Source of the DNA: Plectonema cf. radiosum LEGE 06105
GTDB lineage: Bacteria; Cyanobacteriota; Cyanobacteriia; Cyanobacteriales; Nostocaceae
Direction: 5' to 3'
Assembly (NCBI RefSeq): GCF_015207665.1
Contig: NZ_JADEWL010000030.1
Span: 1 to 55,287, forward strand
DNA length: 55,287 nt
Each line of letters starts with the position of its first letter. Within the stretch, counting starts at the first letter, position 1. This document shows, one piece after another, positions 1-55,287 of the stretch. The notes beneath the pieces are model-generated. The model searched no databases and was not told the DNA's origin. It saw nothing but the letters and a program-made list of their open reading frames with translations. The translations under genes were made by a program, and so were the position numbers.

Positions 1-30
1 CCCCTTGTCTCCCCATCCTATATTGAGATT

Positions 31-579
31 ATGGTAAAAGATAAAATTTCGTTGATTGCTGCTGCTGCTGGTGGTTTTATGTTGTTTGTTGCGATATCTG
101 GAATTTTACAGGGTACACCTGTAACAGCTTTACGGGCGCAACATAGTTTTGATTCGACTAAAATGGCTGATTTACCTTTACAAAAGATTCATTCCGATGA
201 ACCAATTAACGATACTTTACAGCAAAGGTTTTCTTTTGAGAATTCACTCGCACGAGTAAGCCAGATTGACAAAGCGCTAAATAGTTTCCGTGTTTTAACT
301 GAGAAAAGTAAACCCGTTTTGGAGAGTAAAATTTTATCTGAAGTCGCAAATACTGATTGGGATACTCAAAATTTAGGATTTACCAATTGGGTTGGTTCTG
401 TGGAAGGAACTTTGAGAAAGCAGGATTATCAAATTAAAAAACTGGAATATCAGTTAGCTCAAAAGCAATATGAAGATAAAGCTATTTCTCAAAATATATT
501 GAATCAGAAACAAGCTGCACATAACAAAGCTAAAAAAGATTTTCAAGCTTTTATCAAATCTTTTTCAGTTGCTGATTGA
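31..579 (+). CDS. Hypothetical membrane-anchored coiled-coil protein
   Basis: I do not recognise this 182-residue protein. It opens with a short basic stretch and one hydrophobic segment (about residues 6-27, rich in Ala, Gly, Phe and Val) that fits a signal anchor. The rest is hydrophilic, and the last 50 or so residues are rich in Lys, Gln, Glu and Ala with a heptad-like pattern, suggesting a coiled coil outside the membrane. No cysteines or catalytic motif are visible. The gene is complete: its ATG lies 30 bases from the window edge and it ends 81 bases before the ROK kinase. The call as a real gene rests on codon pattern, length and protein composition. Confidence 0.6.
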   Translation: MVKDKISLIAAAAGGFMLFVAISGILQGTPVTALRAQHSFDSTKMADLPLQKIHSDEPINDTLQQRFSFENSLARVSQIDKALNSFRVLTEKSKPVLESKILSEVANTDWDTQNLGFTNWVGSVEGTLRKQDYQIKKLEYQLAQKQYEDKAISQNILNQKQAAHNKAKKDFQAFIKSFSVAD

Positions 580-660
580 ATATGCATAACAGGTGTTGAA
601 TCTGTTTGCAAATTATTTTGATATTTATTGAATTATTTATCCCTAGCTGATAATTGATAA

Positions 661-1563
661 TTGAAAAAAGTGGTAACTCAAGTAATTGGTATTGATTTGG
701 GAGGAACGGCAATAAAATTAGGACGATTTACGTCCGAGGGTACTTGTTTAAAATCACTAACTGTGGATACTCCTCAGCCTGCAACTCCGGAAGCGGTGAT
801 AGAGGCTATTGTTGATGCAGTAGCCAAAATTGACCCAGAAGGACAGGCTGTGGCGATTGGTGTGGGAACTCCTGGTCCTGCGGATGCAACTGGACGTATT
901 GCCAAAATTGCCATCAACCTTCCTCAATGGCGGAATGTTTTTTTAGCGGATATTTTGGAAGCGAAAATTGGTAAACCCACAATTATTGATAATGATGCAA
1001 ATTGTGCGGGGTTAGGAGAAGCTTGGTTGGGTGGGGGTCGGTTTTATGAAAATTTTATTTTATTAACTTTAGGAACTGGTGTCGGTGGAGCGATTTTCCT
1101 TGATGGTAAGTTGTTTACGGGAAGTTTTGGAGCCGCTGGAGAGTTGGGTTTAATTGGTTTAATTCCCGATGGCCCGCAGTGTAAAAGCGGCAATCAAGGT
1201 TCTTTGGAACAGCATACCTCGATCATTGCCATTCGTCGCCGCACTGGTAAAGAACCAGCGGAATTAGGTGCTTTAGCTGAAAAGGGAGATGCTCAAGCAT
1301 TGACATTTTGGCAAGAATATGGTAAGCATTTAGGAATTGGAGTTACAAGTTTGATCTATGTGCTAACCCCTGAAGCAGTGGTAATTGGAGGTGGAGTTAG
1401 TGCGAGTTTTGAGTTTTTCTTACCATCAATGAAAGCAGAGATTGAGCGGCGAGTAATGCCCACATCCCGCGTCAACTTGCAGATCATCAGAGCGGAATTG
1501 GGTAATGCTGCGGGGATGTTGGGTGCAGCGAAATTAGCTTTTGAGAAAATAGTTAAGGGATAG
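661..1563 (+). CDS. ROK-family sugar kinase, probable glucokinase
   Basis: ATP-dependent sugar kinase of the ROK family, most likely a cytoplasmic glucokinase feeding glycolysis. The N-terminal phosphate-binding motif IGIDLGGTAIK is at about residues 9-19, a second phosphate loop TLGTGVGG near 137-144, and the catalytic Asp in DNDANCAGLGEA near 112. The zinc motif of ROK proteins (CxCGxxGCxE) appears as CKSGNQGSLE near 173-182, so only one of its three cysteines remains; the zinc site is probably lost. Length (300 residues) suits the family. The start is uncommon: TTG at 661, with an in-frame GTG at 670 as the alternative. Substrate is inferred, because ROK kinases also act on fructose, allose and N-acetylmannosamine. 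Confidence 0.85.
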   Translation: MKKVVTQVIGIDLGGTAIKLGRFTSEGTCLKSLTVDTPQPATPEAVIEAIVDAVAKIDPEGQAVAIGVGTPGPADATGRIAKIAINLPQWRNVFLADILEAKIGKPTIIDNDANCAGLGEAWLGGGRFYENFILLTLGTGVGGAIFLDGKLFTGSFGAAGELGLIGLIPDGPQCKSGNQGSLEQHTSIIAIRRRTGKEPAELGALAEKGDAQALTFWQEYGKHLGIGVTSLIYVLTPEAVVIGGGVSASFEFFLPSMKAEIERRVMPTSRVNLQIIRAELGNAAGMLGAAKLAFEKIVKG

Positions 1564-1717
1564 TTGACAGTTGACAGTTGACAGTGGATAAACAACTAAT
1601 AACCATCAAGCAACAACTAATAATCATTAAGCAACAACTAATAACCATCAACTATCAACTATCAACTAACAACTGTCAACTATCAACTATCAACTATCAA
1701 CTAACAACTGTCCACTG
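1564..1717. repeat. Heptanucleotide tandem repeats (STRR-like)
   Basis: The spacer between the ROK kinase and the next gene is built from degenerate 7-base units of the TTGACAG type. They turn into AACTATC/AACAACT units on the complementary pattern, with interspersed CAACTAATAACCAT units. Such short tandemly repeated sequences are typical of heterocystous cyanobacteria. Confidence 0.85.
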
Positions 1718-2146
1718 TCAACTTTTATTTAAAGAATATCCCGTTGTTTGATGAATGTAGTGTAAGACTTTTTCATAAGATTCGGGATTGCTTGCGGGGT
1801 TGATAATTACGGGTATGCTGCTGTCGGGTAGCCAAAAGGTTATCCTACCGTTTGGTTCGTGACAAAAGGATGAAATACATTTGAGGTTGATAACGTATTC
1901 GTTTCTTTCGTAAGAGATTTTTACCCAGTACGCACCTTCTGATTCCGATTTGTTGACACGTTCGATGTATTCCAGAATTTTTTGGTAATCTTCTTGGTTG
2001 TTGTGGGGGATAATCACGATCGGTATGGCACTATTTGGCAACCAAAATGTCACCCGACCGTTTGGTTCGCAGCAGAAAGCTGTAACGCGCTTAAAATCAA
2101 CTACATATTCTTTTTTTTCGTAGTAGATTTTTACCCAATACGTCAC
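1718..2146 (-). CDS. Hypothetical protein made of two tandem copies of one small domain
   Basis: The 142-residue protein is an internal duplication. Residues about 3-67 and 73-138 align along their length: YWVKIxYExxEYVxxxK, then a Cys-containing turn CxEPNGRxTFWLPxSxIPxxI, then a helix with YxKxLxYI. I do not recognise the family. Each copy looks like a small beta-sheet plus one helix, and the conserved EPNGR turn and FWLP strand suggest a shared binding face. The start is GTG at 2144-2146 and is well supported by an AAGGAG ribosome-binding site a few bases upstream. It is encoded convergently with the ROK kinase and in the same direction as pyrG, 114 bases downstream of it. No signal peptide or membrane segment. 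Confidence 0.7.
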   Translation of the reverse strand: MTYWVKIYYEKKEYVVDFKRVTAFCCEPNGRVTFWLPNSAIPIVIIPHNNQEDYQKILEYIERVNKSESEGAYWVKISYERNEYVINLKCISSFCHEPNGRITFWLPDSSIPVIINPASNPESYEKVLHYIHQTTGYSLNKS

Positions 2147-2260
2147 AACTTCTCCTTAAATTTTCCTTTAATTTGGGCGAAACATGATTAATGCAACAGT
2201 TAATATTCAGAGTATAAAGCCTTTACCAGCTTCTCGTTGTGAGTAAATACTCTGGAAATT

Positions 2261-3940
<1,680 letters not shown>

Positions 3941-3957
3941 TCATTGTGCCACAGTAG

Positions 3958-5760
3958 ATGTTGAGAATTTTGTGTAATATCGACGTGAAACCACTGTTAG
4001 GATTAGTACTACTAGCTTCTATCGCGACTCCCGACTTAGCTTCGGCACAACAACAATCCCTGAAAGTGGTTTATCCCCGGACAAACCACAAAACAACTTC
4101 GGATAAAATCTTTTTCATTGGTACGGCTTCACCAACCGGACAAGTTTTGATAAATGGTAAACCAATTAATCGTTCTCAATCCGGTCATTTTGCACCTAGT
4201 TTCCCTTTACAAATAGGGGAGAACTTGTTTACAATTCGCCATTTATCCCAAGAAATTCAAATTAAAGTAACTAGGCTTAACGACCAACTTGAGTTACCTC
4301 AAGGATTAGCGTTTGCTATTGATTCTTTAATTCCACAGGTTGATATTGCTAGACTTCCAGGAGAACTTATATGTTTTAGCGCGATCGCACCTGCAAGCGC
4401 CACAGTATCTGTAAGATTGGGCGAAAATAAACAGGTTCCTCTTTTACTTCAACCACCACAGGCACAGTTACCCAGCAATTTAGCGGCTTTAACAGGAACC
4501 AATCAACCCCAAAAGGTTATAAAGAGCGAGTATTCTGGCTGCACCACAATCGAATCTGCCGCCTCATTTGCCTCACCAGCATATCAACTAACGTTAAACG
4601 GTCAAACAATAACTCAAGAAGCCCCTGGAAAGATAAGTATTCTACAAAAAGCAAATTTGCCGGTTGTAGAAGTAAATGCTGAGTTTGGTGTGGCTCGCAC
4701 TGGTCCTTCTACTAATCATTCTAGACTAACACCATTACCAAAGGGTACCCGTTCGGCTGTAACTGGTAAAACTGGTGAATGGCTGCGTTTGGAGTATGGT
4801 GGTTGGATTAAGAGCGGGGAAACTGTTACTTTACCGAATGCGATTATCCCCAATACAATTATTCGCAGCGTTGCTTCTAGTCAATCTAAAACCGAAACTT
4901 TGGTAAGTTTTCCCTTGCAAACTCCTGTTCCTGTAAGTGTCAAGCAGGATTCGGACAAATTTACCTTAACGCTACATAATACTATTGCTCAAACCGACAC
5001 CATTCCATTTAATGACAATCCATTTATATCACGTATAGATTGGCAGCAAATTCCTCCCTCTCCAGGAATAAATTCCGGTGCAGTGCAATATATTTTTAAT
5101 CTCAAGAAAAATCAACAGTGGGGATACAAATTGGGATATGAAGGTACTACTTTAAAGTTAAAGTTACGTCATCCTCCCGAATTAGCTCGCAGTAGACGCA
5201 AACCTTTATCTGGAATCAAGATTTTATTAGATCCTGGACATGGTGGTGAAGAATCGGGAGCCGTTGGACCAACAGGCTTACCAGAAAAAGATGTAAACTT
5301 AACTGTATCTAACTTGTTGCGTGAAGAGTTGCTCAAACGAGGTGCAACGGTAGTAATGACGCGGGAAGATGATAAATTTGTATCATTAGATCAACGACAA
5401 CTGATAATTGCCAAAGAAGAACCCACTTTGGCATTATCAGTTCATTACAATGCTCTCCCCGATTATGGTGATGCCGAAAAGACCAAGGGTGTAGGAATGT
5501 TTTGGTATCATCCCCAAGCTCATAGTTTGGCGATATATCTACATAATTATTTAGTTGATAAGTTAGACAGACCTTCTTATGGTGTATTTTGGAACAACTT
5601 AGCGTTAACTCGTCCGGAAGCAGCACCATCACTACTTTTGGAATTAGGCTTTATGAGTAATCCAGAAGAATTTGAATGGGTGACAAATTCCAAACAACAG
5701 AAAAAGTTAGCGCAAACTCTTGCTGATGGTATTACAAAGTGGTTCAGAAATAATCCTTAA
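3958..5760 (+). CDS. N-acetylmuramoyl-L-alanine amidase (Amidase_3, AmiC type)
   Basis: Periplasmic zinc amidase that cuts the amide bond between N-acetylmuramic acid and the stem peptide of peptidoglycan. An N-terminal hydrophobic segment (about residues 12-30, ending ASAQ) is a signal peptide. A beta-rich region follows, with an SH3-like stretch near residues 235-300. The catalytic domain is at about 419-598: zinc ligands His in DPGHGG, Glu in the EKD segment and His in SVHYN, and the catalytic Glu in LLLELGFMSNPEE. At 600 residues it is long because of the unassigned N-terminal half. In filamentous cyanobacteria AmiC-type enzymes perforate septal peptidoglycan for cell-cell channels; whether this one does so is inference. 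Confidence 0.9.
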   Translation: MLRILCNIDVKPLLGLVLLASIATPDLASAQQQSLKVVYPRTNHKTTSDKIFFIGTASPTGQVLINGKPINRSQSGHFAPSFPLQIGENLFTIRHLSQEIQIKVTRLNDQLELPQGLAFAIDSLIPQVDIARLPGELICFSAIAPASATVSVRLGENKQVPLLLQPPQAQLPSNLAALTGTNQPQKVIKSEYSGCTTIESAASFASPAYQLTLNGQTITQEAPGKISILQKANLPVVEVNAEFGVARTGPSTNHSRLTPLPKGTRSAVTGKTGEWLRLEYGGWIKSGETVTLPNAIIPNTIIRSVASSQSKTETLVSFPLQTPVPVSVKQDSDKFTLTLHNTIAQTDTIPFNDNPFISRIDWQQIPPSPGINSGAVQYIFNLKKNQQWGYKLGYEGTTLKLKLRHPPELARSRRKPLSGIKILLDPGHGGEESGAVGPTGLPEKDVNLTVSNLLREELLKRGATVVMTREDDKFVSLDQRQLIIAKEEPTLALSVHYNALPDYGDAEKTKGVGMFWYHPQAHSLAIYLHNYLVDKLDRPSYGVFWNNLALTRPEAAPSLLLELGFMSNPEEFEWVTNSKQQKKLAQTLADGITKWFRNNP

Positions 5761-5772
5761 AAGGTTGGTGTG

Positions 5773-5839
5773 AGAAGTCGGGTTTTTCAGATAAATAATA
5801 TTTATCACAGAAGACAAGTTTTATAAAAACCCGACTTCT
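5773..5839. repeat. Dispersed palindrome, AGAAGTCGGGTTTT family, copy 1
   Basis: AGAAGTCGGGTTTTT at the left and its perfect 15-base reverse complement at the right enclose an AT-rich loop. It lies 12 bases after the amidase stop codon, so it could act as a 3' hairpin. Related copies are near 23898, 25226, 33027, 33113 and 50963. Confidence 0.8.
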
Positions 5840-6560
5840 GTACTTGTCGTGAAATTCATCTTTTTTATCAGCATACAGTTGGTTATTCAAAAGTAAAACT
5901 CAGCAGCCAAACCAAAAGTATTTATTAAACAATCAATCAAACAAAAATATTAGTAGAAAGCATATATATTTTTTGCAAAGATTTTCTATATTTGATGCTT
6001 ATTTAATTTAGCTATTAGCATACTGATGTGGATTTTACTTAAGCAAAAACTCAAATATGATAAAAAACTAGAAAAACAAGCTTTTTAAATTCATAAACAT
6101 CGCCGTTATTTCCGGGTTTTTACGGTAACTTTACAATTTCTTTACTAAAAACAATTGCTTCTACACATTAACTTTACAGTAATTTGTTTAAATAATTCCA
6201 ATTGAAGTTATATTAAAGTTTGTCCACAAAAAAATGAAGAATTCAATATAAACCATCGCAATTTGTATAAACTTTAACTGTTTAAATTACTTTCCGTCCA
6301 TCAATTTTTTTGCTTAAAGCTAACTATTTAGAATATTTTAGCCTCTGCTGCGCTAGAGAAGAGTATCTATATCTAAGCTGTTCGTTGATTAATATTATAC
6401 AAACAGTATTGTAAATACTCTGATTCCAACCTCGTGAGAGCCGCATTTGATTTGCGCTTCTTTCATAATGTTATTTGTGTTTCCCTGATTATTAGTAGAC
6501 CTGGCTAGTCGTTAATAGGTATTTGATTTTAAACGTAGTATCATTATTTGGATACAGGTG
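5840..6560 (+). promoter_or_regulatory. Gene-free leader of the exopolysaccharide locus
   Basis: About 720 AT-rich bases without a credible gene precede the first exopolysaccharide gene. The 10-base sequence TAACTTTACA occurs twice, at 6126-6135 and 6169-6178, and could be a pair of regulator sites. No attenuator or JUMPstart-like element was recognised. The region is the natural place for the main promoter of the locus. Confidence 0.4.
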
Positions 6561-7376
6561 ATGGCACAGGTGCAGTTACTCAACGTAAACATTCATAACG
6601 TCGCGATGAGCGACCTATTAAATAATCTGCGAGATGGTGGTCTGGTAGTGACTCCTAACGTAGACCATCTGATGAAATTGCAAAGAGACCGCGATTTTTA
6701 TGGAGTTTATCAAGAAGCAGAATACAGAGTTTGTGATAGTAGAATATTGATGTATGTATCTCATTTTTTGGGAACACCGATAAAAGAAAAAATTTCAGGT
6801 TCCGATTTGTTTCCAGCTTTTTATAGTTATTACAAAAATGATGAAAGTATAAAAATTTTTATACTTGGAGCCGAAGCCGGAATTGCTGAAATTGCTCGAA
6901 AAAATATTAATTCCAAAGTCGGTAGAGAAATTATCGTTGATACTTACTCACCTCCTTTCGGGTTTGAGAAAGATGAGAAAGAATGTCAAAACATTTTAGA
7001 CATAATCAATTCTTCAAATGCAACAGTTTTAGCAATTGGAGTGGGCGCTCCTAAACAAGAAATGTGGATTGCAAAACATAGAAAGTATTTACATAAAATC
7101 AAGATATTTTTGGCAATTGGTGCAACGATTAACTTTGAAGCTGGAAATATCAAACGCTGTCCGAGATGGATGAGTGAAGTTGGTTTAGAGTGGCTGTATA
7201 GACTTTGCAGCGAACCTAAAAGGCTTTGGAAGAGGTATATTTTAGATGCAGTTCCATTCCTTTACTTGGTTTTCAAGCAACGCTTTCAACTGTATAAAAA
7301 TCCGTGGTCGCCAATGAAGTCCAATCGAGTTAATAATAGTGTTACATCTATAGTTAGAAGTTTTAAGAGAATGTAG
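6561..7376 (+). CDS. WecG/TagA/CpsF-family glycosyltransferase
   Basis: GT26-type glycosyltransferase that adds a sugar (in known relatives N-acetylmannosamine or a mannosaminuronic acid) to a lipid-linked acceptor on the cytoplasmic face of the inner membrane. The family pattern is clear: the early TPNVDHL segment, DSRILMYVSHFLG near residue 65, a Gly-rich FILGAEAG strand, and the hallmark IGVGAPKQEMWIAKHR near 160-175, followed by GATINFEAGNIKRCPRWMSEVGLEWLYRL. The C-terminal tail is hydrophobic and basic and may bind membrane. I use the ATG at 6561; an overlapping GTG three bases earlier is possible. It is the first gene of the exopolysaccharide block, 100 bases before the Wzc-like gene. 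Confidence 0.88.
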   Translation: MAQVQLLNVNIHNVAMSDLLNNLRDGGLVVTPNVDHLMKLQRDRDFYGVYQEAEYRVCDSRILMYVSHFLGTPIKEKISGSDLFPAFYSYYKNDESIKIFILGAEAGIAEIARKNINSKVGREIIVDTYSPPFGFEKDEKECQNILDIINSSNATVLAIGVGAPKQEMWIAKHRKYLHKIKIFLAIGATINFEAGNIKRCPRWMSEVGLEWLYRLCSEPKRLWKRYILDAVPFLYLVFKQRFQLYKNPWSPMKSNRVNNSVTSIVRSFKRM

Positions 7377-7476
7377 AAGTTGTTTGTACTTCTCTTAAAA
7401 TTGAAATTAGTAAAAACTTGATATTTGCACTGTTTAGTGCGTTCATTGAATTAAACATCAGCTAATATTGCGAACT

Positions 7477-9666
7477 ATGGAAAATCCCAACTATCCAGAA
7501 GAGATAGATGTACAGAAGTATTTGTTGGTCTTAAAACGTCGTTGGCTGATACTAACGGGGGTATTTGCAACATTTACAGGCTTAGCATTATTTACTGTAT
7601 CAGTTCAAAAACCAGCTTACGAAGCTAGTGGCAGTCTGCTTTTTCAGTCTAACCGGACATCATCTCTAACGGGTGCTGGCGAAAAAATAGGCGATTTAGA
7701 AGCTTTGAAGCGCGAATTTAATCCTCTGGATACTCAAGCTTTACTTATACAATCCACTCCATTAAAACAGGAAGTGATTGATGCTCTCGAACTCAAACAC
7801 GATGATGGCACTCCTTGGAAGCCAAATTCAGTTCGCGTGAGAGCAGAAGCTGTGTTAGGTACAGATGTACTGAAAGTGTCTTATGCTTCTGAAAATCCAG
7901 AGCAAGCGAAAGAAATCGTCAATCAGGTGATGAAATCTTTTATTAAAAACAATATAAGCGTTAACCGTTCCGAAGCAAACGCAGCGGGTACGTTTATTCA
8001 GAGCCAAATTCCCCAAGCGCGGAAAAACTTAGAAGAAGCGGCAGAAAATTTACGTAAATTTAAAGCAACGAATCAAGTTATTGATTTGACAAGGGAAACG
8101 GAAGGTACTGTATTAACGATTAATAATTTAAACAACCAATTAAGCCAAGCTCGCTCTGAATTTGCCGATTTACAGGCAAAAGAATCAGAACTACGCACTC
8201 AATTAAATTTACCTGGAAGCTTAGCTATAGATATTACTTCTTCTCAAGTACCGGGAGTGCAAGAGGTTTTAGAACAATTACAAACAGTTCAATCAGAGCT
8301 AGCAACATTAAAAACTCGTTTAACCGAATCCCATCCGAATATAGTCGAGCTGCAAGAAAAAGAAGTTGCCCTGAAAGCTTTATTAAATCAAAGGACTACA
8401 GACGTATTGGGATATCAACCGGGAATTGCACCGGGTAGGTTGCAGATGGGGAAAATTAAACAAGATTTAACTGCCGAATTGATAGAAATACAAGCTCAAC
8501 GCTTGGGCTTATCCGAAAAAATAGAATCACTAGAAAAACAGAGAATTTTGTTTAGAGATCGAGCTAGTATTTTACCGAATTTGGAAAAACAGTTACAAGA
8601 GCGAGAACGTCAGTTAAATGTAGCACGTGCGAGCTTAGAAAATTTGCTGACTAGATTGCAGGAAATAACAGTTGCAGAAAATCAAACTGTAGGTAACGCT
8701 CGGATTATTGAATATGCCAACTCTTACCCCAGTCCCCAAGCGGCAAAAAAGAAAATGGGGATTACCGCAGGCGGTATATTTAGTGGTTTATTACTCGGTG
8801 TAGCATCTGCATTCTTTGTTGATTTAATCGATAGAAGACTGAAGACGGTTAAGGAAGCAGAAGCGCTGTTTGGATACACTGTTCTGGGTTTGATTCCCAA
8901 GTTTGAAGCTAACGATAGTACTGTAACTTCTGTCGAGTATACTGGTTCAGATGTTTCACAACGTGTAATAGTTGCAACATCTCCGCGCACAGTCATCCAC
9001 GAAGCTTACCAGATGCTTCAGGCTAATTTGAAGTTTATTAGTTTGGATAAAAAAGTCCGCTCAATTGCGGTGACGAGTTCTGTTGCCCAAGAAGGAAAAA
9101 CAGAAGTTGCTGCTAATTTGGCAGCCGTAATGGCTCAAGTTGGACGACGGGTATTACTAGTTGATGCAGATATGTACAACCCATCGCAGCATCACCTCTG
9201 GGGCTTGATTAACTCTATTGGCTTGAGTAACGTGATGGTTGGCGAAAACGATTTTGAGAATGCTGTACAGAAAATTACTAGAAATTTGTCAGTATTAACA
9301 GCTGGGGTCATGCCTCCCAATCCCTTAGCATTGATTGATTCAGAGCGGATGACTAAGTTGATTGAAATGCTCTCTGAAACCTACGACTGTATAATATTTG
9401 ATGCTCCTAGCCTAGTAGGAACCGCAGAAGCTGCGGTATTGTCACAGATGGTGGACGGAGCATTGATTGTAGTTAGACCGGGTAAAGTCAATTCAGCGAG
9501 TGCTAGCGCTGCGAAGTCTTTACTAGAAAGGTCTGAAACAAACGTTTTGGGAATTGTTGCAAATGGCGTAAATGTCAAGCACGAGCCAAATAATTATTTT
9601 TACTATACCAGTCCCCACACTGAATCCAGCGTGGAAAAAGTTAGTCAAGAGACAGTACATTCCTAA
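7477..9666 (+). CDS. Wzc-like polysaccharide co-polymerase with BY-kinase domain
   Basis: Inner-membrane protein controlling chain length and export of capsular or exopolysaccharide. Order of parts: Wzz domain with first membrane segment (about residues 15-50), a long periplasmic coiled-coil region (about 170-400), second membrane segment (about 425-448), then a cytoplasmic bacterial tyrosine kinase domain. The kinase has Walker A SSVAQEGKTE, Walker A' VLLVDADMYNPS and Walker B CIIFDAPSL. The C-terminus holds a short tyrosine group (YFYY), the likely autophosphorylation site, although it is smaller than in Escherichia coli Wzc. I start at the ATG at 7477 (729 residues); a TTG nine bases upstream is in frame. 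Strong family match; the polymer it serves is unknown. Confidence 0.93.
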   Translation: MENPNYPEEIDVQKYLLVLKRRWLILTGVFATFTGLALFTVSVQKPAYEASGSLLFQSNRTSSLTGAGEKIGDLEALKREFNPLDTQALLIQSTPLKQEVIDALELKHDDGTPWKPNSVRVRAEAVLGTDVLKVSYASENPEQAKEIVNQVMKSFIKNNISVNRSEANAAGTFIQSQIPQARKNLEEAAENLRKFKATNQVIDLTRETEGTVLTINNLNNQLSQARSEFADLQAKESELRTQLNLPGSLAIDITSSQVPGVQEVLEQLQTVQSELATLKTRLTESHPNIVELQEKEVALKALLNQRTTDVLGYQPGIAPGRLQMGKIKQDLTAELIEIQAQRLGLSEKIESLEKQRILFRDRASILPNLEKQLQERERQLNVARASLENLLTRLQEITVAENQTVGNARIIEYANSYPSPQAAKKKMGITAGGIFSGLLLGVASAFFVDLIDRRLKTVKEAEALFGYTVLGLIPKFEANDSTVTSVEYTGSDVSQRVIVATSPRTVIHEAYQMLQANLKFISLDKKVRSIAVTSSVAQEGKTEVAANLAAVMAQVGRRVLLVDADMYNPSQHHLWGLINSIGLSNVMVGENDFENAVQKITRNLSVLTAGVMPPNPLALIDSERMTKLIEMLSETYDCIIFDAPSLVGTAEAAVLSQMVDGALIVVRPGKVNSASASAAKSLLERSETNVLGIVANGVNVKHEPNNYFYYTSPHTESSVEKVSQETVHS

Positions 9667-9738
9667 ACTCAAAAGTAGACAATTAGAAGTAATTCCCTTG
9701 CTTTTATTGTCTACTCCTTATCAAGTTGAAATTTAACT

Positions 9739-10346
9739 ATGAGCGTCCAACTAAACAAAGAAATTAATTATAACCAAGTGCCAGTGGAAGATTTGAGCTT
9801 GTGGGAGCAGTCAATTATTCGTCAAGGTGTAACCTTGGAAAATCGATATTTAGACCGTCCTTATGATGCTCCGAAATTGGCTAAAAGAGTCAATGTCGCA
9901 GCGAGTGCCTTTTTGGCAATGTCTCGATCAAAGACGGAGCGAATATTGGTGCGAATGCTGTTGTTTTACAAGATGTCCCCCCAGGAGCAACCGCAGTGGC
10001 TATACCTGCCCAAATTATTAATTCTCCTCACATTAGTACCATACCTTAAGATTTGGATTCTGATGGAAAAAGACTCGGTTCATCAGCAGATTATTTAAAC
10101 GAGAATTATGCCATTTTGATAGAACCAACTTCAGCAGAAGCTTTGGTAAATGGATTGATTAATGCAATGCACAAATTTGCTCAAGACGAGAAATTGCGAT
10201 CGCAATTAGGTAATGCTGGTAGGGAACGGGTGCAAGAAAATTTTGACTGGGAACGCAAAATTGACCGCATTTTAGAAATTTATGATTTAGCAACTGCAAT
10301 GGATATACCTGCAAAGATAGTCAATTCTGTCAAGCCTGATGAATAA
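9739..10346 (+). pseudogene. Decayed mosaic: unknown N-terminus, acetyltransferase tail, GT4 tail
   Basis: Three coding remnants sit in a row in different frames. From 9739 an open frame gives about 60 residues I do not recognise. At 9921-10049, in another frame, the reading VSIKDGANIGANAVV..QDVPPGATAVAIPA is the C-terminal left-handed beta-helix tail of a serine acetyltransferase/hexapeptide acyltransferase, ending in TAA. Directly after, from about 10050 to 10346, comes the C-terminal third of a GT4 glycosyltransferase (EPTSAEALVNGLINAM, then GRERVQENFDWERKIDRI), lacking its N-terminal two thirds. No single frame joins them. The GT4 tail resembles the end of the glycosyltransferase at 22548. 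This is most likely the scar of deletions that removed two or more former exopolysaccharide genes. A sequencing error could explain the first frameshift but not the missing domains. Confidence 0.75.
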
Positions 10347-10383
10347 TAATTTCTAATTTGTAAAACAATTGAGGGTATGAATC

Positions 10384-11601
10384 ATGATTATTGGATGTCT
10401 TAATGGTATTTTATTAGTTATTGCTAGTGGATTATTAATTATATGTAGCGTACTTTTTATTGAATCTATTGCTGCATTTTTACCAATTGACAAAGGTATC
10501 AATAAACAGCCCAAACAAGATAAAAATCAAGATAAAGATATAAAATTCAATGTTTTAATTCCCGCTCATAACGAAGAAGTTGTGATTCGTTCGACCCTAG
10601 AAAATTTAATCGCGAAGTTAGATAATTTGCAGAATATAGTAGTGGTTGCTGATAATTGTACCGATGCAACCGCAGAAATTGCCCGTTCCACTGAAGTTCA
10701 AGTTATCGAGCGTCACGAACCCAATCTTAGAGGAAAAGGATATGCTCTAGATTATGGGTTAAATTACCTCAAATCTCAACCACCGTCCGTAGTGGTTTTT
10801 GTCGATGCAGACTGTCAGGTATCTCAAGGTACGATAGAGCGAATCACCTATAAAGCAGCATTTAACGGAAGACCCGTACAAGCGACTTATTTAATGTCAA
10901 AATCCGATAATTCCAACCCTAAAGCATCGGTATCAGCATTTGCTTTCAAGGTAAAAAATTTGGTTCGTCCTTACGGATTAAGTAGACTAGGACAACCTTG
11001 TTTATTAACTGGTACGGGAATGGCTTTTCCTTGGAAGGTAATAAATTCTGTTGATATTGCTAGCAGTAATATTGTCGAAGATATGAAACTGGGTTTCGAT
11101 TTGAGTTTAGCCGGTTATCCACCAATGTTTTGCCCACAGTCAAAAGTTATTGGATATTTACCGCTAGAAGTACAAACAGCTAAACAACAAAGAACCAGAT
11201 GGGAACACGGACATTTACAAACTTTATTAACTTATGTTCCTCTGTTATTAAAAGCAGCAGTCAAGCAAAAAAGATTTGATTTATTTGTGAGTGCTATAGA
11301 TTTGTGCATACCTCCATTGTCTTTACTTGTAATTGCTTGGTTGGGAATAACAAGTTTTACATTTGTCACGGGATTATTATTAGCAATCTGGACTCCAGCG
11401 ATTATTTTAAGTTTTGCTGGAATATTACTTTTAGTGGCAATATTATCAGCTTGGGCTAAGTTTGGACGTTCCGATTTACCTATACAACAACTTCTAATGA
11501 TACCTATTTATATTCTGTGGAAAATTCCACTTTACTTGCAATTTTTAGTAAAACGTCAAAAAACATGGATTCGTACAACTCGAGATTCTGTAAATCTATA
11601 A
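10384..11601 (+). CDS. Membrane glycosyltransferase family 2 (cellulose-synthase-like)
   Basis: Inverting GT2 enzyme of 405 residues. An N-terminal membrane segment (about 5-30) precedes the GT-A domain: PAHNEE near residue 60, ADNCTDATAEIA, the metal-binding VDADCQVS (DxD) near 140, GTGMAFPW, then ED near 238 as catalytic base region and QQRTRWEHGH (the Q/RxxRW motif of processive and related GT2 enzymes) near 277. Three or four C-terminal membrane segments follow (about 305-395). The motif set is that of beta-glycan synthases and related transferases that use UDP-sugars at the inner membrane. Located between the decayed mosaic and the Wzy-like gene, in the same direction. Confidence 0.87.
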   Translation: MIIGCLNGILLVIASGLLIICSVLFIESIAAFLPIDKGINKQPKQDKNQDKDIKFNVLIPAHNEEVVIRSTLENLIAKLDNLQNIVVVADNCTDATAEIARSTEVQVIERHEPNLRGKGYALDYGLNYLKSQPPSVVVFVDADCQVSQGTIERITYKAAFNGRPVQATYLMSKSDNSNPKASVSAFAFKVKNLVRPYGLSRLGQPCLLTGTGMAFPWKVINSVDIASSNIVEDMKLGFDLSLAGYPPMFCPQSKVIGYLPLEVQTAKQQRTRWEHGHLQTLLTYVPLLLKAAVKQKRFDLFVSAIDLCIPPLSLLVIAWLGITSFTFVTGLLLAIWTPAIILSFAGILLLVAILSAWAKFGRSDLPIQQLLMIPIYILWKIPLYLQFLVKRQKTWIRTTRDSVNL

Positions 11602-11633
11602 AAATATTTTCACTTTTAATCTAATCAATAAAG

Positions 11634-12947
11634 ATGAATAAAAAATATTTAGAAATTGCTGAAAAATGCTTTGCGGTTTTAGCTTTAACTTTCTTTTCTG
11701 GAGGATTAATGGTAGGAGCGAATCTCAGTTCTTCTCCAATAACCCCAGGAATAATTCCGCCATATATTATTAGTTTAATTAGATATTTTATTTGGATCGG
11801 TTCAATTATTTTAATTGGATTACGTTGGAAACAATCTCTGATTGTTGCTAGTAGAGACTTGGTTCTTTGGATATTAGTAGTATGGATTCTGTTATCATAC
11901 ATTTGGTCGGATTTGCCAACATATACTTCTACAGTTGGGCGTGAAGTTTGGCAAATGAATACTTTCGCATTGTATTTTGCTTCCCGTTTTAATTTAAAAG
12001 AACAAGTAAGACTTGTTGCTTGGACTTTTGGTATAGGGTCTTTATTAACATTATTTTTCGCTTTGGGATTCCCTTCGATTGGTAAACACGGAGCAGATCA
12101 TCCCGGTTCTTGGAAAGGAATTTACGATTACAAAAATACTCTTGGTAGCATGATGCTGATTGGTTCGCTATCATTTTTTCTTTTACCTGTAGACAATGCT
12201 AAACAAGCTGTTTATAAATGGTTGGGTATTTGTTTACCATTATCAGTAATCGTACTTTCTAATTCTAAAACAGCAATTGTTGTTTGTTTTTTGCTCGCAA
12301 TCATGTTAGTTTTTTATCGTACTTTTCGCTGGCAAGGGAAAATATCGGTCATTTATTTAGACTTAACAGTATTAGTTGTAGGAATTGTTGGAACTTTTAT
12401 TTTAACTAACTGGACAGAACTTTTAGGAAGTATTGGCAAAGACCCAACTTTGACGGGAAGAACGCCGATGTGGGGTATGATGATTAAATTCATTATGGAA
12501 AGACCTTGGTTGGGTTACGGTCGTGGAGCTTTCTGGGCCCCTGGTACTAAATATCCTGCAATTGTTGGTGGCACTCTTTCAAGTCAATTTATTGCACCTC
12601 ACGGTCATAATGGCTACCTAGATTTTGCTTTAGATGTAGGGTTGATCGGTTTAGCATTGTTTTTATTTTGCTTTATCTTGGGTTTTTTCAGAGCCATGAA
12701 AAGAGCTTATGCGGCAAAAAGTAGTGAAGACATATGGCCACTCGCTTTCCTTTTATTTCTGGGAATGAATAATATTATGGAAAGTTATATTCTACGTTTA
12801 GCGAATGTCTATTGGGTTTTATTTGTGGCTGCTATTCTTTCTGCTCCACAGAGAAAACCTGCAAGTTTAGCTAATAAATCTAATATTAAAAATCTCGAAC
12901 CTGCGACTTTAAAACGTAAATATCATCGTTACAGGTATTATCAATAA
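11634..12947 (+). CDS. Wzy/O-antigen ligase-like membrane protein
   Basis: Polytopic inner-membrane protein of 437 residues with about ten to twelve hydrophobic segments. The Wzy_C/O-antigen-ligase region includes GRTPMWGMMIKFIMERPWLGYGRGAFW (about residues 273-300) and, in a large periplasmic loop, HGHNGYLDFALDVGLIGL near 325-342, with the conserved His expected of polymerases/ligases. In a Wzx/Wzy locus it most likely polymerises lipid-linked repeat units in the periplasm. It starts 32 bases after the GT2 gene and is probably co-transcribed. Polymerase and ligase members cannot be separated by sequence alone; the locus argues for polymerase. Confidence 0.8.
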   Translation: MNKKYLEIAEKCFAVLALTFFSGGLMVGANLSSSPITPGIIPPYIISLIRYFIWIGSIILIGLRWKQSLIVASRDLVLWILVVWILLSYIWSDLPTYTSTVGREVWQMNTFALYFASRFNLKEQVRLVAWTFGIGSLLTLFFALGFPSIGKHGADHPGSWKGIYDYKNTLGSMMLIGSLSFFLLPVDNAKQAVYKWLGICLPLSVIVLSNSKTAIVVCFLLAIMLVFYRTFRWQGKISVIYLDLTVLVVGIVGTFILTNWTELLGSIGKDPTLTGRTPMWGMMIKFIMERPWLGYGRGAFWAPGTKYPAIVGGTLSSQFIAPHGHNGYLDFALDVGLIGLALFLFCFILGFFRAMKRAYAAKSSEDIWPLAFLLFLGMNNIMESYILRLANVYWVLFVAAILSAPQRKPASLANKSNIKNLEPATLKRKYHRYRYYQ

Positions 12948-13007
12948 TTACATAATATTATAGTCTTTAAATTAGTCTTTAAATTAATCACAAACGAGGT
13001 TGATAAA

Positions 13008-13658
13008 ATGCACGTAGCTTATGCAAAAGCGTCAGAATGGGCAAAACACAATTCCTTTGGTAAAGCTTGGCGATTAGAGCGAATGAAGCAATTTCTGGCT
13101 TTAGTAAAACCACCTTCTCAGGCAAAAATTATTGACCTGGGAGGACATATACCTATGTGGCAATGGTTTGACCATGATTTTGAAGTGACATTAGTTAATC
13201 TACCTGGGTCTTATAAAAGTACTGGTAAGTTTGGCAAATATACTTTAGTTGAAGGAGATGCAACTAATTTATCTGATAGTTTCGCTGATAAATCCTTCGA
13301 TATTGTATTTAGTAATTCGGTAATTGAACACGTAGGTGATGAATCAAAGCAAGCTGATTTTGCATCAGAAGTAAAGCGTCTAGCTAAAGGTTATTGGATA
13401 CAAACACCAAGTAATTATTGGCCAATTGAACCCCATACTGGTGTTATTGGTTATTGGTTGCTACCAGAATTTGTCCGCCAAAATTTACAAAATTCTTGGG
13501 AGAAAAAATTACCAGTTTGGACGGAGATGGTCAGAGGTACTAGAGTACTTTCTCAACATCGGATGCGCCAACTATTTCCTGATAGCAAATTTTATGTAGA
13601 ACGTAAGTTTTTATTAGAAAAATCTTATGCTGCTTACAAGCCTTTTGAAGTTGATTAA
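13008..13658 (+). CDS. SAM-dependent class I methyltransferase
   Basis: A 216-residue cytoplasmic methyltransferase. The SAM-binding motif I is IIDLGGHIPMWQ near residues 40-51, unusual in having LGG rather than GxG. Then follow an acidic strand end, GDATNLSDSFADKSFDIVFSNSVIEHV (motif II/III, near 80-105), and an aromatic-rich C-terminal half. The family is often seen in polysaccharide loci, where members methylate sugars. It lies 60 bases after the Wzy-like gene, within the same transcription direction, with an upstream ACGAGG that may serve as ribosome-binding site. The sugar substrate cannot be told. Confidence 0.75.
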   Translation: MHVAYAKASEWAKHNSFGKAWRLERMKQFLALVKPPSQAKIIDLGGHIPMWQWFDHDFEVTLVNLPGSYKSTGKFGKYTLVEGDATNLSDSFADKSFDIVFSNSVIEHVGDESKQADFASEVKRLAKGYWIQTPSNYWPIEPHTGVIGYWLLPEFVRQNLQNSWEKKLPVWTEMVRGTRVLSQHRMRQLFPDSKFYVERKFLLEKSYAAYKPFEVD

Positions 13659-13784
13659 GTTAAGTGATGGACAATAAAAAACCACACAGGCTCCTACAAA
13701 GAGCAAAGAAATCAATGTCTAAAAGTTGAAATAGGCTTTTGATTTTCTATTTTGATTAGAGAAATAGATTGCGGGAGAGAATGA

Positions 13785-14783
13785 GTGAATTCAATTGGGG
13801 TAGTTGTAATTGGACGCAATGAAGGAAATCGACTCAAACAATGTTTGGTATCGATTATAGGCAAAGTGAAAACAGTTGTTTACGTTGATTCTGGTTCTAC
13901 TGATGGGAGTGTTGAATTAGCTCGTAGTTTAGCTGTTAATGTTGTTGAATTAGATTTATCGATTCCGTTTACTGCTGCACGTGCGAGAAATGCCGGGTTT
14001 GAGTATCTGTTACAAATAGAACCCGCTATTGAGTTTGTCCAATTTGTGGATGGAGACTGTTTGATAGTAGATGGATGGTTGGAAAAAGCAATTAATGTAT
14101 TGAATGAGAAACCTGAAATTGCCGTAGTTTGCGGTAGAGTAAGGGAGGAATTTCCCACAAATTCTGTTTATAATCGCTTGTGTGATATTGAATGGAATAC
14201 TCCTGTGGGCGAAACTAAAGCCTGCGGTGGAATTGCGATGATGCGGGTATCCGCTTTTAAACAGGTTGGTGGGTTTAACCCGACTTTGATTGCTGGAGAA
14301 GAACCAGAATTATGCGTGCGGTTGCGTCAAGCTGGGGGCAAAATTTTGCGTATAGATGCCGAAATGACTTTACACGACGCTCGAATTATGCATTTTAGTC
14401 AATGGTGGAAGCGCTCGATTCGCAACGGACACGCTTATGCTGAAGGTGCTTGGTTACACGGAAAACCACCGGAAAAACATTGGGTAAAAGAAAGTCGCAG
14501 AATTTGCTTTTGGGGATTTATATTGCCATTTCTAGCAGTTGCTAGCGCATGGTTAACCAAAGGAATAAGTATAATTTTACTTTTGTTAGCTTATGGCATA
14601 TTATTTTTTCGCGTTTATCGATATGCCAAAACAAAACAAACTCCTTCATCAGATGCATTGTTTTATGGACTGTTTTGTGTATTAGATAAATTCCCTGGAT
14701 TTATAGGTCAAATTCAGTTTCATTTATCCCGTTTATTAAAAAGAAAACCCACTATTGTTGAATATAAGGGTGTGGTTAGTTGA
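13785..14783 (+). CDS. Glycosyltransferase family 2
   Basis: Cytoplasmic-face GT2 enzyme of 332 residues. Motifs: VVIGRNEGNRLKQCL at the N-terminus, YVDSGSTDGSVELA near 32-45, FVDGDC as the DxD metal site near 87-92, the acceptor-region GGIAMMRVSAFKQVGGFNP near 147-165 and EEPELCVRLRQAG near 170. One or two hydrophobic segments near 240-275 suggest membrane contact at the C-terminus. The start is GTG at 13785 preceded by GGGAGAG; the first residues then fit the family. Probably adds a sugar to the lipid-linked exopolysaccharide unit. Confidence 0.85.
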   Translation: MNSIGVVVIGRNEGNRLKQCLVSIIGKVKTVVYVDSGSTDGSVELARSLAVNVVELDLSIPFTAARARNAGFEYLLQIEPAIEFVQFVDGDCLIVDGWLEKAINVLNEKPEIAVVCGRVREEFPTNSVYNRLCDIEWNTPVGETKACGGIAMMRVSAFKQVGGFNPTLIAGEEPELCVRLRQAGGKILRIDAEMTLHDARIMHFSQWWKRSIRNGHAYAEGAWLHGKPPEKHWVKESRRICFWGFILPFLAVASAWLTKGISIILLLLAYGILFFRVYRYAKTKQTPSSDALFYGLFCVLDKFPGFIGQIQFHLSRLLKRKPTIVEYKGVVS

Positions 14784-14873
14784 CAGTTGACAGTTGACAG
14801 TTATTATTTAACCTCTAACCTTAAACCTTTAACCTTTAACCTCTAACCTTTAACCTTTAACCTTGTTAAAAGT
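14784..14873. repeat. Heptanucleotide tandem repeats up to the next start codon
   Basis: Units of TTGACAG, then a longer run of TTTAACC/TCTAACC units, fill the spacer and stop about ten bases before the ATG at 14874. The 5' leader of the oxidoreductase is therefore almost entirely repeat. Confidence 0.8.
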
Positions 14874-16118
14874 ATGCTACTAAAAAATGTATTTCAGGTT
14901 TCTAATTTAGTTAAAAAGACGAATTTTTCTGTTTTTAAAGACTCCATATCTTCGGCTAATCAAAATAGTCAGAAAAATAATTTATCCTATAAATCTATTG
15001 CGATTATTGGTTGCGGTTATGTTGCTGATTATTATCTGAAAACTACGGGAATGCATCCCCAATTAAAGCTTGTGGGAGTAATGGATAAAATTGGCGATCG
15101 CGCTACTAAATTTGCTAATTACCATAATGTCGATCGCGTTTATGATTCTCTTGCCGATGTACTTGAGGATAATACGGTTGATATTGTCTTAAATTTAACA
15201 AATCCTCGGAGTCACTACAAAATTTCTCAAGCTTGTTTAGAAGCTGGAAAACACGTTTATTCAGAAAAGCCCTTAGCAATGGAAATGGCACAAGCTGAGG
15301 AATTGGTAAAAATAGCCGAAATAAAGGGTTTATATCTTTCCTCTGCACCATGTAGCTTGTTGAGCGAAACCGCACAAACACTGTGGAAAGCATTACGAGA
15401 AAATCAAGTGGGGAAGGTTCGCTTAGTCTATGCTGAAATGGATGATGGACTAGTTCATCAAATGCCTTATCAAAAATGGTTGAGCGAGTCTGGTACACCT
15501 TGGCCTTATAAAGATGAATTTGAAGTTGGTTGTACGTTAGAACACGCAGGCTATTATGTAAATTGGCTGACAGCTTTCTTTGGACCTGCGGAGACTGTTT
15601 CGGCATTTTCATCTTGTGTAATTCCAGATAAACAGACTGATATACCGTTAGATATCGATGCTCCAGATTTTTCTGTAGCTTGTATCAAATTTGCTTCTGG
15701 GGTAGTTGCTAGATTGACTTGTAGTATTGTCGCACCTCATGACCATTCTTTAAAAATTATTGGCGATGACGGTATACTTGGCATTGATGATTGCTGGTAT
15801 TATGGAACACCTGTCTATATTCGGCGCAGTCTTACCATAGGACGAAAACGACTTGAAGGTGTATGGAAGAAGAATTATCCTTTAGTCAAAAAAGCGCCTA
15901 AATTTGCATATAGGGGCGCACAACAGATGGATTTTTGTCGGGGTGTTGCCGAAATGGCTGATGCAATCATCGAAAATCGTCCTTGTAGACTTTCATCTAG
16001 ATTTTCCCTGCACAATAATGAAATAGTTTTGGCAATTCAAAACTCTTTAGAAACTGGTTCTCCTTACAAAATGACCACTTCTTTTGAGCCTGTAGAGCCG
16101 ATGGATTGGGCAAGGTAG
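14874..16118 (+). CDS. Gfo/Idh/MocA-family NAD(P)-dependent oxidoreductase
   Basis: Sugar dehydrogenase-type protein of 414 residues. A leader of about 40 polar residues without clear signal character precedes the Rossmann fold: SIAIIGCGYVADYYLKT near residue 43-58, followed by YSEKPLAMEMAQAEEL near 127-142, which contains the EKP catalytic-lysine motif of the family. The second half carries the alpha/beta dimerisation and substrate domain, with HDHSLKIIGDDGILGIDD typical of the family. In polysaccharide loci these enzymes oxidise or reduce nucleotide sugars, for example at C3 on the way to amino or branched sugars. The 40-residue extension is unusual and an internal start is not excluded. 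Ends 49 bases from a convergent GT4 gene. Confidence 0.85.
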   Translation: MLLKNVFQVSNLVKKTNFSVFKDSISSANQNSQKNNLSYKSIAIIGCGYVADYYLKTTGMHPQLKLVGVMDKIGDRATKFANYHNVDRVYDSLADVLEDNTVDIVLNLTNPRSHYKISQACLEAGKHVYSEKPLAMEMAQAEELVKIAEIKGLYLSSAPCSLLSETAQTLWKALRENQVGKVRLVYAEMDDGLVHQMPYQKWLSESGTPWPYKDEFEVGCTLEHAGYYVNWLTAFFGPAETVSAFSSCVIPDKQTDIPLDIDAPDFSVACIKFASGVVARLTCSIVAPHDHSLKIIGDDGILGIDDCWYYGTPVYIRRSLTIGRKRLEGVWKKNYPLVKKAPKFAYRGAQQMDFCRGVAEMADAIIENRPCRLSSRFSLHNNEIVLAIQNSLETGSPYKMTTSFEPVEPMDWAR

Positions 16119-16167
16119 AGGATGGGGAGGTGGGGGGATGGGGTGAATAATTTTTAACTCCTAACTC

Positions 16168-17373
16168 CTAACTATCAACTGCTTTACTCATAATTTCATA
16201 TAATTTTTCAGCTTCGAGATTTATATTAAATTCTGTTTCTACTTTATTTCTGCCTGCGGTGCCAAATTTTGCTCTTAATTCACCATCCTTAAGTAATTTA
16301 TCTATGCAATTAGCAAGAGAAATTTTATCTCCAGCAGGTACAATATAGCCGCTAACGCCATTTTCTACTAATTCGCTGACTCCGGCGATTTGGGTGGCAA
16401 CTACGGGTACTCCTGCTGCCATTGCTTCCATCAATACTACGGGTACTCCTTCGGCAAAACTAGATAAAACAAATACATCTGTTTCTTCAAAGTATTTACG
16501 TACTTCTGCTTGGGATTTGTACCCGACAAAATTTACATTGCTCCTCAAACCTAAATTAGTTGTTATTTGTTCTAAAGAAGTGCGATCGCTACCGTCACCA
16601 ACTACGGTTAATATCACATCTGGATGCTGTTGTTTTAGAGAGACTAAACTTTGCAAAAGAATCGGTAAACCTTTAACAGCAGCAAGTCTACCGACATACA
16701 ATAAGCGTTTTCCTTTTTTCTGATGAGATACTAATTTAAATAATGCGGGGTCGATACCGCAGTGAACGATATGCATTTGATTCCATTTGTCAATCGGTGC
16801 AAATATCATTCCCTGACTGCGACAATAGTTACTAATACAACTGACAAACAAGGCTCTGTTTATTTTCTCGTCGAGTCTCCAATAATACGGTTGAAAGAAA
16901 ATATACGGACCGTGTAACGTAAAACTGTAACTAAAGCCTGCTAATTCTGCTGCTAACATGGCAACAGTACAGCTAGAATCCCCAAAATGGTTGTGTAGGT
17001 GAGGAATTTGTCTTTGTTTGATTTCTTGAGCGAGAATACCTGCTTCTAAAAAGTAGAACAATTGATAGAGATTGCCGCGCCATCCATGTAGTCTTGTTGA
17101 CCAAGCTAATTTAAGTGCTGCTAAATATCTGTTTGGTGAACTTAGTAATAGATTTAAATGCGATCGCGCTAATTTAAAAGGGCGTGGAGGAAGAATATAA
17201 AAAGTTTGATTTCGTTCTTGTTTTTGTTCTTCTCCTACCATATGTTCTTCACCAGTAGGTCGAACAGAAAATGTATGTACTTCCACACCCTGGTGACGAA
17301 GAGCAGCAACTTCCCGTTGAATAAAAGTATCTGTAGCTCTGGGATATTCTCCGGTTAAATAAGCGATACGCAT
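16168..17373 (-). CDS. Glycosyltransferase family 4
   Basis: GT-B fold transferase of 401 residues. The N-terminal domain starts MRIAYLTGEYPRATDTFIQREVAALRHQG, typical of GT4 enzymes of exopolysaccharide synthesis, and holds HLHNHFGDSS near 125. The C-terminal nucleotide-binding domain has LLYVGRLAAVKGL near 225 and the EX7E motif in FAEGVPVVLMEAMAAGVPVVAT near 308-330. It is the third gene of a minus-strand block with the acyltransferase and epimerase upstream (spacers of 142 and 133 bases). Cytoplasmic, donor sugar unknown. Confidence 0.88.
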   Translation of the reverse strand: MRIAYLTGEYPRATDTFIQREVAALRHQGVEVHTFSVRPTGEEHMVGEEQKQERNQTFYILPPRPFKLARSHLNLLLSSPNRYLAALKLAWSTRLHGWRGNLYQLFYFLEAGILAQEIKQRQIPHLHNHFGDSSCTVAMLAAELAGFSYSFTLHGPYIFFQPYYWRLDEKINRALFVSCISNYCRSQGMIFAPIDKWNQMHIVHCGIDPALFKLVSHQKKGKRLLYVGRLAAVKGLPILLQSLVSLKQQHPDVILTVVGDGSDRTSLEQITTNLGLRSNVNFVGYKSQAEVRKYFEETDVFVLSSFAEGVPVVLMEAMAAGVPVVATQIAGVSELVENGVSGYIVPAGDKISLANCIDKLLKDGELRAKFGTAGRNKVETEFNINLEAEKLYEIMSKAVDS

Positions 17374-17515
17374 ATAGTTGAAAATTTCAAAAACTAATTA
17401 AAATTAAAAGCTATAAGATTCAATATTGAAAATCAAAAAAATCAGTACACTTAACTGTTGATTGTTCCCTTTACATGGCTGCAAAAACCCTGACGAACAG
17501 AAAAAATCAAATTTT

Positions 17516-18631
17516 TCAAGCTTTTAAACTTTCTATTGCTTTTAATTTTTTACTCCAATTAATAGAAGGTTTTTCTACAAAATACCACATCAAAGTAGCA
17601 ATGCTAATACAAGTCACGATTCCGACTATTAAACAAAGAAACTCACTCCAAACATAACGGTCAAATAATTTGTATCCTACATAATATATAGCACCAATAA
17701 TAGAAATATGAGTTAAATATAAACTGTAAGAAATCTTACCTAAGAATTGTAACCATTGCCAATTTAAGAAATCTTGCATACGGTTAGCGCGTCCAACTTC
17801 TAATAAAAGAATAGCTGTAATTGAACTAGTAATAGTAAAACCTGAAGAATAAAAGATTGCCACAGATATTAATAATCCAGCGTAAAAGTAAAAAAACCAA
17901 AGCTTTAAATAATTACGCCATGTCCAATAAGCAAAAACACCAAGAATAAAACTGTACCATAAAGGTAAAAATATTGTTGGTCTGCCATAATCCTTAAATA
18001 CTCCCATGGGAAACAAAGCCGCAAAAATAGCACTTGGAATAAACACTGTGAATTTACCCCAATTATTTTTCCAATAAGAATCAAGGGATTGCGTTAAACT
18101 TAAAAGAATACAAAATACTAAAGAAAACTGAACTTCCAAACATAATGTCCAGTAAACATCATCGATATGTTGTAGTTTGAGAATATCTTGTAAGTAAAAT
18201 AAATGGGCTACAAATCTTGGCAAAGATAAAGGTTGTCCCATTGGTGCAAATCTTTCACCTTTAAAATAGGAAGCGATAAAAGCAATTGCTAAAGTCATCA
18301 AAATTGATAGGTAATAAGCAGGACTCAACCTAACAAAACGACGGAGAACAAAATTTTTGAAATAAGCAAAGTCAATTTTGATATTTTGTAGAGAATAAGC
18401 AATTACAAAACCGCTTAGTACAAAAAAGATTGCTACACCCAAACGCCCCCATCGAAACACTATATCCACTAACCATTGAGGTAATGTGTTGGTAAATTGA
18501 GAAATACGTCCATCTGGATCTGAATGACGTAAAACAACCCATAAAGCCCCGAAACCACGCAGTCCCTCAATAAATTGAAAATGAATTTTAGGCTTTTCAA
18601 TAATAGTTTTTAATGCTATTTCGGATTTCAT
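17516..18631 (-). CDS. Acyltransferase family 3 (OafA/NodX-like) membrane protein
   Basis: Integral membrane O-acyltransferase of about 371 residues with roughly ten hydrophobic segments. The N-terminal signature FIEGLRGFGALWVVLRHSD (residues about 17-35) contains the essential His of the family, and RRFVRLSPAYYLSI (near 100) is the conserved RxxR/P motif. It probably transfers acetyl or another acyl group to sugars of the surface polysaccharide across the inner membrane. I start at the ATG at 18631; a TTG 18 bases upstream is in frame but lacks support. Confidence 0.87.
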   Translation of the reverse strand: MKSEIALKTIIEKPKIHFQFIEGLRGFGALWVVLRHSDPDGRISQFTNTLPQWLVDIVFRWGRLGVAIFFVLSGFVIAYSLQNIKIDFAYFKNFVLRRFVRLSPAYYLSILMTLAIAFIASYFKGERFAPMGQPLSLPRFVAHLFYLQDILKLQHIDDVYWTLCLEVQFSLVFCILLSLTQSLDSYWKNNWGKFTVFIPSAIFAALFPMGVFKDYGRPTIFLPLWYSFILGVFAYWTWRNYLKLWFFYFYAGLLISVAIFYSSGFTITSSITAILLLEVGRANRMQDFLNWQWLQFLGKISYSLYLTHISIIGAIYYVGYKLFDRYVWSEFLCLIVGIVTCISIATLMWYFVEKPSINWSKKLKAIESLKA

Positions 18632-18764
18632 TGGTATATTACCATTCAAAAAATTTTAAGTTATAGATCAAAGGTTATTTAGAATAGGAAATGAAGATTT
18701 TTAATGATCTAATCTTTCTGTGTGACCTCTCTGACTTTTTTCTCCCTAATTTTCTTCTCATATC

Positions 18765-19802
18765 TTAAAAAGATAAAGAAGTTGCTTCTGTTAGCTCACC
18801 AAGTAAATCTACATCGCTACAACTACGTTTTAAAGCTTGATCTAAAGAATATTTAGGTTGCCAATTTAAAACCTGCTCAGCATTTTTATTGCTATAGCGA
18901 AACGGTTTAAAACGTGCTTCTAATCTTGCGGGAATCAATATACCGGGTAGCTTGATTTTTTCCAAAAATAGCACTTTGTTAAAAAACCAAGCACTATGAG
19001 ACAATAAACGTATTAACCTCCAATCAATCCCAACAGTAGAAGGTTTATGAGATAGCAATTTGAGAATTTTATCCCTATAAACTTTTTGGGTTGGTAAATC
19101 ATTATCGATAATATTTAAAGTCTTACCGATAGCTTCTTGATTTCCACAGACATTAACTATTGCTTGAGCGCAGTTTTCTACATAAGTAAGGGGTAATTGA
19201 GCGTTTCCACCAATATTAATCCACAAACGGTTTTTTAAATTTATCCCTAAATGGGCATTCCATAAATTGTTTCTTCCGTAAACTATCCCTGGACGCAGAA
19301 TCGTCACTTCTCCCTGATTTTTCTGTTCAAAATCTCGAAACAGGCTTTCTTGAATTAGCTTGGTTTGAGCGTAAATGTCTCGACGAGTCGGCTGACTTTC
19401 AATCGCTGAATCTTCGTTGATGATTTCGTAAGCGGGAATATGTAAGTAATCGAAGACACTAAATGTACTGATGGCAACCAATCGCTTGATATTCATCCTT
19501 AACATTGCTTGGAGTAAATTTTCGGTAGCAATAACTGTATTTGCATATTGCGTATCGTAATTTCCCTGTTTTGCTGCGGCTAAATGTACTACAGTGTCTA
19601 TACCTTTTAAAGCATCTTCAAGTTTTTCTAATTTAGTTAAATCGATAGGTATTAATTCGAGATTTGCACAATTACGCCAAGGTAAACGTTTTTCATCAGA
19701 AGTATGTCTAATTACCGCACGAACTTGAAATCCTTGTCCTAATGCTTCGGCAACGGTATACTTTCCTAAAAAACCAGATGCTCCAGTAACTAATAATTTC
19801 AT
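18765..19802 (-). CDS. NAD-dependent epimerase/dehydratase (extended SDR)
   Basis: Nucleotide-sugar modifying enzyme of 345 residues. MKLLVTGASGFLGKYTVAEAL gives the GxxGxxG coenzyme motif at the extreme N-terminus. VVHLAAAKQGN follows near 70, and a catalytic Tyr/Lys pair lies in YAQTKLIQE near 145-153 after IESQPTRRD. LRPGIVYGRNN near 170 is the usual substrate-pocket turn. The start is the ATG at 19802, directly before the Rossmann strand; a longer reading adds nine residues without merit. First gene of the minus-strand block. Reaction (epimerase, dehydratase or reductase) cannot be told. Confidence 0.86.
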   Translation of the reverse strand: MKLLVTGASGFLGKYTVAEALGQGFQVRAVIRHTSDEKRLPWRNCANLELIPIDLTKLEKLEDALKGIDTVVHLAAAKQGNYDTQYANTVIATENLLQAMLRMNIKRLVAISTFSVFDYLHIPAYEIINEDSAIESQPTRRDIYAQTKLIQESLFRDFEQKNQGEVTILRPGIVYGRNNLWNAHLGINLKNRLWINIGGNAQLPLTYVENCAQAIVNVCGNQEAIGKTLNIIDNDLPTQKVYRDKILKLLSHKPSTVGIDWRLIRLLSHSAWFFNKVLFLEKIKLPGILIPARLEARFKPFRYSNKNAEQVLNWQPKYSLDQALKRSCSDVDLLGELTEATSLSF

Positions 19803-20540
19803 GTTTGAATAGCTTCCCCACTTTAACAAGTTTGACTTTTTTGATGGATGGCTTTTGTGCTAATTCATAAACAATTGCAGCAAAGCCAACAATTACTCAG
19901 GAATAGCCGCGATCAACCGCACCAAGAAGGATGAATATCACAATACCCGGATGGTGCCGTACTCTCACTTTCATATGATTGGGTTAAGAATCACTCAGTG
20001 TACAAGCACCCTACAATCAGCCAGGGTTGCTAAGTCCTATTACTATTGTTACTACAACTAAACAGATTCACTTTTCATAATTTGAATCCCAACAATCAAA
20101 CATTAATAAATACAGTATTCTAAGTTAGATATAAACCCTCGAAAATATCACCTAAAAACCAGCAAGACTGACAAGGGTAAGAAAAATACACTCGTTTAAG
20201 ATTTAAGCACTTCTAAAGACAATTAGCTACTTTCCCAAGTTTTGTTGAGAGTAAATGCCCAAACATCCCAATATAGCTAGTTTTTAAGGGATAACTACCC
20301 CATTATGGTACTAATTGGAAAATAATCTTTACGATAACTTTAAAAATAATATTTTTTCTACATCGAAAATTTATATTTTCAAGAGAATGAGTGATTTTAC
20401 TTTGAACAAATATTATGATATTGTTTCAATTGTTCAAAAGTTTTGTAAATGTCATTAAATAACTATATTTAATATTTGCATAACACCTGAAATCAGTTCT
20501 AATCAGAGTTTTTTACAACTTATTGCTATTCAAAACTAAA

Positions 20541-20683
20541 CACGACTTACGTAAAACGAGTATGAAAGTAGCAGTAATTCATGAATTACCCTGGTAGTTT
20601 GGCGGGACAGAAACTGACACCACCATCTGGACTCACCGCTACGCAATAATCAATTTTTGACTAACATATTGCCTAAGTCCTAC
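20541..20683. mobile_element. MITE-like element with AATTCATGAATT core, copy 1
   Basis: The left end CACGACTTACGTAAAA and right end TTGCCTAAGTCCTA are imperfect inverted repeats. Inside lies AGTAATTCATGAATTACC, nearly a perfect palindrome. The same core and similar ends recur at 33629-33735. No transposase is encoded. By chance the core plus flank also reads MKVAVIHELPW before a stop, resembling a GT4 start. Confidence 0.5.
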
Positions 20684-20794
20684 TAAACTAAAAGTTTAGT
20701 AACTGCCAATACAAGTAGTTGTGCAAAATTAATTAGACATTGCGAAACGTTGAGACAACCTTAACTGAATGGTTTTTATCTGTAAAATAAGAGT

Positions 20795-20809
20795 CTGAGA
20801 CAGTCTCAG
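20795..20809 (+). promoter_or_regulatory. Inverted repeat CTGAGAC-A-GTCTCAG, possible operator
   Basis: A perfect 7-1-7 inverted repeat lies 53 bases upstream of the flippase ATG at 20863. Size and symmetry suit a dimeric helix-turn-helix regulator. No regulator gene is adjacent, so the binding protein is unknown. Confidence 0.4.
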
Positions 20810-20862
20810 TTGGATAATTCAACCCCAAAGTGAACTTCCATAGATATAGATTTCTAACAGTT

Positions 20863-22203
20863 ATGACATCTTTGAAAAAGCTTGCTTACCGGGGTGCAAT
20901 CTGGACAATTCTGGGTTATGGAATGAGTCAAGTAGTTCGCTTCGGTGGTAATTTGGTTCTGACTCGCTTATTGGTTCCAGAATTTTTTGGCTTAATGGCT
21001 ATTGTAAATACTTTAAGGATGGGTATAGAGTTATTCTCTGATATTGGTATTTCTCAAAGTATTGTTAGTAGCAAACGCGGAGATGAACCTGATTTTTTAG
21101 ATACTGCTTGGACGTTACAGATAATTCGCGGTTGGATAATCTGGTTATTTTGTCTAGTTTTGGCATTCCCGGTTGCTTCATTTTATGAGGAAGACCGTTT
21201 ACTTTGGTTAATACCAATTGTAGGTTTATCTTCAGTATTCGATGGGTTTAGTTCAAGCAGTATTTTAACCTTAATGCGTCGCATAGATTTGAAAAAATCT
21301 ACTTTGTTTGAGTTGAGTGTCCAAGTCTTTACTTTAGTTTGTTTGATAGGATGGGCTTCGTTTAATCCGAGTATTTGGGCATTAACATTTGGGTTGCTGC
21401 TAGGTGCTATATATAAAATGGTCGGTAGCCATTTTTTAATCTCTGGATATCGAAATCGCTTTGTTTGGGATAAGGATGCAGTAAAGGAGATTCTGTCTTT
21501 TGGTAAATGGATGTTTATGTCATCAGCCTTAATGTTTGCATCCGAGCAAAGTGACCGTTTAATTTTAGGTAAACTGCTTTCTTTTGAGTTGCTCGGAGTT
21601 TATACAATTGCTTATACTTTAGCGAGTTTACCTCGTCAGGTAATCAAGCAACTCAGCTATAAAGTCATTTTTCCGGCGATTTCTAACCAAACACAATTAC
21701 CTCGTTCAATCCTGCGAGAAAAAATTATCAGTCAGCGTAGAGTTTTACTGCTCGGTTGTGCTGTTTTATTAGCAGCTTTAGTCGCTGTAGGTGATTTACT
21801 TATCGCTACACTTTATGACGATAGATACGCACAAGCAATATGGATGATGCCGATTTTATGCGGTGGTATTTGGTTTTCGCTGTTATTTTATACAATTAGT
21901 CCTGCTTTGTTAGCGATTGGCAAACCTTTATATTTGGCTCAAAGTAACTTAGCTCGATTTATGATGATTGGATTAGGTTTGCCGTTAGTATATTATAGCT
22001 TTGGTTTAATCGGCGCAATGATTGTAATTGCCCTTGGTGATTTACCTTTATACTTTGTGAATTTATATGGACTTTGGCGGGAAAGACTTTCTTGTATTGC
22101 CCAGGATATTCAAATAACTATATTCTATATTGCAGTCTTGGCATTGTTTTTATATATAAGATATTTTTTAGGTTTCGGAATTCCGATTCAAACAATTCCT
22201 TAA
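20863..22203 (+). CDS. Wzx-like oligosaccharide flippase
   Basis: Polytopic protein of 446 residues with about twelve to fourteen hydrophobic segments, of the MVF/PST polysaccharide exporter group (WzxC-like). The family start pattern is plain: LKKLAYRGAIWTILGYGMSQVVRFGGNLVLTRLLVPEFFGLMAIV, followed by a conserved acidic region FSDIGISQSIV. It should flip undecaprenyl-linked repeat units across the inner membrane for polymerisation by the Wzy-like protein. I start at the ATG at 20863; a GTG at 20830 is in frame but adds residues without family support. First gene after the 1 kb gap. Confidence 0.88.
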   Translation: MTSLKKLAYRGAIWTILGYGMSQVVRFGGNLVLTRLLVPEFFGLMAIVNTLRMGIELFSDIGISQSIVSSKRGDEPDFLDTAWTLQIIRGWIIWLFCLVLAFPVASFYEEDRLLWLIPIVGLSSVFDGFSSSSILTLMRRIDLKKSTLFELSVQVFTLVCLIGWASFNPSIWALTFGLLLGAIYKMVGSHFLISGYRNRFVWDKDAVKEILSFGKWMFMSSALMFASEQSDRLILGKLLSFELLGVYTIAYTLASLPRQVIKQLSYKVIFPAISNQTQLPRSILREKIISQRRVLLLGCAVLLAALVAVGDLLIATLYDDRYAQAIWMMPILCGGIWFSLLFYTISPALLAIGKPLYLAQSNLARFMMIGLGLPLVYYSFGLIGAMIVIALGDLPLYFVNLYGLWRERLSCIAQDIQITIFYIAVLALFLYIRYFLGFGIPIQTIP

Positions 22204-22547
22204 CTATTATTAATTAGTTATCAATTTTTAAGATAAGTTCAGTTTTATTGAGAATTTATGATGAAAATGTAAGATAAAGATAAATAATTTTTAATAACAC
22301 GTAATATGAAGCTACTCTCAAATCTAAAACTAAGGTTTAATCTACCTTAACCACATTTCTCACAAACAAGAAGGAAGTTGGAAGTAGTAGTGAGTAGTGG
22401 GAAAATCAATCCGTCATTCAACGCTTACCACTTACTTGTGAGAAATCCAGGTTTAGTGTCTAAAAAATAAATTAGTTCATCTTCATAAATCATCAGTCTG
22501 AGAACAAAAAATTTCGAGTTTGTCAAGTTTTTTCGGAGTAATATATC
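22204..22547. other. Spacer with MITE-like inverted repeat
   Basis: No gene is seen. ATTTCTCACAA at about 22352-22362 is matched by TTGTGAGAAAT near 22437-22447, with further partial symmetry outside (CTAAACCT-like arms). This suggests a roughly 110-base palindromic element without coding capacity. It may also hold the promoter of the next glycosyltransferase. Confidence 0.4.
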
Positions 22548-23888
22548 ATGATAATGGCAAAAATTGGCAGCCACAAAAAACCATTGCAAGTAGTATTAGT
22601 AGCAGAAAATGTATCTCGTAGGATGGGTGGTGAATCTGGCAAAAATTTGTATTATTTCCATCTATTTCAGGAACGTGGAATTGATTTACAGGTAGTTTGT
22701 CACGCAAGAGTTAGAGAGGAACTTCGTCAGGAATTTCCTCAAGATGAAGATTTTGATAAATTTCATTTTATTGAAGATAATTGGTTGCAAAAAACTATTT
22801 GGCGAATTGGTAAATTATTTTCCTATAGAATCGAAGATTTAATATTTTTACAAATGGTGCATTGGATTACTCAAATCCGCGCTCGAAAAGTGGTGAAAGA
22901 ACTGATTAAAGAACAAGATATTGATATCGTATTTCAGCCTTCGCCAATTACGCCTAAAGGATTAAACTTCATGTACGATATGGGCGTACCAGTAGTACTC
23001 GGTCCTTTAGCTGGTGGTGTTGATTTTCCTCCGGCTTTTAGTTATTTGGATTCTAAATTTACTGTGGTGTCGGTAATTTTAGGAAGACTATTTTCTAATA
23101 TTTTACATCAATTTGTACCGGGTAAATTAAAAGCAGAAACCTTAATTGTTGCCAATCCTCTCACTAAAGAATCATTACCAACTGGATGTAAAGGAAAGAT
23201 TTATCAAGTGATTGAGTGTGGAGTTGATTTAGATATTTGGCAACCAAGAGAACAGCCAGAGATTAATCCTGAAAAACCAGTTCATTTTGTTTATTTAGGT
23301 CGTTTTGTTGATTGGAAAGGAATTACATTTTTGATTGATGCTTTTAAACAAGTCGCTGAAAAAACCAACGCCGTTTTAGAATTAGTTGGAGACGGAGAAT
23401 TACGCCAAGAATTAGAAAAGCAAGTTGTCGAATTAGGTTTAGAAAATAACGTTAAATTTCGCGGTTGGATGAAACGGGAACAAGCATCAAAATTGCTTTG
23501 TGAATGTGATGTTTTTGTCATGCCTTCTTTACGAGAAGCCGGTGGTAATGCGGTTTTAGAAGCGATGGCATTAGGATTACCTGTAATTGCCACAAAATGG
23601 GCAGGTCCTGCAAATACGTTACATCCTGATTGTGGTATTTGGGTAGAACCGACTTCCATTGAAACTTTTGTTGATGGCTTTGCACAAGCGATGATTAAAC
23701 TTGCTAATTCACCTCAATTACGTCGTCAAATGGGTGAAGCTGGTCCCAAACGAGTACGTACTAACTATTTTGATTGGGATTCAAAAGTAGATAGAATAAT
23801 TGAAATTTTCTACGAAACTCTTTCGCAAAAACCTGAATCTCAAAAACCTTGGCAAACTCGCAAATTAACTACTGAAACTTATAGTTAA
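22548..23888 (+). CDS. Glycosyltransferase family 4
   Basis: GT-B transferase of 446 residues. The N-terminal domain begins PLQVVLVAENVSRRMGGESGKN, with the Gly-rich acceptor loop. PITPKGLNFMYDMGVPVVLGPLAGGVDFPPAF near 145-175 is typical of a subgroup common in cyanobacterial exopolysaccharide loci. The donor domain has VYLGRFVDWKGI near 248 and EX7E in SLREAGGNAVLEAMALGLPVIATKW near 327-350. Start ATG at 22548, with a second in-frame ATG six bases on. Its C-terminal GPKRVRTNYFDWDSKVDRIIEI resembles the GT4 tail left in the pseudogene at 10050-10346, so the two may derive from a duplicated ancestor. Confidence 0.9.
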   Translation: MIMAKIGSHKKPLQVVLVAENVSRRMGGESGKNLYYFHLFQERGIDLQVVCHARVREELRQEFPQDEDFDKFHFIEDNWLQKTIWRIGKLFSYRIEDLIFLQMVHWITQIRARKVVKELIKEQDIDIVFQPSPITPKGLNFMYDMGVPVVLGPLAGGVDFPPAFSYLDSKFTVVSVILGRLFSNILHQFVPGKLKAETLIVANPLTKESLPTGCKGKIYQVIECGVDLDIWQPREQPEINPEKPVHFVYLGRFVDWKGITFLIDAFKQVAEKTNAVLELVGDGELRQELEKQVVELGLENNVKFRGWMKREQASKLLCECDVFVMPSLREAGGNAVLEAMALGLPVIATKWAGPANTLHPDCGIWVEPTSIETFVDGFAQAMIKLANSPQLRRQMGEAGPKRVRTNYFDWDSKVDRIIEIFYETLSQKPESQKPWQTRKLTTETYS

Positions 23889-23895
23889 ATATTCT

Positions 23896-24112
23896 CAGAA
23901 GTCGGGTTTTTATCAAATTTATTCGCCTGTTACAGATACTTATTCTAAAAACCCGACTTATATACCCAACCAGAATCGCTATATAAGCCAGGATTTTTGA
24001 CAATAAAGTCCAACAATTCGTTAGTTATAAATGCTAGTAAGTATTCTTTTGATAGAGGAATTTATATTTTATTAAATTAAGCAACCAAAGAGCAAAAATG
24101 TTATTCAATTAA
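23896..24112. repeat. Direct repeat, left copy, flanking the glycosyltransferase at 24134
   Basis: About 217 bases starting with the AGAAGTCGGGTTTTT palindrome (23898-23961) and ending near GAGCAAAAATGTTATTCAAT. The same order of blocks recurs at 25224-25420: palindrome arm, CTACAGATACTT-like block, GGATTTTT.ACAATAAA.TCCAACAATT.GTTAGTTA, then TTTTTGATAGAGGAA and TATATTTTATTAAAT. Confidence 0.8.
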
Positions 24113-24133
24113 AAAACTATCTTATTCCAATAA

Positions 24134-25204
24134 ATGAGTTGGAAATACAGAATGACATATCATTTAGCTCTCAGCAGTTGTTTTGATCTGGAAAATATCA
24201 AACAAGATGCTCAGACTGGTAAACGTCCCGCTCATGTAATATTCGATATTATTAGACTTTTAAATGCAAAAATTCATCAACCAACTCAAGATTTTTTATT
24301 ACCAATAGATTTAGTATATGAAAAGATTATCGGGTCTAAACATCATTGGTCTTTAGCGCGTAAATTATCATCGAAATTAGCTAAAAGTGATATAATATTT
24401 TGCACTGACGAGTCCGTAGGATTACCGATTGCTACACTCTGCGGAGAAAGAGAATGCGGACCAAAAGTAGTTGTGTTTGTCCATAACCTCAACAGACTGC
24501 GAGGACGTTTTGCTTTGAACTTATTGGGGATAAAAAAACGCATTCATTTATTGATGACAGCCAGTCAAGAGCAAGCCGATTTTCTACGGGATTATTTAAA
24601 ACCTGAAAATCGTGTTTGCTTGTTTCCCTGTCAATCTACAGATGCATCATTCTTTACTCCAAAACTTGCTACACCAAATAAATCTCGTCCGTTGATTGTT
24701 AGTGGAGGTTTGGAGCAACGGGATTATCGAACTTTAGCACGAGCAACGAAATCTCTTAATGTTGACGTGAAAATTAGCGCTACATCTTCAATTCATACTG
24801 TGAATGCGCGGACTTTTCCCAAAGTTATTCCTGCAAATATGTCCTATCGCGACTATGACTGGAATTCCTTAGTACAGCTTTACTGTGATGCCGACATTGT
24901 AGCAATTATACTTTACCCAAACAATTTTCAAGCTGGTTTATCCACTTTATTTGAAGCACTTGCTTGTCGGAAGCCAGTTATAATTACCCGTGCGTCAGGA
25001 ATTATCCAAGAACTCATTGATGCAAAAGTGGTTTTAGGTGTTAATCCCGGTGATTATGAAGGCTTACATCAAGCAATTAACAGTCTATTATCAAATCATA
25101 AACAGGGTGAAGCAATGGCTCAAAGGGGTTATCTGCTAGTACATGAGCAACACAATCATCATGTTTATGTCAAAGCTTTGGTTGAGCAATTGAGGAATAT
25201 TTAA
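24134..25204 (+). CDS. Glycosyltransferase, GT4-like, flanked by direct repeats
   Basis: A 356-residue protein with GT-B architecture. The N-terminal half holds FCTDESVGLPIATL and VVVFVHNLNRLRGR (near 95-130), then ASQEQADFL. The C-terminal half begins PLIVSGGLEQRDYRTL near 193 and contains an EX7E-like segment FQAGLSTLFEALACRKPVIITRASG near 275-300. Similarity to standard GT4 enzymes is weaker than for its neighbours, but fold and EX7E position agree. ATG at 24134 or 24152. It is enclosed by an approximately 200-base direct repeat, so recombination between the copies would delete or circularise it. Likely transfers a sugar in exopolysaccharide synthesis; substrate unknown. Confidence 0.75.
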   Translation: MSWKYRMTYHLALSSCFDLENIKQDAQTGKRPAHVIFDIIRLLNAKIHQPTQDFLLPIDLVYEKIIGSKHHWSLARKLSSKLAKSDIIFCTDESVGLPIATLCGERECGPKVVVFVHNLNRLRGRFALNLLGIKKRIHLLMTASQEQADFLRDYLKPENRVCLFPCQSTDASFFTPKLATPNKSRPLIVSGGLEQRDYRTLARATKSLNVDVKISATSSIHTVNARTFPKVIPANMSYRDYDWNSLVQLYCDADIVAIILYPNNFQAGLSTLFEALACRKPVIITRASGIIQELIDAKVVLGVNPGDYEGLHQAINSLLSNHKQGEAMAQRGYLLVHEQHNHHVYVKALVEQLRNI

Positions 25205-25223
25205 CACTCCCAGAAGCGCGATC

Positions 25224-25420
25224 GCAGAAGTCGGGTTTTGATTAAATTTGTTAGGGTGCTACAGATACTTCATTCAAGCAGAATCCCTATGCCGGGATTT
25301 TTACAATAAAATCCAACAATTTGTTAGTTAAAAATGCTGCCAAATATTTTTTTGATAGAGGAAATTATATTTTATTAAATGAAAGAACAAAAAGGCAAAA
25401 ATGATCGTAATATTCAATAA
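25224..25420. repeat. Direct repeat, right copy, flanking the glycosyltransferase at 24134
   Basis: This copy matches 23896-24112 along most of its length but has lost the right arm of the palindrome (AAAACCCGACTTAT). Its last bases overlap the stop end of the CNNM/CorC gene on the other strand. Start-to-start distance between copies is about 1.33 kb. Confidence 0.8.
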
Positions 25421-26748
25421 ATGGCTTCACTATTTTGGGATGCATTCTCCATTTGTATGGGGGTAATGAGAACTTTATCCACCCGTTTACCGTCCATATC
25501 CATTACTTCAAACCGAAATCCACCCCATTCAAAATATTCGCCTGCTTTTGGTATGCGTTTGAGAAAAGTAATTATAAATCCACCAAGAGTATAATAAATA
25601 CCTGTTTCTTCTTGAGCTAGTGATTTTTTATCGAGCAAATCTTTGAGTTCGTCGGTTGAAAGCAAACCATCAACTAATAAAGAACCATCTTCACGGCGAA
25701 CTATCATTGGTTCTTCTAAATCTTCTTTGGCAGTAATATCGCCAATTACTGCTTCGAGTATGTCATTAAGCGTTAACAAACCTTCGATATTTCCATATTC
25801 ATCTGTAATCAGGGCCATATGTATGCCCGTTCGTTTAAATTCTTCTAAAATCTTCAAAGCTGACATATTTTCGGGAACAAATAGGGGTGGTTGAATCATC
25901 GTTTCGAGGTTGATTTCTTCTTTTGTAAGACGCTTCGAGAGAAAACGACTACCACGCAAGATTCCCAAACAGTTGTCTAAACTTTCTTTAGCCACAGGAA
26001 AACGGGAATGGTTACTTTCCCTAACCAAAATTTCTAATTCTTCTAATGGTGCATCAATATTAAGCCAGGTAATATCTAATTTCGGAGTCATTAGGGTTTT
26101 GATGCGGCGATCGCCTAAACGAAATACTCGTTCAACCATTTCCTGTTCGGATTCCTCAAAGGTTCCCGACTCTGTAGCTTGTTGAATTAGTACTTTGATT
26201 TCTTCTTCGCTCATTGCCTGTTCTTCAGAAGCATAAATGCCCAAAATATTCAACAATGTATCTGTGGAAAAAGTGAGAATACGTACCAATGGAGCTACGA
26301 TCGCCGAGAGCAATCGCATGGGTTTTGCGATCGTGCAGACTATTTGTTCGGGACTATTTAATGCCACCCGTTTGGGCATCAGTTCCCCAATCACTAAAGA
26401 AAGATAAGTAATAATAGTCACTACAATAACGACACTAACACCTTCGCTATAAGGCTTGAGTGCAGGGATTGTATCGAATACAGACTTTAAGCGTTGAGCT
26501 AGGGTTGCTCCACCTACAGCGCCACTAAGAATACCAATTAATGTAATACCAATTTGCACTGTAGAAAAAAAATCATTAGGGGAGTTAGCTAGTCTCAATG
26601 CAGCTTTTGCTTTGGAGTTTCCTCGGTTTGCCATCTGTTCAAGTCGGACTTTCCGAGCAGAGATGACAGCAATTTCAGAACCTGAAAATATACCGTTAGC
26701 AATAATAAGTATAAATATAAGAAAAACTTCCGTGGCGATGGCTGACAT
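25414..26748 (-). CDS. CNNM/CorC-HlyC family membrane protein (DUF21-CBS-CorC)
   Basis: Membrane protein of 444 residues in the family of CNNM/CorC magnesium and cobalt efflux-associated transporters, annotated in older work as hemolysins. Domains in order: DUF21 with three or four membrane helices (about 1-190; FSGSEIAVISARKVRLEQ near 22), a pair of CBS domains (about 205-335; LMTPKLDITWLN and LITDEYGNIEGLLTLNDILEAVIGD are typical), and the CorC_HlyC domain (about 350-435; REDGSLLVDGLLSTDEL). The CBS pair in relatives binds ATP and Mg2+. The 3' end touches the right direct repeat. The long leader upstream may be regulatory. Confidence 0.9.
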   Translation of the reverse strand: MSAIATEVFLIFILIIANGIFSGSEIAVISARKVRLEQMANRGNSKAKAALRLANSPNDFFSTVQIGITLIGILSGAVGGATLAQRLKSVFDTIPALKPYSEGVSVVIVVTIITYLSLVIGELMPKRVALNSPEQIVCTIAKPMRLLSAIVAPLVRILTFSTDTLLNILGIYASEEQAMSEEEIKVLIQQATESGTFEESEQEMVERVFRLGDRRIKTLMTPKLDITWLNIDAPLEELEILVRESNHSRFPVAKESLDNCLGILRGSRFLSKRLTKEEINLETMIQPPLFVPENMSALKILEEFKRTGIHMALITDEYGNIEGLLTLNDILEAVIGDITAKEDLEEPMIVRREDGSLLVDGLLSTDELKDLLDKKSLAQEETGIYYTLGGFIITFLKRIPKAGEYFEWGGFRFEVMDMDGKRVDKVLITPIQMENASQNSEAIY

Positions 26749-26769
26749 TTTATAATACCTAATGTTCTT

Positions 26770-26925
26770 GCATAGCAGTTCTTAATTCAATTTGCAATTG
26801 ATTTGCTAAGGTGAAGCTTAGCATGGTTCTGGAAGTATTTCGAGGGACGATAGCTACACTCCATAACTTTACGGAGGGACAAACCCCTTTGCGGTTTCTT
26901 CGGAGAGCAGATTGAAAAATACCTT
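26770..26925 (-). promoter_or_regulatory. Structured leader upstream of the CNNM/CorC gene
   Basis: Read on the minus strand, three hairpins lie in a row before the start codon: AAACC-GCAAAGG-GGTTT, CTCC-10 bases-GGAG, and GCTAAG-CTTCAC-CTTAGC. The block is GC-richer than the AT-rich sequence around it. It does not match the M-box, yybP-ykoY or ykkC consensus as I remember them. It could be an untested cis-acting RNA or a dispersed repeat. Confidence 0.35.
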
Positions 26926-27051
26926 CAATATTAAGCTTGAAGAATTATTTTTCTACTTTTTGAGTATATTTTTTCTTCAAGTATAATAGACACATTCTTT
27001 TTTAATGGATAAATCACGTTGATTAAATGTTAACATTCGCTTCAGGTATTT

Positions 27052-27561
27052 TTAAGAGGATGTTTTAAAATCACCATGTAAAATCGGCATAGTAAACAAC
27101 CCCCAAGCTAAACCTGTAATCAATCCAAAGGGTACGACTACCAAATTGTCAAAACTCCACCAACCTAAAATTTGCGCCGCCATTTCCAGAGGATATGCCA
27201 TCATCAATACAGTTGAAAACGCAGCACCATTCCAACCATATTGATGCAGCCAATAGGAAGCTTTTCCATTATCCGTAAGATATAATAATCGAGTAATAAA
27301 TAAACCCATTACAGTTCCGTAACAGCGCATACATACAGCCATGATCAAGGGTGATGCTAATTCAATTCCCATCTGGGGTTGGGGACAGACATGATGACCC
27401 ATAAAATAAATTATCTGGGCGATTTGAGGTAAAATTGGCAACCCAGACGCGGCAAGAAAAGGAGCTGCGATCGGTCCGATTACCATTCCTGTAAGTAGGA
27501 AGTCGGCGATAAAACTTACGGGGTTGATTTGGAGTTGTTTGTTGGAAATTGTTAGCTGCAT
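27052..27561 (-). CDS. DUF2085 family predicted membrane protein
   Basis: A 169-residue protein with four or five hydrophobic segments. The DUF2085 pattern is present: HHVCPQPQ followed some 20 residues later by AVCMRCYGTVMGL, giving a His-x-Cys and CxxC set that could bind metal or heme on the membrane surface. Function of the family is unknown. I start at the ATG at 27561 (MQLTISNKQLQ); a TTG 21 bases upstream is in frame. Located between the CNNM/CorC gene and agrE on the same strand, with 180 bases or more on either side, so probably separate transcription. Confidence 0.8.
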   Translation of the reverse strand: MQLTISNKQLQINPVSFIADFLLTGMVIGPIAAPFLAASGLPILPQIAQIIYFMGHHVCPQPQMGIELASPLIMAVCMRCYGTVMGLFITRLLYLTDNGKASYWLHQYGWNGAAFSTVLMMAYPLEMAAQILGWWSFDNLVVVPFGLITGLAWGLFTMPILHGDFKTSS

Positions 27562-27725
27562 TTGATATGAGTACCCGTGCAAAATTAATTTAACATTTCG
27601 TTTGGATAGGGAATAGGGAAAAGGGAACAGGGAACATTTATATAACTGAGCAGTAAAGATACAATTAATGAAAGCTTACCTACTTATAAATTAATTGGTT
27701 ATAAAATTGCAAATTTTTTAGATTT

Positions 27726-27753
27726 TAGAGACGCTCATAGTATCGCGTCTCTA
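27726..27753. terminator. Perfect hairpin after agrE (GAGACGC family)
   Basis: TAGAGACGC and GCGTCTCTA form a perfect 9-base stem just after the agrE stop. It is one of three palindromes with a GACG core in this window (others near 44085 and 48019), all placed at 3' ends of genes. Likely a dispersed cyanobacterial hairpin that also serves as a transcript end; no strong U-run follows. Confidence 0.55.
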
Positions 27754-27760
27754 CATTTCC

Positions 27761-29872
27761 TTAAACTATTTCAGCGGTATAGGGACTTGTCAATTTATCC
27801 AATTGCTGGACTAATAAACTCAGGAATAATCCCACATCTGTCACCACACCAACTGATTCTACTGAACCGCGATCGCTTAATTTTGTCACTACTGCTGGGT
27901 TGATATCGACACAAACCATTTTGACTCCCGCAGGTGTCATATTACCTACTCCGATGGAATGCAGCATTGTAGACAACATTAATACCATATCCGCACCTTT
28001 AAGTAATTTCGCGTACTCTTCTTGTGCTTTAATTAAATCCATTTGAGTATCGGGTAAAGGTCCGTCATCTCGAATCGAACCGGCAAGGGCGAAGGGTACG
28101 CTATTTCTCACACATTCGTACATCACACCTCTTTGAATCATTCCTGCTTGTACGGCTTTGGCAATGCTACCGTGACGGCGGACGCTGTTGATAGCTTTGA
28201 GGTGGTGCCGGTGTCCTCCCCGTACTGAAACACCCCGTTTCATGTCTACACCCAAGGATGTCCCCATCATTGATTGCTCGATGTCGTGAACTGCGATCGC
28301 GTTGCCACCCAATAACGCCTGTACATAACCTTCCCGTATTAATCGCGACAGATGTTCGGCACCACCAGTATGGATAACTACGGGACCTGCGGTGACAACA
28401 ACTTTACCTCCAGAATCGCGGATTTTACGTAACTCCCAGGCGACTTGTTCTACAATTAATTCTACCCGGCGTTCGCTGGAAACACCAGCAGACATAAAGC
28501 TGAATTCCTCAGTATTGCGTTTTTCTCGCGATTCGGGGTTACGGATAGTACGGATACCTTGTACATCCACTATTACTTTTTCACCTATTTCTAAATCTCG
28601 CAATATTTTACATTGCGCTACCCTTCCTTGGTTCGTTTGAGTAATTGCGATCGCACCATCCATACGTTGATTCTGTACTTTCACCCATTCACCGTTAATC
28701 CGTACTTCGGTAGGATAAATAGTACTAACGTAGAAATCATCAGGTGCAACTCCGTTTTGAATTACAGGTTGAAGTTTGGCATCTTCCTCGTTTTCCGGTA
28801 AATTCATCGCCCCCAAGTCAATCAGATGGGATACAATGCTTTCCATAACTTCATGGGAAGGAGCGGAAACTTTCACCTCAGCTGCCGAAGTACTTTGACG
28901 CTGTTCCCCTAAGAGGAAATTCATCACCTTGAAGCTACCACCATTGTCTATAATTAAATCCAAGGCACGGTTAATTAAACCGGAATCGAGTAAATGTCCT
29001 TCCATGCGGACAACTTGACTTTCGACGTAAGTATTAGCGTGTAATTCTTCTCTTACAGGTTCATTAACCCGTAAAGTTAAACATTTAGCCGCACCCCCAG
29101 CTTTGAGAAATTCTGTAAGCGGTGTTTCAATGACTTCAAAACCAACTCTTTTTAAACGTTTTTTCAGTGCATCGGAAGCTTTGTTCATCACCACAATGCT
29201 TTCCACATTTACCGCATTACAAGCGAAATTCACCGCATCCGTTTCTTCTATAGCGATGCGCTTTTCGGCTGCCACTCGCATTTCAATCAAGCGGTTAGAA
29301 TAGGAGTCAAAAGCACCGGGATAGTAAAGTAAATAGCCATTTGCCAAAGGACAAAAGCAAGTATCGAGGTGATAAAAGCGATCGTCAGTCAATCGTAAGG
29401 ATAATACCTCAATATCCAACCATTTCGCCAGGAAGGGATGGGAATCCAATTCCGAACGAAAACCATAACCAGCCCATAACCAGCGCCCTTCGCGATCTAA
29501 AAGTGCATCACCTGCACCTTCAAAAGGTAAATCTTTAGGTAGTTCATAAACGGTAAAGCCATTCTCTTCAAACCATGCTTTGAAATAAGGCTCTTCCTTT
29601 TGACGCTCTTTATGGAGAAAGCGACTTAATACCACATTTTCACCTAATACCAAGCCAGCATTAGCGGTAAAAACCATATCAGGAACACCTTGATGAGGTT
29701 TTACCAAATCGACGATTGCGTGTTCCTTAAGTACGTGATGTAGCTTTTGCCATTGTTGCACCGCTCGCTCTTGGGATGACTTGTGAATATTTCCTTCCAT
29801 CCAAGGATTAATCACATAGTCTACATCATAATATTCCGGAGCGCACATCAAAAAGCGAATTTGAGAAGTCAT
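27761..29872 (-). CDS. agrE: AgrE-type arginine dihydrolase with ornithine cyclodeaminase-like domain
   Basis: Bifunctional enzyme that removes the guanidine nitrogens of arginine to give ornithine and ammonia (N-terminal half). Through the C-terminal LOR/SDH-type NAD-binding half it links to proline formation, as known for Anabaena AgrE and Synechocystis ArgZ. Seen here: the amidinotransferase-fold domain with NPWMEGN near 23-29, active-site His near 168 (FYHLDTCF) and nucleophile Cys264 in GGAAKCLTLR. The C-terminal domain has VVVTAGPVVIHTGGAEHLSRL and the ARG-type VLMLSTMLHSIGVGNMTPAGVK. Starting at the second of two adjacent ATG codons (29872) gives 703 residues and puts the catalytic Cys at 264, as in described members. 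In heterocyst formers it recycles arginine from cyanophycin. Confidence 0.95.
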   Translation of the reverse strand: MTSQIRFLMCAPEYYDVDYVINPWMEGNIHKSSQERAVQQWQKLHHVLKEHAIVDLVKPHQGVPDMVFTANAGLVLGENVVLSRFLHKERQKEEPYFKAWFEENGFTVYELPKDLPFEGAGDALLDREGRWLWAGYGFRSELDSHPFLAKWLDIEVLSLRLTDDRFYHLDTCFCPLANGYLLYYPGAFDSYSNRLIEMRVAAEKRIAIEETDAVNFACNAVNVESIVVMNKASDALKKRLKRVGFEVIETPLTEFLKAGGAAKCLTLRVNEPVREELHANTYVESQVVRMEGHLLDSGLINRALDLIIDNGGSFKVMNFLLGEQRQSTSAAEVKVSAPSHEVMESIVSHLIDLGAMNLPENEEDAKLQPVIQNGVAPDDFYVSTIYPTEVRINGEWVKVQNQRMDGAIAITQTNQGRVAQCKILRDLEIGEKVIVDVQGIRTIRNPESREKRNTEEFSFMSAGVSSERRVELIVEQVAWELRKIRDSGGKVVVTAGPVVIHTGGAEHLSRLIREGYVQALLGGNAIAVHDIEQSMMGTSLGVDMKRGVSVRGGHRHHLKAINSVRRHGSIAKAVQAGMIQRGVMYECVRNSVPFALAGSIRDDGPLPDTQMDLIKAQEEYAKLLKGADMVLMLSTMLHSIGVGNMTPAGVKMVCVDINPAVVTKLSDRGSVESVGVVTDVGLFLSLLVQQLDKLTSPYTAEIV

Positions 29873-29936
29873 CATAGTAAGTATCTTCAGGAGTATAGAT
29901 GCAATTAATTTGTCTATTCTATTACTCTAACTGAGT

Positions 29937-30060
29937 TAGGAGTGAGGAGTGAGGAGTGAGGAGGAAGGGAGTGAGGAGTGAGGAGTGAGGAGTGAGGAGT
30001 TAGAAGTTAATAAAACAACTGTCCACTGTCCACTGTCAACTGTCAACTGTTGACCTCTAA
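29937..30060. repeat. Heptad tandem repeats between agrE and the GAF gene
   Basis: GAGTGAG/GAGTTAG units pass into TGTCCAC and TGTCAAC units. They fill most of the spacer between two divergent genes, so any shared promoter region must lie in the roughly 150 bases not occupied by repeats. Confidence 0.8.
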
Positions 30061-30155
30061 CCTTTAAAAAAATATTACTTAAAAACGAATTCAATAAAGT
30101 ACTTGGTAATATATCATCAGCGGATAAACTATTACTCAAGTGTGATATTAGAACG

Positions 30156-30671
30156 GTGACAGAAGATTATAACGCAAGTTTTGACCGTGGTCTACGCATA
30201 GTACTTAATCGCTTAACAACCACAATAGAACGAGATAATTTAATTGTCGAAACCACAAGTCGTCTACGAGATACTATGCGTGTAGATAGGGTTGTATTGT
30301 ATTATTTCTATTCTCAGTGGAATGGACAAGTCACCTTTGAGTCTTTGAGTTCGGATAAATGGTCTATTCTTGGTTCTACTGGTCCAGAAGAATGTTTTAA
30401 TAATGAGTATGCTGCTTTATATTTAAACGGAAGAGTACGGGCAATTCCAGATATTGAATCAGAATCTATTGCTGATTGTCACCGTGATTTTTTACGTAAT
30501 TTAGAGGTTCGCGCTAATTTAGTAGTACCCATCTTAACTGAGAAAGGTTTATGGGGTTTGCTAGTAGCTCATCATTGCCAAGCACCGCGTTTATGGACTC
30601 CATCAGATATTAAAATCATGCAGGTTGAAGCAGAAAATTTATCGCAGGCTGATTCTATTCGTAATTCATAA
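30156..30671 (+). CDS. Stand-alone GAF domain protein, cyanobacteriochrome-like
   Basis: A 171-residue protein consisting of one GAF domain (about 12-165) and no output domain. The layout follows cyanobacteriochrome and phytochrome-related GAF domains: VDRVVLYYFYSQWNGQV, then PEECF at 77-81, AIPDIES near 96, DCHRDFL with Cys108-His109, and VRANLVVPI followed by LWGLLVAHHC and APRLW. The CysHis pair is where bilin-binding GAF domains attach chromophore. Cys80 in EECF occupies the place of the second cysteine of DXCF-type cyanobacteriochromes, with Glu for Asp. It may therefore bind a phycobilin and act as a small light sensor, or be a non-photoactive relative. Start GTG at 30156; the frame stays open upstream but has no better start. 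Divergent from agrE. Confidence 0.75.
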   Translation: MTEDYNASFDRGLRIVLNRLTTTIERDNLIVETTSRLRDTMRVDRVVLYYFYSQWNGQVTFESLSSDKWSILGSTGPEECFNNEYAALYLNGRVRAIPDIESESIADCHRDFLRNLEVRANLVVPILTEKGLWGLLVAHHCQAPRLWTPSDIKIMQVEAENLSQADSIRNS

Positions 30672-30870
30672 GGGAATGGGGAATTGGTAATGGGTAATTG
30701 GTAATGGGTAATTGGTAATTGGTAATTGTTAACTCCTAACCTTTAACCTTAGAATTGGTAATTGTTAACTCCTAACCTTTGACCTTTAACCTTTAACCTT
30801 TAACCTTAGAATTGGTAATAGTAATTAAATCCGTGTAATCAGTGAAATCCCTTTGAATCCGTGGTCACAA
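30672..30870. repeat. Heptad repeats and an ATCCGTG dispersed repeat
   Basis: AATTGGT/GGTAATG units and then TTTAACC units run from 30680 to about 30820. They are followed by AAATCCGTGTAATCAGTGAAATCC..AATCCGTGGTC (about 30826-30867), a block seen in part on the other strand near 52685-52735. A longer reading of the next gene would begin inside this repeat. Confidence 0.75.
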
Positions 30871-30981
30871 TTACTAGTAGCAAACAGATACAGCACTACA
30901 AATAAATTACAGACAAAATGTTACCTTGGGAAATTGGAACTTGGTTACTTTAATCCAATTTTTCTTAGGGAATATTACTCA

Positions 30982-31893
30982 ATGCCTTATCTAAAATCGG
31001 CTTCGGAAATTCGTTCTCTTGTTGCTAAGTATACTAAAGTAAAAACTCTTTGGCTAGATACAGAAGTTGCTGATTATGATACTCGTAATCCCAAACTATC
31101 GCTGATTCAAGTTTTGCATGACTGTACGGATTTAACTGGAGAAAGTGTTTATATTTTGGATGTACTCGAACAGCCTTTTATTGTTGAAGAATTTATCGAA
31201 AAAATTATGATGAATTCTTCAATAGAAAAAGTATTTCATAATGCTAAGTATGATTTAAGATTTTTAGGTAAAAAGCAAGCCAAAAATGTCACTTGCACTT
31301 TGGAAATGGCAAAACAAATCCCATATTATATTTTACCTTTACCTAATTATCAATTGAAGACCTTAGCAATAGAAATTTGTCATTTTCAAGATATTGATAA
31401 ACAGCAACAAAGCAGCGATTGGGGAATTAGACCTTTGAGTGAAGAACAAATTGAATATGCTTACTTCGACTGCATTATTCTAGCTCAAGTTCATTTGCGC
31501 TTGTTAGAATTAACTCAAAAGTTAAACTTTGATGCAGTATCAGAAGATTTAAGTTTACTTGGTGCAAAATATATTGAACTAGAACACCAATGGCAGCTTG
31601 TAAAATCGGAATTTGAACATCTGCAAGAACGAGTTAAACAAGCAATGGTAGCTCAACAATTATCTGAGACCCCAAATTTTAAACTTAATAGTTCCGAACG
31701 CACAACAATTAAAGTGCCATTTTCTGAACTGGTACGGTTAGTAGAAACTCAAAATGTAAATTTAGATTTTGATATTACCCTTACTAAAGATATTCAAAAA
31801 AACCTAGGGGATAATATCGAGCAACTTGCTGTAGACATATCAAAAACCACTAGTTTAAGATTAATTTCCAAGCAAGCCGAAAATGAAGAATAA
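30982..31893 (+). CDS. RNase D-like 3'-5' exonuclease (DEDD family)
   Basis: A 303-residue protein with a DNA_pol_A_exo1/RNase D fold. The DEDDy residues are visible: LWLDTEVADYD near 25-35 (Exo I), VFHNAKYDLRFLG near 95-105 (Exo II) and YAYFDCIILAQVHL near 165-178 (Exo III, YxxxD). The last 100 residues are helical, polar and without an HRDC domain I can recognise. It probably trims RNA 3' ends; DNA is possible. I start at the ATG at 30982 (MPYLKSASEIRSL), because upstream sequence belongs to the ATCCGTG repeat. Confidence 0.85.
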   Translation: MPYLKSASEIRSLVAKYTKVKTLWLDTEVADYDTRNPKLSLIQVLHDCTDLTGESVYILDVLEQPFIVEEFIEKIMMNSSIEKVFHNAKYDLRFLGKKQAKNVTCTLEMAKQIPYYILPLPNYQLKTLAIEICHFQDIDKQQQSSDWGIRPLSEEQIEYAYFDCIILAQVHLRLLELTQKLNFDAVSEDLSLLGAKYIELEHQWQLVKSEFEHLQERVKQAMVAQQLSETPNFKLNSSERTTIKVPFSELVRLVETQNVNLDFDITLTKDIQKNLGDNIEQLAVDISKTTSLRLISKQAENEE

Positions 31894-31920
31894 ACAATAA
31901 GTACATTAAAGTTAGATTAT

Positions 31921-31943
31921 AACAGGCTGCTGGCTTGTTTTTT
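31921..31943 (+). terminator. Rho-independent terminator after the exonuclease gene
   Basis: AACAGGC and GCTTGTT pair (one G-U) around a five-base loop, followed directly by a run of T. It lies 27 bases after the stop codon. Confidence 0.75.
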
Positions 31944-32136
31944 AATCTCAAATCCATTAAGCTTTCCTGCGGACATAATCTAAAATCGGTTTAGTAAAAT
32001 GTAAACAAATTCGCCACAAAATCCATGCAAAAATAGTCAATATAGCTAATTAGAGTGATGATTATTCAATATTAAGAAAAATGTATTTTTTTCATATAAA
32101 TGCCAAAATTCTGGGTGTCTTGATAAAAAGTGACTT

Positions 32137-32973
32137 ATGAAACAGTGGTTGTTAGAGCAAAATTTGACAAGAGTTTCCAAAAGATTTGGTGTAGTCTTGT
32201 TGAGTGGATTTATCGCAACTGTAACTGTTTCTTGCAGCAACGATAAAGATGTATTAGTTACGGAAATAGGAGTTAGTCCCGCAACAAGTCCAGTGCCTAA
32301 CCCATCAACTGCTAAGGAATTTTACGCACAGGGACAGTATAAGCATATTCAGGGTGATACTCAAGGCGCGATCGCGGCTTATACAAAAGCTATTAGTCTT
32401 GATTCCGACTATGTGGAAGCTTACAACGGTAGGGGTTTAGTACAGTTTGACACCGGAGATAGACAAGGTGCGATCGCCGATTATAATGAAGCGCTGCGCG
32501 TCAGCCCTGACAACGCTCAAGCTTATAATAATCGAGGGAATGCCCGTGCTGCTCAAGGTGATATCAACGGTGCAATTACCGATTACGACCAAGCTATTAA
32601 TTTAGATGCCAATTATGCCCAAGCGTATAATAATCGGGGAAATGCTCGTGCTGCTCAAGGAAATAGAAACGAAGCTATAGCAGATTATACTGAGGCGATT
32701 CGTGTTAATCCTAACTATGCCGTTGCTTATAATAATCGAGGAAATGCTCGCGCTGCTCAAGGAGACAACGAAGGTGCAATTTCCGATTATGACGAAGCCA
32801 TTCGTCTCAATCCCAACTTTGGTGCTGCTTATAATAACCGGGGAAATGCTCGCGCCGAAAAAGATAAAGATGCTGCTTTAGCCGACTTACAGCGAGCCGC
32901 AGAGATTTTTCAAGAACAAAATAACCAGCAGCTATACAAACAAGTTATGGAAAATGTCAAGGAAATTCAATAA
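32137..32973 (+). CDS. TPR-repeat lipoprotein
   Basis: A 278-residue exported protein. The N-terminus is basic, then hydrophobic, and ends TVSCSN, a plausible lipobox with the lipidated Cys near residue 33. After a short Pro/Ser linker come six tetratricopeptide units (about 60-265) of 34 residues each. The phrase AYNNRGNARAAQG recurs four times almost unchanged, also at DNA level. TPR arrays bind other proteins; partner unknown. HIP1 sites occur inside two of the units. The near identity of units indicates recent internal amplification. Confidence 0.85.
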   Translation: MKQWLLEQNLTRVSKRFGVVLLSGFIATVTVSCSNDKDVLVTEIGVSPATSPVPNPSTAKEFYAQGQYKHIQGDTQGAIAAYTKAISLDSDYVEAYNGRGLVQFDTGDRQGAIADYNEALRVSPDNAQAYNNRGNARAAQGDINGAITDYDQAINLDANYAQAYNNRGNARAAQGNRNEAIADYTEAIRVNPNYAVAYNNRGNARAAQGDNEGAISDYDEAIRLNPNFGAAYNNRGNARAEKDKDAALADLQRAAEIFQEQNNQQLYKQVMENVKEIQ

Positions 32974-33026
32974 TCAGTTATCAGTTATCAGTTATCAATG
33001 AACAATTGATAGAAAACTCAATTCTC

Positions 33027-33149
33027 ATAAGTCGGGTTTTTGTCAAATTTATAAATCTGTTACAGATATTGTTTTTCAAAACCTGACTTATATACTTCAC
33101 CGAGCAATTCTCAGAAGTCGGGTTTTTGTCAGGTTTATAAGAACCAGTT
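33027..33149. repeat. Dispersed palindrome, AGAAGTCGGGTTTT family, copies 4 and 5
   Basis: A full copy at 33027-33091 (ATAAGTCGGGTTTTT to AAAACCTGACTTAT around a CTGTTACAGATA loop) is followed by a second copy that has only the left arm (33113 onward). The two are tandem, in the same orientation. Confidence 0.8.
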
Positions 33150-33362
33150 TTTTTACTATTTAAAATTCATTTTATAAATCAAATTTCATTGATAATTGTT
33201 GATTGTTACTTGATACAAAGTATAGAATAAACTTGATAATTATTGAGTATGAAGTATATAACAGGTTTGTAATTGTGTAAATGCAATACCATGACTCAAA
33301 CAACCGTTCATTTAGTTGTTGGCATTGAAAATCTAACATTACTGGTTTTTTACACTGAAGTA

Positions 33363-33482
33363 ATGGAATGGCAATTTAGAATAATAAGTTCTGGTGGGGA
33401 AGTGTTTGGTGAGAGAAAATTATACTATACCCCTGAAGCTGCGGAAAAAGCAGCGCGTGAGTGGCTTTCCTGGGGAGATTAA
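33363..33482 (+). CDS. Small conserved-looking protein, possibly DUF1508-like
   Basis: A 39-residue reading from the ATG at 33363: WQFRIISSGGEVFGE, then YYTPEAAEKAAREWL. The alternation of a strand, a Gly-Gly turn and a helix resembles YegP/DUF1508 units, in which aromatic and Gly positions are similarly spaced. A longer open frame starts at 33273, but its first 30 residues look like translated spacer. Too short for firm assignment. Confidence 0.45.
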   Translation: MEWQFRIISSGGEVFGERKLYYTPEAAEKAAREWLSWGD

Positions 33483-33971
33483 CTACCTATAGTTCTTAAT
33501 TACAAAATTTAATTATAAAATTTAATTATTAATTTATTGGTAACAGCAGTTCTGCTTTCAAGGAAAAAAATAAAATATTTTTTCTGCTTTAACAATTCTC
33601 TTTATTCATGAAGAAATAATTCTCATAAAACTGACGTAATATGTGAGTAAAAAAGTAATTATTACGTAGTGGTAATTCATGAATTACCCCGAAGCAGGAA
33701 TCGGTTTTTCAGCCACATCTTGCGTAAATCCTAAGATACTCATATTAAAACCTCGACTTATGTAGTTTACGGCTACGAAATACTACACCTAGGGAAGGAA
33801 TATCAAGACTTTCAGCAGCTTGCAAAATAGATCACATCTACCCCCAACCTCTTAATCCTACTTACAAGCTCAAAGATAGATAATTCTTAACTCCTTAATT
33901 CTCACTCCTAACTTCATTTGATTAGGTATAAAGTAGGTGTGGAATATTTATCATCTTGAGGGACAATTTGT
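33483..33971. other. Spacer, mostly repeats
   Basis: No gene is seen. It holds a MITE-like element (33629-33735) and a short heptad run (TCCTAACTT/ACTCCTTAA near 33880-33915). The bases directly before 33972 should contain the promoter of the YbjN gene. Confidence 0.5.
33629..33735. mobile_element. MITE-like element with AATTCATGAATT core, copy 2
   Basis: GGTAATTCATGAATTACC is a perfect 18-base palindrome at about 33671-33688. The flanks ACTGACGTAATA and TTGCGTAAATCCTA resemble, in inverted sense, the ends of the element at 20541-20683. Confidence 0.5.
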
Positions 33972-34451
33972 ATGACATCTTACCAAACCGATTCTGACAG
34001 TAACGAATTAATGGATGATTTGATGGGAGAAGCAACTACCATCAACCATGTAGAGGTAATTGAAAACGTTATTGATACACTGGAAGAGAACGATAGCGCA
34101 ATGGTGAGTCATCCTTCTGAAGGTGCTTACTTATGGAAGTTTAAGTACGGTAGCGTGGAAGTGTTTGTCCGATTAACGGGTACAAGTGATGAAGATACAA
34201 TCACAGTTTGGTCTTCGGTTTTGAAGTTACCAGCTAAAGATGAAGCTACAATGATGCGTTCTCTTTTGCAAATGAACTGTTCCGCTACCCTAGAAGCACG
34301 TTTTGGTATTATAGAGAACCAAGTTGTAGTCATCTCGATGCGTACTTTAGAAGATTTGTCTGCTGCGGAAGTTTCTCGTTTAATTACTATCGTCGCGACG
34401 ATCGCAGATGATAATGACGAAGATTTACAGTCTAAATTTGGTGCAGCGTAA
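33972..34451 (+). CDS. YbjN domain-containing protein
   Basis: A 159-residue acidic cytoplasmic protein with the YbjN/type III secretion chaperone-like fold. Seen are EVIENVIDTLEENDSAMVSHPSEGAYLWKFKYGSVEVFVRL, then TVWSSVLKLP, then a helix with LLQMNCSATLEARFGIIENQVVVISMRTLEDLS and a final ATIADDNDEDL helix. Family members are thought to stabilise or chaperone partners; the cyanobacterial ones are uncharacterised. Start ATG at 33972 after a GAGGGA ribosome-binding site. Monocistronic between repeats. Confidence 0.8.
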   Translation: MTSYQTDSDSNELMDDLMGEATTINHVEVIENVIDTLEENDSAMVSHPSEGAYLWKFKYGSVEVFVRLTGTSDEDTITVWSSVLKLPAKDEATMMRSLLQMNCSATLEARFGIIENQVVVISMRTLEDLSAAEVSRLITIVATIADDNDEDLQSKFGAA

Positions 34452-34797
34452 CAAATCGGTACACTTTAGTTAGGAGTGAGGAGAGGAGTTATGAGTCAGG
34501 AGTGAGGAGTTAAGAGTTAGGAGTGAGGAGTGAGGAGTTATGAGTTATGAAAAAATTTCAATTCGAGATATTAACTCCTAACTTCCAATTTCTAAATTCC
34601 AACTCCCAAATTCCAACTTGTAAATTCCAACTTGTAAATTCCAACTCCCAACCCCCAAATTCCAACTCTTAACTCTTAACTCTTAACTCCTAACTCTTAA
34701 CTCCTAACTCCTAACTCCTAACTCCTAACTCTTAACTCCTAACTCCTAACTCCTAACTCCTAACTCCCAACTCCTAACTCCTAACTCCCAACTGACT
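34452..34797. repeat. Long heptad repeat tract
   Basis: About 330 bases of GAGTTAG/GAGTGAG units switching to AACTCCT, AACTTCC and AATTCCA units. The longest tandem tract in the window; it ends within about ten bases of the start codon of the lipoate ligase. Confidence 0.9.
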
Positions 34798-35532
34798 TTG
34801 ATTTCTCAAACTTGGCGATTAATTCCGTTTTTACAAGCCAATGGTAAATTACAGATGGCGATCGATCAATGGTTGTTACAACAGCATCAATCGGGACATC
34901 CGCCTAGCTTACGTTTTTATACTTGGTCGCCCTCTGCAATTTCCCTTGGTTATCATCAGCGCAACTACTCGGAGCATTGGCAGAATTTGACTTGGAAAGG
35001 CGAGCAAATCGACTTGATACGCCGTCCTACGGGTGGGCGTGCGGTGTTACACAAGGGTGATTTAACTTATGCTGTGGTAACTTCTGGGCTTTCTGGAAGT
35101 CGAATTGAAATGTATAAAAAAATATGCGAATTTTTGATTGAAGGATGGCAAAATTTAGGTATTGAGTTAGATTACGGTGTTGCTGGACGGGGTTATATTA
35201 AGAATCCTAACTGTTTCGGTACCGCAACAGTTGCCGATTTAGTAACGGTTGATGGTAGTAAGTTAATTGGTAGCGCTCAGCTAAGACGTGGTAACGTTGT
35301 TTTACAGCATGGTTCGATGAATTTCAAACCGGATGTAGAGTTGTTTAAAAAAGTTTTTGGTGAAGATTTAGATCGGGTGGTAGTTGGAGAAAATTTGGCA
35401 ATTGAAAGAATAATTGCGGCTTTAGTTGATGCTGGGGAAAAGTGTTTTGAAGTGAAATTTGAGGAGAAAGCTTTGAGTAATCATGAGTGGGAAGAAATTT
35501 TTGGTATTGTTGAATCGCAATCTGAAAATTAG
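34798..35532 (+). CDS. Lipoate/octanoate-protein ligase family (LplA/LipM-like)
   Basis: A 244-residue BPL_LplA_LipB-fold enzyme that attaches lipoate or octanoate to lipoyl domains of 2-oxoacid dehydrogenases or the glycine cleavage H protein. Motifs: WRLIPF, LRFYTWSPSAISLGYHQ near 36-52, RRPTGGRAVLHKGDLTYAVV near 77-96, and the conserved Lys in VDGSKLIGSAQLRRGNVVLQHGSMNF near 155-180. It lacks the LplA C-terminal accessory domain, which suits an octanoyltransferase (LipM type). Start TTG at 34798 comes directly after the heptad tract, with no visible ribosome-binding site. The next gene follows after two bases, so the pair should be translationally linked. Confidence 0.82.
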   Translation: MISQTWRLIPFLQANGKLQMAIDQWLLQQHQSGHPPSLRFYTWSPSAISLGYHQRNYSEHWQNLTWKGEQIDLIRRPTGGRAVLHKGDLTYAVVTSGLSGSRIEMYKKICEFLIEGWQNLGIELDYGVAGRGYIKNPNCFGTATVADLVTVDGSKLIGSAQLRRGNVVLQHGSMNFKPDVELFKKVFGEDLDRVVVGENLAIERIIAALVDAGEKCFEVKFEEKALSNHEWEEIFGIVESQSEN

Positions 35533-35534
35533 TT

Positions 35535-36746
35535 ATGTTATACAAAAATAAAATTAATAAAATTAATAAAATTGGATTTGTTCTCACATTAATACTCAGT
35601 TTTGCAACTTTTTTCTTTAGTTCTTGGATTTTACTTCCTGCACCAACTTTATTTTTACTAAAATTTGGAGTAGTAGCACCAGAAATTTGTCCTTGGCTAT
35701 TCGCGCTAAATATTATTACTTTGGTATTGTCTTTATTATTTATCGCTCAACCTCAATTAAAACGAATAATCTATCTTTTTAGCTTCATAGGATTGCTGAT
35801 TTGTAGTTGGGAGCTAGTAAGTATCATACCCACTCAAATACAAATGACTGCGGCTATTAATCAAGCATTAGGTGCAGAATATCAGCAAAAAATTCCAGTT
35901 ACAGTAAAAGAAAATATGCGGAAGCAACCGTTTATTTTAACTGATGTTTTTCGGGGAATTAACTTAAACAAAACCCGTCATTTAACTGGGATTAATTTTG
36001 CAAATCCTGCTGGAGTATCTTTAAGTATGGAAGTTTATCAACCGTTAAAAGTTGGTAAATATCCAGCAATTATAGTTATTTATGGTGGAGCTTGGCAAAA
36101 TGGTAATCCATCTGTAAATCCAGAATTTAATCGATACATGGCGGCTCGTGGATATACTGTATTTGCCATCGATTACCGTCACGCACCAGAATACAAATTT
36201 CCTGCTCAATTAGATGATGTTAATTTTGCGTTAAATTTTATTCGCGATCGCGCTGCTGAGTATGAAGCAGATGTCAATAAAATAGTATTATTAGGACGCT
36301 CTGCTGGCGCTCATTTAGCAATGCTCGCTGCTTACCAACCGGATGCTCCACCAATCCGTGCTGTGGTAAATTATTATGGTCCGGTAAATCTAACTCAAGG
36401 ATACAACGAACCACCAAATCCCGATCCAATTAATTCCCGTGCTGTTTTAACAGCATTTCTAGGGGGTTCTCCTCAACAGTTTCCCACACTTTATGAAACT
36501 GCTTCACCGATTAATTACGTAAAGCCTAATTTACCACCAACTTTGTTAATTTACGGAAGTCGCGATCATGTGGTAGAAGCCCGATTTGGCAGAAAAATGT
36601 ATAATAAATTGCGAGATAAAAACACGGCGATTTTGTTAGAAATTCCTTGGGCAGAACACGCTTTTGATGCTATTTTTAACGGTGTTAGCAATCAATTAGC
36701 GTTGTACTATATTGAGAGATTTATTGCTTGGTCTTTGGTTAAGTAA
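35535..36746 (+). CDS. Membrane-anchored alpha/beta hydrolase (esterase/lipase)
   Basis: A 403-residue protein. Three hydrophobic segments (about 12-33, 40-70 and 73-95) anchor it. An alpha/beta hydrolase domain follows: oxyanion region IVIYGGAWQNGNP near 183, nucleophile elbow LGRSAGAHLAM near 254-264, Asp in YGSRDHVV near 338-345 and His in AEHAFD near 375. It belongs with the carboxylesterase/BD-FAE group (alpha/beta hydrolase_3-like). It starts two bases after the lipoate ligase. Substrate unknown; an envelope lipid or ester is plausible. Confidence 0.85.
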   Translation: MLYKNKINKINKIGFVLTLILSFATFFFSSWILLPAPTLFLLKFGVVAPEICPWLFALNIITLVLSLLFIAQPQLKRIIYLFSFIGLLICSWELVSIIPTQIQMTAAINQALGAEYQQKIPVTVKENMRKQPFILTDVFRGINLNKTRHLTGINFANPAGVSLSMEVYQPLKVGKYPAIIVIYGGAWQNGNPSVNPEFNRYMAARGYTVFAIDYRHAPEYKFPAQLDDVNFALNFIRDRAAEYEADVNKIVLLGRSAGAHLAMLAAYQPDAPPIRAVVNYYGPVNLTQGYNEPPNPDPINSRAVLTAFLGGSPQQFPTLYETASPINYVKPNLPPTLLIYGSRDHVVEARFGRKMYNKLRDKNTAILLEIPWAEHAFDAIFNGVSNQLALYYIERFIAWSLVK

Positions 36747-36781
36747 AATGATATTGTTTGTAGTAAGGATTTTAGATATGC

Positions 36782-36830
36782 CTGGGAATAAAATTCCCAG
36801 TCTTATAGCAAAAGTCCATTAAAATGGACT
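36782..36830. repeat. Two consecutive perfect hairpins
   Basis: CTGGGAAT-AAA-ATTCCCAG (36782-36800) and AGTCCATT-AA-AATGGACT (36813-36830) lie between the esterase and peptidase genes. Both are perfect 8-base stems. They could end the upstream transcript or be a dispersed repeat pair. Confidence 0.6.
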
Positions 36831-36845
36831 AAATATGAATTGAAA

Positions 36846-37568
36846 ATGACTATAAAACCAGTTGTCAAACAAATTATTGCAATGGGAGGTGGAGGTTTTT
36901 CAATGGAACCCGAAAACCTTCTGTTGGATAAATATATTCTTGAATTATCAAATAAAACAAATCCTAAAATTTGTTTTCTTCCCACAGCGAGTGGTGATTC
37001 CGATCGATACATTGTTAGATTCTATTCATCATTTATAAACTTACCCTGCATACCATCTCACTTGTCACTTTTTAATCCTCCCACGGCTGATTTAAAGTCT
37101 TTTATTTTTGAAAAAGATATTATTTACGTCGGAGGTGGAAATGAAAAAAGCTTAATGGCTTTGTGGAAAGAATGGGGACTTGATAATATTTTGAGAGAAG
37201 CTTGGGAAAATGGTGTTATTTTATCTGGTTTAAGTGCAGGTTCTATTTGTTGGTTTGAGCAAGGAGTAACTGACTCTATTCCCGGAGAATTGACTGTATT
37301 AGAGTGCTTAGGCTTTCTCAAAGGTAGTAACTGTCCTCATTACGATGGAGAACCACAAAGAAAACCTTCCTACCATCAACTTTTATCAAAAGGTTTAATT
37401 AATCCAGGATATGCTGCTGATGATGGAGTAGGTTTACATTTTATCGGAGATAAATTAGATAAAATTATTAGTTCTCGTCCTCAAGCAAAAGCTTATCAGT
37501 TAGAAATCATAGGTAATAATGTTAAAGAAACGATATTAGAACCTATATATTTAGGAAATAACTTATAA
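36846..37568 (+). CDS. Peptidase S51 (PepE-like dipeptidase family)
   Basis: A 240-residue class I glutamine-amidotransferase-like serine peptidase. IIAMGGGGFSMEP lies at the N-terminus, IYVGGGNEKSLMALW near 96-110, and the nucleophile elbow GLSAGSICWFEQG near 131-143 holds the catalytic Ser. HYDGEPQRKPSYHQLL near 163 carries the conserved His. The HYDxEPxRxPxYH pattern belongs to the PepE-like bacterial subgroup rather than to cyanophycinase, which is longer. It likely cleaves small Asp-containing peptides in the cytoplasm. ATG at 36846 is preferred to the TTG six bases upstream. Confidence 0.85.
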   Translation: MTIKPVVKQIIAMGGGGFSMEPENLLLDKYILELSNKTNPKICFLPTASGDSDRYIVRFYSSFINLPCIPSHLSLFNPPTADLKSFIFEKDIIYVGGGNEKSLMALWKEWGLDNILREAWENGVILSGLSAGSICWFEQGVTDSIPGELTVLECLGFLKGSNCPHYDGEPQRKPSYHQLLSKGLINPGYAADDGVGLHFIGDKLDKIISSRPQAKAYQLEIIGNNVKETILEPIYLGNNL

Positions 37569-37753
37569 GTTGCTTACTCCCTTCCCGCTTTAAATTTACC
37601 TATCTCCCCTTATTTCTTTCCTCTGCGCTCTCTGTGTCTAGTAAGGTTTTTTTCTCTTGTTTCTTGTCGAGGGATGGGAATACAGTAATTAAAATCAACA
37701 CTAGAACCAGAGCCTCACACAATACTTTCCCAGCCAGAGTCTGGAAGGGCGAA

Positions 37754-38344
37754 CTAAGATTTCAAATATCCCTTATTGATACAATTTTGAATTTCTGCTA
37801 ATATAAAATCCCAAAGTTTCGGCGTACCTTCTTCTACAGGAGCCATTCTTTTCATAACTTGATTGCGATTAATATTATGAATACACCAAGTACCACCTCC
37901 AGTTTGTTGATTGTGAATAAAAGGCTGTATTCTATCTAAAGCTACCGCAAATTTAGCTGTAGGTGTAACTCTGGCTTCAAATTCATCCCAAAGTAAACGC
38001 AATTCTTTCCCCTGTTCTTCCGGTAATAATCCAAAGATTCGAGTTGCAGCTTGTAATTCTCTTGCTACTTTACTTTGATTTCCCTCCACGTCATAACAAA
38101 AAGTATCCCCAGCATCAATTTCTACTAAATCGTGAATTAATGACATTTTCATCGCACGAAATAGATCGGTTCCTTCGGGTGCGTATTCTGCTAAAATCAT
38201 TGTCATCATTGCTAAATGCCAAGAATGCTCACCGCTATTTTCTCTACGTTCGGCATTTATTAATAATGTTTGACGCAAGACATTTTTTAACTTGTCAATT
38301 TCGATAATGAATTGTAATTGTTGATTGAATCGATCTAATTGCAT
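37754..38344 (-). CDS. HD-domain hydrolase (YfbR-like)
   Basis: A 196-residue metal-dependent phosphohydrolase. HD motifs: RRENSGEHSWHLAMM near 33-47 (first His pair), then MSLIHDLVEIDAGDTF near 68-83 (the His-Asp of the family and a downstream acidic group). The final acidic position lies near 137 in ALDRIQPFIHNQ. Relatives remove phosphate from deoxynucleoside 5'-monophosphates. Single gene on the minus strand; ends 185 bases from the convergent peptidase gene. Confidence 0.82.
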   Translation of the reverse strand: MQLDRFNQQLQFIIEIDKLKNVLRQTLLINAERRENSGEHSWHLAMMTMILAEYAPEGTDLFRAMKMSLIHDLVEIDAGDTFCYDVEGNQSKVARELQAATRIFGLLPEEQGKELRLLWDEFEARVTPTAKFAVALDRIQPFIHNQQTGGGTWCIHNINRNQVMKRMAPVEEGTPKLWDFILAEIQNCINKGYLKS

Positions 38345-38534
38345 TTTAAATAAAATAAACCACTGAAACTAGATTACCAAATTTTATATTTGAAAAAAGA
38401 TATTTGAAAAAAGTCTCATGCTCCGGAATTTATTAATTTATTTATGGAATAAATCCAAAATCTAGCTTGAAAAGTTTTGGGGTTCGAGAATCTACACCCC
38501 AAACTTTCCACAAAATCCAAAATCCAAAATTGAT

Positions 38535-39452
38535 TTATAGTCCAAATTGTCGATAAACCTCACTCGCAGCCCGATGTAACAAAGAATGCCGCCACACCAA
38601 AGATTTCATATCATCCGCATAACCACCACCAATAACGCAAGCCACCGGATAACCACCCGCTATACAAGTAGTTAAAACCTGCATTTCCCGACGATAAATA
38701 CCCGTATCAGTTAAAGCAAGTTTGCCTAATTTATCGCCGATATGGGTATCAACACCAGCATCGTATAATACCAAGTCTGGGTTCACATCTGCGAGTAAAT
38801 CCGGTAAGTATTTCGCTAAAGTTTGTAAATATGCATCATCTTCCATTCCTAGGGGTAAAGGTAGATCCAAATCGCTTTTTTGTTTGGTACCGGGAAAATT
38901 AACTTCACAGTGCATCGAGAAAGTGAAAACGCTATCATCATCTTGAAATATAAAAGCAGTACCATCACCTTGATGCACGTCTAAATCAACAATCAGGATT
39001 TTTTGCGCTAAGTTGAGTTTTTGAATGACACGAGTTGCGATCGCAATATCATTAAAAATACAAAAACCTGAACCGTAGCTGGGGAAAGCGTGATGAGTTC
39101 CTCCTGCGGTATTACAAGCTAATCCATAATTTAACGCCATTTGTGCCGCTAAAATTGTACCACCTACCGCCGTACAGGTACGATTTACTAATTGAGGACT
39201 CCAAGGTAAACCGATACGTCGTTGTGCTTTTGCGTCGAGGGTTCCTTGTAAATAAGCTTGTACGAAATCGGGTGTATGAACTAACTCGATAGTTTCCTGA
39301 TTTGGAACTTCAGGTGCGTGAAATTGCTGTAAATCAGCGACTCCATCGGATAAAAGTAACTCGTAAAGTAAGCGAAACTTCGGCATCGGGAAACGGTGCG
39401 CGTCGGGTAATGGGGTAACATAATCTGGGTGGTAAATGATTGGCAAATTCAT
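38535..39452 (-). CDS. Histone deacetylase-superfamily amidohydrolase
   Basis: A 305-residue zinc hydrolase of the HDAC/AcuC/acetylpolyamine amidohydrolase superfamily. Active-site pieces: GGTHHAFPSYGSGFCIFNDIAIAT near 118-140 with the His pair, IVDLDVHQGDGTAFIF near 155-170 (zinc Asp and His), YDAGVDTH near 230 (second zinc Asp), and GGGYADD near 280 in the C-terminal loop. Cyanobacterial members are stand-alone and probably deacetylate small molecules or proteins. Divergent from the MscS gene with about 100 bases between. Confidence 0.9.
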   Translation of the reverse strand: MNLPIIYHPDYVTPLPDAHRFPMPKFRLLYELLLSDGVADLQQFHAPEVPNQETIELVHTPDFVQAYLQGTLDAKAQRRIGLPWSPQLVNRTCTAVGGTILAAQMALNYGLACNTAGGTHHAFPSYGSGFCIFNDIAIATRVIQKLNLAQKILIVDLDVHQGDGTAFIFQDDDSVFTFSMHCEVNFPGTKQKSDLDLPLPLGMEDDAYLQTLAKYLPDLLADVNPDLVLYDAGVDTHIGDKLGKLALTDTGIYRREMQVLTTCIAGGYPVACVIGGGYADDMKSLVWRHSLLHRAASEVYRQFGL

Positions 39453-39567
39453 GTAATCAATTGTCTATCATTGAGACGTAAATTACGCTCACAAATTTAG
39501 ATAAATAAAAAATAAGCAGAAATACTCATGTAAATAACACTGTTTTATTTAGAATTTTGTGTATAAA

Positions 39568-40620
39568 ATGCAAAATACCATCCCTAAAATTATGATAATG
39601 CAATGGATTAGACCGCTTTTATTTATTTTAGTTGGGTTATTAGCTGGAATAATTGCTGAAAAAATTATTTTCAATAAACTCGGTAATATTATTACTAAAA
39701 AGGGTATACCGGGAAGCGAAATAATTTTTAGTTCTTTGCGACGTATCCCTTTGATTTGGTTTATGCTTGCTGGTTTTTTTGGGGCGATTTTGAGTTATTC
39801 CCTCAAGGAAGATGTTACCGCAGCCCTGCAAAAAATTATTATCGCAATTTTTCTATTTACCGTAACATTAGTTCTTGCACGTCTTGCCGCCGGGTTTGTT
39901 AATTTGTTTATTCAGCGAACAGAAGGAGTTTCTGCATCGCTAATTTCTAATTTGATTAAAACTACTATTTTCGTTTTAGGTGCGTTAATAATATTTCAAA
40001 CCATAGGAATTGAAGTTACACCGATTATTACAACATTAGGTATTGGTGGTTTAGCAGTTGGTTTAGCACTGCAAGATACTTTAGCAAATTTATTTTCGGG
40101 ATTTTATTTAATTCTTTCCAAACAAGCAAAAACGGGAGATTATATAAAATTAGAAGGTGGTGAAGAAGGTTATATTACAGATATTACTTGGCGGAATATA
40201 ACTATAGAAGAAATTTCTAAAAATACGATTATTGTTCCCAATTCTAAATTAGCTTCGGCAAACTTTACCAACTATCATTTACCAGCTAAGCAACTCACAT
40301 TAACTATGAAAATAGGTGTTAGCTACGATAGCAATTTGGAAGAAGTTGAAAAAATTACTGTAGAAGTTGCTAAAGAAGTTATGCAAGAAATTGCACCTGA
40401 TTTATTAGAAAACGAACCTTTTATTAGATTTCATACATTTAATGATTTCAGCATCGATTTTACGCTTTATATGCGGGTTGCTGAATATTTTGACCAAAGG
40501 ATTGGTAAACATCTACTTGTGAAGAAATTGCACAAGCGTTACAACCAAGAAGGAATATTAATTCCATTCCCAATTCGAGATATTTATATGAAAGAAAACA
40601 CAAATACAAATATAAGTTAG
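39568..40620 (+). CDS. MscS-family mechanosensitive channel
   Basis: Inner-membrane tension-gated channel of 350 residues. Four or five hydrophobic segments lie in the first 190 residues. The pore helix and beta domain follow: ITTLGIGGLAVGLALQDTLANLFSGFYLILSKQAKTGDYIKL near 155-200, then ITWRNITIEEISKNTIIVPNSKLASANFTNY. The C-terminal alpha/beta domain ends near residue 340. Its role would be release of solutes on osmotic downshift. ATG at 39568 is used; a GTG nine bases upstream is in frame. Confidence 0.9.
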   Translation: MQNTIPKIMIMQWIRPLLFILVGLLAGIIAEKIIFNKLGNIITKKGIPGSEIIFSSLRRIPLIWFMLAGFFGAILSYSLKEDVTAALQKIIIAIFLFTVTLVLARLAAGFVNLFIQRTEGVSASLISNLIKTTIFVLGALIIFQTIGIEVTPIITTLGIGGLAVGLALQDTLANLFSGFYLILSKQAKTGDYIKLEGGEEGYITDITWRNITIEEISKNTIIVPNSKLASANFTNYHLPAKQLTLTMKIGVSYDSNLEEVEKITVEVAKEVMQEIAPDLLENEPFIRFHTFNDFSIDFTLYMRVAEYFDQRIGKHLLVKKLHKRYNQEGILIPFPIRDIYMKENTNTNIS

Positions 40621-40655
40621 GAGTTAGGAGTTAGGAGTTAGGAGTTAGGGGTAAT
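40621..40655. repeat. Short GGAGTTA heptad tract
   Basis: Four to five GGAGTTA units begin immediately after the MscS stop codon. Confidence 0.8.
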
Positions 40656-40830
40656 CTAATTACATAAATAACAACAGTATTATTACAGTTAAACAATTAT
40701 ATTCAGCCGTCAATTTACGTGTAAATACGTAATTGTTTTTCTCTGGAGCATCTTTTTTTGACATTTGAAAGTAGCTTAAGTTACAACCAATAGGAACCCT
40801 TTTTATTGATAAAACATAAGGCTACTTTAT

Positions 40831-43800
40831 ATGGAAGAGAATATTTTACCGGCAGAAGTGACTCTTAGTGTTGATTCTATGAGTGTGCTAGAAGATAGCG
40901 GTAAAGCACTCAAATATACTTTTAATCGTACTGGTGATACTACCGATTCTCTAACTATTAATTTTACCCTTGGTGGTACTGCGACTTTAGATACAGACTA
41001 CAAGCAAATGGGTGCCAAGTTTGAAAATCTTACTCAAGGTAAGGTTATGATTGCTGGGGGAAAAAGTGAAGCTACCGTTACCATTACACCGATTAAAGAC
41101 GTTGAGATTGAATCAGATGAAACTATTATGTTTACTCTGACTGAGGGAGATTACATCTTTGATAATCCCCAGATGGTGATGAATGAATCAAGATTAGTAT
41201 CTTCGGATGAAGATGTGATGGTGATGAGCGTTATTAGCAATGACGATCCTAAGTTAAGTTTAGATTGGGGAGAGCAGTTTGGTAGCAATGCTCCCGGTTA
41301 CGAATTCCTTGCTGTGGATAATCAAGGAAATACTTATGTTACTGGAGATTTTTTAGGTACAGTTACTGTTGATGATGAATCTCTAACATCTCAAGGTGAC
41401 TCAGATGTTTTTGTCGCTAAATTAGACAAAGATGGAAAGTTTAATTGGGTAAAAAGTTTTGGTACTACTAATAAAGAAGAAGTTGAAGATATTGCTGTAG
41501 ATACTAGTGGTAATGTCTACTTTACCGGAACATTTCAAAATTCAATTACTTCTAACGATACTTCTTCAGGTGGTCAATCCAGTGATATTTTTGTTACTAA
41601 GCTGGCTGCAAATGGTGATAAATTATGGTCAAAAAACTTCGGTGGTACAAACGATGATGCAGTTTCTGGTATTGATGTAGATAGTCAAAGTAATGTTTAT
41701 CTTACCGGAAAATCTAGAGGAGAAATCAAGTTTGGTACACCCTTTGTTACAAGTTTATTCGATTATGCTTTCGCTGCGAAGCTTGATAATAATGGTAATG
41801 GATTGTGGGTGAACAAGTTAGGTGAGGAAAATAGCAATCACTTTGCTCAAGATATTGTTGTAGATAAAGATAGTAATTCCTATCAGTTGATGACTAGAGT
41901 TGATAACAAAAGTATCACAGTCACTCAATTTAATAAAGAAGGTACGAAAGGGTGGGAAAAGAAATTCGCAAATAATAATTATGTTGTAGCATCCGATATT
42001 GTTATAGATAATCAAAGCAATACTTTTATTACCGGAGAATTTAGAGAAAGACTCCAGTTTGGTAATACAAGTCTTGAAGGTGGTGAAAATGGTGATGTAT
42101 TTGTTGCTAAATTAGATAATAAAGGTGATGTATTATGGGCGAAAGACTTTGACAGTAAAAATGAAAATAACGATGTCGAAGTTGAAAGCATTGCTGTAGA
42201 TGAAATGGGTGATACTTATGTCACCGGATATTATTACAATAAAAGCATAACTATTGATAACTTCATGCTTGAGCGTGAAGGTGGTGAAGGTGGTGAAGGT
42301 GAAAATGCTTTTATCACTAAAATTGACAGTAAAGGTGAAGTAAAATGGGCGCAGAATATCGCTGGAACTAACGCAGATGCTATCTCCGATATTGCTGTCA
42401 AAAATGGGAAAATCTACATTGCCGGTACTTTTTACCAAGAAGCTACTTTTGAAGATAAAACTCTGACTGCTCAAAATCAATCTGATAGTTTCCTTGTCGC
42501 ATTAGCAGAAGATAAACCAGAAATTTCCTTTACAGTTAGTTCCAACAATATTATTAAAGGTAGTGAAAATTCAGTTATTTATACCTTCACTCGCACGGGT
42601 AAAATTACTGCGGCTTTAACTATTGATTTTACTATTTCTGGTAGTGCAACTTTTAATGAAGATTACACTTTAACAGGTGCTGAAAAATTTGATGGTAGCA
42701 AAGGGCAAATAACCTTTGAAGCTGAAGAAAATACTGCTGAAGTTACTTTAAATATTACCAGTGGTACAAGTACAGTAGATGAAACTATTGCTTTAAGCTT
42801 GGAAACAACACGTGATTATAAAGTTGTCACCACAGATGTTGAGATGAGTACTGTCACTATCACTAAAAATAGTAATAGTAATATTAATGACGACGACGAT
42901 GATGATGATGATAATTCAGGTGGAATAACTGGGAATGACGATGACGACGACGATGACGATGACGATGACGATGATGATGATGATGACGACGACGATGACG
43001 ATGATGATGATGATGAAAATTCAGGTGGAATGACTGATAATGAAAATGACGACGATGATGATGACGACGACGATGATGGAGATGACGAAGGAAAATTTAC
43101 TTTAACATCTAAAAGTAATAAAAGCTTCGCTTTCAAAGGTGGTAAATCTTCGATCAAGTTTTCTTTCAAAAGTAAAACTGTCCAAGAAATCAAAGAAATT
43201 GGTTTCTTTACCGTTGATGATGAACAAGGAACTATCGATGGAATTTCTACCGACAATGAAAAGTATACAGAAGTCGCTTTAAAACGCGCTCAAAGCATCT
43301 TTTCTGTATTAGGAAATGCACCTCAAGGTTTCGATACTAATATTGAAAAAATTCTGGAATTTAGTATTGATACCAACTTCCGTTTCTTCTCAGTCAAAAA
43401 CGGTACTATAGATGGTGTAAAAAAAGGTCAAATCAACTTATCCCAACTAACTTTTTCTTCTGCTAACTTCTTACAAATATCCGAAGTTGAAACAAATGGC
43501 TTTGATTTGGACTTTGAAGGTGTCAAAATCAATATGAAATTGGATGGTAAAGCCAAAAAAGCCATTGGTAGCAGATTACAAGAAAGAATCGAAGTGCTTG
43601 ACTTCAGAAGTACCGAAATAACCATCAAACAAAAAGCAACCTTTACCATTCACCGCGAAGCTACATTTAATAATGTGGTAGGTTTCTTCCAAGTAGCTGA
43701 TGAAAATGGCGGTATAGATACCAACGGTGACGGTGTAGCTGATATACTTGTTGGACAAGAAGGTTACGCAAAAGCCGCAGTAGAAAACCGTATTACTAAC

Positions 43801-44067
43801 ATTGAACTGAGCGTAAATAATCAAACTACAGCAACATTTACAGGCGATTTTGAACCCGGTGCAATATTTGTACCTTTTTTAATAGTTGATGGTACTTTCG
43901 ATTCATTCACTGATATTTACTTCCCATTCCTCGGTGCTAATTCAGACAGTGGAGACCACGTAATGATGCTCGGTGATAACATCTTTGGTTTTGAAGACTT
44001 AAAAGGAGGTGGCGATCGCGATTTTAACGATATTATCGTCAAAATTGATTTTAATCTAAATACCTAA
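40831..44067 (+). CDS. Large secreted-type protein: Calx-beta, SBBP repeats, Asp-rich linker, DUF4114
   Basis: A 1078-residue protein. Order: Calx-beta domain (about 8-130), a run of SBBP beta-propeller-type repeats (about 145-560; units with VDxxGNxYVTGxF), second Calx-beta (about 565-685), and an Asp-rich linker (687-754) with runs of 8, 26 and 10 Asp separated by NSGGxTxN. Then come a module resembling the N-terminal part of DUF4114 (about 760-930) and DUF4114 itself (about 950-1077), ending GGGDRDFNDIIVKIDF. Calx-beta and Asp runs imply Ca2+ binding. There is no signal peptide; such proteins usually leave through type I secretion using C-terminal signals, which is inference here. It should be an extracellular or surface adhesin-like protein. 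Monocistronic, with a strong terminator. Confidence 0.88.
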   Translation: MEENILPAEVTLSVDSMSVLEDSGKALKYTFNRTGDTTDSLTINFTLGGTATLDTDYKQMGAKFENLTQGKVMIAGGKSEATVTITPIKDVEIESDETIMFTLTEGDYIFDNPQMVMNESRLVSSDEDVMVMSVISNDDPKLSLDWGEQFGSNAPGYEFLAVDNQGNTYVTGDFLGTVTVDDESLTSQGDSDVFVAKLDKDGKFNWVKSFGTTNKEEVEDIAVDTSGNVYFTGTFQNSITSNDTSSGGQSSDIFVTKLAANGDKLWSKNFGGTNDDAVSGIDVDSQSNVYLTGKSRGEIKFGTPFVTSLFDYAFAAKLDNNGNGLWVNKLGEENSNHFAQDIVVDKDSNSYQLMTRVDNKSITVTQFNKEGTKGWEKKFANNNYVVASDIVIDNQSNTFITGEFRERLQFGNTSLEGGENGDVFVAKLDNKGDVLWAKDFDSKNENNDVEVESIAVDEMGDTYVTGYYYNKSITIDNFMLEREGGEGGEGENAFITKIDSKGEVKWAQNIAGTNADAISDIAVKNGKIYIAGTFYQEATFEDKTLTAQNQSDSFLVALAEDKPEISFTVSSNNIIKGSENSVIYTFTRTGKITAALTIDFTISGSATFNEDYTLTGAEKFDGSKGQITFEAEENTAEVTLNITSGTSTVDETIALSLETTRDYKVVTTDVEMSTVTITKNSNSNINDDDDDDDDNSGGITGNDDDDDDDDDDDDDDDDDDDDDDDDDDENSGGMTDNENDDDDDDDDDDGDDEGKFTLTSKSNKSFAFKGGKSSIKFSFKSKTVQEIKEIGFFTVDDEQGTIDGISTDNEKYTEVALKRAQSIFSVLGNAPQGFDTNIEKILEFSIDTNFRFFSVKNGTIDGVKKGQINLSQLTFSSANFLQISEVETNGFDLDFEGVKINMKLDGKAKKAIGSRLQERIEVLDFRSTEITIKQKATFTIHREATFNNVVGFFQVADENGGIDTNGDGVADILVGQEGYAKAAVENRITNIELSVNNQTTATFTGDFEPGAIFVPFLIVDGTFDSFTDIYFPFLGANSDSGDHVMMLGDNIFGFEDLKGGGDRDFNDIIVKIDFNLNT
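42889..43092 (+). repeat. GAY codon repeat encoding poly-aspartate
   Basis: Tandem GAC/GAT codons give Asp runs of 8 (from residue 687), 26 and 10, broken twice by an NSGG-containing spacer. The mix of GAC and GAT in irregular order argues for selection on protein composition as well as slippage. The opposite strand reads as poly-Ser and is not a gene. Confidence 0.9.
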
Positions 44068-44084
44068 CATTAATATACTAATGT

Positions 44085-44112
44085 AAAGACGTAGCAATGC
44101 TACGTCTTTTTC
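44085..44112. terminator. Strong terminator (GACGTAGC hairpin)
   Basis: AAAGACGTAGC-AAT-GCTACGTCTTT forms an 11-base perfect stem followed by TT and a further T-rich run, 18 bases after the stop of the large protein and before the convergent Uma2 gene. It can end transcripts from the plus strand and, through the A-rich left side, perhaps from the minus strand. Confidence 0.85.
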
Positions 44113-44123
44113 TTTTTTAAAAA

Positions 44124-44768
44124 TCAGTGATAATATTCATCTCTAATAAACGCTTCAAATTCTTCTAAAGTCTGACTTACACCAACTTGTAACGAACGCT
44201 GCATGAATCGGGGAATAATTTCTATTAATTTTAAAGTTGGAAAAATAGAACTAATTTGAGATTCAATATATTTATCTTCTTGGAATAAATTAATTTTCAA
44301 TTTACCATCAGAGTAAATCCATAATTCCGGTACTGCTAAAGCTTCATAAGCATCGATTTCAGTTTTGGAAGTAACATCAGTTTCTAATGCTAAATCGGGT
44401 GGTGGATCTATATTCAAATCAATTCTTTGCTTACCAATTACAGCTTGATAATTTTGAATATAAAAGCAATCATCAGGTTCAATACCTGCTACCATTCCCT
44501 GACGCTTAAGAGTAGTTGAACCAAGAGGTTCCCATGCTTTTTTCTGTAATTTTAGCAGTATTTTAACTAAATCCGCGAGCAATACTTTTGACCTTTCATG
44601 CTCTGGTAATGGAGCCATAATTTCTAATATGTGATTAGCATATGCAATTCGAGATGCACGATATTCTCCTAACTGTGCCAAAATCTCTTCAAAACCTTCC
44701 CAGGAAACAGGCTGTAACGTCACCTTTTGACCTGGTTCTAACTGTAAATTAATCGAAGTTGTCAGCAT
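44124..44768 (-). CDS. Uma2 family endonuclease-like protein
   Basis: A 214-residue member of the Uma2 (DUF820) family, which has a PD-(D/E)xK nuclease fold and is greatly expanded in cyanobacteria. Seen are the N-terminal SWEGFEEILAQLGEYRASRIAYANHILEIMAPLPEHE and the core DLNIDPPPDLALETDVTSKTEIDAYEALAVPELWIYS, where Asp, Glu/Asp and Lys match the expected active site. The physiological role of Uma2 proteins is not established. Start ATG at 44768; a longer reading adds eight residues. Confidence 0.85.
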   Translation of the reverse strand: MLTTSINLQLEPGQKVTLQPVSWEGFEEILAQLGEYRASRIAYANHILEIMAPLPEHERSKVLLADLVKILLKLQKKAWEPLGSTTLKRQGMVAGIEPDDCFYIQNYQAVIGKQRIDLNIDPPPDLALETDVTSKTEIDAYEALAVPELWIYSDGKLKINLFQEDKYIESQISSIFPTLKLIEIIPRFMQRSLQVGVSQTLEEFEAFIRDEYYH

Positions 44769-44876
44769 AAATATTTTTCCCTCGGCTAACATACCATTTT
44801 TAGACTATTGAATAACTAATCAAGCCCATAAACCGTTACCATAATAAGAAAGACTTTACTAAACTTCACAAAAACT

Positions 44877-45761
44877 GTGACTACTACATCAAAATCAACA
44901 ACCACCTTTGAAAAACTGTTCTGGAATTGGAAAGGTTACAAAATTCAATATACCGTCATGGGTACGGGAAAACCTTTAGTATTAATTCACGGTTTCGGTG
45001 CATCTATCGGACATTGGCGGAAAAATATTCCCGTATTAGCCGATGCTGGTTATCAGGTATTTGCCCTAGATTTATTAGGGTTTGGTGGTTCGGATAAAGC
45101 TCCGATCAATTACAGCGTTGATTTATGGGTAGAATTACTCAAAGACTTTCATCAACAATATATCCAAAACAAAGCCGTATTTATCGGTAACTCCGTTGGT
45201 GCATTGATCAGTTTAACCGTCGCAGTACAGCATCCCGAAATCACCAGCGGAGCCGTTTTAATCAACGCAGCGGGAGGTTTGAGCCATCGTCCCCACGAAT
45301 TAAACCCAGCATTACGCTTTGTCATGGGTTCTTTTAACAAATTGGTGAGTCATCCCATCACGGGTAAATTCGTATTTAACAATATCCGCAGAAAATCCCA
45401 AATTCGCCGTACCCTTTATCAAGTTTATCGCGATCGCAATGCTGTCACTGATGAATTAGTAGATATGCTTTACCAACCTTCATGTGACGAAGGCGCACAG
45501 CAAGTATTTGCATCAATTTTAACAGCACCTCCTGGTGATTCTCCGGAAGAATTATTACCCAAAGTCGAATGTCCATTATTAGTAATTTGGGGTGCAGACG
45601 ACCCGTGGACACCAATTAGCGGCGCGAAAGTGTACGAAGAAGCCCTCAAAAACGGTAAAGACATCAAAATAGTACCAATTCGCGGTGCAGGTCACTGTCC
45701 CCATGATGAAGTGCCGGATTTAGTTAATCCCCAGATTGTGGAGTGGTTGAAAGAGAGTTAG
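44877..45761 (+). CDS. Alpha/beta hydrolase
   Basis: A 294-residue soluble alpha/beta hydrolase. YTVMGTGKPLVLIHGFGASIGHWRKN gives the HG oxyanion region near 40. GFGGSDKAP, the nucleophile elbow VFIGNSVGALISL near 97-109, Asp in VIWGADDPWTPI near 236 and His in GAGHCPHDEVP near 273 complete the triad. This pattern is shared by many cyanobacterial hydrolases near chlorophyll dephytylase and pheophytinase-like groups, but a substrate cannot be assigned. Start GTG at 44877. Divergent from Uma2. Confidence 0.85.
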   Translation: MTTTSKSTTTFEKLFWNWKGYKIQYTVMGTGKPLVLIHGFGASIGHWRKNIPVLADAGYQVFALDLLGFGGSDKAPINYSVDLWVELLKDFHQQYIQNKAVFIGNSVGALISLTVAVQHPEITSGAVLINAAGGLSHRPHELNPALRFVMGSFNKLVSHPITGKFVFNNIRRKSQIRRTLYQVYRDRNAVTDELVDMLYQPSCDEGAQQVFASILTAPPGDSPEELLPKVECPLLVIWGADDPWTPISGAKVYEEALKNGKDIKIVPIRGAGHCPHDEVPDLVNPQIVEWLKES

Positions 45762-46096
45762 GAGTTAGTTGACAGTGGACAGTTGACAGTGGACTTTCGG
45801 GAAATAAAGAAGAACTATAACAATGGTCATATTGGTTAGGACATCATATTTTGTTCTTAAGGGAACAGGGAAATGTCCTAACTCGCTATATCAACTATCA
45901 ACTGTCAACGAATAGCAAACAGGGAATGGGGAACAGAAAAACCGATTAACAATTCTAGCTATGCTATATCGGTCGAATTTTATTTACAGGGAGTATTTAA
46001 ATCGAGAGTAAGTGGGTCAAATTAAATATAAAACCTCACCTTTGACCTATTGTTCGAGTTCTGGTATATCAAAAAGTAAATAATAAATTGTGTCTT
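45762..46096. other. Spacer with heptad repeats
   Basis: TTGACAG/TGGACAG units occupy roughly 45765-45795, and CAACTAT/CAACTGTC units roughly 45890-45910, with a GGGAACAGGGAA block between. No gene is seen. The bases from 45950 on are AT-rich and probably hold the promoter of the next gene. Confidence 0.6.
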
Positions 46097-47422
46097 ATGT
46101 TTATCCCAAAAATGCGTTTTGTGATAGGTAGTATTGGTTTTTTATTGGCTGGCAATCTAAGTAGTTATGCTTACGGTCAATCGCAAAGTCAGCAGTTGAT
46201 ACAAAAAAATTCTCCTTTACATCCCCAGCAGCAAAATTTACTCAATTCAAGTATTAAATTAACTTCTAATTTTTCCTTTTTACCTGCATCGTGTAATTTA
46301 AATAATTCTGCACCTTGTCAAAATCAACCTTCAACCAATACAAATACTTTTACAAATACTTTATATCAACCGCAGCTACTATCCCAAGCTTACAAAGTTA
46401 TTGATGAATTACAAAAATATCAATTTAGTATTAATGGCAATAAGCTGTTTAGTTCTGCTCAATTATCTGGGAATAAAATTAATTTTAATCAAGGAGACTT
46501 ATTAGCGACTTTAATAAATACAAGAAAATATTATCAAGACCATGCCAATAATGACCCAAATATTTTACGTCCGGGGGTATTGGAAACTCAAGGAGTATCT
46601 GTAGAAGATATTACGAAAACTCTTGATTTTATGATTAGTATATTACAAGAAGATATTGCCAATAATCGCACAACTCGTTTACAAGACCCCAATTTTATCA
46701 ATTCTAATTTCCGCGTGATAAAATGGTCTGCTTATAATCCTAAAGAACCCCAACGTAAAAATTTACGAATTACCAAATACGCTGTTTTTGTTCATCCCGG
46801 TTCTCGCAAGAAAACTGCTAAATTTAATATTCCTCTTTATAGCCTTAAAGATACCGCAAATACAGATGAGTTTTACACTAAATATAGTAAACAAGATGTA
46901 TTGTCTGGTATTTATGAACCTGGTGGCAAGGAATTTGGTAAAGTTGAACCCATTGTTTATATGACTAGAGAAGGTTTAGAAGAAGCCTTAATGCAAGGGA
47001 CTATACTTGTTGATTTGGGTGGCGGTTCTTCGGCTTATTTTAACGTTGATAGAAGTAACAAAATTCCCTATGTCAAAGGTTTAAATAGACGTTCGCAAAA
47101 GCGTTACTGGTATTTTCGAGAAGTTAAAGATATTAAAGGTTACGGCTATAAAATTGATCAAAAGATATCCATTAAACCGGGAGTAACTTTTGCTGGTGAT
47201 GTACTCAATATTGGTTTAGGTAGAATGATTGTCATGGAGTATATGCAAAATGGACGTAAACAACTGAGAATGGGAGTTATTGCCGATACAGGTGGTGCAT
47301 TTTTACCCAACTTTTATCAACTCGATTTTCTTGCGGGTATTTTCCAAAATCAAAATAGTTTCAATCAACATATTAAGCAATTACCAGAGTATGCTACAGC
47401 TTATATTTTGATTAAAAAATAA
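46097..47422 (+). CDS. MltA-like exported protein with 3D domain
   Basis: A 441-residue protein with an N-terminal signal peptide (hydrophobic about 8-25, then SSYAYGQS). After a polar region comes a part resembling MltA lytic transglycosylases: ITKYAVFVHPGSRKKTAKFNIPLYSLKD near 230-258, an LMQGTILVDLGGGSSAYFNVD stretch near 298-318, and a C-terminal 3D (Asp-rich double-psi barrel) segment MGVIADTGGAFLPNFYQLDFLAGIF near 393-417. In MltA the DTGG Asp is catalytic. It likely acts on peptidoglycan in the periplasm. Sequence divergence is high, so activity is inference. ATG at 46097 preferred to the TTG nine bases upstream. Confidence 0.65.
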   Translation: MFIPKMRFVIGSIGFLLAGNLSSYAYGQSQSQQLIQKNSPLHPQQQNLLNSSIKLTSNFSFLPASCNLNNSAPCQNQPSTNTNTFTNTLYQPQLLSQAYKVIDELQKYQFSINGNKLFSSAQLSGNKINFNQGDLLATLINTRKYYQDHANNDPNILRPGVLETQGVSVEDITKTLDFMISILQEDIANNRTTRLQDPNFINSNFRVIKWSAYNPKEPQRKNLRITKYAVFVHPGSRKKTAKFNIPLYSLKDTANTDEFYTKYSKQDVLSGIYEPGGKEFGKVEPIVYMTREGLEEALMQGTILVDLGGGSSAYFNVDRSNKIPYVKGLNRRSQKRYWYFREVKDIKGYGYKIDQKISIKPGVTFAGDVLNIGLGRMIVMEYMQNGRKQLRMGVIADTGGAFLPNFYQLDFLAGIFQNQNSFNQHIKQLPEYATAYILIKK

Positions 47423-47484
47423 TTCCAAAATAATTCCAAAATAATTCAAAAAAACTATTTGCATCTTGAATATGAACAGCCTAT

Positions 47485-47706
47485 TTATGTTTGTGTTTGC
47501 GGAAATAAGCGCATCAAAGTTTGAGGTAAGTTAGTAATTTCTCGGATTAAATCTTCTGGAGTAATCCCGAACATACTCAAAATAACCACAATCACCAAAA
47601 GCGCGATCGCGGTACTAAAAGTTGTTTTTACTACGTTTAGTAAAGCCTTGAAAACTATAAAGGCAACAACCAATGCAGCAATTAAAACAATTAACTCAAG
47701 TGGCAT
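47485..47706 (-). CDS. Small membrane protein, cyanobacterial type
   Basis: A 73-residue protein with two hydrophobic segments (about 3-22 and 30-46) separated by NVVKTTFS, and a polar tail GITPEDLIREITNLPQTLMRLFPQTQT. I recognise the pattern as a small cyanobacterial hypothetical without assigned role. A HIP1 site lies inside. Convergent with the MltA-like gene, 62 bases away. Confidence 0.65.
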   Translation of the reverse strand: MPLELIVLIAALVVAFIVFKALLNVVKTTFSTAIALLVIVVILSMFGITPEDLIREITNLPQTLMRLFPQTQT

Positions 47707-48057
47707 GATTTTAAGTTGATTAATTTAGGTTTAACTTAAACTAAGTAGAGATATGATACCCGATTAAAAGCAGAAATAATTATCTTGATTTTGACAATTG
47801 TTACAAAGTCCAAACTCGGTAACAAGTAAATTAAAATACATTTCTTTCTTAATTCCCAATTACTAGCTACAACTTCAATAAGGGCAATTCAGGATATCTT
47901 CTAATTTAACGAAAAAAATCCTAAAACTCCGCGTACCTCAGCGTTTACCTTTGTGTTCCTCTGCGTTAAAAAAATAAATATATTATTCGAGAATTCTCAA
48001 TACAATCGCAAAAATCGGGAGACGTAGCACTGCTACGTCTCTACATTATTAATTTGT
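47707..48057. other. Spacer with dispersed repeats and the tex 3' hairpin
   Basis: No gene is seen. CTCCGCGTACCTCAGCGTTTACC..CCTCTGCGTTAAAAA near 47929-47975 is a repeat-like block; a shorter relative, CCTCTGCGCTCTCTGTGTCT, lies near 37620. GAGACGTAGC-ACT-GCTACGTCTC (48019-48041) is a perfect 10-base hairpin 17 bases beyond the tex stop. Confidence 0.65.
48019..48041. terminator. Hairpin after tex (GACGTAGC family)
   Basis: The perfect 10-base stem GAGACGTAGC/GCTACGTCTC with three-base loop shares the core GACGTAGCA of the terminator near 44085. On the minus strand it follows tex. Confidence 0.65.
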
Positions 48058-50217
48058 TTATTGCCTAACAGCTTTCATCGATAAACCAATCCGCTTTAAT
48101 TTCTGATTAACTTCTAAAACTTTAACTTTCACAACTTCCCCAACTTTTACCACTTCTTTGGGATCTTTAACAAATCGATCTACAAGCTGAGATATATGTA
48201 CCAAACCGTCTTGATGCACCCCCACATCTACAAAAGCGCCAAAATTCGCAACATTTGTGACAATTCCTTCTAATTCCATCCCTACTTCTAAATCAGTAAT
48301 CTCATTGATTCCTTCTTTAAAAGTGGCATACTTAAACTCAGCACGAGGATCTCTTCCAGGTTTTTCAAGTTCTCCGATGATATCTCGTAATGTCGGTTCA
48401 CCTACAGTATCGGTGACGTATTTCTTTAAATCAGCTTTTTTGAGATTTTCTGCAATTTGGGTAACTTGCTGTAATTCCAAATTCAAATCTGAAGCAATAT
48501 TTTTCACCACCGCATAACTTTCGGGATGCACTGCGGTATTATCTAAAGGATTTTCACCACCACGAATTCTCAAAAAACCTGCTGCTTGTTCAAAAGCTTT
48601 TGGTCCTAATTTGGGAACTTTCAACAACTGACGACGATTTTTAAAGGCACCATTTTCGTTGCGGTATTGAACTATATTATTTGCAATGCTAGAGGTAATC
48701 CCGGAAACAGAAGTTAAAAGTTCTTTAGAAGCTGTATTCAAGTCAACACCAACGTAATTAACACAGCTTTCTACCGTTTCATCTAATTTCTTTTTGAGCA
48801 ATTTTTGGTCTACATCGTGTTGATATTGTCCCACACCGATAGATTTGGGGTCAATTTTGACTAATTCCGCAAGTGGATCTTGTAAACGACGACCGATACT
48901 AATGGCTCCGCGCACCGTAATATCTAAATCGGGGAATTCTGCGATCGCGACTTTACTCGCTGAATATATCGATGCACCCGACTCGTTAACCATAACTTTA
49001 ATTGGTTTACGCTGCATATTTTCCATGACTTCGGCGACAAATTCGTCAGTTTCACGAGAAGCTGTACCGTTACCAATCGCGATTAATTCAACGTTGTATT
49101 TTTTCATCAAATTTTGCAGCGTTTTTACAGCTTCGCGGCGTTTTTCGGCTCCTGTATGGGGAAAAACCGCTTGATACTCCAGAAATTTTCCTGTTTCATC
49201 CAAAATCGCCACCTTACACCCGGTTCTAAATCCTGGATCAATGGCGATCGCCGGTTTCATCCCTGCTGGTGCGGACAATAATAAGTTACGTAAGTTGGTT
49301 TCAAATGTTTTGATAGACTCAATATCTGCATATTCTTTCTTCTCAGATATTACTTCATTAATCAAAGAAGTTTTCATCAAACGGTTAAATGCATCTTTGA
49401 GCATTTGTTGATAAAATTTGCGAATCTCTGGCTGTTTATTCCGAATTTCTTGGGATTCCAAATAAGCAAGCACATCATCTTCATCAAAAGCAATTTCGTA
49501 ACTTAATATTTTCTCCTTATCTCCGCGACACAAAGCCAGCATATTATGAGGTGCAATATTACTCACTTTCATGCGATAATCGCGGTACATTTCATACTTT
49601 GTCGTACCTTCGGGATATTCGTCTTTAATGCGAGAAACAAATACCCCCGACTCTAACAACAACTCCCGTAAAAATGCCCTCAAATGAGCCTTCTCTGCCA
49701 CTTCTTCCGCTAAAATATCACTCGCACCTTTGAGCGCTTCTGCTGCGGTTTCAACTTGTTTATCTGTATTTATATACTTCGCTGCTTCTACATTCAAATC
49801 CCCTGACACACCACCTTTCACATTCAACGACTTAATCAAATCCGCTAATTGATCGAGTCCCTTTTCTTTGGCAATAGTAGCGCGAGTCCGACGCTTCGGA
49901 CGATAAGGTAAATATAAATCCTCCAATTCGGTTTTTTGTAAACACAATTCGATTTGCTGTTTCAACTCATCACTAAGTTTACCTTGTTCGGCGATCGCAT
50001 TTAAAATTACTGATTTCCTTGCTTCTAATTCAGTTAAGTAAGTATACCTATCGGATAAATCGCGCAACTGGGTTTCATTCATTTCACCAGTACGCTCCTT
50101 ACGGTAACGTGCAACAAACGGAATAGTTGCACCTTCTGCAAATAACGAGAGCGCATTTTCCACCTGAAAAGGCTTGAGATTCAGTTCAGTGGCTAACAGT
50201 TGGGGAATATTCAACAT
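48058..50217 (-). CDS. tex: Tex family RNA-binding transcription accessory protein
   Basis: A 719-residue nucleic-acid-binding protein thought to affect transcription and RNA turnover. Domains in order: helical Tex N-terminal region (about 1-310; FIPFVARYRKE-like segment ATIPFVARYRKERTGEMNETQL near 30), RNase H-like YqgF domain (about 325-450; AIDPGFRTGCKVAILDETGKF), helix-hairpin-helix region (about 490-560; GVDLNTASKELLTSVSGI) and C-terminal S1 domain (about 645-715; GIVTNVANFGAFVDVGVHQDGLVHISQL). I start at the ATG at 50217; a longer frame adds 21 residues not seen in the family. Confidence 0.94.
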   Translation of the reverse strand: MLNIPQLLATELNLKPFQVENALSLFAEGATIPFVARYRKERTGEMNETQLRDLSDRYTYLTELEARKSVILNAIAEQGKLSDELKQQIELCLQKTELEDLYLPYRPKRRTRATIAKEKGLDQLADLIKSLNVKGGVSGDLNVEAAKYINTDKQVETAAEALKGASDILAEEVAEKAHLRAFLRELLLESGVFVSRIKDEYPEGTTKYEMYRDYRMKVSNIAPHNMLALCRGDKEKILSYEIAFDEDDVLAYLESQEIRNKQPEIRKFYQQMLKDAFNRLMKTSLINEVISEKKEYADIESIKTFETNLRNLLLSAPAGMKPAIAIDPGFRTGCKVAILDETGKFLEYQAVFPHTGAEKRREAVKTLQNLMKKYNVELIAIGNGTASRETDEFVAEVMENMQRKPIKVMVNESGASIYSASKVAIAEFPDLDITVRGAISIGRRLQDPLAELVKIDPKSIGVGQYQHDVDQKLLKKKLDETVESCVNYVGVDLNTASKELLTSVSGITSSIANNIVQYRNENGAFKNRRQLLKVPKLGPKAFEQAAGFLRIRGGENPLDNTAVHPESYAVVKNIASDLNLELQQVTQIAENLKKADLKKYVTDTVGEPTLRDIIGELEKPGRDPRAEFKYATFKEGINEITDLEVGMELEGIVTNVANFGAFVDVGVHQDGLVHISQLVDRFVKDPKEVVKVGEVVKVKVLEVNQKLKRIGLSMKAVRQ

Positions 50218-50482
50218 TGTTCTGCGATTATTAAAGGAACACCGTATTAAAGGTAATTCTACGCCTATAATATTATTCAAGTTCGAGCGCTAGTATATAG
50301 TAATAAGCTAATATACTAAACAATAAATAAAATTCGGAATATCAGTCCGAGATGCTGTTTATATATGTAGGAAGTTGTAGCAAAAAAACCGAAAGGGTGT
50401 AATATCGGTTACATCTGCTTACAATAGCAGTTCAATGATTTTTGTATCAAAGCAAATGCTTAGAATTCGGAGTTGAGAAAAG

Positions 50483-50920
50483 ATGCCTTTATTTTTTCTG
50501 ATTCCACTTTTTATCTGTGTAATTACTGGCTATATTTTTAAAAAATGTAGCGATGAAGTGGGATATCTCGCAGGTTTATTCGCAATTATTAGTCTTGTGT
50601 TCAGTTTGATTTTAGCACCTTGGGAAATCCAGGTTTTGTTGTTAGTTGTAGTGTTGGTTACTACTAAGAAATTATTGCAGCAAAATGAATATCAACTCAA
50701 ATTTGAACAACGGGGAAATAATCATCATCAAAATCAAACTGTTTCTCCATCTGAGACTGTAAAAAAACCAGTTACTCGTCAATATCGCGGTAGTAATTAT
50801 CAAGTAGATATTGTAAATACAGAATTTATTCAAGAAGAAGTTAACGGCAAATATCGTGGAACCCCTTGGATAATTCGTCGTGTAAAGACAATTGTAGACA
50901 AATCGAAAAAGTCTGATTAA
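50483..50920 (+). CDS. DUF4278-like protein with membrane segments
   Basis: A 145-residue protein. Two or three hydrophobic segments fill residues 1-65, followed by a polar linker (QRGNNHHQNQTVSPSE). A C-terminal unit RQYRGSNYQVDIVNTEF then GKYRGTPWIIRR has the paired YRG motif of DUF4278, a short cyanobacterial domain of unknown role. Start ATG at 50483. Convergent with pyrB across a palindromic repeat. Confidence 0.7.
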   Translation: MPLFFLIPLFICVITGYIFKKCSDEVGYLAGLFAIISLVFSLILAPWEIQVLLLVVVLVTTKKLLQQNEYQLKFEQRGNNHHQNQTVSPSETVKKPVTRQYRGSNYQVDIVNTEFIQEEVNGKYRGTPWIIRRVKTIVDKSKKSD

Positions 50921-50962
50921 TTTTTAAACTTAGAAAATATTTTCTCACAGACTAACTCTCAC

Positions 50963-51026
50963 AGAAGTTGGGTTTTGATGGCAATTATCTGTTACTACAG
51001 ACATTTATCATAAAAACCTGACTTCT
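50963..51026. repeat. Dispersed palindrome, AGAAGTCGGGTTTT family, copy 6
   Basis: AGAAGTTGGGTTTT and AAAACCTGACTTCT enclose an AT-rich loop with CTGTTACTACAGA. It sits between two convergent genes, a place suited to a bidirectional hairpin. Confidence 0.75.
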
Positions 51027-51071
51027 AACCCCACGGACTTCTGTTAACATGAGAAAAATCCCAAATTCTGA

Positions 51072-52070
51072 CTATTCTGAAGCTTTGCCGCTACCAATTA
51101 AATACAGTAAAGCCATTCGCACCGCAACACCACTCGTCACTTGATTTTGTATCAAACTAAACTCAGGGTCATCCATTAAATCCGAGCTAATTTCCACACC
51201 TCTATTTACAGGACCCGGATGTAATATTTTTACATTATCTTGACAATTTCGCAACTTATCCCGCGTAATTCCGAACAACTGATGATATTCCCGCAATGAA
51301 GGTAGTAAATGAGTAGTCATACGTTCCTTTTGTAATCGTAGCGTCATCACAAAATCGGCATCTTGCAAAGCTGGCTCCAATTCCCAATGTACGAATAACT
51401 TACCAGGTCTATCTTTACCATAATCGGCAAATAATTTTGGTAATAGCGTCGGTGGTGCTGCTAAATGTAACTCCGCACCGCTAGCTGCGGTAAGACTCCA
51501 AATATTTGACCTAGCCACGCGAGAATGCAGAATATCGCCGACAATAGCAATTTTTTTTCCTTGCAAAAGTTCGATTCGGGGATTATCTTGGTCAAACAGA
51601 CTACAAATTGTAAATAAATCTAACAGCCCTTGAGAAGGATGTTCGTGTTGTCCATCACCAGCATTTAAAACGCTGACTTTTACACCCAAACGGTCCATTT
51701 CTGTTGCGATCGCGTTTGGTACTCCTGCATCTTGATGACGTACCACCATGATGTCAGTACCCATCGCTAAATAAGTTTTAGCTGTATCTAGAATTGTTTC
51801 TCCCTTAGTCATCGAAGAATTAGCTGCGGAGAAGTTCAGGGTATCTGCACTCAGACGTTTTGCAGCAAGTTCAAAACTACTGCGAGTCCGAGTAGATGGT
51901 TCAAAAAACAAATTAGCCACCACCTGTCCCTGTAAAGTAGGTACTTTTTTCATTCGCCGCGTTAGCACTTCCTGAAAACTCGCAGCAGTCTGTAAAACTG
52001 CATTGTATTCAGTAGCGGTGAAATCAGCCAGGGAAAGGATGTGATGACGAGTCCAGGTGGTAGTAGGCAT
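51072..52070 (-). CDS. pyrB: Aspartate carbamoyltransferase catalytic subunit
   Basis: Joins carbamoyl phosphate and aspartate to carbamoyl-aspartate, the second step of pyrimidine synthesis. A 332-residue protein with the carbamoyl-phosphate loop [18 protein letters not shown] near 56-73, the loop Ser/Lys in [12 protein letters not shown] near 84-95, [10 protein letters not shown] near 112, and [14 protein letters not shown] near 142-155. Arg-rich RLQKERM lies near 229 and [11 protein letters not shown] near 286. No regulatory subunit gene is adjacent. Same strand as the thioredoxin gene upstream. Confidence 0.96.
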
Positions 52071-52191
52071 GAATTTTTATCGACTGTACCGTGCTTATGG
52101 CACGAGCGATGATGTCTCTACAGTTACTTAGTTTAAGTGTGCAGAGGAGATTATACCACCTGCGTTGTAGTTTGGAACTATTTTGAAACTA

Positions 52192-52512
52192 TTAAAGATT
52201 CTTTTTAACCGCGTCGCTAAATTCTTCATAGGGTTTAGCGCCGACAAGATTTTCAACTAATTCGCCATTTTTGAAAATTAGCACCGCAGGAATACTGCGA
52301 ACTTCGTATTTTTTCGCCAGTGGTTTATCTTGGTCTACATCTATTTTCACCACTTTAATATCTTCTGGATACTCTTGGGCTAGTTGTTGTATTAAAGGTG
52401 CAACCACACGACATGGACCGCACCAAGTAGCGGTAAAATCAACTACGAGGATATTTTCAGATTTTAAAAGTGTCTCGAATTCGGTTTCTTTGACTTGGGT
52501 TACTGTAGTCAT
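52192..52512 (-). CDS. Thioredoxin
   Basis: A 106-residue classical thioredoxin with active site FTATWCGPCRVVAPL near 25-39, cis-Pro in RSIPAVLIFKNGE near 73-85 and the usual length. Reduces protein disulfides in the cytoplasm with electrons from thioredoxin reductase. Phe-Thr-Ala-Thr before the WCGPC and the generic surface do not let me decide between the m- and other cyanobacterial types. Start ATG at 52512; a TTG 18 bases upstream is in frame. It lies 121 bases upstream of pyrB. Confidence 0.94.
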   Translation of the reverse strand: MTTVTQVKETEFETLLKSENILVVDFTATWCGPCRVVAPLIQQLAQEYPEDIKVVKIDVDQDKPLAKKYEVRSIPAVLIFKNGELVENLVGAKPYEEFSDAVKKNL

Positions 52513-52679
52513 ATTATTTGCAATTACCAACTTTAATTACCAACTTTCAAAATCAAAGCAATTTTGTTGTTTTTAATCGATGGTATTTTATTTTTTACTC
52601 AATAATTTTAAACGATAACGGTAACACAAAATTTTGATTATTGATTCGTGGTAACCGCTGTCTCACCGATTAACCGGAA

Positions 52680-52735
52680 AAACTCCTTTGAACACGGATT
52701 AGAAGGATTAAAGGATGACACAGATAAAACTTTAC
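52680..52735. repeat. Dispersed AACACGGATTAGAAGGATTAAAGG block
   Basis: This stretch (about 52690-52732) is, in reverse orientation, the same kind of ATCCGTGT-periodic sequence as at 30826-30867. It is part of the spacer between the thioredoxin and tRNA genes. Confidence 0.5.
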
Positions 52736-52743
52736 TATCAAAA

Positions 52744-52815
52744 AGCCAGCAGTCGGATTTGAACCGACGACCTACGCATTACAAGTGCGTTGCTCTACCA
52801 CTGAGCCATGCTGGC
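52744..52815 (-). tRNA. trnT: tRNA-Thr (anticodon TGT)
   Basis: A 72-base cloverleaf on the minus strand. The acceptor GCCAGCA pairs with TGCTGGC; D arm GCTCAGTGGTAGAGC; anticodon stem ACGCA/TGCGT around CTTGTAA gives TGT; T arm has GGTTCAAATCC. No CCA is encoded. It reads codon ACA. Confidence 0.96.
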
Positions 52816-52988
52816 TTATACTAATTTGTAATTGTACCAGAAAAAATAATATTGTAAAGACCTTGATTTAATTTCCAAAATTTCAAGCCACAAACAGCTT
52901 TGAGCAAAAATAAATAATTGATTGATTTGCAGAAAAATTATTAGAGAGCATCCCTTGACTTTTCATGCAAATCAAGCAAGCAGATTAT

Positions 52989-53168
52989 TTGACATACTCA
53001 CCGCCCTTAAAGTGCGGTGATTCTTGACGCTTCACTGGATGATGCTACCTTTATTAGTCTTACTCTTCCTCGATGTCCGTTTAAAGTCTCCCAATGCCCT
53101 ATGGCGACTATTCAAATTGTACCCTAAATTGTCGAAAAGCCGATGCTTTAGCACGGGGCTTGTATCTC
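52989..53168 (-). mobile_element. Orphan IS200/IS605-type end, TnpB guide-RNA (omega RNA)-like
   Basis: Read on the minus strand, the element ends AGAATCACCGC-ACTTTAAGG-GCGGTGAGTATGTCAA, a terminal hairpin with 7-base stem and the style of IS605 right ends, which in TnpB systems form the 3' part of the guide-RNA scaffold. Upstream lies a GC-richer 100-base block including GCATTGGGAGACTTTAAACG and, near the other end, GCCCCGTGCTAAAGCATCGGC. No tnpA or tnpB remains. It is therefore a solo or non-autonomous element. Sequence following the end on the minus strand would be in the guide position. Confidence 0.6.
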
Positions 53169-53405
53169 AATTTTTTGGTCAATAATTTTCTCTGCCTAGA
53201 GAGTGATTTACCCAAGTCTGAAAGCACAGTTATTGTAATAGAGAAATAATTCCAAATATCAAAAAAATCAAAATTTACAGTTATTCTAATCTTGTATTAT
53301 CGCGAGCATTTCACAGAACAACGGAATATTTCAGGCTTCTTGAAAGATGTTCGTATAAATTGAAAAAACGTAACACTTAATTGTTCCTAAACATAATTAA
53401 AAAGC
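53169..53405. other. argF upstream spacer
   Basis: About 240 AT-rich bases. I see no gene, repeat or clear arginine-repressor site. The promoter of argF should be here. Confidence 0.4.
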
Positions 53406-54332
53406 ATGACAGCGTTAAGTCAACGAGATTTATTAGGCATAGCAGATTTGAGCGCAATAGAAATTGAAGAACTTTTGCAGATGGCAACTCAATTAAAATC
53501 ACAAAAATTGAAATTGCGCTGCAATAAAGTATTGGGGCTATTATTTTCTAAAGCCTCCACTAGAACACGGGTAAGTTTTACCGTAGCAATGTACCAATTA
53601 GGTGGACAAGTTATTGACCTTAATCCTAATGTTACTCAAGTTAGTCGTGGGGAACCAATTCAAGATACTGCCAGAGTATTGGATAAATATCTCGATTGTT
53701 TGGCAATTCGTACCTTTAAACAGCAAGAATTAGAAACCTTTGCAAATTATGCCCAAATTCCAGTAATTAACGCCCTGACAGATTTGGAGCATCCCTGTCA
53801 AGTTTTGGCGGATTTATTGACAATTCAAGAAGAATTCCAAACTTTAAAGGGTTTAACTTTAACTTATGTTGGTGACGGTAATAATGTTGCAAATTCCTTG
53901 ATGTTAGGTTGTGCTTTAGTAGGAATGAATGTGAAAATTGCCACCCCCAGCGGTTACGAACCTTCAGCCGATGTCGTCAAACAAGCCTCTGCGATCGCAA
54001 ATGGAAAAAGTGAAGTTATGATTACCGAAAGCCCCGAAAACGCAGCAAAGAATGCTAATATACTTTATACTGATGTATGGGCAAGTATGGGACAAGAAAA
54101 AGAAGCAGAGGATCGAATGCCAATTTTCAAACCCTATCAAATTAATCAGGAATTGTTGAGTTTTGCTCACCCAAAAGCGATTGTTTTACACTGTTTACCA
54201 GCACATCGCGATGAAGAAATAACAAATGCTGTTATTGAAGGCGAACATTCGCGAGTTTGGCAACAAGCAGAAAATCGACTTCACGCACAAAAAGCTTTAC
54301 TTGCCAGTATTTTGCCCTCAGAACCACTTTAA
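53406..54332 (+). CDS. argF: Ornithine carbamoyltransferase
   Basis: Joins carbamoyl phosphate and ornithine to citrulline in arginine synthesis. A 308-residue protein with the carbamoyl-phosphate loop SKASTRTRVSFTVAMYQLGG near 49-68, FKQQELETFA near 106, DLEHPCQVLADLLTIQE near 126-142 and the ornithine-binding Cys in HCLPAHRDEE near 262-271. DxxxSMG appears as DVWASMGQEKE near 222-232. Length and all motifs agree with the catabolic/anabolic OTC family; an anabolic role is expected. Ends 187 bases before lexA. Confidence 0.96.
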   Translation: MTALSQRDLLGIADLSAIEIEELLQMATQLKSQKLKLRCNKVLGLLFSKASTRTRVSFTVAMYQLGGQVIDLNPNVTQVSRGEPIQDTARVLDKYLDCLAIRTFKQQELETFANYAQIPVINALTDLEHPCQVLADLLTIQEEFQTLKGLTLTYVGDGNNVANSLMLGCALVGMNVKIATPSGYEPSADVVKQASAIANGKSEVMITESPENAAKNANILYTDVWASMGQEKEAEDRMPIFKPYQINQELLSFAHPKAIVLHCLPAHRDEEITNAVIEGEHSRVWQQAENRLHAQKALLASILPSEPL

Positions 54333-54352
54333 ATGTCGGTTTTAGATGTTTT

Positions 54353-54389
54353 AGATTTTGGATTTACTCTCAATTTCAATCCAAAATCT
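54353..54389. terminator. Perfect 11-base inverted repeat after argF
   Basis: AGATTTTGGAT and ATCCAAAATCT form an 11-base stem around 15 bases, 20 bases after the argF stop. No T-run follows, so it may be a weak terminator or one more ATTTTGGATTT dispersed repeat (compare 38515-38535). Confidence 0.5.
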
Positions 54390-54473
54390 CCCCGGTTCCC
54401 ACTCTTGATTCAAAAAATATTTAAAAATTGCAATATAAAAGGCAAAAAACTTTGCCGTTATCAGCTTTTTTGT

Positions 54474-54487
54474 AGTACTAATGTTCT
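54474..54487 (+). promoter_or_regulatory. LexA operator upstream of lexA
   Basis: AGTACTAATGTTCT fits the cyanobacterial LexA box RGTACNNNDGTWCB at every position. It ends 32 bases before the lexA ATG, where binding would cover the promoter, so lexA is likely self-regulated. Confidence 0.8.
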
Positions 54488-54519
54488 AAGGACATTTGTA
54501 TTTTACTTCCCTACAGATT

Positions 54520-55128
54520 ATGGAAAAACTGACAGAAGCACAAAGAGAACTTTACGATTGGTTGACGGAATATATCCGAATGCGTCAGCATTCACCTTCA
54601 ATTCGTCAGATGATGCAAGCGATGAATTTGAGGTCACCAGCGCCGATTCAAAGTCGTTTAGAGCATTTACGCAACAAGGGGTATATTGAGTGGAGTGAAG
54701 GTAAAGCGCGGACTATAAGAGTTTTGCATCCGGAAAATCCTGGTGTACCCATTTTAGGTACCATAGCAGCGGGTGGTTTAATAGAACCCTTTACCGATGC
54801 TGTGGAACATTTGGATTTTCAAGAGATCAAATTACCCTTTCAAACATATGCTTTGCGGGTAACTGGTGACAGCATGATTGAAGATTCCATCGTTGATGGA
54901 GACATGGTATTTTTGCATCCCGTACAGGAACCAGATATGCTCAAAGACGGTACAATTGTTGCTGCCATGGTTGAAGGACACGGTACGACATTAAAGCGGT
55001 TTTATCGGACAAGTAGCGATCGCATTACCCTCGAACCCGCAAACTCAAAATATCAGCCAATAGAAGTTGACGCACGACAGGTACAGGTACAAGGTTCCTT
55101 AGTTGCCGTTTGGCGCAATTATAGTTGA
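54520..55128 (+). CDS. lexA: LexA repressor
   Basis: SOS-type transcriptional repressor and self-cleaving peptidase of 202 residues. An N-terminal winged helix (about 1-65; LTEYIRMRQHSPSIRQMMQAMNLRSPAPIQSRLEHLRNKGYI) is followed by the cleavage-site region GTIAAGGLIEPF (Ala-Gly near 85). The peptidase has catalytic Ser in VTGDSMIEDSIVDGD near 117 and Lys in GTTLKRFYR near 157. All catalytic parts are intact, unlike some unicellular cyanobacterial LexA proteins that lost them. Start ATG at 54520; the longer reading from 54496 adds eight residues. Preceded by its own operator. Confidence 0.95.
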   Translation: MEKLTEAQRELYDWLTEYIRMRQHSPSIRQMMQAMNLRSPAPIQSRLEHLRNKGYIEWSEGKARTIRVLHPENPGVPILGTIAAGGLIEPFTDAVEHLDFQEIKLPFQTYALRVTGDSMIEDSIVDGDMVFLHPVQEPDMLKDGTIVAAMVEGHGTTLKRFYRTSSDRITLEPANSKYQPIEVDARQVQVQGSLVAVWRNYS

Positions 55129-55134
55129 ATTAAG

Positions 55135-55250
55135 CATGGGGAATTGGGAATTGGTAATTGGGAATTGGTAATTGGGAATCGGTAATTGGGAATTGGGAAT
55201 TGGGAATTGGGAATTGGTAATTGGTAATTGGGAATTGGTAATGGTATGTT
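55135..55250. repeat. Heptad repeats (GGGAATT/GGTAATT)
   Basis: Roughly fifteen units of AATTGGG/AATTGGT run from just after lexA to near the window end. Confidence 0.9.
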
Positions 55251-55273
55251 ATCAACTATTCCCCCCATCTCCC

Positions 55274-55287
55274 CTGTCTCTTATACA
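55274..55287 (+). other. Terminal match to Tn5/Nextera mosaic end
   Basis: The last 14 bases, CTGTCTCTTATACA, equal the first 14 bases of the Tn5 mosaic-end adapter. CCCCTGTCTC alone is ordinary in such spacers, but the continuation TTATACA is not. Probably untrimmed adapter at a contig edge. Confidence 0.6.

Follow-up and report, generated by a model that had tools for sequence, protein, structure and literature searches.

A putative stand-alone light sensor of the DXCF cyanobacteriochrome type, built from a single GAF domain, in Plectonema cf. radiosum LEGE 06105

Most work on cyanobacteriochromes (CBCRs) has dealt with domains excised from kinases, cyclases or chemoreceptors, and in ordinary CBCRs the light-driven change reaches the fused kinase or other output via the C-terminal helix. 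CBCRs of the DXCF type, represented by TePixJ and further by Tlr0924 and others, possess a labile C10 thioether and typically form phycoviolobilin. According to the accessible parts of two publications, the bilin attached to the canonical cysteine of DXCF proteins is in the dark also held at its C10 atom by a second cysteine and absorbs violet to blue light, while on illumination it isomerises, loses the second bond and absorbs at longer wavelength (PMC11284453, PMC4469895). Here we analyse a protein encoded in the window, i.e. the whole stretch of 55,287 nucleotides under study, which resembles TePixJ in its predicted GAF fold, in the Cys-His pair at the canonical position, in the Cys-Phe pair at the position of the second cysteine and in the surrounding motifs. 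In contrast to TePixJ, it has no output domain and carries a glutamate in place of the motif aspartate; its identity to the TePixJ structures is 28-33%. The NpR3784 lineage with miRFP670nano, which is likewise used as an isolated GAF domain, is also among the top matches by sequence and fold. Its solved structures are engineered near-infrared proteins, it falls outside the group of 34 rows that contains our protein in the tree described below and, as far as the accessible text of the source goes, it lacks the second cysteine of the DXCF type (PMC11284453).

The open reading frame of the putative single-domain DXCF-type CBCR (positions 30156..30671, + strand) encodes 171 amino acids, corresponding to a mass of about 19 kDa as estimated from its length; it starts with GTG and its stop codon ends at position 30671. 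Upstream of this GTG the frame remains open in the window for 34 codons devoid of ATG, GTG and TTG, and a TTG at -22 is present in two relatives. Since the seven genus relatives all have a GTG at the aligned codon, we consider it the likely start. Pfam assigns residues 29-165 to the GAF family (PF01590, 7.8e-19) and lists two more GAF models below cut-off, whereas no model other than GAF is reported. The domain thus stands without PAS or PHY photosensory partners, as in CBCRs, and the PHY domain that marks phytochromes gave no Pfam match. Among the NCBIfam models four families were hit; no score came near the respective cut-off, and the highest was that of the bacteriophytochrome BphP with 52 of 1040 bits. 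Neither Pfam nor the fixed C-terminus (see below) indicates a fused kinase, cyclase, EAL/GGDEF or MCP output in the chain. A previous sequence-only reading of this DNA had described the protein as one GAF domain and nothing else, and this architecture proved to be real and conserved across the family. Given dN/dS values of 0.22-0.34 against four relatives and 40 invariant columns in an alignment of 30 sequences (own sequence included), the gene represents more than chance, and it is under purifying selection. A location on a plasmid was discarded, as a megablast search of a plasmid collection gave no match.

The canonical bilin-attachment position is occupied by Cys108-His109 (30477..30482, + strand; TGT at 30477-30479, CAC at 30480-30482), which is followed by the strand VRANLVVPI. 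The stretch Glu78-Glu79-Cys80-Phe81 (30387..30398, + strand; Glu78 GAA at 30387-30389, Cys80 TGT at 30393-30395) corresponds to the DXCF motif with its second cysteine. All of these elements lie in the translation where the sequence-only reading had placed them. To judge their conservation we refer to 80 named orthologous loci, which are the best 80 of 269 relatives and of which two (L109, L110) share one genome. Cys108 and His109, the canonical cysteine and histidine of CBCRs, are each invariant in these 80 loci, and so are Phe81, Tyr49-Tyr50-Phe51-Tyr52, Trp55, Trp133, His139 and Cys141. In the 29 relatives of the first search, Cys80, Phe81, Cys108 and His109 are each present in 29/29 and Cys141 in 28/29, with an aspartate in the one exception (L032); multi-domain CBCR GAF domains, too, often have a cysteine at position 141. 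Residue 80 is cysteine in 77 of the 80 loci and serine in three, namely both loci of Mastigocoleus testarum (L109, L110) and one of Dendronalium phyllosphericum (L145), so that the second cysteine is not strictly required in the stand-alone family. In these Ser80 orthologues the second bond should be missing and absorption should lie at longer wavelength; they constitute a natural mutant series.

At position 78 the 80 loci carry Asp (70), Ser (7) or Glu (3; L072, L122, L141), and the 29 first-search relatives, a set that overlaps with the former, carry Asp (25) or once each Glu, Ala, Asn and Ser. In the protein studied here Cys80-Phe81 of the DXCF motif is retained and the motif aspartate, found in 70/80 loci, is replaced by Glu78. 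As the family mostly has Asp and even a 92%-identical relative has Asp at this position, Glu78 represents a recent, conservative change. Among 34 multi-domain GAF domains with a Cys-Phe pair, most of which were picked as best hits and hence form no random sample, position 78 is Asp in 28, Glu in three, Pro in two and Ser in one. The three Glu-bearing rows (L210, L220, L227) group together in the tree and apart from the stand-alone family; Glu therefore marks a small multi-domain group separate from it. The proposal of an EXCF variant class, made in the sequence-only reading, has to be given up on these grounds: Glu occurs in 3/80 loci against Asp in 70/80 and in the 92%-identical relative, and it marks no clade that includes our protein. 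A search of the open literature for "EXCF" together with "cyanobacteriochrome" returned no papers. In two insert-Cys CBCRs, the accessible text of one study reports that exchange of the motif Asp for Glu preserved phycocyanobilin binding and was milder than exchange for Ala, and that photoconversion efficiency was lowered by the Asp-to-Glu exchange (PMC5240096).

To assign the protein to a class, sequence, fold and phylogeny were considered. Its closest relatives of known structure are CBCR GAF domains and engineered derivatives thereof (6oap, miRFP670nano, TePixJ), followed by phytochromes; hereby the ten best distinct sequences of the structure database gave E values of 1.7e-24 to 1.1e-20 with the single protein, and the best E value with the family profile was 3.2e-37. 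A structure model predicted from 57 sequences (mean pLDDT 85.5; 79.8 for an earlier model) comprises a long N-terminal helix (residues 3-41), the GAF sheet, a helix that carries the attachment cysteine (107-115) and one at the C-terminus (149-164). With this model as query, Foldseek places CBCR GAF structures first (RcaE, miRFPnano proteins, 6oap, TePixJ), with TM-scores by query length of about 0.60-0.76, and the earlier model likewise gave CBCR GAF structures first. A tree of 69 GAF rows unites all 23 single-domain rows in a single clade (support 100/100, recovered in 100% of 200 bootstrap trees), and this clade makes up a group with 11 multi-domain CBCR GAF domains at a support of 97/87. 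Cys-Phe and Cys-His are found at the corresponding places in all 11, and the seven rows that lack the canonical cysteine all fall outside this group of 34 rows. Of the nine proteins behind the 11 rows, all eight tested contain HATPase_c and four of these also a PHY region. Hereto belong the nearest multi-domain relatives of our protein, i.e. CBCR GAF domains of GAF-PHY-GAF and related histidine kinases (L203, L204, L208, L209, L211, L214, L218, L221, L222), which have the same Cys-Phe and Cys-His pairs and, unlike the stand-alone protein, are fused to HATPase_c (8/8 tested, L222 being outside the test).

The tree was computed from 74 rows after removal of five: partial or duplicate rows (L173, 1-118; L174, 552-685; L180), the query's own copy (L187) and a partial row (L191). 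Four such partial or duplicate rows were also left out of the residue comparison between family and multi-domain GAF domains, and domain-search matches of fewer than 100 model positions were not used. The multi-domain rows from other genomes are best hits to our protein, which enriches for DXCF types, and the bootstrap was not fully settled (correlation 0.982). The position of the root is uncertain, because two of the outgroup branches are long and join each other; in each sampled bootstrap tree the single-domain rows form one side of a branch. By similarity in sequence, predicted fold and tree position alike, the GAF domain is thus most similar to those of CBCRs and is a DXCF-type cyanobacteriochrome as far as these comparisons can define one. 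The sequence-only reading had proposed a CBCR-type GAF domain with both cysteine positions and a tree as a check; in that tree the protein lies inside the CBCR GAF domains and away from the seven rows without the cysteine.

Single-domain copies are widespread. In a sample of 386 genomes taken evenly across the phylum, at least 57 genomes (own included) and at least 31 of the 43 from the window's taxonomic family possess one; up to nine candidates were scored per genome, so that these counts are lower bounds, and the 329 genomes in which no copy was seen refer to the same first look. The single-domain matches have E values of 1.5e-45 or lower and open frames of 165-213 aa. Next among the matches listed comes one with E = 1.1e-38 in a 916-aa frame, and the shortest frame listed in this second group (E ≥ 1.1e-38) has 359 aa, so that the two groups do not overlap. 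Among 60 genomes of near relatives, own included, 35 contain a single-domain copy, all seven genus relatives among them; of the other 25, three matched only via multi-domain proteins and 22 gave no match at 1e-35. The best 80 of 269 loci stem from Calothrix, Rivularia/Richelia, Fischerella, Chlorogloeopsis, Scytonema, Nostoc, Anabaena and Dolichospermum, as well as from Leptolyngbya-like strains, Halomicronema and Xenococcaceae, and are 59-97% (median 63%) identical to the window protein. In the titles and abstract openings of the open literature, a scope outside which some papers on the DXCF lineage lie, no description of a stand-alone DXCF family was found; it may already be in print.

The family ends in a characteristic manner. 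The C-terminal helix and C-terminus (30597..30671, + strand, stop codon included) extend 24 residues past Trp147, a length kept exactly in 77 of 81 rows. Ile168, three residues ahead of the usual end, is present in 80/80 loci, whereas multi-domain GAF domains have Gln there in 40/44 and Ile in 0/44; the end of the helix has thus been remade in the family and not merely cut. Since the same end recurs across proteins that are mostly near 63% identity, and in agreement with the dN/dS values, we take it as an inherited design and not as decay. Fifteen positions, among them Gly12, Leu20, Tyr50, Tyr52 and Ile168, are shared by at least 95% of the family and are rare in the 44 multi-domain GAF domains; they would suit a candidate contact surface. 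On a simple reading, one GAF domain left a histidine-kinase photoreceptor and has since persisted as a protein of its own.

The gene and agrE are divergently oriented and separated by 280 bp (29876..30155). While this divergent arrangement agrees with the sequence-only reading, its idea that such proteins might recur beside agrE does not extend beyond the genus: a survey of 81 loci found agrE as neighbour in six, all from the window's genus (also in 6/34 loci of another set), and L077, the seventh genus locus, starts too near the contig end to tell. A functional link to agrE as a general rule was therefore rejected. Only 5 of the 102 intergenic bases next to the GTG differ from genus relative L010, and the stretch may thus hold regulatory sequence. 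All neighbour counts for the 81 loci are lower bounds, as some loci are shorter than 6 kb per side. Downstream, genes for a 3'-5' exonuclease-domain protein and a TPR protein (30853-32973) stay with the GAF gene in 8/81 loci, including Chlorogloeopsis L082 outside the genus. In other Nostocaceae, ndhH lies upstream in 20/81 loci and a Methyltransf_28 gene, which we take to be MidA-like, downstream in 36/81, with both present in 13. This second setting was dismissed as a sign of a functional link to the GAF protein and attributed to the placement of one group. Out of 19 genomes, 11 (G000, G001, G005, G008, G012, G014, G018, G021, G022, G036, G055) have ndhH within about 3 kb of the Methyltransf_28 gene, and in just two of them, G012 and G022, the GAF gene stands between these genes; in the nine others, among which is the genome of the window, it is located elsewhere or has no match. 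In seven of the remaining eight genomes the two genes are apart or not shown close, and in G020 neither was matched. An example of the adjacency is found in G000 on contig C198, 6133-9028. In humans, the Methyltransf_28 family member NDUFAF7 methylates NDUFS2, the counterpart of ndhH, so that the pairing of ndhH and Methyltransf_28 may itself be functional. Across the 81 loci, which show at least two quite different settings, no neighbour recurs throughout the family. As no neighbour stays with the GAF gene, a partner, if there is one, would be encoded elsewhere, and the gene neighbourhoods point to no candidate for it.

Tandem arrays of heptamers occur in the intergenic regions on both sides of the gene (29933-30050 and 30675-30807; GAGTGAG, CAACTGT, AATGGGT/AATTGGT, TAACCTT). 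Short repeats of this type are common in filamentous cyanobacteria, and the arrays might have had a part in moving the gene. With regard to pigment supply, the genome encodes one member of the ferredoxin-bilin-reductase family and two haem oxygenases. It contains 51 GAF matches with E ≤ 1e-5, of which only the one studied here sits in a frame of less than 400 aa. Several CBCR-type GAF domains stand in tandem in a 1173-residue frame (G000 contig C102, 20245-22773; L002-L004, L008, L173, L174), and three of them carry a second cysteine, in DHCF, DHCF and DYCF motifs.

Judging from its sequence features, the protein very probably binds a bilin and photoswitches. Hereby, phycocyanobilin would attach to Cys108, and in the dark Cys80 would additionally be linked to the C10 atom of the bilin by a light-labile bond, which results in a state that absorbs violet or blue light. 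Light would isomerise the bilin and break the C10 bond, yielding a state that absorbs at longer wavelength (teal to orange). As the C-terminal helix ends at a fixed point, the light-driven change would have to be read in trans by another protein, and the only way for the signal to reach that protein would be via the surface of the photoreceptor and its N-terminal and C-terminal helices. That the stripped-down form has been kept in many cyanobacteria likewise suggests that it works by touching another protein, and provided that bilin binding and photoswitching take place, we regard signalling in trans by protein contact as fairly probable. The blue-light photoswitch would then have split off from a kinase sensor and now act in trans. 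Given that histidine kinases are its nearest multi-domain relatives, a GAF-containing histidine kinase would be the first guess for the partner, a tentative suggestion about which we are rather doubtful. The short BLUF protein PixD likewise lacks an output domain. As far as the accessible text of the source goes, the PixD-PixE system of Synechocystis signals via light-dependent assembly of the photoreceptor with a separate partner (PMC5899715). The comparison concerns the mode of action only, as PixD is a flavin-binding BLUF protein and belongs to another class of photoreceptors than the GAF protein.

Weighed against the explanations that follow, we consider it likely that the protein is a stand-alone DXCF light sensor in its own right. 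It could instead hold a bilin without being a sensor, i.e. store, deliver or quench phycocyanobilin, photoconversion being a by-product. Such a function would be compatible with the lack of both an output domain and a conserved partner gene, and a second conserved cysteine could just protect or hold the pigment. However, both cysteine positions and their surrounding motifs are kept as in the DXCF GAF domains of sensor kinases, with which the family also groups in the tree, and the fifteen family-specific positions would have a ready use in a contact surface; we thus regard a pure bilin holder as unlikely. Still less probable, in our view, is a GAF domain that carries no bilin in the cell and senses another ligand or the redox state via its cysteines. 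Cys108-His109 and the strand next to it represent the invariant bilin-attachment signature, and sequence, fold and tree all place the protein closest to CBCR GAF domains and not to other ones. Bilin binding is here predicted from the sequence, and a third cysteine, Cys141, kept in all 80 named loci (Asp in L032), might be taken to favour redox sensing; yet a cysteine at this position is frequent in multi-domain CBCR GAF domains as well.

With its 171 residues and no output domain, the protein might finally be taken for a degenerating piece of a larger photoreceptor or for an assembly artefact, to which we give hardly any credence. A C-terminus shared by 77/81 rows and dN/dS values of 0.22-0.34 make decay very unlikely, and the family moreover forms one clade from many genera.

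In conclusion, the stand-alone light sensor is our preferred reading. A more far-reaching version of it is possible, with chances that we put slightly below even: a dedicated, ancient family of output-less CBCRs acting in trans, in which the GAF protein would serve a histidine kinase, or some other partner, as a diffusible light-state subunit and the conserved free C-terminus would be the contact element. If this is true, a CBCR and its output do not always share one polypeptide. A natural one-GAF family that is under selection and has a fixed C-terminus makes it possible to study cleanly how the signal of a bilin photoswitch reaches a separate protein. Moreover, it offers small natural photoswitches of about 19 kDa, including members in which Cys80 is replaced by Ser.
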